A stretch of 33,417 nt of DNA from Chloroflexota bacterium (GTDB lineage: Bacteria > Chloroflexota > Dehalococcoidia > CAUJGQ01), in NCBI GenBank assembly GCA_963170165.1, contig CAUJGQ010000090.1:1-33417 (forward strand). Direction: 5' to 3'. Position numbers and translations under genes: made by a program. Below the pieces are notes generated by a model. The model ran no database searches, was not told the origin of the DNA, and saw nothing but the letters and a program-made list of their open reading frames with translations. Of this stretch, positions 1-33,417 are shown in pieces. How positions within the stretch are numbered: the stretch's first letter is position 1; every line of letters begins with the position of its first letter.

Positions 1-26
1 TTAACGTTGGGCCGCTGCTTGCGATG

Positions 27-140
27 CCCCTGCTAGGGTTTAGCGAGGGGCGCGCTGCTCGCGACGCCCCCCGAATGACGGGCCGCCGTCTCCCACCGCC
101 GGGGTTTAGCGAGGGGGGCGCTGCCCCTGCACAGGGGGTG
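27..140 (-). repeat. Degenerate GC-rich short repeats, left edge
   Basis: Two clear copies carry the word GGGTTTAGCGAGGGG at 36-50 and 102-116. Each is followed by a GCGCTGC-type segment and preceded by a CCTGCTAG/CACCGCCG-type segment. A diverged copy lies between them, around 69-95, giving a spacing near 33 bp. Read on the minus strand the shared core is CCCCTCGCTAAACCC, which resembles the CCCCTCGTTATCCCC core of the 36-bp array at 33001-33217. The segment CCTGCTAGGG at 29-38 plus the following GCGCTGCTCGCG also matches 32916-32955 closely. No gene is seen in 1-216. The array may continue beyond the window. Confidence 0.6.
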
Positions 141-216
141 AACCGGTGGGGCCACTACCCCATCATCCCCCTGGCAGGCAGGCGCCTGCAGGGCAGGGGG
201 CGGCTGCTCCTCGGCG

Positions 217-603
217 CTAGACGGCCACCGGCCCGCCCAGGAGGCAGCGCAGCACATCTCCCCGGGAGAGGACACCGGCCAGCCGCCCTTCACGGCAGAC
301 GGGCAGGCGGTGGACACCCCATTCCTCCATCAGTCCGGCCGCCTCCAACAGGCCGGTCTCAGGGGTGACGAAGATCGGATAGACCTGCATCAACGCGGAG
401 ACGGGCACTTCGCCCAGCTGGTCGCCGCGGCGGATGGCGCGGATCAGGTCTATCAATGTGATCATACCCAACACCTTGCGCTCGGCATCAACAACGGGCA
501 GGCCGGTGATTTCGAGCTGGGTGAGGGTGTGCGCCGCGCTCAGCGCCGTCTCATCGGGCGCGGCCGTGTACGTGTGCATGGACATCGCCTCGCCAACAAT
601 CAT
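217..603 (-). CDS. CBS-domain pair protein
   Basis: This 128-residue cytosolic protein consists of two CBS motifs, roughly residues 5-60 and 72-125. Visible landmarks are GLPVVDAERKVLGMIT and HRLPVCREGRLAGVLS, the usual strand-turn-strand signatures. Stand-alone CBS pairs bind adenine nucleotides and act as energy or redox sensors; no catalytic domain is attached. The ATG at 603 is preferred over an in-frame GTG at 606 because AAAGGAGG at 611-618 sits 7 nt upstream of it. The gene is last in a minus-strand run after the PNPOx-like and UspA genes, with a 95-bp gap to UspA. This neighbourhood recalls hypoxia or stress regulons that pair CBS, Usp and flavin-binding proteins. The fold is confident; the ligand is not known. 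Confidence 0.88.
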   Translation of the reverse strand: MIVGEAMSMHTYTAAPDETALSAAHTLTQLEITGLPVVDAERKVLGMITLIDLIRAIRRGDQLGEVPVSALMQVYPIFVTPETGLLEAAGLMEEWGVHRLPVCREGRLAGVLSRGDVLRCLLGGPVAV

Positions 604-698
604 CACCGGGCCTCCTTTGTCGAGCGGTCAGCTTGCAGCGATCAGGACGCTGGTGTTCGGGCAGGATTAGCCGTGCGGAATTCCCCGCTGACCGCTCA

Positions 699-1124
699 TC
701 ATGCCACGCCGGTCGGGCGGACGGCGACAACGGGGGCGAGGCCGCTGCGCAGTACTGCCTCGGTGACGCTGCCGGCCACGAGCTGCTGCATCCCGCCGTG
801 GCCGTGCGTGGCCATCACCACGAAGTCCACCGGGCTGGCGCGCAGGTAGCGGATGATCTCCTGGGCGGGAGATGCGCTGACCAGCACCACCGTATCCACC
901 GGCACCGGGCCGAGCGCGGCGGCCTGACGTTGGAGATCCTCGCGCGCTCGCCGCTCTTCCAGGTCAACCAGCGAGGGAAGGTCGCCGGGTGCAGATCCGT
1001 CCACCGGCGGCGTCACGCGCAACAAGCGCACCTGCGCGCCCAACTGCTCGGCCAGCCGCGCCGCTACGGGCACGGCCTGCGCCGCCAGCGGCGAGCCGTC
1101 CAGGGTGACAAGGATCGTTTCCAT
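699..1124 (-). CDS. Universal stress protein, single UspA domain
   Basis: The 141-residue product is one UspA domain. It opens with METILVTLDGSPLA, where the Asp after strand 1 contacts nucleotide in ATP-binding members. It ends with the nucleotide loop MATHG-(9 residues)-GS around residues 110-122, followed by APVVAVRP. The loop suggests the ATP-binding rather than the non-binding subgroup. GGAGGG lies about 8 nt before the ATG at 1124. The gene follows the PNPOx-like gene by only 14 bp, so co-transcription is likely, with the CBS gene next. Its role in stress survival is inferred from the family; no specific signal can be read from the sequence. Confidence 0.9.
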   Translation of the reverse strand: METILVTLDGSPLAAQAVPVAARLAEQLGAQVRLLRVTPPVDGSAPGDLPSLVDLEERRAREDLQRQAAALGPVPVDTVVLVSASPAQEIIRYLRASPVDFVVMATHGHGGMQQLVAGSVTEAVLRSGLAPVVAVRPTGVA

Positions 1125-1138
1125 GGCATACCCTCCGC

Positions 1139-1576
1139 TCAGCGCGCCAGCAGCGCGTCGCGCTCGTAGCGGCCCTGGATGTCATACAGCCGCAGCCGGT
1201 AGACGACCGGCTCGCCGTCACCCGGCGGGCAGGCGGCCAGGCTGGGCGGGTGCGGCCGGCCGCCCTGACCGGCGATCAGGGCCAGCGCCCGGCGGCGGGC
1301 CACCGGCTCCGTGATTTCCTCGTAGACGCCATAGGCGATCACCGTTCGCCACAGGGAAGGCGTGGTAATCTGCTCCACCTCCAGACAGGCGCCTGGGTGG
1401 GCGCGCAAATAGGCGAGCTTACCACCGTCGCGCGAGTGCAGGTAGACATCTTGCCCGTCATAGCCGTAGCACACGGGAAAGATATGCACCCTCCCGCCGC
1501 CAAACAGACCCAGGCGGCCGATGCACTCGGCGCGCAACACCTGATCTTTCTCCCGCGCATCGAGCGAGCCGATCAT
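1139..1576 (-). CDS. Pyridoxamine 5'-phosphate oxidase-family FMN-binding protein
   Basis: The 145-residue protein resembles the split-barrel PNPOx-like family, nearest in style to NimA-type nitroimidazole-resistance and F420/FMN-binding stress proteins. Typical features are an N-terminal GRLGLFGGGRVHIFPVCYGYDG stretch (about residues 20-41), then a strand with VYLHS, a central ACLEVEQIT, and WRTVIAYGVYEEI near residues 76-88. The SVI/TVI-x-G-x-x-EE block is common in these flavin-binding barrels. True PdxH is longer, so vitamin B6 synthesis is unlikely. AGGAGG precedes the ATG at 1576. It is the first gene of the minus-strand run and divergent from the tandem Usp gene. The exact substrate cannot be read. 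Confidence 0.8.
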   Translation of the reverse strand: MIGSLDAREKDQVLRAECIGRLGLFGGGRVHIFPVCYGYDGQDVYLHSRDGGKLAYLRAHPGACLEVEQITTPSLWRTVIAYGVYEEITEPVARRRALALIAGQGGRPHPPSLAACPPGDGEPVVYRLRLYDIQGRYERDALLAR

Positions 1577-1775
1577 GGAGCTGCCTCCTGGGGGCTGTAC
1601 CCTCAGGATGCGCGGATCGCCGCGGGGCGTCTGTCGGGCGGGCTCCGCCGCGGGGCGTCAGGCATCTCCCGGAATGCGGCAGCCCCCGCCCGCACCCGCA
1701 GAGGTTGCCTGACAGACGCGACGGCCGGTGTACGTCCAAGATGAGGGTAGCCACGGCCGAAGGGAGGGTACGGCG
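1577..1775. promoter_or_regulatory. Divergent control region between two stress operons
   Basis: The 199-bp gap separates the minus-strand PNPOx-like gene from the plus-strand tandem Usp gene and must hold both promoters. It contains a 14-bp direct repeat, CGCCGCGGGGCGTC, at 1618-1631 and 1646-1659. It also contains two inverted pairs: GCGTCTGTC at 1627-1635 with GACAGACGC at 1711-1719, and GTCAGGCA at 1657-1664 with TGCCTGAC at 1706-1713. These could be paired regulator sites or arms of a folded leader. The plus-strand gene has AGGGAGGG at 1761-1768. No regulator is encoded next to it and I do not recognise a known operator. Confidence 0.45.
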
Positions 1776-2945
1776 ATGAAGATGTCCACGGTTGTTGTCC
1801 CGCTGGACGGCTCGGCGGTGGCGGAGGCTGCGCTGCCGTACGCCGAAGCGCTGGCCACCGCGCTGCACGCGCCGATGCGCCTGATGACCGTCAAGCCGCC
1901 GGAGGTGCGCGGGGCTCTGGCAACGCTGCCCGAGGGCCGCCCGGCCCAACCGGAGGCCCCGGCCTCTGAGGAGTACCTGCAGCGCTGGGCGGCAGTGCTC
2001 ACCAAGCGCGGGTTGACTACCTCCGTCATCATCGCCACCGGCGACCCCGTTGACGAAATCTTGGCCGCTGCCGATGACGCGCCCGGCGGCGTGGTGGTGA
2101 TGGCCACGCACGGCCGCGGCGGGGTGGAGCGCTGGATGATCGGCTCGGTGGCAGACAAGGTGATGCGCCTGTGCACCCGGCCGGTGCTGCTGGTGCGCCC
2201 GCCCGCCCCGGAGGATGAGGACACGACGGTGATGCCGGCCACCGTCGCGCTGCGCCGCATCCTTGTCCCCCTCGATGGCTCGGCGCTGGCCGAGCACGCG
2301 CTGGAACCGGCGATGACGCTGGTCCGTGGCACCCATGCCATGCTGGTGCTGGTGCGGGTGGAGCCATGGTTGGCGGCGATGGCGCCGATGTACGGCTACC
2401 TCCCCGATCTCTCCACGATGGACCAGCAGGCAGAGGACGCGGCCCGCGCCTACCTGGATGGCGTCCGCGCCCGCTATCCGGACATCGCGGCGCAGTGCGT
2501 CGTGTTGCGTGGCTCGGTGGCCGAGCGGCTGCCGGCCTATGCCGCCGAGGGGGAGATCGACCTGACGGTGATGACCACTCACGGCGCCGGCGGGATGCGG
2601 CGGCTGGTGCTGGGCTCCAACGCCGACCGGCTGGTGCGCTCCGGCGCGCCGGTGCTGCTGGTGCACGAACTCCCGGCGGACAAGGAGGCGAAGGAAGCAG
2701 AACGGGCCAGGGCGACGCGCTGCGCCACCTGTCACCGCCTGATCAGCTTCGCCGTCAGCGGCGATGAGCGCTGCCCGCGCTGCCAGACGCACCTGCACAC
2801 CTGCGCCAACTGCGTCTTTTCAGACGGGCTGGCCTGTATCCTGCAGCGGCCCGAGGCGCACAGCCGCACCACCTACCCCGGCCATGGCTGCCCGCGCTTC
2901 ACCTTCCGCGAGACGGCCGGCACGCTGCCGCTGACCGCGCGGTGA
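1776..2945 (+). CDS. Tandem UspA protein with C-terminal zinc-ribbon-like domain
   Basis: The 389-residue protein has Usp domain 1 (about 1-142, ending with MATHGRGG and GSVADKV), Usp domain 2 (about 160-305, with MTTHGAGG and GSNADRL), a charged linker rich in K, E and A, and a cysteine-rich tail. The tail holds C316-x2-C319, C333-x2-C336, C343-x2-C346, C354 and C372, enough for one or two zinc sites. Both Usp domains keep the nucleotide loop. Ordinary tandem Usps are about 280-310 residues, so the tail is an addition. ATG 1776 is chosen over an upstream ATG at 1728 because AGGGAGGG lies 7 nt before it and MKMSTVVVPLDGS is the canonical Usp N-terminus. It is divergent from the PNPOx-Usp-CBS run. 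The tail's partner is unknown. Confidence 0.9.
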   Translation: MKMSTVVVPLDGSAVAEAALPYAEALATALHAPMRLMTVKPPEVRGALATLPEGRPAQPEAPASEEYLQRWAAVLTKRGLTTSVIIATGDPVDEILAAADDAPGGVVVMATHGRGGVERWMIGSVADKVMRLCTRPVLLVRPPAPEDEDTTVMPATVALRRILVPLDGSALAEHALEPAMTLVRGTHAMLVLVRVEPWLAAMAPMYGYLPDLSTMDQQAEDAARAYLDGVRARYPDIAAQCVVLRGSVAERLPAYAAEGEIDLTVMTTHGAGGMRRLVLGSNADRLVRSGAPVLLVHELPADKEAKEAERARATRCATCHRLISFAVSGDERCPRCQTHLHTCANCVFSDGLACILQRPEAHSRTTYPGHGCPRFTFRETAGTLPLTAR

Positions 2946-2980
2946 GCAGGGCAGCGTCTCGGGGCCCGGGTTAGCCGCCG

Positions 2981-3015
2981 CCCGCTCTCTCTCCCGCACG
3001 CGGGGGAGGAGCGGG
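2981..3015. terminator. Bidirectional hairpin between convergent genes
   Basis: CCCGCTCTCTCTCCCGC at 2981-2997 pairs with GCGGGGGAGGAGCGGG at 3000-3015 across a 2-nt loop, with one or two internal mismatches. It lies in the 86-bp space where the tandem Usp gene and the CoA-transferase B gene end facing each other. That position suits a shared terminator. There is no long T-tract on either side, so the mechanism is uncertain. Confidence 0.55.
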
Positions 3016-3031
3016 CTTCTCCATCTCTGCG

Positions 3032-3685
3032 TTAGAGCTCCATCAGCGGCACCTGCGCTGGAACGAGCAGGGGAGCGGAGGTAGCGCGCAACACCTCGGC
3101 CACGGTGATATCGGGCGCGATCTCGCGCAACGCCAGCCCGGCAGCCGTGACCTCCAGCACCGCCAGGTCGGTGACGATCAGGTTGACACAACCCTTGCCG
3201 GTCAGCGGGTAGGTGCATTCCGGGAGGATGCGCCCCTCACCGGTCTTGGTGACGTGCTCCATCAACACGATCAGGCGGCGGGCGCCAGTAGCCAAGTCCA
3301 TCGCGCCGCCGATGGAGCCGCCGCCGCGGGCCGGCACCATCCAGTTTGCCAGGTCGCCCGTGACGGACACCTGCAGGCCGCCGAGAATGGCGACATCGAT
3401 GTGCCCGCCGCGGATCATGGCGAACGATGCATCCGAAGAGAAGAACGACGCCCCCGGCACGGTGGCCACCGGCTGCCCGCCGGCGTTGATCATGTCCGGG
3501 TCAAACAGCGCGTCATCCTCCAGTACGCCGCCATAGCCGAGGATGCCGTTCTCGGCCTGGAACAGCACACCCTCCGGCGCGTAGGAGGCCACCAGCGTGG
3601 GCAGGCCGATGCCCAGATTCACCACCATCCCCGGGGCCAGTTCCCGCGCGGCCCGCATCGCGATCAGCTCTCTGGTAAGTGGCAT
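3032..3685 (-). CDS. 3-oxoacid CoA-transferase, subunit B
   Basis: This is the beta subunit (217 residues) of a class I CoA-transferase, which moves CoA between succinyl- or acetyl-CoA and a 3-oxo acid by way of a glutamyl-CoA intermediate. The catalytic glutamate is E45 in QAENG, following the VNLGIGLPTLV motif. NLIVTDLAVLEV near the C-terminus is typical of the subunit. ATG 3685 is preferred to the upstream GTG at 3697 because GGAG lies 6 nt before it. It is the last gene of the MFS-TetR-A-B unit, about 97 bp after subunit A. It could be called scoB or atoA; the substrate is not determined. The intact ENG motif argues against the hydrolase-like IpdB. Confidence 0.9.
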   Translation of the reverse strand: MPLTRELIAMRAARELAPGMVVNLGIGLPTLVASYAPEGVLFQAENGILGYGGVLEDDALFDPDMINAGGQPVATVPGASFFSSDASFAMIRGGHIDVAILGGLQVSVTGDLANWMVPARGGGSIGGAMDLATGARRLIVLMEHVTKTGEGRILPECTYPLTGKGCVNLIVTDLAVLEVTAAGLALREIAPDITVAEVLRATSAPLLVPAQVPLMEL

Positions 3686-3730
3686 ACCGTGCTCCACGTC
3701 TCTGCAGGGTGATGGGGAGGGGAGTACCCG

Positions 3731-3773
3731 CCTCCTGCCCCGTGTGCCGGAGGGATGCCTGTGGGGCAGGGGG
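3731..3773 (-). other. Stem-loop between CoA-transferase A and B genes
   Basis: CCTCCTGCCCC at 3731-3741 pairs with GGGGCAGGGGG at 3763-3773 with one mismatch, leaving a 21-nt loop. It falls between two genes whose products should be made in equal amounts. It may be an RNA-processing or partial attenuation structure rather than a full terminator, as no T-run follows. Confidence 0.35.
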
Positions 3774-3782
3774 CCGGACCCC

Positions 3783-4469
3783 TCACCCTTGCCAGCGCAC
3801 GGGGACGGCAGGACAGCGCACCAGCCGGTCGACGTAGATGCCGGGGGTGACGATGTGCTCCGGGTCCAGGCTGCCGGTGGGAACGATCTCCTCCACTTCG
3901 GCGATGACCAGCCGGGCGGCGGTGGCCATCGGCACGTTGAAGTTGCGGCCCGCGCCGCGATAGACGAGGTTGCCCCGCTCGTCTGCCCGCTGAGCGCGGA
4001 TCAGCGCCACATCGGCGGTCAGGGCATGCTCTAGGACGTGGGGGCGGCCGCCGAACAGCCGTGTCTCTTTGCCTTCTGCCGCGACCGTATCGGGACCCAC
4101 CGGAGACCAGAAGGCGGGAATGCCGGCCCCGCCGGCGCGGATGCGCTCTGCCAGCGTTCCCTGGGGGACCAGCTCCAGCGCCACCGCGCCCGCCCGCCAC
4201 TGCCGCTCGAAGTGCGTGGTGCGGCTGCCGGAGGCGCGGATGGCGAAGGTGGTGATCATCTTGGCAAGCTGGCCGTGCTCGGCCAGGCTGTCGAGCTCGT
4301 CGCCCAAGCCGATGTTGTTGGCGATGGCGGTCAGCCCGCGCGTCCCCCGCCGCACCAGCGCCCGGATGAGGTTGGTGGGCGAGCCCGCCGAGACAAAGCC
4401 GCCGGCCATGATGGACATCCCGTCCGTCACGCCCTCCAGCGCCGCATCCGCCGTCGGAAACTCTTTCAT
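3783..4469 (-). CDS. 3-oxoacid CoA-transferase, subunit A
   Basis: The 228-residue alpha subunit carries the class I CoA-transferase signature GGFVSAGSPTNLIRAL near residues 22-37. Further family marks are TAIANNIG, FHFERQ-type text (here THFERQW), GIPAFWSPVGPDT and NVPMATAARLVIAEVEEIVPTG. Together with the downstream B subunit it should form an A2B2-type enzyme that activates or releases acids by CoA exchange. The frame opens upstream to 4532, but MKEFPTADAALEGV starting at 4469 aligns with the usual N-terminus. The upstream Shine-Dalgarno is weak. It begins 64 bp after the TetR gene and is probably on the same transcript. scoA or atoD would be the usual names; the acid substrate cannot be told. 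Confidence 0.9.
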   Translation of the reverse strand: MKEFPTADAALEGVTDGMSIMAGGFVSAGSPTNLIRALVRRGTRGLTAIANNIGLGDELDSLAEHGQLAKMITTFAIRASGSRTTHFERQWRAGAVALELVPQGTLAERIRAGGAGIPAFWSPVGPDTVAAEGKETRLFGGRPHVLEHALTADVALIRAQRADERGNLVYRGAGRNFNVPMATAARLVIAEVEEIVPTGSLDPEHIVTPGIYVDRLVRCPAVPVRWQG

Positions 4470-4533
4470 GCGCACCGCCAAGCCCGCTCCGGCACCCAGC
4501 ATACGAGACCGGCGGCCCAGCGGCGCCCCCACG

Positions 4534-5139
4534 TTACCTACCAGGTCCCTCCGCGGCTGCGATGCCGCGCCAGAGCAGCTCTACCACCGAGTCCAGCCGC
4601 TCGGGCGGTGCATCGCGGCCGGCGAGATGGCGGGCAAAGAACACACCCGTCAACACATCAACTACCGACTCCAGGTCGATATCGGGGCGCACGTGGCCAC
4701 GCTGGACGCCGCGTTGCAGCACGGGGCGCAGCCGCGCCCGCCCCGGCCGGATGGCCGCCTCGCGGAACTGCTCCAGCAGATCGGGGTTGCGCCGCTCCTC
4801 CACCAGGACGGTCCCGGCCATGGGCAAGACCGGGCCGGTCATCAGCAGCCGCTGGACCTGCGCCAGCAGCGCCACCAGATCGGCGCGGGTGTCGCCTGTG
4901 TCCGGTGGTGGCCCGGTATCGGCGATCAGGGTAGCCATGGCTGCCATCACCAGTTCCTTCTTGTCGCGGTAGCGCCGGTAGATGGTGGCCTTGCCGGCAC
5001 CCGCGGCAGCAGCTACCCCCTCCACCGACATCGCGGCATACCCATGCTCACCCAGCAGGCGGAGCGCGGCATCGAGAATCGCACGCCCGGCGGCCGGACT
5101 GCGCGGGCGGCCCGGGGTGGCCGCGGTTCGTTCGGTCAC
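4534..5139 (-). CDS. TetR/AcrR-family repressor
   Basis: This 201-residue regulator has an N-terminal TetR helix-turn-helix (about residues 18-65; GAGKATIYRRYRDKKELVMAAM is diagnostic) and a divergent ligand-binding C-terminal domain with NPDLLEQFREA and FFARHLAGRDAP. The start is GTG at 5139, with AGGAG about 9 nt upstream. That GTG overlaps the TGA of the MFS gene as GTGA, so translation is probably coupled. The palindrome at 6705-6725 just before the MFS gene is its obvious operator candidate, giving autorepression of the exporter-repressor unit and possibly of the CoA-transferase genes downstream. The inducer is unknown. Confidence 0.92.
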   Translation of the reverse strand: MTERTAATPGRPRSPAAGRAILDAALRLLGEHGYAAMSVEGVAAAAGAGKATIYRRYRDKKELVMAAMATLIADTGPPPDTGDTRADLVALLAQVQRLLMTGPVLPMAGTVLVEERRNPDLLEQFREAAIRPGRARLRPVLQRGVQRGHVRPDIDLESVVDVLTGVFFARHLAGRDAPPERLDSVVELLWRGIAAAEGPGR

Positions 5140-6692
5140 GTGGGTGTGCTCCTGGGTGCGCTAACCGGCGCCGGCGACGGGCGCCCCGGCAGGAAGCGCA
5201 ACACCAGGAGCGCCCCCACGGCAGCAATCCCCGCGCCGATCAGCAGCGTCGTGCTGAGCGCGTCCACGAAGGCGCGCGCCGCGGCCGCCTGCAACGCCTC
5301 GCCGGCAGGACTGCCCAGCACTCCCGCCAGGTGCATCGCCATCCCGACGGAGTTCTGAGCGGCGTCTGCCTGTGCCGCCGGCAGCTCGGCGGTGGCGTCG
5401 ATCATGTGTGCAGCGTACATGGCGTTGAACAGGGAGCCTAACACGGCGATGCCCAACGCGCCGCCTACCTGGCGGGAGGTGTCGTTCATCGCCGAGCCGA
5501 CACCGGCATTCGCCTCCGGCACGGCGCCCATCACGGCCTCGGTTGCAGGAGCCATGGTGTTCCCCATGCCCGCCGCCAGCGCCACCAGACCCAGGGAGAA
5601 CAGCCATGCCGCCGTATCCGTGTCGAGCTGAGACATGGCGGCGGCGACCACGGCCACGGTCAGCATCCCGCCCGCCACTACCCGGGCGGTGCCAAAGCGG
5701 CGCACCAGCCGGTGGCTGTTGGAGGCGCCCAGCATCATCCCGATTGCCAGTGGGGTGAGACGCAGGCCGGCTTGGAGCGCCGAGTAGCCACGCACGAACT
5801 GGAGATACTGCGTGAACAGGAACAACGCGCCGAACAGCACCAGGAAGGCCAGGGCGATGGCGCCGGCACCGGCCGAGAACCGCCGATCGGCAAACAGCCG
5901 GATGTCAAGCATCGGCCGGCCGGCACGCCGCTCCCACATCACGAAGGCCGACCCCAGGGCAAGCGCGCCGGCAAACCCGCCCAACACCAACGGGTCCAGC
6001 CAGCCGCGCCCCGGCGCCTCGATGATGGCGAAAACCAGCGCGGAGAGGGCAGCCACGGAAAGCACGGCGCCGCCCAGGTCGATGGGCGGCGCACCGGCGT
6101 CGCGGCTCTCTGGTTCCAGCACCAGCCCCGCCGCCAGCGCCAGCAAGACGATGGGAACGTTGATGAAAAACACCGCGCTCCAGGTGAAGTGCTCCAGCAG
6201 CCAGCCACCCAGCATCGGGCCGATGGCGATGCCAAGCGCCGCCACCCCGGTCCAGATGCCGATCGCCTTGCCGCGCTCCTCTCTGGGGAACACGTCTACG
6301 ATCACCGAGAGGGTGGAGGGCATGATCAGCGCACCCCCAACACCCATCAATGCCCGCGCCGCGATCAGCTGCCCGCTGGATTGGGCAGCGGTGGCCAGCA
6401 GGCTGGCAACGCCGAAGATCACCAGCCCGGCCTGCAAGGCGCGCTTGCGGCCAAACCGGTCTCCCAGCGAGCCCATCGTCAACAGCAGACCGGCGAACAC
6501 CAAAATGTAGGCATCGACGATCCACTGCAAGCCGGAGGCGGAGGCGTTGAACTCGCGCTGGAGCGTCGGCAGCGCGACGTTGAGGATCGTATTGTCCAGG
6601 CCGATGATCACCAGGCTGACGGACAGCACAACCAGCGTCCACCAGCGCCGTGCATAGGTCGGAGCGGGAGCCGCCTTCGCGATGCTTGACAT
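5136..6692 (-). CDS. MFS drug/metabolite exporter, DHA2 (14-TM) type
   Basis: The 518-residue protein is a proton-driven exporter of the EmrB/QacA-like DHA2 group, with about 14 hydrophobic helices. The N-terminus MSSIAKAAPAPTYARRWW precedes TM1, VVLSVSLVIIGLDNTILNVALP, with the D-x-T motif of the family. Motif A is GSLGDRFGRKRAL. The antiporter motif C follows in GVAALGIAIGPMLGGWLLE. The frame runs upstream to 7166, but ATG 6692 is right: AGGTG lies 5 nt before it and the extension is arginine/proline-rich shadow sequence. The 21-bp palindrome 13 bp upstream and the overlapping TetR gene point to substrate-induced export. The substrate might be a toxic acid handled by the neighbouring CoA-transferase, but this is inference. 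Confidence 0.93.
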   Translation of the reverse strand: MSSIAKAAPAPTYARRWWTLVVLSVSLVIIGLDNTILNVALPTLQREFNASASGLQWIVDAYILVFAGLLLTMGSLGDRFGRKRALQAGLVIFGVASLLATAAQSSGQLIAARALMGVGGALIMPSTLSVIVDVFPREERGKAIGIWTGVAALGIAIGPMLGGWLLEHFTWSAVFFINVPIVLLALAAGLVLEPESRDAGAPPIDLGGAVLSVAALSALVFAIIEAPGRGWLDPLVLGGFAGALALGSAFVMWERRAGRPMLDIRLFADRRFSAGAGAIALAFLVLFGALFLFTQYLQFVRGYSALQAGLRLTPLAIGMMLGASNSHRLVRRFGTARVVAGGMLTVAVVAAAMSQLDTDTAAWLFSLGLVALAAGMGNTMAPATEAVMGAVPEANAGVGSAMNDTSRQVGGALGIAVLGSLFNAMYAAHMIDATAELPAAQADAAQNSVGMAMHLAGVLGSPAGEALQAAAARAFVDALSTTLLIGAGIAAVGALLVLRFLPGRPSPAPVSAPRSTPT

Positions 6693-6704
6693 ACAGCACC
6701 TCAT

Positions 6705-6725
6705 AATACGATACGGTATCGTATT
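6705..6725. promoter_or_regulatory. Perfect 21-bp palindrome, likely TetR operator
   Basis: AATACGATAC at 6705-6714, a single central base at 6715 and GTATCGTATT at 6716-6725 form a perfect dyad in otherwise very GC-rich DNA. Its edge is 12 bp from the MFS ATG. A possible minus-strand -35, TTGCAG (6735-6730), lies just outside, with TATCGT inside the palindrome at 16-bp spacing as the -10. Binding would therefore block RNA polymerase directly. The dyad has the length and A/T pattern common in TetR-family operators, and the only TetR gene in the window is in this unit. Confidence 0.85.
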
Positions 6726-6900
6726 GATACTGCAACGGTAATCCCGTGCGCCTGCGCTGTCAAGAGCAGCCAGCCGGAGGTGAGTACGGCATCTCAGGGC
6801 AGTGCACGCCAGCGTCGGGAGCGCAGCGTCATCCCTGCCATCCGGGGCGGCGGGTCCGGGCGGCGCACCTGCGGCGAGCCGGTGGAGCGGTTGGAGTCCG

Positions 6901-9399
6901 CTACCGTCCCAACACGTTCTCGGCGTAGCGGTTGGTGATGTGCCCGCTCGCGCGCAGCCGGTCCATCTGCTTGTCGCCCAGCCCCAACAGGTCGCGGTAG
7001 ACGGCCGCGGTATCCGCGCCGAAGGGGGCAGGGGCGGTGCGGATGCGGATATCGGAACGGGAGAAGCGGTAGGGCGGGCGCTGGAACGGCGTCTCCGGGT
7101 AGTCGTCGGTTGCGGGCAGCGTCTGCCAGGCGCCGTTGGCCGCAAGCTGCGGGTCGGTGGCAGCATCCGCGGCGTTCAGCACCGGCCCGGCGGTGACGCC
7201 CGCCGTTTGCAGCCGGTGAAACAGCGCATCGCGCTCCTGCTTCGCTGTCCAGGCGGCGATCTGCTGTTCGATCAGCCCTTCGGCGGCGGCGCGGCCGGCG
7301 GCGGTGGCAAAGGCGGCATCCAGCGCCCAGCCGGGGCGGCCCATCGCCGCCACCAGTGCTGCCCATTCGCCGTCATTGCGGCAGGAGAGCGCCAGCCAGC
7401 GATCCGCGCCGGCACAGGGGAAGACGCCGTTGGGGATGTAGCCCTCGGCGCTGCGATTGCCGGTGGCGCGCTGGGCGCGGCCGTTCCAGGCGGCGTCGAG
7501 CGCAGCCTGAGGAAACATCTGCGCCGAGCACTCCCATTGGGCCAGCTCAATCACCTGCCCCGCGCCGGTGCGCCGGCGGTGACGCAGCGCGGCCATCACC
7601 GCCACGGCGCCATGCAGCCCGACGAAGTAATCCCCCGCGAAGATCTGGGTGTTGGAATACGGGGCGGTGTCTGCGTAACCGCGCAGGATCGTCCCGCCCG
7701 CCACGGCATCGATATGGGAGCCGTAGCCGCGCCCAGCGGTGTACGGTCCGGACCGGCCAAAGGCGGGCAGGTGGAGGATGATGAGGTCCGGCCGCAGCTC
7801 GCGCAGGCGGTCATCGGTCAGCCCGAGCTTCTCCAGCGTGCCGGTGGCAAGATTCTCGGCCAGGACATCGCTGACGCGGATCAACTCCTCGACGAGCGCC
7901 AGCCCCTCCGGACGGCGGCTGTCTACGGTGATCGAACGCTTGTTGCGCTGGACATGCACAAAGGCGGGGCAGTTGTTCCAGGGACGGGGGCCGGGGTCAC
8001 CACCGGGATGGCCGCCCATCCAGGGGGGCATCATCGCCGCCATGGCCGCGGGTAGCACCGGCGCGGCGGCGCGCGTCATCGGGTTCCACACCGTCGGGTT
8101 CTCGACCTTGATGCACTCGGCGCCCATATCGGCCAGGTACATCGTGGCCGATTGCCCTGCCCATACCGCGGTGAAGTCGCAGATGCGCACGTTTGCCAGC
8201 GGGAGCGGCATGGCCTGGTCCGGCGTCTCGGGCGGGCGGGCGGGTGGCGGCGGCGCCCCCAGGACCACGCCGGTGTGTTCGCCCAGGCGGGGGGCAGGGT
8301 GGCGCAGCCGCCAGGGGGACTGCTCCAGGAGGTAGGGCCGGCCGAGCATCGGCAGCCGGCCGAGGAGCGCGTGCTCTGCCTCGGCCCACAGCCCGCGTTC
8401 GTGCAGCACCGCGTCAGCGTACAGGTCGGCGCCGGTGTATAGGGGAGCGACCATCGCCCGGGCACGGCGGGCGGCCTCCCACACCTCGGCGCGGGTGCGG
8501 GCCAGCATCCAGGGGTAGACGATGGCATCCACCTCCTCCTTAGCTGCCGGGTCCCGCGCGGTCAGCGGGCTGCTCCACCGGGGCTGGCGCAGCCGGTTGT
8601 CGTCCAGCATCTCAACGAACCGGGCCCAGTAGTCGCCGGAGGCGGCCGTCACCTCCACATAGCCATCAGCCACGGGGTAGATGCCGCTGGCCAGGCCGCC
8701 GCCACCGCCCGCCGCCCGCTCCTGCACCCGGCCGGAGAAGCGATAGGCGAGGATAGTGGAGGAGCGGCGGTCCAGCGAGGCAATCTGCGCCTCGAACAGG
8801 GCCAGGTCGATACTCTGGCCGGTCCCGGCCGTCTCCCAGATATGCAACGCCCCCAGCGCAGCGACGGTGGCCATTGCCCCGCACTGCAACAGCGCCGCCG
8901 TGCCACCCAGCTTGAGCGGCTCCCGATCCGCCGTGCCGTGGGAGTACATCTCGCCGCCCATGGCGTACAGCACCGTCTCCGATAGGCGGTAGTCGCGGTA
9001 CGGCCCCGTCTGGCCGAAGTTGGTGATGGCGAGCACGGGCAGGTCGCGGCGGGCGCGCAATGTGGCGGCATCGATACCCAGTCGCTCCGCCGTCGCTGGG
9101 GAGGACGACGTCACCACCAGGTCCGCAAGCGGCAGCAAGCCGTAGAGCGCCTGCTTTCCGGAGGTGGTGGTCAGGTCCAGCACCACGCTCTGCTTGTTGG
9201 TGTTGAGGAAGTGAAAGGTAGCGCTGCGCTCCGGGCCAGGTTCGTCACCCAGGAACGGCGGCAACGTCCGCGCCGGGTCACCTCCCGGCCGCTCGATCTT
9301 AATCACGCGGGCGCCCAGGTCGGCCAGCAGCTTGGTGGCGTACGGCCCGGCGATTCCGGCCGTCAGGTCCAGCACCGTGATTCCTGCAAGTGCATCCAT
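6901..9399 (-). CDS. Fused double-domain class III (CaiB/BaiF) CoA-transferase
   Basis: The 832-residue protein contains two CaiB/BaiF modules, about 1-375 and 425-832, joined by a proline-rich linker. Each opens with the family start (LAGITVLDLTAGIAGPYATKLL; LANVRICDFTAVWAG) and has a TGxGQ segment. Only the second module has the catalytic aspartate, D590 in FAGDYFVG, 21 residues before TGAGQ. The first module has Leu at the matching spacing (GGTAALLQCG). Class III enzymes work as interlocked dimers, so this chain may fold as a pseudodimer with one active site. ATG 9399 has no Shine-Dalgarno; TACCCT lies 7 nt upstream, suggesting a leaderless mRNA. It should move CoA between organic acids; substrates are unknown. 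Confidence 0.92.
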   Translation of the reverse strand: MDALAGITVLDLTAGIAGPYATKLLADLGARVIKIERPGGDPARTLPPFLGDEPGPERSATFHFLNTNKQSVVLDLTTTSGKQALYGLLPLADLVVTSSSPATAERLGIDAATLRARRDLPVLAITNFGQTGPYRDYRLSETVLYAMGGEMYSHGTADREPLKLGGTAALLQCGAMATVAALGALHIWETAGTGQSIDLALFEAQIASLDRRSSTILAYRFSGRVQERAAGGGGGLASGIYPVADGYVEVTAASGDYWARFVEMLDDNRLRQPRWSSPLTARDPAAKEEVDAIVYPWMLARTRAEVWEAARRARAMVAPLYTGADLYADAVLHERGLWAEAEHALLGRLPMLGRPYLLEQSPWRLRHPAPRLGEHTGVVLGAPPPPARPPETPDQAMPLPLANVRICDFTAVWAGQSATMYLADMGAECIKVENPTVWNPMTRAAAPVLPAAMAAMMPPWMGGHPGGDPGPRPWNNCPAFVHVQRNKRSITVDSRRPEGLALVEELIRVSDVLAENLATGTLEKLGLTDDRLRELRPDLIILHLPAFGRSGPYTAGRGYGSHIDAVAGGTILRGYADTAPYSNTQIFAGDYFVGLHGAVAVMAALRHRRRTGAGQVIELAQWECSAQMFPQAALDAAWNGRAQRATGNRSAEGYIPNGVFPCAGADRWLALSCRNDGEWAALVAAMGRPGWALDAAFATAAGRAAAEGLIEQQIAAWTAKQERDALFHRLQTAGVTAGPVLNAADAATDPQLAANGAWQTLPATDDYPETPFQRPPYRFSRSDIRIRTAPAPFGADTAAVYRDLLGLGDKQMDRLRASGHITNRYAENVLGR

Positions 9400-9406
9400 G
9401 GCCAGC

Positions 9407-9412
9407 AGGGTA
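9407..9412 (-). promoter_or_regulatory. TANNNT box of a probable leaderless gene
   Basis: On the minus strand TACCCT is followed by exactly seven bases and then the ATG of the fused CoA-transferase gene. No purine-rich ribosome-binding site lies between. This is the geometry of a -10 element that starts transcription at or next to the A of the start codon. No good -35 is seen. A short period-7 repeat of GGGGCCA lies just upstream around 9421-9440. Confidence 0.5.
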
Positions 9413-9456
9413 TCGGCGCCAGGGGCCAGGGGCCAGGGGCGGCAGCGGCGCGGCTG

Positions 9457-10008
9457 CTATGCCCGCAACACGTGATAGATGCCGCTGGCGCGGGTGAGGT
9501 AGCGCAGGTCTACCAGGTAGCGGCGGAGGGTAGCGTAATCGTCATGATAGCGGCGGAGGATATCGTTCACCTCGCGCTCGGGATAGGCGCGGTCCGGTGT
9601 GAAGGCGGTCGCGATCTCCTCCAGGACGATGGCGCGGCGGCGGTCGCCGGTGGGGAGCTTGAGCAGACGGCCGTCACGGAAGAAGCTGGCGAGCACGCGG
9701 GCGCGCTCGTCCGTGGCGGCGGCGCGGGCCTGGGATACCGGCGAGGCCAGCAGCCGCGCCGCCAGCGCGCGCAAATGTGCCCCGTCCAGCCGGTAGCGCT
9801 CCGGCTCCTCGACAGCCGCCAGCCCGGCCCCCGCCAGCGCTGCCAGCGCTGCGCGCGCCACCCGCGGGGGCAGACCGGCGCGCGCGGCCACCTCGGCCAC
9901 GCTCAGCGTCTCGGCGGCCCCGGCCAGCGTTCCTGCCACCCGCAGCCGCTCGGGGCTGGCCAGCGCCCGCAAGAACTCGCGGAGCTCATCTTCCGCATCA
10001 CGCTCCAT
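9457..10008 (-). CDS. HTH plus DUF2087 transcriptional regulator-like protein
   Basis: The 183-residue protein has an ArsR-like winged helix at about residues 1-80 (ASPERLRVAGTLAG; TLSVAEVAARAGLPPRVARAALAAL) and a C-terminal DUF2087 domain at about 108-182. The DUF is recognised by DGRLLKLP, RRRAIVLEEIATAF and the YPEREVNDILRRYHDDYATLRRYLVD block, ending in a Y-H-V-L-R strand. The frame opens further upstream, but ATG 10008 fits the domain start. There is no Shine-Dalgarno; TACGCT sits 7 nt before the ATG. It lies between two fused CoA-transferase genes, upstream of one and divergent from the other, so it is the natural candidate to control them. Its signal is unknown. Confidence 0.85.
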   Translation of the reverse strand: MERDAEDELREFLRALASPERLRVAGTLAGAAETLSVAEVAARAGLPPRVARAALAALAGAGLAAVEEPERYRLDGAHLRALAARLLASPVSQARAAATDERARVLASFFRDGRLLKLPTGDRRRAIVLEEIATAFTPDRAYPEREVNDILRRYHDDYATLRRYLVDLRYLTRASGIYHVLRA

Positions 10009-10015
10009 GACCGCA

Positions 10016-10085
10016 AGCGTACACCAGCGATGCGGAGCACCAAACACTGTCCCCTATTCCCTCTACCCGCTCCGCCCGGTACGCT
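10016..10085. promoter_or_regulatory. Divergent leaderless promoters with identical TACGCT boxes
   Basis: The 84-bp gap between two divergent genes has TACGCT on the minus strand (10021-10016) exactly 7 nt from the ATG at 10008. It has TACGCT again on the plus strand (10080-10085) exactly 7 nt from the ATG at 10093. Neither gene has a Shine-Dalgarno. On the minus side TTTGGT lies 17 bp before the box and could be the -35; the plus side has no clear -35. The matching boxes and spacing are best explained as two face-away leaderless promoters, possibly controlled by the HTH/DUF2087 protein. Confidence 0.6.
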
Positions 10086-10092
10086 CGGTGCC

Positions 10093-11895
10093 ATGCCTGC
10101 CTCCGCCCATTCGCTCCTCACCGCCCCTACACCTTTCGCCGGCTGGACAGCCTTGGTGCACGCCCCGCATCCGGCGACAGACTTCCTGAGCTGGCTCCTG
10201 GGCAGCGCTGGGGCGGAGGTCGTCCCCGCCACGGAGATTGGGGCCGCCGCCCCGCCCTGGGCGCTGACGCTCACCTCAGCGGATGGGACCGCCCGCTACC
10301 GCGCGGGCTTCGTGGGGGTAGACCGCCCCGGCTGGGAGGACTGCAGCGACGCCGCCGCCTGGGGCTGGGGCGGGCTGGCAGCGATGACGGGAGAGCCGGA
10401 CGGCCCGCCGCTGGCGCCCGGCGCGCCGCTGGCCGCGATGTGCGCTGCCATCCATGCCATGCTGGCGCTGTCTGCCGCCGCCTATGCCCGGCTGGCCGCC
10501 GCCGATGTGCGGGTGGCACTGGGCGACGTTATCGCCTCGATGATTGAAGTGGCGGCGCTGCGCTACGCTGTCGATGGCTCCGTCCGCATCCGCGCCGGGG
10601 ACACCTGGGGACTGGCGGGCTGGGGCGTCTACCACTGCCGTGACGGCGCCATCGCCATCGCCCTGCGTGACCCTGTGCAACTGGGCGTGCTGGCAGATCT
10701 CAGCCACCAGCCGGAGCTGCGGGACGCCCGCTTCGCCGATTTCATGTGGGGTATCGCCGCGCTGGGCGATGAGGCCGGGGCGCTGATCACGGCCGGGCTG
10801 CTGGACAGCGCGGTAGACGAGGTGGCCGCCGGGCTGCGCGCCGCTCACATCGCCTGTGCCCCGGTTCTGCCGCTGGCCGGGTTGACGGCAGATACCCACC
10901 TGCGCGCCCGTGGCTCGTTCGTCGCCGAAGACGGCCTGCTGCTCCCACGGTTCCCGGTGCGCGCGCCCGCCGGGCCGCCGCTGGCTGGTCCGTTCGCCGG
11001 GGAGGCCACCGCCAGCGCCAGGCCGCTGGCCGGGGTGCGGGTGCTGGATATCAGCTCGGTATGGGCGGGGCCGATGGCGGCGCGGCTCCTGGCCGAGCTG
11101 GGGGCAGAGGTGATCAAGCCGGAGCGGCCCGGCAGCGGCGCGGGGACGTTCCGCACCGGGCTGGCGTGGGAACGGTCGCTGTATCAGATTCTCAACGACC
11201 GCAACAAGCAGATGTACCGCTGCGACTTCCGCGACCCTGCCGGCATCGCAGCCTTCCAGGCGCTGGTGTGCGAGGCGGACGTGTTGATCGAGAACTTCAT
11301 CCCCGGCCAGGCGGAGCGGCTGGGGATCGATGCCGACACGCTGCACACACTCAATCCGCGGCTGGCCGTCGTGTCAATGCCGGCGCTGGGGCTGTCCGGT
11401 CCGCAGGCGGAGGCCGCCGGCTACGGCAGCACCATCGAGCAGGCGGCCGGGCTGGGCTGGCTGTACGCAGACCCCGAGGGCCAGCCGCACCGCTCCGGCA
11501 TCAACTTTTCCGATCCGGTGGCAGGGGTGTACGCCGCTCTCGGCGCCGTGCTGGCGCTGTGCGGCGCGCGCGAGCGGACGCGGGTGGAGGTCAGCCAGCA
11601 AGATGCTGCCCTGTCGCTGATGCGCCCTGCCCTCATCGCCTTCCAGCAAGACGGCACACAGCCACGGGCGGTGGCGGCACAGCCGGACGGCGCGGGCGGC
11701 TGGCAGGTTGACGGCGTACCGGTGCGGGCTGTGCCCGATATCGCCGGGACGCCCGATGCCCCCGGCAGCGCGGCGTTGCACTGGCTGGCACACCCAGACG
11801 GCCGCGATTACCCGCTGCCCGTGCTCCCCTGGCAGGGCGCCTTCGCCCGCGCCGTCGCCCCCGTCCCCGCTACTATGCCGGAGCCGATGGGGTAG
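10093..11895 (+). CDS. Rearranged double-domain class III CoA-transferase
   Basis: The 600-residue protein is a second CaiB/BaiF fusion, but shortened. Residues 1-300 look like a compressed first module: FAGWTALVHAPHPATDFLSW as its start, then TGEPDGPPLAPGAPLAAMCAAIHAML where the catalytic Asp is replaced, then a small-domain part with LTADTHLRARGSFV. Residues from about 312 form a second large domain with VRVLDISSVWAGPMAARLLAELGAEVI and the catalytic D474 in FSDPVAGVYA. The TGxGQ loop is deleted by three residues and the usual C-terminal small domain is nearly absent. Active Asp and small domain therefore come from different halves. The start at 10093 is set by TACGCT 7 nt upstream and by the domain start. 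Substrate unknown. Confidence 0.85.
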   Translation: MPASAHSLLTAPTPFAGWTALVHAPHPATDFLSWLLGSAGAEVVPATEIGAAAPPWALTLTSADGTARYRAGFVGVDRPGWEDCSDAAAWGWGGLAAMTGEPDGPPLAPGAPLAAMCAAIHAMLALSAAAYARLAAADVRVALGDVIASMIEVAALRYAVDGSVRIRAGDTWGLAGWGVYHCRDGAIAIALRDPVQLGVLADLSHQPELRDARFADFMWGIAALGDEAGALITAGLLDSAVDEVAAGLRAAHIACAPVLPLAGLTADTHLRARGSFVAEDGLLLPRFPVRAPAGPPLAGPFAGEATASARPLAGVRVLDISSVWAGPMAARLLAELGAEVIKPERPGSGAGTFRTGLAWERSLYQILNDRNKQMYRCDFRDPAGIAAFQALVCEADVLIENFIPGQAERLGIDADTLHTLNPRLAVVSMPALGLSGPQAEAAGYGSTIEQAAGLGWLYADPEGQPHRSGINFSDPVAGVYAALGAVLALCGARERTRVEVSQQDAALSLMRPALIAFQQDGTQPRAVAAQPDGAGGWQVDGVPVRAVPDIAGTPDAPGSAALHWLAHPDGRDYPLPVLPWQGAFARAVAPVPATMPEPMG

Positions 11896-11975
11896 GTCGT
11901 GCGTTTCGCCTGGGCTCTCGGTCCCCTGTGCGCTGTTTACAGGTTGCCGCGCACTGCGGGCGAGCTGGATGCTGC

Positions 11976-11992
11976 CGCGGAAGTCCTCCGCG
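11976..11992. terminator. Small hairpin between convergent genes
   Basis: CGCGGA at 11976-11981 pairs with TCCGCG at 11987-11992 around a 5-nt loop, within the 129-bp space between the facing ends of the rearranged CoA-transferase and acyl-CoA dehydrogenase genes. It is short and lacks a T-run, so it is only a candidate terminator. The rest of the gap shows no gene. Confidence 0.35.
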
Positions 11993-12024
11993 CCGGCGGC
12001 GGCTCATCCATCGCGCCCGCTGCC

Positions 12025-13134
12025 TTAGCCCCGCGCCAGGCCCAGGCCGCGGGTGGCGATGATGTTGCGCTGGATCTCCCCCGTGCCCTGGCCGATGGTG
12101 AGACGCACGCTGTCCATGTAGCGGAAAGCGGCGGCGGCGGAGCGCACCTGGCCGGGCAGGCCGCACACGTTGACGGCCACATTTGCCACCCGCTGGCCCA
12201 GGTCGGAGTTGTACATTTTTGCCATGGAGGCCTCGTAGTTGGGCGCCAGGCCCCGCCCTTGCATCCACGCGACCCGGTAGGCCAGTAGCCGCCCGACCTC
12301 CACCGCGACGCGCAGATCGGCCAGTAGGTGCCGCCGGGTGGCCGGCTGGTGCGCACTGCCGCCGGTGCACCACCAGGTTTCCAGCCGCCGCAGGTCGCGG
12401 TCTGCCACTAACACCCGTTCGATGCCGGAGCGCTCGAAATCGAGCGTGGTGGTGGCGACGTACCAACCGCGGTGTTCATCACCGACCCGGTTGCGGGCGG
12501 GGACCCGCACATCCTCAAAGAACACCTGATTGAAGCCGTGGGCGCCGGTGAGCTGGATCAGCGGCTGCACCTGGATGCCGGGGGTGGCCATATCGACCAG
12601 GAAGAAGGAGATGCCGCGGTGCTTGGGCGCCTCCGGGTCGGTGCGCGCCAGCATGAAGATCCAATCGGATTCGTGTGCCCCCGAGGTCCAGATCTTCTGG
12701 CCGTTGATGACATAGTCATCGCCGTCGCGCGTCGCGCGGGTTTGGAGAGCGGCCAGGTCGGAGCCGGCGCCGGGCTCGGAGAAGCCCTGGCACCACTGCA
12801 CTTCCCCGGAGGCGATACGGGGCAGATGCTCGCGGCGCTGCTCGTCGGTACCGTGCAGCATCAGCGTTGGGCCGAGCATGTTGACGCCGGAGTTGCCGCC
12901 TTCGGCCCCGGCATGGAACGACTCCTCCTTGAAGATCACCTGCTGGATATGACTTGCTCCCTGGCCGCCGTACTCCTCTGGCCAGTGCAGCGTTAGCCAG
13001 CCGCGCTCACCCAGCGTCCGCCGGTAGGCCGCACGTTGGGTGCGGTCGCCGTGCTCGGGCGGCGGCTGCCCGGCGAAGAAGTCGCGCACCCGCCCGCGGA
13101 AGTCGCGCTCGGCCTGGCTAAACTCAAACTCCAT
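12025..13134 (-). CDS. Acyl-CoA dehydrogenase (second of a pair)
   Basis: This 369-residue FAD enzyme oxidises an acyl-CoA at C2-C3 and passes electrons to electron-transfer flavoprotein. The order is an N-terminal helical domain (MEFEFSQAERDFRGRVRDFF), a middle beta domain with QGFSEPGAGSDLAALQTRATRDGDDYVINGQKIWTSGAH (split across residues about 115-155), and a C-terminal domain with IGQGTGEIQRNIIATRGLGL. The position of the classical MCAD-type base is Gln in IGQG. E234 in LDFERSGI matches the alternative base used by isovaleryl- and long-chain dehydrogenases. The frame runs upstream to 13869, but ATG 13134 fits the family. It follows the other dehydrogenase by 17 bp. Substrate unknown. Confidence 0.93.
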   Translation of the reverse strand: MEFEFSQAERDFRGRVRDFFAGQPPPEHGDRTQRAAYRRTLGERGWLTLHWPEEYGGQGASHIQQVIFKEESFHAGAEGGNSGVNMLGPTLMLHGTDEQRREHLPRIASGEVQWCQGFSEPGAGSDLAALQTRATRDGDDYVINGQKIWTSGAHESDWIFMLARTDPEAPKHRGISFFLVDMATPGIQVQPLIQLTGAHGFNQVFFEDVRVPARNRVGDEHRGWYVATTTLDFERSGIERVLVADRDLRRLETWWCTGGSAHQPATRRHLLADLRVAVEVGRLLAYRVAWMQGRGLAPNYEASMAKMYNSDLGQRVANVAVNVCGLPGQVRSAAAAFRYMDSVRLTIGQGTGEIQRNIIATRGLGLARG

Positions 13135-13151
13135 CACATCCCCCGACGGAC

Positions 13152-14336
13152 TCAGCCACGCGGCAGCCCCAGGCCGCGGGTGGCGATGACGTTGCGCTGA
13201 ATCTCGCTCGCCCCCTGGCCGATGGTCGCCCGCACGGCGTTGACGTAGCCTGGCCCCCAGCCACCGGCGCTGCCGCTGTCCTCGTCGTCGCCCGCGGCGG
13301 GCCCGGCGTCGCCCAGCACCCGTAGCCCGGGCAGCCCGTGAAAATTGACGATGAACTGGTGCAGCCGCTGGATGGTCTCCGTGGCCAGGATCTTCTGAAT
13401 CGACACCTCGTAGTTGGGTGCGCGGCCACCGTCCTGCAGCCAGGCTACCCGGTACGACAGCAGCCGGCTGACCTCCACCGCAACGGCCAGCTCTGCCAGG
13501 CGCTGCCGCGCCTGCCGGCGGCGCGCGTCCGGCGGCGCCTCGCGCACGGCCGCGGCGCAGCGGTCCAGCAGCCGCCGCAGCCCGGCGATGCGGGCGATAC
13601 CGGAGCGCTCGAAGTCCATGGTGGCGGCGTTGACGTACCAGCCGCGATGCTCCTCGCCCACACGGTTGGCCACCGGCACCCGCACATCCCGCATCAGCAC
13701 TTCGTTGAAGTGGTGCAGGCCCTGGAGGTCTATCAGCGGCCGGACATCGACGCCGGGGGCGCGCAGCGGCACGATGATGATACTGATTCCCCGGTGCTTG
13801 GGAGCGTCCGGGTCGGTGCGTGCCACCGTCCACAAGTAGTCGGAGAAGTGCGCGCCGCTGGTAAAGCACTTGTGGCCGTTGAGCACGTAGTCATCGCCGT
13901 CGCGTACCGCCTGCGTTTGCACGCCGGCCAGGTCGGAGCCGGCATTGGGCTCGGACAGGCCCATCGCGAACGAGATGTCCGCGGCGGTAATGGCGGGTAG
14001 ATACTCCGCCTTTTGCTGCTCGGTGCCAAAACGCATGATGCTCGGCCCCACCTGCTGGACGGCGCGGCGGTGGTGCTCCTGCGGCGCGCCGGCGTATGCC
14101 ATCTCCTCCATGTAGATCATCTGCTCGATGATGCCGCGCTCCTGGCCGCCGTACTGCTTGGGCCAGGCGATGCCCAGCCAGCCACGCGCCGCCGCCGCTC
14201 TGGAGAACTCCGGCGACCAACCCGGATGCCGCCGTGCGCGCTGATACTCCCAGAAGGCGGGCGTCAATGTCTCGTCGAGGAAGCCGCGCACCTCAGCGCG
14301 AAACGCCTCCTGCTCGGCGGTGAAGCGAAAGTCCAC
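13152..14336 (-). CDS. Acyl-CoA dehydrogenase (first of a pair)
   Basis: The 394-residue paralogue begins MDFRFTAEQEAFRAEVRGFL and contains MGLSEPNAGSDLAGVQT, YVLNGHKCFTSGAH and IGQGASEIQRNVIATRGLGL, the family landmarks. E243 in MDFERSGI is the likely catalytic base, since the MCAD-type position is Gln. Compared with its neighbour it has a longer, glycine-rich insert near residues 345-365 (LGDAGPAAGDDEDSGSAGG). The start is GTG 14336 with AAGGGAGT 4 nt upstream. Adjacent dehydrogenase genes that form obligate heterotetramers are known from steroid side-chain degradation, so a mixed A2B2 enzyme is possible here. It follows the nitronate-monooxygenase-like gene across a 109-bp gap. Confidence 0.93.
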   Translation of the reverse strand: MDFRFTAEQEAFRAEVRGFLDETLTPAFWEYQRARRHPGWSPEFSRAAAARGWLGIAWPKQYGGQERGIIEQMIYMEEMAYAGAPQEHHRRAVQQVGPSIMRFGTEQQKAEYLPAITAADISFAMGLSEPNAGSDLAGVQTQAVRDGDDYVLNGHKCFTSGAHFSDYLWTVARTDPDAPKHRGISIIIVPLRAPGVDVRPLIDLQGLHHFNEVLMRDVRVPVANRVGEEHRGWYVNAATMDFERSGIARIAGLRRLLDRCAAAVREAPPDARRRQARQRLAELAVAVEVSRLLSYRVAWLQDGGRAPNYEVSIQKILATETIQRLHQFIVNFHGLPGLRVLGDAGPAAGDDEDSGSAGGWGPGYVNAVRATIGQGASEIQRNVIATRGLGLPRG

Positions 14337-14383
14337 GGTGACTCCCTTCGGTCATGGCATCCGGCATCCCTTGGTAGCGAGCA

Positions 14384-14411
14384 GAGAGCAAGGCAGCTGC
14401 CCCCTGCTCTC
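14384..14411 (-). terminator. Hairpin inside the long catabolic unit
   Basis: GAGAGCAAGG at 14384-14393 pairs with CCCTGCTCTC at 14402-14411 with one mismatch and an 8-nt loop. It lies between the nitronate-monooxygenase-like gene and the acyl-CoA dehydrogenase pair. CCTGCTCTCC occurs again at 14435-14444. The structure may reduce read-through, so that the dehydrogenases are expressed less than the transporter genes or from their own promoter. Confidence 0.35.
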
Positions 14412-14445
14412 CGACCGTAGGAGGAGCTTCCGTGCCCTGCTCTCC

Positions 14446-15534
14446 TTACCCGGTGAGCGCGGCCAGGATCGTGCGGGCCTCGGCGGCCATCTCTGTCAGC
14501 ACGGCCGCGGCGGGGCGCTCCTCGGTGATCAGGCCGATGCCCTGGCCGGCGGCCGAGCCCCACAGCGGGCCAATCTGGTGATCCTGGATGGCGGTGAGCG
14601 TGTCGCCGACGAGGATGTCGTGATAGGGCATGGGCAGCGGATTGGGCGTGCCGGGGTCATCCCAGGCTGCCGTCCAGGCGGTCTTGAGCTGGCGGTTCCA
14701 CTTGCCGCTGATGGCGCGGGTGCGGGTGGTATCGTCGGCAGAGGCGGCCAGCAGCTTCTGCTTGATCGCCGGCTCCAAGGGTGACTCGCAGGTCGCCAGC
14801 CACTGGGTGCCGCTCCACACGCCGGCCGCGCCCAGGCACAGCGCTGCCGCCAGATGCGCGCCGCTGACGACGCCTCCGGCCGCCAGCACCGGCAACGGCG
14901 CCACCGCCCGTACCACCTGCGGCACCAGCGAGAAGGTACCGATCTCACCGGTGTGGGCGCCGGCGTCGTACCCCTGGGCGATGATCAGCGAAGCGCCGGC
15001 CGCGACGGCGCGGCGGGCATGCTTGACGTTGCCCACCAGCGAGGCGACGCGGATGCCACGCTCCTTCGCCTCTGTCACGACCTCGGCGGGACTGCCGATA
15101 CCGCAGGCCAGCAGCGGCGGCTGCGCCTCCAGCACCACGCGTACCTGCTCGCGTGCGACCTCGGCCGAGCGGACAAAACGCGAGCGCTTCCCCGCCCGCA
15201 GCGGCGGCGGAATGCCGTATTCCTGCTTGAGCTGCTCGACAAAGGCGACGTGCGCGGGCGGCAGCTGTGCCTCGATGGCGGCGCGGTCGTTTCGCTCTGG
15301 CATGCCGGAGGGCAGCACCAGATCCACACCGAACGGCCGCCCGCCGATGCTCTCACGGATGCGCTCGATGGCGATGGCGATCTCCTCCGGCGTGTGGCGG
15401 GTGGCGCCGAACACCGGCAGCCCGCCGGCCAGCGCCACCGCTTTCACCACCTCCAGCGAGTGGGTGAAGGCGAAGATCGGCGTCTCCATGCCGAACAGGT
15501 CACAGACGGCGGTGTGGAGCGGATCGCGGTTCAT
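14446..15534 (-). CDS. Nitronate monooxygenase-like FMN TIM-barrel flavoprotein
   Basis: The 362-residue protein matches the 2-nitropropane dioxygenase/nitronate monooxygenase fold. It opens near METPIFAFTHSLEVVKAVALAGGLPVFGA and has GGRPFGVDLVLPS, the FMN-phosphate region AAGASLIIAQGYDAGAHTGE (about residues 188-207), PVLAAGGVVSGAHLAAALCLGAAGV and GTQWLAT. Related barrels also include FabK-type enoyl reductases and the IpdC protein of steroid degradation, so the name does not prove a nitro substrate. Its place among CoA-ester enzymes makes an FMN reductase acting on a CoA thioester quite plausible. The ATG at 15534 overlaps the TGA of the upstream CoA-transferase as ATGA, implying coupled translation. 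Confidence 0.88.
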   Translation of the reverse strand: MNRDPLHTAVCDLFGMETPIFAFTHSLEVVKAVALAGGLPVFGATRHTPEEIAIAIERIRESIGGRPFGVDLVLPSGMPERNDRAAIEAQLPPAHVAFVEQLKQEYGIPPPLRAGKRSRFVRSAEVAREQVRVVLEAQPPLLACGIGSPAEVVTEAKERGIRVASLVGNVKHARRAVAAGASLIIAQGYDAGAHTGEIGTFSLVPQVVRAVAPLPVLAAGGVVSGAHLAAALCLGAAGVWSGTQWLATCESPLEPAIKQKLLAASADDTTRTRAISGKWNRQLKTAWTAAWDDPGTPNPLPMPYHDILVGDTLTAIQDHQIGPLWGSAAGQGIGLITEERPAAAVLTEMAAEARTILAALTG

Positions 15535-16835
15535 CTGCGCGCCTCCTCCAAGCTCAGTTCGCCGGCGATGCCCGCTGCCACCAGCGCATCGATGGCGGGG
15601 TCGTCGTAGCCGGCCCCGCGCAGCGCGGCGCGGGTATGCTCCCCCAGCCGTGGCGGGCGGCCGGCGGCCAGCGGTGTATGGCTGAACTGGACCGGCGGCC
15701 CCACCACCCGCACCGGCCCCAGGGTTGGGTGCTCCATCGTGGTGATCAGCCCGTTGGCCAGCACCTGGGGGTCGTCGTACATCTCCTCGGGGAAGCGCAC
15801 ATCGGCGCAGGGTACGCCGGCGGCGCGCAGCCGTGCCAGCCACTCTGCCGTGGTACCGGCGAAGAAGGTGGCCTGCAGCCGCGCCGCCTGCTCCTCGAAG
15901 TAGACGTGCGGCTCCTCCGGCTGCCAGCCGGGAATGGTCAGCCGTGGGTCGTCAGCCCCCAGCGCCGCGATGGTGCGCTTTTGCAGCGGCACGGTCCCCG
16001 CCTGGATGGCGATGAAGCCGTCCGCGGTGCGGTAGCAGCGGGCGTAGACATGTGCGCCGGTGCCGCTGGGGCGCCGCCGCAGCCGCCGCGCCAATTGCTC
16101 CTCGTACGGGGCGCCGTCCGCGCGGGCCGCCGCCAGCCAGCGGACAAACTCCGGCCGCCAGCTGTCCAGGCTGACGATGTCGGTCAGGTAATTGTTCTGC
16201 GCCACCAGCGCCGCGGCCAGCAGCGAGGTGCGGACCAGCTGCCCGCGGCCGGTGGTGGCGCGGGTATACAGAGCAGTGGAGATGCCCCAGGCCAGCAGCA
16301 GGGCGCCGAAGTAATCGACCAGCGGCAGTGTCGAGGAGACCGGCATCCCTTCATGTACCCCGCCCAGCGCCGCGGCCATCCCCGAGCGCGGCTGGACAAT
16401 GTGGTCCATCCCCGGCACACCAGCATCCGGCCCGGCCAAACCGAAGCCGGAGATGTCGGCATAGATCAAACGTGGGTAGCGGTCGCGCAGCTGCTCCCAG
16501 CCAAGCCCGTACTCCTCCGCCTGACCGGGACGGAGGTTGAACAGCGCCACGTCGGCGCCCGCCACCAGCCGCCCAAGCGCCGCCTGCGCCGCCGGGTGAC
16601 CGAGGCGCAGGGCGATGCTGCGCTTGCCGCGGTTCTTATTGAGGAACTGGCGGCCCTCGCCGGGGGCAACGGGCGTATTGAGACGCGACTCGTCCCCCTC
16701 CAACGGCTCAACCTTGATCACGTCTGCGCCGCCGTCCGCCAGCAACTGGGCGGCGAAGGGGACGGCGATGAACCGGCCTACCTCTACCACCCGCAGCCCC
16801 GCGAACGGGCCGCCGCCCGATGCGTCTGGTGACAT
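15531..16835 (-). CDS. Class III (CaiB/BaiF) CoA-transferase, single module
   Basis: This 434-residue enzyme is a standard-length class III CoA-transferase. Landmarks are FAGLRVVEVGRFIAVPFAAQLLADGGADVIKVE, the catalytic aspartate in LPLVDYFGALL, TTGRGQ 21 residues later, and the C-terminal LGEHTRAALRGAGYDD. It should load the imported acid with CoA taken from a donor ester, saving ATP. AAGGAAGG precedes the ATG at 16835. It starts 18 bp after the permease gene and overlaps the flavoprotein gene downstream, so activation sits directly between transport and oxidation in the gene order. Unlike the two fusions at 6.9-11.9 kb it has a Shine-Dalgarno and a single active module. Confidence 0.93.
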   Translation of the reverse strand: MSPDASGGGPFAGLRVVEVGRFIAVPFAAQLLADGGADVIKVEPLEGDESRLNTPVAPGEGRQFLNKNRGKRSIALRLGHPAAQAALGRLVAGADVALFNLRPGQAEEYGLGWEQLRDRYPRLIYADISGFGLAGPDAGVPGMDHIVQPRSGMAAALGGVHEGMPVSSTLPLVDYFGALLLAWGISTALYTRATTGRGQLVRTSLLAAALVAQNNYLTDIVSLDSWRPEFVRWLAAARADGAPYEEQLARRLRRRPSGTGAHVYARCYRTADGFIAIQAGTVPLQKRTIAALGADDPRLTIPGWQPEEPHVYFEEQAARLQATFFAGTTAEWLARLRAAGVPCADVRFPEEMYDDPQVLANGLITTMEHPTLGPVRVVGPPVQFSHTPLAAGRPPRLGEHTRAALRGAGYDDPAIDALVAAGIAGELSLEEARR

Positions 16836-16853
16836 TCTGCCTTCCTTTCGCGC

Positions 16854-17759
16854 CTAGCGGCGGCGGTGATGGGGGTCCAGCGCCTCGTTGACGGCGTCGG
16901 CCAGCAGGTTCAGCCCGAGCAGGAACAGGGCCAGCGCCAGACCGGGAAAGATGAAGTAATGGGGTGAATCGAGCCGCGCCCGCGCACCGTTGATCAGCGA
17001 GCCGAGCGAGGGCGCGGGCGGTGAGGTGCCGATACCCAGATACCCCAGGCTGGATTCCACCAGCACCGCCGCTGCCATCGACAGCGCTGCCTGTACCAGC
17101 AACGGCGGCAGCGCGTTGACAGCCACATGGCGAAAGATGATGCGCGCCCGCGACGCGCCCAGCACGCGGGCGGCCAGCACGTAGTCGCGTGCGCCCTCGG
17201 CCAGCATCCCTGCCCGGCCCAGGCGGGCAAAGCGGGGAAAGGCGCCGATACCCAGCGCCAGCGCCACGTTCTCCAGCCCTTGTCCCAGCGCTGCCAGGAT
17301 GGCGATCGCCAGCAGCAGGCCCGGCAGCGCCAGCATGGCATCGACAAAGCGCATGATCACCGTCTCTACCGGGCCGTGGACGTAGCCGGCGACGAACCCA
17401 GCCGTAACCCCCAACGTGCCGCCGATGCCGACGGCGACAATGCTCACCAGCAAGGAGGCCCGCAGCCCGTACAGCGTGCGGCTGAACAGGTCGCGGCTAA
17501 ACTCATCGGTGCCGAAGGGGAAGGCGCGCGAAGGCCCCTCCAGGCGGTGCCCGCGGATCTGGGCGATGGGGTCATGGCTGGTGAGCAGCGGCGCACAGAA
17601 GCCGGCCACCACCAGCCCAACGACCAGCACCAGCCCGGCGACACCCATCGGGTTGCGCAGCACGTCGCGCAGCGTGCGCCACAACAGCGAATCGGTCCGG
17701 CCGGCGGCCGCACGCAGGGGGGCGCTGTCGGTGGTGGTGGTGGTGGCGTTGACGCTCAT
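16854..17759 (-). CDS. Dpp/Opp-type ABC transporter permease, DppC-like
   Basis: The 301-residue inner-membrane protein is the DppC-type permease. A cytoplasmic N-terminus with a run of threonines precedes TM1 (GVAGLVLVVGLVVAGFCAPLL) and the characteristic HDPIAQ and FGTDEFSRDLFSRTLYG motifs. About five further helices follow. The ATPase-contacting EAA loop is at YVLAARVLGASRARIIFRHV. GYLGIGTSPPAPSLGSLI is typical of the subfamily. It follows the DppB-like gene by 33 bp and should pair with it. No cognate ATP-binding gene is in the unit. The substrate range of this family covers peptides, nickel, haem and other organic molecules, so context points away from simple peptide uptake but does not prove it. 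Confidence 0.93.
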   Translation of the reverse strand: MSVNATTTTTDSAPLRAAAGRTDSLLWRTLRDVLRNPMGVAGLVLVVGLVVAGFCAPLLTSHDPIAQIRGHRLEGPSRAFPFGTDEFSRDLFSRTLYGLRASLLVSIVAVGIGGTLGVTAGFVAGYVHGPVETVIMRFVDAMLALPGLLLAIAILAALGQGLENVALALGIGAFPRFARLGRAGMLAEGARDYVLAARVLGASRARIIFRHVAVNALPPLLVQAALSMAAAVLVESSLGYLGIGTSPPAPSLGSLINGARARLDSPHYFIFPGLALALFLLGLNLLADAVNEALDPHHRRR

Positions 17760-17792
17760 GGCGTAGCGGGCTCCGGCGGTAGTAGTACAGGA

Positions 17793-18737
17793 TCAGCGCA
17801 GGCGAATCCGCGGGTCGACGACGCCGTACAGCACGTCGGCCGTGAGGTTGATCAGGATAAAGACGCCGACCAGGAACAGCAGCGTACCCTGCACCACGGG
17901 GAAATCCCGCGCCTGGATGGCGCCCACCACCAGCCGGCCGATGCCGGGACGGGAGAAGACGTTTTCGATCACGACCGAGCCGGTGAGCAGCCCCGCCAAT
18001 TGCAGCGAGATAACGGTGATCACGGCAATCAGGCCGTTGCGCAGCGAGTGGCGGATGATGACGTTGCGTTCGCGCAGCCCTTTGGCGCGGGCGGTGCGGA
18101 TGTAATCCTGGTTCATCACCTGGGAGACGGAGCTACGCACGAAGCGGGCCAGCACCGAGGCGCCGGTTAGCCCCAGTACGATAGCCGGCAGCACCAGCGC
18201 CCGCAGCCCCTCGATGGGGTTGTCCGTCAGTGACACGCGACCGCCGACGGGGAACCAGCCGGCCCGGAAGCTGAAGACGTAGAGCAGCACCAATCCCAGG
18301 ACAAAATGCGGGATGGCGACACCGGCAACCGTCATCCCGGACAACCCCCAGTCCCACAGCGAGCGGGGGCGCACACCGGCCATCACGCCCAGCGGCACGC
18401 CGATCGCCAGTTCCAGGGCGAAGGCGAAGGCGGTCAGCTCCGCCGTCGGGCCGATGGCGTCGCGCAGCCCATCCAGCACCGGCCGGCCGCTCCGAAAGGA
18501 CGTACCCAGATCGCCGAGCATCGCCTTGCCCGCCCAGGAGAGGTACTGGACGGCCAGCGGCCGGTCTAGCCCCAGGCGCTCGCGGATTACCTGGACATCG
18601 GCGTCGGACGCCTCCGGCCCGGCCAGCGAGACTGCCGCATCGCCGGGGACGAGCTGCAGAATAGCGAAGACGAACATGCTGGCCAGCAACACCACCGGCA
18701 CAGCCGACAGCAGCCGCCGGGCGATGTAAACGCCCAT
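17793..18737 (-). CDS. Dpp/Opp-type ABC transporter permease, DppB-like
   Basis: The 314-residue permease has the DppB layout: TM1 near residues 5-28 (RRLLSAVPVVLLASMFVFAILQLVPGD), a periplasmic segment with VQVIRERLGLDRPLAVQYLSW, and about five more helices. The EAA loop is YIRTARAKGLRERNVIIRHSLRNG. The C-terminus has RDFPVVQGTLLFLVGVFILINLTADVLYGVVDPRIR, a family hallmark. GAGGGTG precedes the ATG at 18737. It follows the binding-protein gene by 67 bp and forms the transmembrane pore together with the DppC-like partner. No odd features are seen. Confidence 0.94.
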   Translation of the reverse strand: MGVYIARRLLSAVPVVLLASMFVFAILQLVPGDAAVSLAGPEASDADVQVIRERLGLDRPLAVQYLSWAGKAMLGDLGTSFRSGRPVLDGLRDAIGPTAELTAFAFALELAIGVPLGVMAGVRPRSLWDWGLSGMTVAGVAIPHFVLGLVLLYVFSFRAGWFPVGGRVSLTDNPIEGLRALVLPAIVLGLTGASVLARFVRSSVSQVMNQDYIRTARAKGLRERNVIIRHSLRNGLIAVITVISLQLAGLLTGSVVIENVFSRPGIGRLVVGAIQARDFPVVQGTLLFLVGVFILINLTADVLYGVVDPRIRLR

Positions 18738-18804
18738 CGAGCACCCTCACGCGCTATCAACGGCGCGGAGGCCGGACAACCGCCGCGCGGCCTGAGCCTC
18801 CCGG

Positions 18805-20421
18805 CTAGCCGTCGATCCAGAATTCGGAGAAAGGCGGCCGGTCCTGTGCCCCGCGCGGCGGCGCGATCACGTTCTTGCGCATGGCGAACAGCGTCGTGTT
18901 CACCGCCAGCGGCACCACAAACGGGTCATCAAACAGGAACAGCCTGTTCCACCGGCGGATCAGCTCCTTGCCCTGGGGGGAGCGGACGTCCGCCTCGTTG
19001 ATCTTGTCCAGCAGTTGCTTGTAGGAGTCCGGCTCGTAGTGGGAGGGGTTGGGGATACGCACCGGCTGAGCGAACTCGAAGTAGGTGGCGGGCTGCATCG
19101 CGTCGGAGAAGCCCATCGGCGCCACCCATACGGTCTCCACCTTGCGGTTGCGGAACCGCTCCAGATAGGCGCCGTACTCGGAGATGTTGAGCTGGGCGTT
19201 GACGCCGATGTTCTTCCAGGCGTCCTGAACGTACTGGCCCAGGTCCTCGCGTCCCTGGCCGATATCGAGCGGCAGGCTCATCCCCACCGCACCCGCCTGG
19301 CGCAGCAGCGACTTGGCCTGCTCGGGGTCGTATGCGGCCAGCGCCTCATCCTCGGCGACGTACGCGGCGGAGGTCTTCGGCCAGGGCAGCGCCTGCGGCT
19401 GGATCACCCCTTCGCCCCATTCGCTGGCGATGCGCTTGCGGTCCACGGCCAGCGCCAGCGCCCGGCGGACGCGGACATCGGCCAGCGCTGGGTACTTCAC
19501 CACCAGTCCGGCGTAGTACAAGCCGTTGACACCACCGTCACCGATGAAGATGTCCTTGTTGCTGCGCAAGGTCTTCACCATGGCATAGGTGACCTGGTTG
19601 GTGTGCATCAGCTCACCGGTTTGCAGGGCGAGTGTGCGCGCCTGCTCGTCGGTGTAGACCTTGCCCTGGATCTTGTCCAGATACGGCTTGCCGGTGTCCC
19701 AGTAATTGGGGTTGCGCTCCATCACGTAGCCCTGATTGGGGGTGAAGGAGACGAACTTGAAGGCGCCGGAGCCGTTGATCACCTTCATCTGTGTCGCCTG
19801 CTCAATCGTGTCCTTGTCCACGATCGGCAGCAGGTTGAAGTAATCCTCCATCATCGGCCGCGGGCCGACGAACGTCAGCGTCAGTGTGCGCTCATCGTCC
19901 ACGGTGATGTTGGTGATCGCCTTGCCGGGGTTCTTGAGCTGCGAGACGGTCTTGTCGGCACGGAACAGCTCAATGGAGTAGCGCACATCCTCGGCGGTGA
20001 GCTTGCGGCCGTTGTGGAACTCCAGCCCCTGGCGCAGCTTGATATGCACGCCCGTGTAGTCGGGCTTCATCTCGAAGGTTTCGGCCAGCATCGGCTTGGG
20101 CTTGTTGTCTTCGCCGCGCCCCACGAGCTGGTCCCACAGGCCGTAGCGCAGGTACGTATTGGCGGCGTTGAAGGCAAACACCAGTGCGCTGGGTTGCGGC
20201 TCCGTCGAATCGACGACCAGCGTGCCGCCCTTCTTGGGGGGCTTGGCTGCCGCCGCCGGTGGCGCCTGCGTGCCCGCGGCCGGCGCGGCGCCAGCGCTAC
20301 TGCCGCTGCCCGCCGGCTTGTCATCGCTGCCGCCGCAGCCGGCCAGCGCCAGCCCGGCCGCGCCCGCCAGCGCTGCCCCACCGGCCAGCAGCCGCCGGCG
20401 GTCAATCTGCATCCCGTACAT
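18805..20421 (-). CDS. Dpp/Opp-type solute-binding lipoprotein
   Basis: The 538-residue product is an SBP family 5 protein anchored outside the membrane. Its N-terminus combines a twin-arginine-like RRRLLAGG with a lipobox LAGC, so C29 is the predicted lipidated residue. A disordered Ala/Pro/Gly/Ser linker (about 37-65) leads to the mature domain, which opens GGTLVVDSTEPQP. Family landmarks are PMLAETFEMKPD, LRQGLEFHNGRKLTAEDVRYSIELF and VRRALALAVDRKRIA. GGAGGGAG precedes the ATG at 20421; a second Met lies three codons in. It is the first transport gene, 30 bp after the LacI-type gene. The ligand is likely the substrate processed by the CoA-transferase and dehydrogenases. Confidence 0.93.
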   Translation of the reverse strand: MYGMQIDRRRLLAGGAALAGAAGLALAGCGGSDDKPAGSGSSAGAAPAAGTQAPPAAAAKPPKKGGTLVVDSTEPQPSALVFAFNAANTYLRYGLWDQLVGRGEDNKPKPMLAETFEMKPDYTGVHIKLRQGLEFHNGRKLTAEDVRYSIELFRADKTVSQLKNPGKAITNITVDDERTLTLTFVGPRPMMEDYFNLLPIVDKDTIEQATQMKVINGSGAFKFVSFTPNQGYVMERNPNYWDTGKPYLDKIQGKVYTDEQARTLALQTGELMHTNQVTYAMVKTLRSNKDIFIGDGGVNGLYYAGLVVKYPALADVRVRRALALAVDRKRIASEWGEGVIQPQALPWPKTSAAYVAEDEALAAYDPEQAKSLLRQAGAVGMSLPLDIGQGREDLGQYVQDAWKNIGVNAQLNISEYGAYLERFRNRKVETVWVAPMGFSDAMQPATYFEFAQPVRIPNPSHYEPDSYKQLLDKINEADVRSPQGKELIRRWNRLFLFDDPFVVPLAVNTTLFAMRKNVIAPPRGAQDRPPFSEFWIDG

Positions 20422-20451
20422 GCCGCTCCCTCCTCGTGGTTCCGCTCTCCC

Positions 20452-21474
20452 TCAGCAGGCCGCCCTCGCCGGCCCGCATGACTCCCGAACGATCAGCGCA
20501 GACGGCAACGGTGGCGGCTCCGGCGGCGCCTCTCCAGCGATGGCGCTCAACAGCAGATCCGCCGTGCGCCGGCCCATTTCCTCGTAATCCGTCCGCACCA
20601 CCGTCAGCGCCGGGGTGACGGCCTCGGCCCAGGATGAATCACCATAGGCGATGAACGACAGGTCGCCGGGGATGGACAGCCCGGCGGCCTTCACCGCCTT
20701 CAACATCTCCGGCACGAAGTAATGCACCGCCGCCACCAGCGCTGTTGGCCGGTCCGGCAGCGCCAGCAACGCGGCCGTTTGGGTGAAGATGTCCTCCTCC
20801 CGGTACACCAGCCGCACCAGCCGGCGGCTGACCTCGAGGCCGGCCTCGGCATGGACGCGGCGGTAAGCCTGGAAGCGATGCCGGTTGGCGCCGGTGCCGT
20901 CCTCGCGCATATCGGGAAAGCCGCGCAACAGCAGGCCGATGCGCCGGTGGCCCAGTCCGGTCAGCAACTGCATTGCTGCCAGCGAGGCCGCTTCCTCGTC
21001 GACGATCACCTCTGGGTGCAATCCCGAGGAGCGGCGTATCCCCACGGGGACGACCGGGATCCCGGCGCGCAGCAGCGGCGCGACCTGGGGCAGGAAGTCC
21101 CCAGCGGGACGGATAGCGACGCCATCAACGCGCTGCTCCATCAGCCGGGTCAGGTGAGCGCCTTGGGTGACATAGGAGCCGTCGGCGTCGCACAGGAGCA
21201 GGCCGATGCCACGCTCGCGGGCGGCATGGGCAATGCCATGGACAATGGCGAGATTGGTGGGGTTATCGAGGTAAGAGACGGCGACAGCCAGCGTCCCTGA
21301 GCGGGCGCGGCGCAGATTACGGGCGACCGCGTTCGGGTGGTAGCCGATTGCCTCAATCGCCTGTAGCACCGCCCGGCGGGTAACAGGGCGGACGGAGGGA
21401 TGGTTGTTGATCACGCGCGAGACGGTGCCGATCGAGACGGCGGCATGCTGGGCGACATCGTGAATGGTGGCCAT
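20452..21474 (-). CDS. LacI-family transcriptional regulator
   Basis: The 340-residue regulator has an N-terminal LacI helix-turn-helix (TIHDVAQHAAVSIGTVSRVIN, about residues 3-23), a hinge helix at NAVARNLRR, and a periplasmic-binding-protein-like core that starts SGTLAVAVSYLDNPTNLAIVHGI and includes DGVAIRPAGDF and GLGHRRIGLLL. ATG 21474 is used because it puts MATIHDVA at the canonical position; the frame runs 12 codons further. The Shine-Dalgarno is weak. It heads the long catabolic unit and is divergent from the SDR gene, so it probably controls both in response to the imported compound or a metabolite. LacI regulators usually sense sugars or nucleosides, so an acid or lipid-like inducer would be unusual. 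Confidence 0.93.
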   Translation of the reverse strand: MATIHDVAQHAAVSIGTVSRVINNHPSVRPVTRRAVLQAIEAIGYHPNAVARNLRRARSGTLAVAVSYLDNPTNLAIVHGIAHAARERGIGLLLCDADGSYVTQGAHLTRLMEQRVDGVAIRPAGDFLPQVAPLLRAGIPVVPVGIRRSSGLHPEVIVDEEAASLAAMQLLTGLGHRRIGLLLRGFPDMREDGTGANRHRFQAYRRVHAEAGLEVSRRLVRLVYREEDIFTQTAALLALPDRPTALVAAVHYFVPEMLKAVKAAGLSIPGDLSFIAYGDSSWAEAVTPALTVVRTDYEEMGRRTADLLLSAIAGEAPPEPPPLPSALIVRESCGPARAAC

Positions 21475-21548
21475 CGCAACCCGTCCATGCGGAGCGCTGA
21501 TGGCGTGCACGCTACCACGCTGCCCGCGCCCTTGTAAAGGTTTCCATC

Positions 21549-21558
21549 ACGATATCGT
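21549..21558. promoter_or_regulatory. ACGATATCGT palindrome, candidate LacI-type operator
   Basis: A perfect 10-bp dyad, ACGATATCGT, lies in the 162-bp gap between the LacI gene and the divergent SDR gene, 75 bp from the LacI ATG and 78 bp from the SDR ATG. On the minus strand the context GGAAACGATATCGTGATGG has a LacI-like central CG-rich dyad with partly symmetric A-rich flanks. One site could serve both directions. TTGTAA on the plus strand at 21535-21540 could be part of the SDR promoter, but I see no clean -10. Confidence 0.5.
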
Positions 21559-21636
21559 TTCCAGCGAGCCTTGGTTCCCTCCTCCCGCGGCTCCCGCTAC
21601 ACTCAGCCGCACCACGGGCGAGAGGAGCAGCGCGGC

Positions 21637-22467
21637 ATGGCAGGCAGGCTTGATGGCAAAGTAGCGGTGATCACGGGCGGTGCGCGCGGTATCGGCGCGG
21701 GGATTGCCCGGGTGATGGCCGGGCAAGGGGCACGCATCGGCATCCTGGATCTGGATACCGGCGACGCGGAGAAGCTGGGGGAGTCGCTGGGTGTGCCCAG
21801 CATGGCGCTGGTGTGTGATGTGGCGGTAGCCGAAGACGCCGCCCGCGGGGTCAACGGCATCGCCGAGCACTTTGGCGGGCTCGACATTCTCGTCAATAAC
21901 GCCGGAGCGGGCCGCGCGCCGCTGGACCCGACGCTCACCCGCCCCACCGGCGGTGGCGGCCGGGTGGAGGACATGGCGCCGGACTCCTGGGATGAGCAAC
22001 TGGCGCAGAACCTGCGCACGACGTTTGTCACCACCAAGGCAGCGCTGCCCCATCTGCGGGCGCGCGGCGGCGGTGCGATCATCAACATCGCCTCCATCGC
22101 GGGACTGATCGCCTCCCCCACCCTGCCCGCCTATGCAGCAGCCAAGGCCGGCGTGATCTCGCTGACCAAGTCGCTGGCGCTGGAGCAGGCCCCCCAGAAC
22201 ATCCGCGTCAACGCCATCTGCCCCGGTTTTCTGTGGACGCGCGCCTGGGAGGGGCTGGCCACGGGCATGCAGTTGCGCGTGCCACAGTACGCGGACCGGG
22301 ACCCGCGCGACATCTTCCTGGAGGTGGTGGCACGTGGCGTGCCTATGGGCCGCGAGCAGACCCCCGAGGACATCGGCGAGCTGGCCGCCTTCCTCGCCAG
22401 CGAAGGCGCCCGAAATATCACCGGCCAGTGGATCGCCGTAGACGGCGGCATCACCCTACGGCAATAG
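21637..22467 (+). CDS. Short-chain dehydrogenase/reductase
   Basis: The 276-residue classical SDR has the cofactor motif TGGARGIG at 13-20, NNAG at 87-90, catalytic Ser153, and Tyr166-x3-Lys170. D38 at the end of the second strand favours NAD(H) over NADP(H). A loop of about 20 residues after NNAG (APLDPTLTRPTGGGGRVEDM) is longer than usual and may shape the substrate pocket. GAGAGGAG lies 8 nt before the ATG at 21637. The gene is divergent from the LacI-type regulator, which suggests it belongs to the same pathway, for example as a 3-hydroxyacyl or alcohol dehydrogenase. It ends 5 bp from the facing flavoprotein gene. Confidence 0.93.
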   Translation: MAGRLDGKVAVITGGARGIGAGIARVMAGQGARIGILDLDTGDAEKLGESLGVPSMALVCDVAVAEDAARGVNGIAEHFGGLDILVNNAGAGRAPLDPTLTRPTGGGGRVEDMAPDSWDEQLAQNLRTTFVTTKAALPHLRARGGGAIINIASIAGLIASPTLPAYAAAKAGVISLTKSLALEQAPQNIRVNAICPGFLWTRAWEGLATGMQLRVPQYADRDPRDIFLEVVARGVPMGREQTPEDIGELAAFLASEGARNITGQWIAVDGGITLRQ

Positions 22468-22472
22468 GGTGC

Positions 22473-23711
22473 TCATCCCTGTGCGCTTTTCCATCCGCTC
22501 CCCGCTGCTCTCCCCGTGCACCAGGCCGCCTGGAGGTTGAACCCGCCGGTAAAGCCGTCCACGTTGAGGATTTCGCCGGCCAGATACAGGCCGGGCACGA
22601 GCCGGGATTGCATCGTCACCGGGTCTACCTCCTCGGTGGGGATGCCGCCGGCGGTGACGAACTCATCGCCGCTGCGCCGTCCTGTCACCGGCAGCGGCAG
22701 CGCGCCGATCAGCATCGCTAGCCGCTGCCGCGCCGCCCGCGGCAGGCGGGCCGCTGGTGTGCGCGGTGCGACCTCCGCCAGCGCGCACAGCACCGGGCAG
22801 ATGGAGCGCGGCAGCAGCGTATCCAGCACGTTGACCACCGCGCGGCCACCCAGCCGCCCCAGCCGCTCCTGCAAGGCACCGTCTACCGCCTCCGGTCGCA
22901 GCTCCGGCAGCAGGTTGACGCGCACCGGTAGCGGCGCTTCTGGCGAGAACGGCCGGTCCGCCACCAGGGAGCCCAGCGCGAACACTGCCGGCCCGCTCAC
23001 GCCGAAGTGCGTGAACAGAAACGGCCCGCGGAACCGCGCCTTCATCCCGGCGATGGCCAGCTCAGCATCCGGGAACGACAGCCCCGCCAGCGCCCGTGCC
23101 CAGGGCTCGGCCACCACCCATGCCGTCAGGCTGGGGTACAGCGGCGTGACGGTGTGGCCCAGCGACCGGGCGAAGCCGTAGCCATCGCCGGTCGAGCCGG
23201 TGTGCCGGTAGGCGCTGCCGCCAGTGGTGAGGATCACCGCCTCGAACGGCCCGGCGCCGCCGTGCTCCGTGGCGATGGCAAAGCGGCCGGCGCCGGCCGG
23301 CGTCACCGCCGTCACCCGGCAGCGCAGCCGCACATCGACGCGGCCCGCCGCTAGTACCCGCGCGAAGGCGGCGACTACATCGTGACCGTTGTCTGAGACG
23401 GGAAAGACGCGCCCATCAGCCTCCGTTTTGAGCGGAACGCCGTGGCGCTCGAACCAGTCGATCACCGCGGCGGGCGGGAAGGCGTGCATGGCCGGGCGCA
23501 GCCAGCGGCCGCCGCGCGGGTAGCGGGCGAGCACGGCGCGGATGCTGGTTAGCCCCGTGGTGACGTTGCAGCGGCCGCCGCCGGAGATGATTACTTTGGC
23601 TCCCAGCCGCGGGTTGCGCTCGAACAGTGTCACCCGCGGTGCAGCCTCCTCTACCAGCGTCGCCGCCGCCATCAGCCCCGCCGCGCCGCCGCCAATCACC
23701 GCCACATCCAT
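22473..23711 (-). CDS. BaiN/HI0933-family FAD flavoprotein
   Basis: The 412-residue protein belongs to the HI0933/BaiN family of NAD(P)/FAD-dependent oxidoreductases. It has GGGAAG at 7-12 for FAD, LGAKVIISGGGRCNVTT (about 38-54), TTGGSAYRHTGSTGDGYGFARSLGH in the middle, and the C-terminal GLYLAGEILNVDGFTGGFNLQAAW where FAD is held. Members reduce double bonds in bile-acid-type substrates or have unassigned roles; the conserved family occurs in many bacteria. The frame extends upstream to 23792, but MDVAVIGGGAAG at 23711 is the natural start. It has no Shine-Dalgarno and TACGCT lies 6 nt before it. Convergent with the SDR gene, so no operon link. Confidence 0.9.
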   Translation of the reverse strand: MDVAVIGGGAAGLMAAATLVEEAAPRVTLFERNPRLGAKVIISGGGRCNVTTGLTSIRAVLARYPRGGRWLRPAMHAFPPAAVIDWFERHGVPLKTEADGRVFPVSDNGHDVVAAFARVLAAGRVDVRLRCRVTAVTPAGAGRFAIATEHGGAGPFEAVILTTGGSAYRHTGSTGDGYGFARSLGHTVTPLYPSLTAWVVAEPWARALAGLSFPDAELAIAGMKARFRGPFLFTHFGVSGPAVFALGSLVADRPFSPEAPLPVRVNLLPELRPEAVDGALQERLGRLGGRAVVNVLDTLLPRSICPVLCALAEVAPRTPAARLPRAARQRLAMLIGALPLPVTGRRSGDEFVTAGGIPTEEVDPVTMQSRLVPGLYLAGEILNVDGFTGGFNLQAAWCTGRAAGSGWKSAQG

Positions 23712-23717
23712 GCGATG

Positions 23718-23723
23718 AGCGTA
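23718..23723 (-). promoter_or_regulatory. TACGCT box before the BaiN-like gene
   Basis: On the minus strand TACGCT is followed by six bases and the ATG of the BaiN-like gene, with no ribosome-binding site. The hexamer is the same as in the divergent pair at 10 kb, with one base less spacing. It is probably the -10 box of a leaderless transcript. No convincing -35 is visible. Confidence 0.4.
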
Positions 23724-23788
23724 ACAGGGAGGGAGCAGAGAACCCGCATTGCGGCGGACGTGCGTGCTGCCCAAAGCTGCCATGGTTC

Positions 23789-23923
23789 CCACGCACGTGG
23801 GGGTGAAGCTTCACGCGAAGACGCGAAGACGCGAAGTGGGTATTGGTCATGGTCCCCACCCGGCTCGGCTTCGCGCCTTCGCGCCTTCGCGTGATCGATC
23901 AGCTCCACGCACGTGGGGGGTGA
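23789..23923. repeat. Hairpin element bracketed by direct repeats
   Basis: The gap between the BaiN-like and P450 genes has no gene. It contains a 26-nt arm at 23811-23836 made of period-8 ACGCGAAG units, and an inverted arm at 23869-23894 made of CGCCTTCG units. The arms match at 24 of 26 positions and both differences would be G-U pairs in RNA. The loop is 32 nt. Flanking this are near-identical direct copies of CCACGCACGTGGGGGTGA at 23789-23806 and 23905-23923 (one extra G in the second). The symmetric layout looks like a small non-autonomous repeat or a structured RNA rather than a chance terminator. Confidence 0.65.
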
Positions 23924-24001
23924 GGGCGTGCTTGCTATCTGTGCTGCGGTGCTCGCTGCGCGTTACGCTGGCGCGCGTTGCCCGCGCATGTGCAATCCGG
24001 G

Positions 24002-25222
24002 CTAAGCACCCCGCTCCACCACCAGGCTGGTGAAGCCGCGGAAGCCGGGCAGCAGGCGGCGCTGGGGCTTGGCGTCTGCCGCCAGGCGCAGGGAGGGGCA
24101 GGCGTCGAGCAGGGCGGCGAAGGCCTCCTGCGCCTCAACGCGGGCGAGCGGCGCGCCCAGGCACATATGCCGGCCGCCTCCGAAGCTGTGATGCTTGACG
24201 TTCTCGCGGGTGATATCGAAGGCGCCGGCATTGGGGAAGACGGCGGGGTCGTGGTTGGCGGCGGCCAGGCTGGGGGTAATGCTCTGCCGTGCCGCCACGG
24301 CGCCGCCGGGAAAGCTCACCTCGGTGCTGGGCACCCGCCCCGTCTCGGTCACCGGCGAGTCGTAGCGCAGCATCTCCTCCACGGCGTTGACCAGCAGGCC
24401 GCGGTCTGCTTGGAGCGTGGCGTACTGCTGCGGGTTGGTGATCAGCGCGTACACGCCGTTGCCGATCAAGTCGGTGGTGGTGACGTTTCCGGCCACCAGC
24501 AGCAGCTGCAGCATGGTGGACATTTCGGTATCGGTCAGCCGGTCGCCCGCCTCCTGAGCGGCGATCAGGCCGCTGATCAGGTCGTCACGCGGGGCGGTGC
24601 GGCGGTGGTCAATCTCCTCGATGAAGAAGGTGTGGATCGCCGCGCGCGCCGCATCGCGGGCCGCCTGCTGCTCCGCGGTGGCGAAGGGGTTGAAGATGTT
24701 CACCAGCGCGTCGGACCAGGCCTTGAACTCGTCACGCCGCGCCGGGTCCACGCCGATCATCTCGGCAATGACGAGTGTAGGCAGCGGCGCGGCCAGGGTG
24801 GCGATGATGTCGAACCGCTCCCCGGCCTCCGCCAGCAGCGTAGCCGCCAGCGCGCGGGCACGGGGGCGCATCGCCTCCACCGCGCGTGGGGTGAAGGCTT
24901 TGCTCACCAGCCCGCGCAGGCGCGTGTGCGCCGGCGGGTCAAGGAAGAGCATCGGGATCGCCTCCTCCTCGGCAAACAGTGCGTTCTGGGCAAAGGTATG
25001 GCCGAAGGTGCCCTCCGCCGCCTGGCGCGGGTCTTGCAGAAAGGCCGGGCCGCGCAGCGCCGTCACCACGTCGTCATGGCGGGTGAGCAGATAGCGGTTG
25101 CCCAATGGCTCATGGAACACGGGCGCGGTCTGCCGGAGCATCTCCAGCATCGGATACGGGTTCTCGACAAACGCCGCCACCATCGGCGGCATCTCCTGGT
25201 TTGGCGCGGGCTCGGTCGTCAT
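24002..25222 (-). CDS. Cytochrome P450
   Basis: The 406-residue soluble bacterial P450 has PPAHTRLRGLVSKAFTPRAVE, the ExxR pair in EEMLRYDSPV, and the haem loop FGGGRHMCLGAPLAR with C354 as the iron ligand. The I-helix reads LLLVAGNVTTTDLIGN: V247 replaces the acid of the usual AG-x-(D/E)-T-T oxygen-activation motif, while Thr follows normally. The frame runs upstream, but ATG 25222 has GGAGGGG 9 nt before it. The gene follows the LLM oxidoreductase by 68 bp on the same strand, so the two may share a transcript. No ferredoxin gene is near. Hydroxylation of a lipid or terpenoid-like compound is possible; altered chemistry cannot be excluded because of V247. Confidence 0.93.
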   Translation of the reverse strand: MTTEPAPNQEMPPMVAAFVENPYPMLEMLRQTAPVFHEPLGNRYLLTRHDDVVTALRGPAFLQDPRQAAEGTFGHTFAQNALFAEEEAIPMLFLDPPAHTRLRGLVSKAFTPRAVEAMRPRARALAATLLAEAGERFDIIATLAAPLPTLVIAEMIGVDPARRDEFKAWSDALVNIFNPFATAEQQAARDAARAAIHTFFIEEIDHRRTAPRDDLISGLIAAQEAGDRLTDTEMSTMLQLLLVAGNVTTTDLIGNGVYALITNPQQYATLQADRGLLVNAVEEMLRYDSPVTETGRVPSTEVSFPGGAVAARQSITPSLAAANHDPAVFPNAGAFDITRENVKHHSFGGGRHMCLGAPLARVEAQEAFAALLDACPSLRLAADAKPQRRLLPGFRGFTSLVVERGA

Positions 25223-25290
25223 CAGTGGCCCCTCCCCGGGCGTGCCACCCATTATCGACCGCGCCCCACCGCCTGTCAGCCCGGTCGCGC

Positions 25291-26331
25291 TCAGGCGGGC
25301 GCCGCCGCGCCGGTAATCGCGGCCATCAGCCGGAAGGCCTCCATCTGGCGTGACTGGACCATCATCGTGGTGACGCCGGCATCCTCCCAGGCGCGGTAGC
25401 GCTGGCGGATGCGCGCCTCCGGGCCGCACAGCGATAACTCGTCGCACAGCTCATCCGGCACCAGCGCCTCCGCCTCCTGCTTGCGGCCGGCGAGGTACAA
25501 CTCCTGGATGCGGGCGGCGGCATCGGCGTAGCCGTAACGGGCGATCATCTCGTTGTGGAAGTTCTTCTCGCGGGCGCCCATGCCGCCCACATACAGCGCC
25601 AGTTGTGGCTTCATCGCCCGGAAGGCGGCGGGCAGGTCGTCGGTGACGTGCACCGTGCAGCCGGGGACGATATCAAACTCTTTGAATGACTTGCCACCAC
25701 CGGCGCGGCGAAAGCCCTCCTCCAGCGCGGGGCGAAACAGGTCCATGCGGTAGGGCGAGAACCAGATCGGCAGCCAGCCATCGGCCAGCTCGGCGGTGGT
25801 ACGGATATTCACCGGCCCCATGGTCGCCAGGTACACCGGCAGTTGTCGGGTATGGAGGATGCTCTTGAGCGGTTTGCCCAGCCCGCTGCTGCCCGGTCCG
25901 GTGTAGGGAAGCTGATACTCCTGCCCCTGGAAGGAGACCGGCGCCACCCGCGCCCAGATAGCGCGAAGGATCTGCACGTACTCACGCAGGCGGACAGCCG
26001 GTTTGCCGTAGGGCACGCCGTACCAGCCCTCGACCACCTGCGGGCCGGATAGCCCCAGCCCCACCAGCACCCGCCCGCCGGAGAGGGCGTCCAGCGTCGC
26101 CATCGTCATCGCGCAGCTGGCCGGCGTGCGGGCCGGCACCTGCAGGATGGCCGTGCCCAGCTTGATGCGCTCGGTCCGCGCCGCGATATACGCCAGCGGG
26201 GTGACGGCATCGGAACCGTAGGCCTCGGCCGTCCACACCGAATCAAAGCCCAGCCGCTCCAGCTCAAGGATCAGATCCAGCGGGATCGCCAGCTGAGCGC
26301 CGGAATAGCCGATGTTGAATGCCAGCTTCAT
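25291..26331 (-). CDS. LLM-class flavin/F420-dependent oxidoreductase
   Basis: The 346-residue TIM-barrel protein is a luciferase-like oxidoreductase. Marks are the N-terminal MKLAFNIGYSG, LERLGFDSVWTAEAYGSDAVTPLAYIAARTERIKLGTAILQ (split about residues 28-68), MATLDALSGGRVLVGLGLSGP and YVQILRAIWA. The family uses F420H2 or FMNH2; the GSDAVTPLA region and overall pattern resemble F420-dependent members of Actinobacteria and Chloroflexota. AGGTG lies 5 nt before the ATG at 26331. It is the first gene of a two-gene minus-strand unit with P450 and is divergent from the PadR-mod unit. The substrate is unknown; a hydride transfer or oxygenation of a carbonyl or cyclic compound would fit. Confidence 0.92.
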   Translation of the reverse strand: MKLAFNIGYSGAQLAIPLDLILELERLGFDSVWTAEAYGSDAVTPLAYIAARTERIKLGTAILQVPARTPASCAMTMATLDALSGGRVLVGLGLSGPQVVEGWYGVPYGKPAVRLREYVQILRAIWARVAPVSFQGQEYQLPYTGPGSSGLGKPLKSILHTRQLPVYLATMGPVNIRTTAELADGWLPIWFSPYRMDLFRPALEEGFRRAGGGKSFKEFDIVPGCTVHVTDDLPAAFRAMKPQLALYVGGMGAREKNFHNEMIARYGYADAAARIQELYLAGRKQEAEALVPDELCDELSLCGPEARIRQRYRAWEDAGVTTMMVQSRQMEAFRLMAAITGAAAPA

Positions 26332-26387
26332 GCCACACCTCCGCCAAGTTGCCCCTAGCTTGCCGGAACGGCGTGGCCGGCGCGAGC

Positions 26388-26416
26388 TTGCCCTTTATAT
26401 TCGGTGGTCATATAGT
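26388..26416 (+). promoter_or_regulatory. Sigma-70-type promoter of the padR-mod unit
   Basis: TTGCCC at 26388-26393 and TATAGT at 26411-26416 are separated by exactly 17 bp, a good housekeeping promoter. The A/T-rich patch is distinct from the surrounding GC-rich DNA. GGTGGT at 26403-26408 and TCACC at 26416-26420, together with outer ATTC and GAAT, form an imperfect dyad over the -10 region that could be a PadR site. The PadR ATG is at 26449 with CAGGAGGG 6 nt upstream. Confidence 0.7.
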
Positions 26417-26448
26417 CACCATTGGAATATGCAGTGCAGGAGGGCGCC

Positions 26449-27000
26449 ATGAGCAGGTACAAATCCGGCCTGTCACTGGGGGAGTACGCGCTGCTCGGCG
26501 TGCTGCACGAGCGGCCGATGCACGGCTACGACGTCAGCCGCCGCTTTGCGCCGGAAGCCGAGCTAGCGTTGGTGACGCCGCTGGAGATGAGCAGCATCTA
26601 TGCCATGCTCAAAGAACTGCAAGAGCAGGGGCTGATCGAGGGGGAGCGCACCGTCGTGGGGCTGCGGCCGCCGCGCACGGTGTTTCACCTGACGGCCTCC
26701 GCCAAGGATCTGTTCTGCACGTGGCTGGGCGAGCCGGTGCGGCGCTTGCGCGAGGTGCGATCCGATCTGCTGCTCAAGCTGTTTTTCTGCCGCGCCGCCG
26801 GTCCGGCGCACAGCCGCCGCCTGCTCGATGCCCAGATCAGCGTCAGCGCCACCTATGTCGAGCGGCTGGCGGGGCTGGCCGCGGACGCCCCATCTGACAG
26901 CTTCGAGCGGCTGGTGTACGCCTCAAAGATCGGCGCCGCGCGGTCCACGCTTGCCTGGCTGCAGGAGGAGCGGGCGCGGCTGGAGGGAGTGGCATGTTGA
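26449..27000 (+). CDS. PadR-family transcriptional regulator
   Basis: The 183-residue protein has the PadR winged helix: LSLGEYALLGVLHERPMHGYDVSRRF (about 8-33), then MSSIYAMLKELQEQGLIEGERTVVGLRPPRTVFHLTASAK (split about 49-90). The C-terminal dimerisation helices follow, giving a PadR-s2/Vir-like length. ATG 26449 is chosen for its strong AGGAGG; an upstream Met at 26422 is less likely. The gene ends by overlapping modA by 7 bp, so regulator and transporter are translated together. A PadR-type repressor in front of molybdate transporter genes, where ModE would be usual, suggests it senses the oxyanion or a related cue. That is inference. Confidence 0.92.
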   Translation: MSRYKSGLSLGEYALLGVLHERPMHGYDVSRRFAPEAELALVTPLEMSSIYAMLKELQEQGLIEGERTVVGLRPPRTVFHLTASAKDLFCTWLGEPVRRLREVRSDLLLKLFFCRAAGPAHSRRLLDAQISVSATYVERLAGLAADAPSDSFERLVYASKIGAARSTLAWLQEERARLEGVAC

Positions 27001-27833
27001 GACGGCTTCTGCCCGCCCTGGTGGCACTCGCCATGCTCCTACCGGCCTGTGGTGGGGAGCGACGGGCGGCGCCGCCCGCTGCCGCGCCGCCGGTCACGGG
27101 GGAGGTGACGGTGTTCGCCGCCTCCTCGCTCACCGACGCGTTTACCGAACTGGGCACGGCATTCAGCGCCGCCCACCCCGGCGCCTCTGTCCGCTTCAGC
27201 TTCGCCGCCTCCACCACGCTGCGCACCCAACTGGAGCAGGGAGCGAAGGCCGATGTCTTCGCCTCTGCCGACCAGCCGCAGATGGATGCCGCCCGCAAGG
27301 CCGGGGTGCTGAACGGTGAGGACCGGCTGTTCGCCAAGAACACGCTGGTGGCGATTTATCCCGCCGGCAACCCCGGTCGCATTAGCAGCATCGAGGACCT
27401 GGCCCGTCCCGGCCTCAAGCTGGTGCTGACCGACAAGAACGTGCCCGCCGGTGCGTACGCCCGCGCTGCCCTGGAGAAGATGTCCACGGACGGGCGGTAC
27501 GGGGCCGGCTTCGGGCAGCGGGTGCTGGCTAACCTCAAGTCCGAGGAGGCCAATGTCCGCGCCGTGGTCACCAAGGTGCAACTGGGTGAGGCAGACGCCG
27601 GCATCGTCTACGCCTCAGACGTGACGCCGGCTGTGGCTGCGGCCGTACGTAGCCTGCCGCTGCCGGCGCCGTTCACCACGACCGCCACCTATCCGATTGC
27701 CATGGTGAACGGCGCACCCAACCCGACGGCGGCGCGGGCCTTCATCCAGTTCGTGCGCTCGGCGGCCGGACAGGCAATTCTCAAGCGGTGGAACTTCATC
27801 ATCGATGCAGACACCGGTGCGGAGGTGCGATGA
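26994..27833 (+). CDS. modA: Molybdate ABC transporter binding lipoprotein
   Basis: This 279-residue lipoprotein captures molybdate or tungstate outside the membrane. The signal peptide MLRRLLPALVALAMLLPAC has its lipidated cysteine at C19. The mature part shows the ModA pattern: VTVFAASSLTDAFTELGTAF, where the Ser pair binds the oxyanion, FSFAASTTLRTQLEQGAKADVFASAD, and GEADAGIVYASDV near the C-terminus. It begins inside the PadR gene (ATG in GGCATGTTGA) and its stop overlaps the modB start as ATGA. Binding specificity between molybdate and tungstate cannot be told from the motifs I can see. Confidence 0.95.
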   Translation: MLRRLLPALVALAMLLPACGGERRAAPPAAAPPVTGEVTVFAASSLTDAFTELGTAFSAAHPGASVRFSFAASTTLRTQLEQGAKADVFASADQPQMDAARKAGVLNGEDRLFAKNTLVAIYPAGNPGRISSIEDLARPGLKLVLTDKNVPAGAYARAALEKMSTDGRYGAGFGQRVLANLKSEEANVRAVVTKVQLGEADAGIVYASDVTPAVAAAVRSLPLPAPFTTTATYPIAMVNGAPNPTAARAFIQFVRSAAGQAILKRWNFIIDADTGAEVR

Positions 27834-28639
27834 ACGGCCTGCCCGCCGGCGTCCGCCCGCGCCTGGATCTGATGCACGCGCTGCTGCTACCCGGAGCACT
27901 GTTCGCGCTGTTTGTGGCGGCACCGCTGGGGGCGCTGCTGTGGCGGGCCGCCGCCGGTGGTGATCTGCTGGCCAGCGTCCAGAAGCCGCTGGTGCGCGAC
28001 GCGCTCCGCCTCAGCCTGGCCACCAGCCTGCTGACACTGGTGGTCGTGGTGGCGCTGGGCACGCCGCTGGCATACGTGCTGGCGCGGGCGCGTTTCCCGG
28101 GCAAGCGGCTGCTGGACACGCTGATTGACCTGCCGATCGTGCTGCCGCCGGTGGTGGCGGGGGTGGCGCTGCTGATGGCCTTCGGGCGGCGGGGGGTGTT
28201 TGGCGGGCTATTGCGCGGGCTGGGCATCGAGCTGGCGTTCACCACCACGGCGGTGATCATCGCCCAGGTGTTCGTCTCGGCGCCGTTTTACATCCGCGCC
28301 GCCAAGGTGGGGTTTCAGTCCGTCGATGTCACACTGGAACAGATGGCGTACACGCTCGGCGTCTCGCGGGTGCGGACCTTCTTCCGGGTGACACTGCCGC
28401 TGGCCCGGCCGGCCGTGCTGGGCGGGGTGGTGCTGTGTTGGGCGCGGGCGCTGTCCGAGTTCGGGGCGACGATGATGTTCGCCGGCAACTTCTCCGGCGT
28501 CACCCAGACCATGCCGCTGGCGGTGATGTCGGCGATGGAGTCCGATCTGTTCGCCGCCCTGGCGCTGGCTGTGATCCTGCTCGCCGCGTCATTCGTCGTA
28601 CTCCTGCTGTTCCGCATCGCCGGGGGCCGCGGAGAATAG
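27830..28639 (+). CDS. modB: Molybdate ABC transporter permease
   Basis: The 269-residue ModB permease has about five to six helices. TM1 is LLLPGALFALFVAAPLGALLW. LATSLLTLVVVVALGTPLAYVLAR follows, then PGKRLLDTLIDLPIVLPPVVAGVALL, a strong ModB/CysT signature. The EAA loop is MAYTLGVSRVRTFFRVTLPLARPAVLGG, and FGATMMFAGNFSGVTQTMPLAV matches ModB near the C-terminus. The ATG at 27830 overlaps the modA stop (ATGA), with GGAGGTG just upstream. The frame opens 14 codons earlier inside modA, but that extension has no support. It feeds molybdenum cofactor enzymes, none of which lies in this window. Confidence 0.95.
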   Translation: MNGLPAGVRPRLDLMHALLLPGALFALFVAAPLGALLWRAAAGGDLLASVQKPLVRDALRLSLATSLLTLVVVVALGTPLAYVLARARFPGKRLLDTLIDLPIVLPPVVAGVALLMAFGRRGVFGGLLRGLGIELAFTTTAVIIAQVFVSAPFYIRAAKVGFQSVDVTLEQMAYTLGVSRVRTFFRVTLPLARPAVLGGVVLCWARALSEFGATMMFAGNFSGVTQTMPLAVMSAMESDLFAALALAVILLAASFVVLLLFRIAGGRGE

Positions 28640-28685
28640 GTCACAGGGAACAGGCGACTATCACCCTTCCGGAGGAGCGCCGTCG

Positions 28686-29789
28686 TTGAGCGAGCCGGCC
28701 GGGCTGACCGTCGATATCGCCGCGCGGCTGGGCGGCTTTCAGCTGCGCGCCCGCTTCCAGGTGGGCCGCGAGCTGATCGTGCTGTTCGGCCACTCCGGCT
28801 CGGGCAAGAGCCTGACGCTGCGCGCCATCGCCGGACTGTTGCGGCCGGATGCCGGGTGCATCTCTCTGGGCGGGCAGCCGCTGTTCGATGCGGCGCGTGG
28901 CATTGATCTGCCACCCCAGCGCCGGGGGGCGGGTCTGGTGGTGCAACAGCATGCCCTGTTTCCCCATCTCTCCGTGCGCGACAACGCCGGTTTTGCCCTG
29001 AGCGGGCTGCCCGCGGCGGAGCGGCGGGCGCGGGTGAGCCGGCTGCTGGAGGTGCTGGGTATCGCCGGGCTGGCGGAGCGCCGTCCCGATCAGCTCAGCG
29101 GCGGCCAGGCACAGCGGGTGGCACTCGCCCGTGCGCTGGCGCCGCGCCCCAGGCTGTTGTTGCTGGACGAGCCCTTCTCCGCGCTGGACAGCGCCATCCG
29201 CGTCGGCCTGCGGCGCGAGCTGGCGCGGATGCAGCGGGAACTGGATCTGACCACGGTGTTTGTCACCCATGACCTGCGCGAGGCGTACCACCTCGCTGAC
29301 CGGGTGGCGGTGTTCGACCGCGGCCAGGTGCTCCAGACCGGTACGCGGGATGAAGTCTTTGACCGGCCGAATTCTGCCCGCGTCGCCGAACTGACCGAGG
29401 TGCGCAACATCTGGCGGGGGCAGGTGGTGGCAGACCGCGGCGGCACGGCGGTGGACCTGGGAGCGCTGACGCTGCGCGCCACCACGGCGTTGCCGGTGGG
29501 GGCGGTGGTCGATGTCTGTATCCGGCCGGAGCGGGTGCTGCTGCTGCGGCCGGACCGGCCGGGAACAGAGACCCCGCGTGACACGGTGGTGCTGGCCCGC
29601 ATCGTGGACGAGATCGCTCATGGCGCCGTCTACACACTGTTCTTCCGCATCGAGCGCAGCAACGCCGCCGGCCACGATGTGGAGGTTGACGTGCCGGCCC
29701 ACCCGTACGAAGTCATGGGCGTGCGCCACCGCCGCGATTGGGCGCTCGCCTTCCCGCGCGAGGCCGTCCACGTGATGGCCGGGGAATAA
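28686..29789 (+). CDS. modC: Molybdate ABC transporter ATP-binding protein
   Basis: The 367-residue ATPase has Walker A GHSGSGKS at 35-42, the Q-loop around QQHALFPHLSV, signature LSGGQ at 137-141, Walker B with DEP at 161-163, and the switch H195 in FVTHD. A C-terminal TOBE/Mop-like oxyanion-binding region follows from about residue 240 (VRNIWRGQVV; VCIRPERVLLL). The start is TTG 28686, supported by GGAGGAGCG upstream and the protein reading MSEPAGLTVDIAARLGG. It is 46 bp after modB and last in the unit. The C-terminal domain fits molybdate regulation of transport (trans-inhibition), as known for the family. Confidence 0.95.
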   Translation: MSEPAGLTVDIAARLGGFQLRARFQVGRELIVLFGHSGSGKSLTLRAIAGLLRPDAGCISLGGQPLFDAARGIDLPPQRRGAGLVVQQHALFPHLSVRDNAGFALSGLPAAERRARVSRLLEVLGIAGLAERRPDQLSGGQAQRVALARALAPRPRLLLLDEPFSALDSAIRVGLRRELARMQRELDLTTVFVTHDLREAYHLADRVAVFDRGQVLQTGTRDEVFDRPNSARVAELTEVRNIWRGQVVADRGGTAVDLGALTLRATTALPVGAVVDVCIRPERVLLLRPDRPGTETPRDTVVLARIVDEIAHGAVYTLFFRIERSNAAGHDVEVDVPAHPYEVMGVRHRRDWALAFPREAVHVMAGE

Positions 29790-29843
29790 TCCTCCCAAGG
29801 ATCATCGTTCCGCGATCCGCGCCGTCGCCTGGCGCCCTCTCAC

Positions 29844-31775
29844 CTACCCGTACGCTACATCGAACCGCTCGGTCCAGCGAATGACATTGAGCCAGCGCCA
29901 GAAGCGGCTGTTCCAGGGGGTACGGCCGGTGGCGACTGCCTGCCATTCCGCCTCCAGCGCCGGGTAGCGCAGCGCCGGGATGGTGCGGGCGGCCTCACTG
30001 TGGAGCACGGCCGATACCCACGGGCGCAGGGCGTCCAACCACTCCTGCTCGGGAGTGGCAAAGCCGATCTTGTCGCGACGGCGGAGGATGGCATCAGGCA
30101 CGAGGCCGTGCATCGCCAGCCGGAAGACGGCCTTGGAGGTGCCGTCGCCGGCGATGAGATGATCTTCTGGCAGCGAGAAGACGAAGTCCACCAGCCGTGG
30201 GGTCAGGAACGGCACGCGGCTTTCGATGGAGAAGGCCATGCTGTTGCGGTCTTCGTAACGCAGCAGTTGCGGCAGGCTGGTGTCTACCAACGCCTGCTCC
30301 AGTTCCACCTTGAGCGCGTCGCGGCTGGTGCGGGCGCGCAGCGTGCGACTCTCGACACCGTGAGCGGTGAACCACGAGCCGTTGAGCCAGTCCGGCATCA
30401 GGTCGTAGCCAGCGGCCCGCCGCACCATCGCTTGCAGGCCGGGGGGCAGCATTCCCCCCGCCGTCTCCAGCAGCAGCCGCGGCAGCCGCACATCACCGGC
30501 GTTGCGCGCCGCCTTCACCGCAAACCGTGCCGCCGCGGCCCACTGACCCCGGCGCACCAGCGAGGTCAGCCGCGCCGACAGGTACACGCGGTACCCCGCC
30601 AGCATCTCGTCTGCTCCCTGGCCGTCCAGCATCACCTTGATCCCGGCCTCGCCTGCCAGCCGGAACATGCGGTACTGGGCGTAGATGGAGGTGCTGGCGA
30701 ACGGCTCATCCTGGATGGCGATCAGCGTGTCCAGGTCGTCGCGTAGCTCCTCCGGCGTGGGGCACACCTTGTGCATGGTGGCCCCGGCCGCCGCGCCGGC
30801 CAGATCGATCCAGTGCTCCTCGCGCAGCCGCGGGTGATGGGTGATGTAGCTGAAGGCATGGAGGTCCAGCGCCTGCCCCTCCAGGTGGCGCATGGCCATG
30901 ACAATCGAGGAGGAATCGATGCCGCCGGACAGCGCCGCTCCCACCGGCACATCGGAGCGCAGGTGCAGCCGCACGCTCTCCAGGAACAGGTTGCGCAGTT
31001 CGGTGGCTGCCTCCCGCCGGGAGATGTCCGCGCGTTGGTCCATCGCCGGGTACCAGTAGCGGGCGGGATGGGCCGCTGCGGGGTCATCGAGCGACAGTTC
31101 CATCAGGTGCGCCGCCGGTAGCTGGCGGATATCGGCGAACAGCGTACCGCCGCCGTGATCGGTCACGCCGAAGCGCAGGTACTGGTACAGGCGCTCCGGC
31201 TGGGCGCGGCGGGAGACGCCGGGCAGCGTCAACAGCGCCTTGATCTCGGAGGCGAACGCCAGCCCGCCGCCCCAGCGGGTGTAGTACAGCGGCTTGATGC
31301 CGAACGGGTCGCGCGCCAGCACGAGTGTCCGCTGCTGTTGATCGAGCAGGGCGAAGGCGAACATACCGGTTAGGCGGGTGAGCGCGGCCCGGCCCCAGGC
31401 CGCCCACGCGACTAACAGCACCTCGGTGTCCGATTGCGAGTGGAAGGTGTAGCCCAGCGCGGCCAGCTCATCGCGTAGCTCACGGTAATTGTAGATCTCA
31501 CCGTTGAAGACGATGGCGTAGCGGCCATCAGCCGACAGCATCGGTTGCCAGCCGGCCTCGGTCAGGTCGATGATCGCTAGCCGCCGGTGCAGCAGCACGG
31601 CATCGGCGCCACCGCTGCACATCGGGCCACGGCCGCGCGTCTGGTGGCCCTCGTGCGACACCAACCAGCCCGCGTCATCCGGGCCGCGATGGGCAATGCA
31701 GCCCGAAAGTCGCTCCATGATTCCGGCGTCAATCCGGCCGCCTGTGCCCGGCGCGAGCCCTGCGATTCCACACAT
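29844..31775 (-). CDS. asnB: Asparagine synthase (glutamine-hydrolysing), AsnB-type
   Basis: The 643-residue enzyme has an N-terminal class II glutaminase with Cys2 (MCGIAG), AHRGPDDAG, and NGEIYNYRELRDEL at 91-104, and a C-terminal synthetase with the PP-loop SGGIDSS at 283-289 and LDGQGADEMLAGY. It makes an amide from an acid, ATP and glutamine. Its length (over 630) and LRYEDRNSMAFSIESRVPFL block match AsnB-like amidotransferases found in cell-surface polysaccharide and lipopeptide gene sets as well as in housekeeping asparagine synthesis. The frame runs further upstream, but MCGIAG at 31775 must be the start because Cys2 is the nucleophile. It lies 25 bp after the FemAB-like gene and is probably cotranscribed. 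Confidence 0.95.
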   Translation of the reverse strand: MCGIAGLAPGTGGRIDAGIMERLSGCIAHRGPDDAGWLVSHEGHQTRGRGPMCSGGADAVLLHRRLAIIDLTEAGWQPMLSADGRYAIVFNGEIYNYRELRDELAALGYTFHSQSDTEVLLVAWAAWGRAALTRLTGMFAFALLDQQQRTLVLARDPFGIKPLYYTRWGGGLAFASEIKALLTLPGVSRRAQPERLYQYLRFGVTDHGGGTLFADIRQLPAAHLMELSLDDPAAAHPARYWYPAMDQRADISRREAATELRNLFLESVRLHLRSDVPVGAALSGGIDSSSIVMAMRHLEGQALDLHAFSYITHHPRLREEHWIDLAGAAAGATMHKVCPTPEELRDDLDTLIAIQDEPFASTSIYAQYRMFRLAGEAGIKVMLDGQGADEMLAGYRVYLSARLTSLVRRGQWAAAARFAVKAARNAGDVRLPRLLLETAGGMLPPGLQAMVRRAAGYDLMPDWLNGSWFTAHGVESRTLRARTSRDALKVELEQALVDTSLPQLLRYEDRNSMAFSIESRVPFLTPRLVDFVFSLPEDHLIAGDGTSKAVFRLAMHGLVPDAILRRRDKIGFATPEQEWLDALRPWVSAVLHSEAARTIPALRYPALEAEWQAVATGRTPWNSRFWRWLNVIRWTERFDVAYG

Positions 31776-31800
31776 CGGCTGTCTTGCCCCTCTCCCCGGT

Positions 31801-32757
31801 CTACGCCGCCCGTCCCCGCCGCGCGTGCCACCGGCGGCGGGCCAGGTCGCGTGCCCCCTTAACCAGGTATCGCACCGACAGCGCCTCCACTTCATAGACC
31901 GGCAACAGCCGTGCGCCCCAATCGTTCTTGGCCGCGGCAACGGAGGGCAGATCCGCCCCAGCGAAGTCGCAGCCGGTAGCCCCGGCCGCCTCCAGACCGC
32001 CCAGCGCCCGCGCGATCAGAAACTGGTTGGCGCCGGTGGTCAGGTGCGCCCGGCGGGTGCCCGCCAGCCACGCCACCGCCCGCGTCCCCGGCGCGTGCAA
32101 GATGGCGTGGGCTGAGGCCGGCTCGCCGGCCGCGGTATAGCAGACGTACATGCGGAAGTGCTCCGGGCCCAGCAGCCGCGCCGCCGCCTGCACGTCCGGC
32201 AGCCGCAGTCCCAGGTCAAACCCTTGCCGCTCCTGGGTCTCCGCCAGGCAAGTGTACAGATCGGCCGGGTCGGTCACCTGCTCGACGCGCATCCCCGCCC
32301 GCTCGGCTTTGCCGATCTGTTTGCGCACGGCGTGGCGGGCGGCGCCGGTGTCATAGGGAAAGTCCATCTGGTAGGTGTAGCGCACCGTCACCCGGAAACC
32401 GGCCCACTCCAGCGGGCGAACATCGGTCACCGCCGGGTCAAGCAGCAGGGGACCGTGCACGCCGCACGCCCGTAGCTCCGCCGCCAGCCGGCCGGCCAGT
32501 TCCAACCACTGCGCCGCCACCTTGGCGCGATCCTTGGTAGGTGTGGGCGTAAACACCACCGGCAGGTAGGCATCAAGCCGGGGAAACTGGTAGCGGCCGC
32601 GGTCGTTTCGGTACAGACCGGCCTCCAGCCGGGGTAGCGGCGCGTCTGGCGCGGTCAGCACCAGCGGCGCCGGCTCCAGCCCGTACAGCCGCCGGTGCAG
32701 CGCCTGCCAACCGGGCAGCAGCAGAGGGGAGCGGGGGGCAGGCTCGCGGTCAGGCAT
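31801..32757 (-). CDS. FemAB/GNAT-like acyltransferase
   Basis: The 318-residue protein resembles the FemAB/BioF2-like acyltransferase group. The clue is the segment RHAVRKQIGKAERAGMRVEQVTDPADLYTCLAETQERQGF (split about residues 142-181), followed by ARLLGPEHFRMYVCYTAAGEPASAHAILHA and a tail with CDFAGADLPSVAAAKNDWGARLLPVYEV. Members transfer aminoacyl or acyl groups, for example in peptidoglycan bridges or surface polysaccharides. The C-terminus is basic (ARRRWHARRGRAA). ATG 32757 has TGGAGG 8 nt upstream; the longer start at 32811 is less supported. It is the first gene of the pair with asnB, suggesting an amide- or amino-acid-decorated surface product. Exact chemistry unknown. Confidence 0.8.
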   Translation of the reverse strand: MPDREPAPRSPLLLPGWQALHRRLYGLEPAPLVLTAPDAPLPRLEAGLYRNDRGRYQFPRLDAYLPVVFTPTPTKDRAKVAAQWLELAGRLAAELRACGVHGPLLLDPAVTDVRPLEWAGFRVTVRYTYQMDFPYDTGAARHAVRKQIGKAERAGMRVEQVTDPADLYTCLAETQERQGFDLGLRLPDVQAAARLLGPEHFRMYVCYTAAGEPASAHAILHAPGTRAVAWLAGTRRAHLTTGANQFLIARALGGLEAAGATGCDFAGADLPSVAAAKNDWGARLLPVYEVEALSVRYLVKGARDLARRRWHARRGRAA

Positions 32758-32849
32758 GGTGGTGGCCTCCAGTACCGAACGATGAAGGTGACGCGGGGAC
32801 AACCTCCGCACGCCGCGCGCGCGACCCAGCGCTGCCGGACCCCCGCTGG

Positions 32850-33000
32850 GGATGAACGAGCGGCGGTTGCCAGCGAGCGCTGCCGGCCCCCCCCGCGCGC
32901 TGCGCGCGCGACCCCCCTGCTAGGGGGGGGTAACGGGGAGGCGCTCTGCTCGCGGCCAGATGCTGGGGAGGAATGAGAGGCGGACGCTCGCTGACACTTG
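32850..33000 (-). repeat. Inverted copies of the 36-bp repeat family
   Basis: Read on the minus strand, this stretch has three diverged units with the words CTCGTTCATCCCC (about 32848-32860), CTCCCCGTTACCCC (about 32927-32940) and CTCTCATTCCTCCCC (about 32964-32978). They correspond to the CTCGTTATCCCC core of the array that follows at 33001 in the opposite orientation. CTGCTAGGGGGGGGTAACGGGG at 32917 also matches the left-edge repeats. No credible gene is present: the open frames have no ribosome-binding site and are repetitive. Confidence 0.55.
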
Positions 33001-33217
33001 GCAGGGGCGCTGTCCGTCCCCTCGTTATCCCCGCCAGCAGGGGCGCTGCCCGTCCCCTCGTTATCCCCGCGGCAGCGCTGACCTCCCTCGCGGCCCGTGC
33101 CCTAGCAGGGGATCTGTCCGCCCCTTCGTTAGCTCCCCCAGCTAGGGATTTGCCCGCCCCTTCGTTAGCTCCCCCAGCTGCGGATTTGCCCGCCACCCCT
33201 GTTATCCCCCCGAGCAG
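33001..33217 (+). repeat. Tandem array with exact 36-bp period
   Basis: Units start at 33001, 33037, 33105, 33141 and 33177, each 36 bp, with one diverged unit (33071-33104, 34 bp) and a partial unit from 33213. The first two begin GCAGGGGCGCTG and have the core CCCCTCGTTATCCCC. The third and fourth share the core CCCCTTCGTTAGCTCCCCCA. Because 36 is a multiple of three, both strands stay open and encode 12-residue repeats, but there is no ribosome-binding site or codon bias to support a gene. The units are contiguous with no spacers, so this is not CRISPR. Confidence 0.85.
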
Positions 33218-33240
33218 GCTCATCATTCATCACAATTCGT

Positions 33241-33417
33241 GAGGAGCAGGGTCGCACCGCTCCGGAAAGGCGGTATCGGGCTGTCCGCGGGGATGGAGGG
33301 CGCGTGCGGCGTGCCGCCCACCCGGCTGAGGACAGCCCAGTTGCCCAGATGCATGCGCCTTGCGCATAACCAATCTCCATTCGTGGCAGAGACATGCGCC
33401 CAAAGCATGCCCCTAGC
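33241..33417. other. Gene-free right end with nested hairpins
   Basis: No coding sequence is supported here. GGGCTGTCC at 33278-33286 pairs with GGACAGCCC at 33330-33338, enclosing the small hairpin GCGGC-GT-GCCGC at 33306-33317. A separate perfect hairpin ATGCGC-CTT-GCGCAT lies at 33353-33367. These may be a leader, a terminator of a gene beyond the window, or a structured RNA. I do not recognise a known RNA family. Confidence 0.3.

Follow-up and report, generated by a model that had tools for sequence, protein, structure and literature searches.

What is the hairpin that stands between two direct copies at positions 23789-23923 of this contig: a short mobile repeat or a structured RNA, the two readings offered by the initial annotation? 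The window analysed here is contig C90 in its whole length (33,417 nucleotides), and it belongs to a Chloroflexota draft genome, G000, of 4.41 Mb in 213 contigs (97% complete). Both elements noticed at the outset are real. The arms of the hairpin, 25-26 nt long, lie at 23812-23836 and 23869-23893 and match far beyond chance; the flanking direct copies agree exactly over 15 nt (23789-23803 and 23905-23919), and over 18-19 nt when a one-base gap is allowed. Together they form an intergenic composite of 145 bp, in the order CRISPR-like repeat, arm 1, 32-nt loop, arm 2 and second CRISPR-like repeat, and the proper bounds of the feature should be set at about 23782 to 23926. The neighbouring open reading frames, both on the minus strand and named by eye, encode an FAD-dependent oxidoreductase-like protein (22473-23711), whose start is ~70 nt from the first repeat, and a cytochrome P450-like protein (24002-25447), the true start of which is uncertain and which ends upstream of the hairpin on that strand. 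Near both contig ends (27-124 and 33001-33171) stand other short repeats in direct orientation, 32-36 nt in length and resembling GGGGCGCTGNCCGTCCCCTCGTTA, and perhaps the contig breaks there because of them.

Judged by sequence, each flanking copy is a stray version of the genome's own type I-E CRISPR repeat. A search of G000 with the flank led to regular 61-bp arrays on contigs C61 and C103, in which the repeat reads (A/G)TGGTCCCCACGCACGTGGGGGTGAACCG and all 14 of the 14 complete spacers are 32 nt long; the sister genus G001 shares this repeat and has an array with 26 of them. On contig C204, cas3, cse1, cse2, cas7 and cas5 were recognised by Pfam, together with the start of cas6e. Contigs C61, C103 and C204 each break off at the edge of an array or of the cas genes. 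It is the match of the array repeat with the flanks, along with these cas genes, that marks the flanks as stray copies and indicates that the type I-E machinery is present. The first copy, R1 (23782-23810, plus strand), aligns with the array consensus ATGGTCCCCACGCACGTGGGGGTGAACCG over 26 nt with a score of 22.5-23.5 and carries the core CCCACGCACGTGGGG exactly at 23788-23802, while the second, R3 (about 23898-23926, same orientation), scores 15.5 and has one mismatch in its core, TCCACGCACGTGGGG, at 23904-23918; the best score among 3772 control windows was 12.0. R1 is near-identical rather than identical to the array repeat and R3 is more decayed, and because of this unequal decay the pair is no fresh target duplication. 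As read from the sequence, both retain the palindromic stem of the repeat. Their spacing is not that of an array, being 116 nt from start to start as against 61, and the stretch inside is a dispersed repeat.

Outside the arrays, a search of the 4.4-Mb draft for the 15-letter core, one mismatch being tolerated, found it only at C61:1885 (alignment score 22.0), C90:23788, C90:23904 and C103:2475. Three of these four cores, the two on C90 and the one at C61:1885, are in contact with hairpin arms. If the arm neighbourhoods are taken to cover 1.8 kb, contact of this kind has a chance of ~3e-10, or of 5e-7 when the window enters the count only once. The solitary repeat on C103 (locus L105, 2467-2495, minus strand) keeps 27 of 29 letters, stands ~1.36 kb beyond the array on that contig and has no hairpin beside it. 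Between the regions downstream of the arrays, blastn found only the repeats shared and tblastx only short weak matches.

The hairpin itself folds strongly on either strand. Arm 1 (plus strand, by pattern match) consists of three period-8 units of the CACGCGAAG type, and arm 2 (minus strand, by pattern match and pairing) is its inverted copy with two A/G differences, which leaves 23 of 25 Watson-Crick pairs. The stretch 23770-23940 has a folding energy of -93.2 kcal/mol (z -5.45) as plus-strand RNA, -92.4 kcal/mol (z -6.92) as minus-strand RNA and -50.6 kcal/mol (z -4.88) as plus-strand DNA, and in each case 0 of 200 shuffles was as good. Do the arm differences betray an RNA, given that they had been thought to fall only at positions that remain pairable by G-U? 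On the minus strand they do remain so, both differences being G-U pairs; on the plus strand they are A-C mismatches, and across the family the claim does not hold. In five family copies, 125 arm pairs comprise 116 Watson-Crick, 2 G-U and 7 unpaired positions on the plus strand, and 116, 4 and 5, respectively, on the minus strand; the copies on C34 and on C61 near 14900 have their G-U pair on the plus strand, unlike that on C90 (minus strand). Since the strand that keeps its pairing varies among the copies, the G-U pairs are no sign of RNA selection or of a conserved RNA. A structured RNA, if still conceivable, was not supported by the other results: the window matched no known RNA family in Rfam, no promoter-like site was seen in 23600-24100, and the arm differences unpair one strand or the other. 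A consensus scan of the same stretch gave no terminator-like site and so lends no support to the notion that the hairpin acts only as a terminator.

The other reading, that of a mobile repeat, calls for relatives, and the genome search for the arms found them at seven places: C10, C34, C61 near 1900, C61 near 14900, C90, C140 and C144. The arms are indeed built with a period of eight, as CGCGAAG plus one variable letter, and G000 has 26 two-unit sites of the pattern GCGAAGNCGCGAAG as against 1 for the reversed-pattern control. Five copies have one loop in common, with about 79-93% identity over the core. At C90 the loop contains ATGGTCCCCAC (23849-23859, plus strand, read from the sequence), identical with letters 1-11 of the CRISPR repeat. 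The half-repeat extends to 13 letters in the loop on C140 and scores 13.0 there, above the control maximum, whereas in the copies on C34, C144 and C61 near 14900, which are not independent, it scores 9.0-11.5, within the control range; the loop piece therefore persuades in a single copy, the remaining ones being inherited or decayed. The C10 copy has no CRISPR piece, which speaks against a fixed composite. GTGGGG stands at most 14 nt upstream of six arms in G000; in the 244 remaining genomes of the class sample the count never exceeds 2, the control level. One hairpin copy (L155 2674-2786, that is, C144:48173-48285) is in frame with an apparently truncated phage head-protein gene, at whose beginning it stands.

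Beyond this genome the arms are patchily distributed. Of the 301 genomes in the phylum sample, 5 have three-unit arms: G000 with 12 matches and four others with 10, 30, 42 and 46, as against none for the control; one of the five contains a hairpin unit in an 82-bp tandem. Arms are also present in other phyla, in archaea and in 48 stretches of viral contigs, in some of these as inverted pairs. The loop sequence gave no match in the viral contigs. No plasmid relatives of the locus were found; the hairpin core had one 26-nt match among plasmids, in a Sphingopyxis plasmid, and only weak matches among phages, to Mycobacterium phage genes (E 0.4). A scan of genome contigs from other phyla yielded 15 matches in 14 stretches, none of which, by eye, has a type I-E repeat upstream. 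A check for regular repeats at 95 loci from other sources, several of them overlapping and part of the 62 pattern loci being chance matches, flagged only one 82-bp tandem of hairpin units (seen in five overlapping views) and the viral-contig locus L196, whose flagged repeats are ~4.6 kb away from its arm. Because arms outside G000 were never seen beside CRISPR repeats, the association of hairpin and CRISPR repeat comes from one genome.

At L241 (1463-1848, G473:C4), ~4.7 head-to-tail copies of the 82-bp hairpin half-unit run up to a stretch of N. Near 6488 in L196 there are three copies of GGCGTGGGGTTTTCCCCACG, 75 and 68 nt apart, possibly a small array. The viral contigs L177, L187, L195 and L199 carry several hairpins of octamer units, some nested with a second, CACGGAG-like unit type. 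On the IMG/VR viral contigs L238 (near 1239) and L239 (2142-2162, minus strand) there is a single exact type I-E repeat core each, outside arrays, much like the solitary units with which RNA anti-CRISPRs are associated.

How did hairpin and CRISPR repeat come together? With a probability of roughly 0.55, we regard the feature as a non-autonomous palindromic repeat that has spread in G000 together with captured CRISPR-repeat pieces. The findings suggest that a mobile repeat either acquired parts of a CRISPR array or came to lie next to them. Its arms would be tandem eight-letter units of the kind that recurs in unrelated bacteria, archaea and viral contigs; the G000 repeat would have become composite by acquiring whole or half type I-E repeats of its host at the edges and in the loop, probably when the hairpin was inserted into an array remnant or recombined with one. 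The composite may then have been copied to several intergenic sites, with the loop lost or flipped through the inverted arms. At C90 itself, inert DNA or a weak intercistronic hairpin is the likeliest state of the element. For mobility there are the dispersed copies in the genome, the patchy spread with up to 46 matches per genome, and the occurrence in other phyla and viral contigs; however, neither an empty site nor a target duplication was seen, and the sister genome G001 lacks the oxidoreductase-like neighbour gene, with no match to it. The analysis turned up no enzyme that would mobilise the repeat, and two links with genes were rejected. PF01797, the mark of a RAYT-type Y1 transposase, had no match in G000 (a draft, 97% complete) and was positive in 5 of 14 control genomes. 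A gene for a Uma2 nuclease follows the hairpins at C61:14808-14988, but only 1 of the 16 Uma2 matches of the genome adjoins a hairpin.

The main rival to this reading is a decayed mini-CRISPR array (repeat, spacer, repeat) in which an ordinary hairpin took the place of the spacer or broke into it, without any co-mobilisation. Terminal repeats of arrays are often the more decayed, and R3 is the more decayed of two repeats that share the array-like orientation; moreover, the stray repeat with its hairpin on C61 lies ~1.3 kb past an array end, much as the one on C103 does past its own. Against this, the repeats are 116 nt apart rather than 61, and a single local insertion leaves unexplained why distant loops also bear the half-repeat and why six arms have GTGGGG upstream. 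We therefore hold a mini-array to be possible, yet clearly the less probable account. A second rival draws on the fold of the minus strand, on which the stem has 26 unbroken pairs, two of them G-U, and a z of -6.92: since both neighbour genes lie on that strand, the hairpin might be an intercistronic element of a P450-to-oxidoreductase unit, acting as a brake on transcription or shielding the end of an mRNA. The lack of a terminator-like site in 23600-24100, the occurrence of family copies in other settings, one of them within a reading frame, and the inconstancy of the pairing strand among copies make this improbable as an account of the feature.

Could the stray repeats instead be at work as RNA? 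A functional ectopic-repeat RNA of the plus strand would be cut by Cas6e at the repeat hairpins and serve as guide or decoy, in the manner of CreA or Racr. The intact palindromic stem of both repeats and the type I-E operon with its cas6e start fit this proposal. R1, however, has lost the end of what we presume, from the position we take it to have within the repeat, to be the 5′ handle (GTGAAGCT instead of GTGAACCG). The interior enclosed by the repeats is ~88 nt long and self-pairing, unlike the 32-nt spacers, the plus strand is antisense to both neighbour genes, and 23600-24100 holds no promoter-like site; for these three reasons such an RNA is unlikely, and we give it the least credence among the rivals, even though ectopic repeats of this kind are described in two reports (PMC9458426, PMC10651486).

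The captured-repeat reading preferred here, with CRISPR-repeat pieces on a dispersed hairpin, would offer one concrete way for repeats to leave arrays, and one that can be checked in close relatives. It is conceivable, if rather unlikely, that a small mobile hairpin captured the host CRISPR repeat and carries copies of it to new chromosomal sites, thus seeding ectopic repeats as a possible source of regulatory guide RNAs, decoys or new arrays. Octamer-built hairpins, patchy yet present across phyla and common in certain viral contigs, did not come to light in a literature search, which is a weak test. Toxin-antitoxin pairs and viral anti-CRISPR RNAs are two settings in which repeats outside arrays have been assigned a part (PMC9458426 and PMC10651486, respectively).

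Among known systems, the REP/REPIN elements are similar in being short, palindromic, dispersed intergenic DNA without coding capacity and patchy among genomes. In the REP super-families one end of the stem bears GTAG or CGTC (PMC3733652); in contrast, neither tetranucleotide occurs anywhere in 23782-23926, the arms in G000 are made of eight-letter units, and the IS200/IS605-like Y1 transposase of RAYT type is missing from its gene matches. Inverted arms, small size and multiple copies recall a MITE, from which the feature appears to differ in that it lacks defined terminal repeats with a target duplication, its flanks being unequal CRISPR-repeat copies, and in that no related transposase was found. 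A type I-E array shares with it the repeat sequence of G000, in two copies of the same orientation, but here there are two repeats only, spaced by 116 and not 61, with a repeat-family hairpin in place of a spacer. A parallel in the repeats themselves is with the degenerate repeats outside the array of CreTA toxin-antitoxins (PMC9458426) and the viral solitary repeats (Racr) of anti-CRISPR RNAs (PMC10651486): one or two degenerate repeats lie off-array in a genome with the matching CRISPR-Cas type. A CreTA guide also matches in part the promoter of a neighbouring toxic RNA, with the pair linked to the cas genes, and a Racr unit belongs to a virus or another mobile element. Two degenerate repeats, as in CreTA, are present at C90, yet they frame a self-pairing dispersed-repeat stretch of 88 nt instead of a guide of spacer length; the site was not seen beside cas genes, the cas operon being on the separate draft contig C204, and the promoter that stands upstream of a Racr solitary repeat has no promoter-like counterpart in 23600-24100. 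We accordingly file the hairpin as a variant of the dispersed palindromic repeats, a member of neither the REP nor the ectopic-repeat (CreTA/Racr) families.
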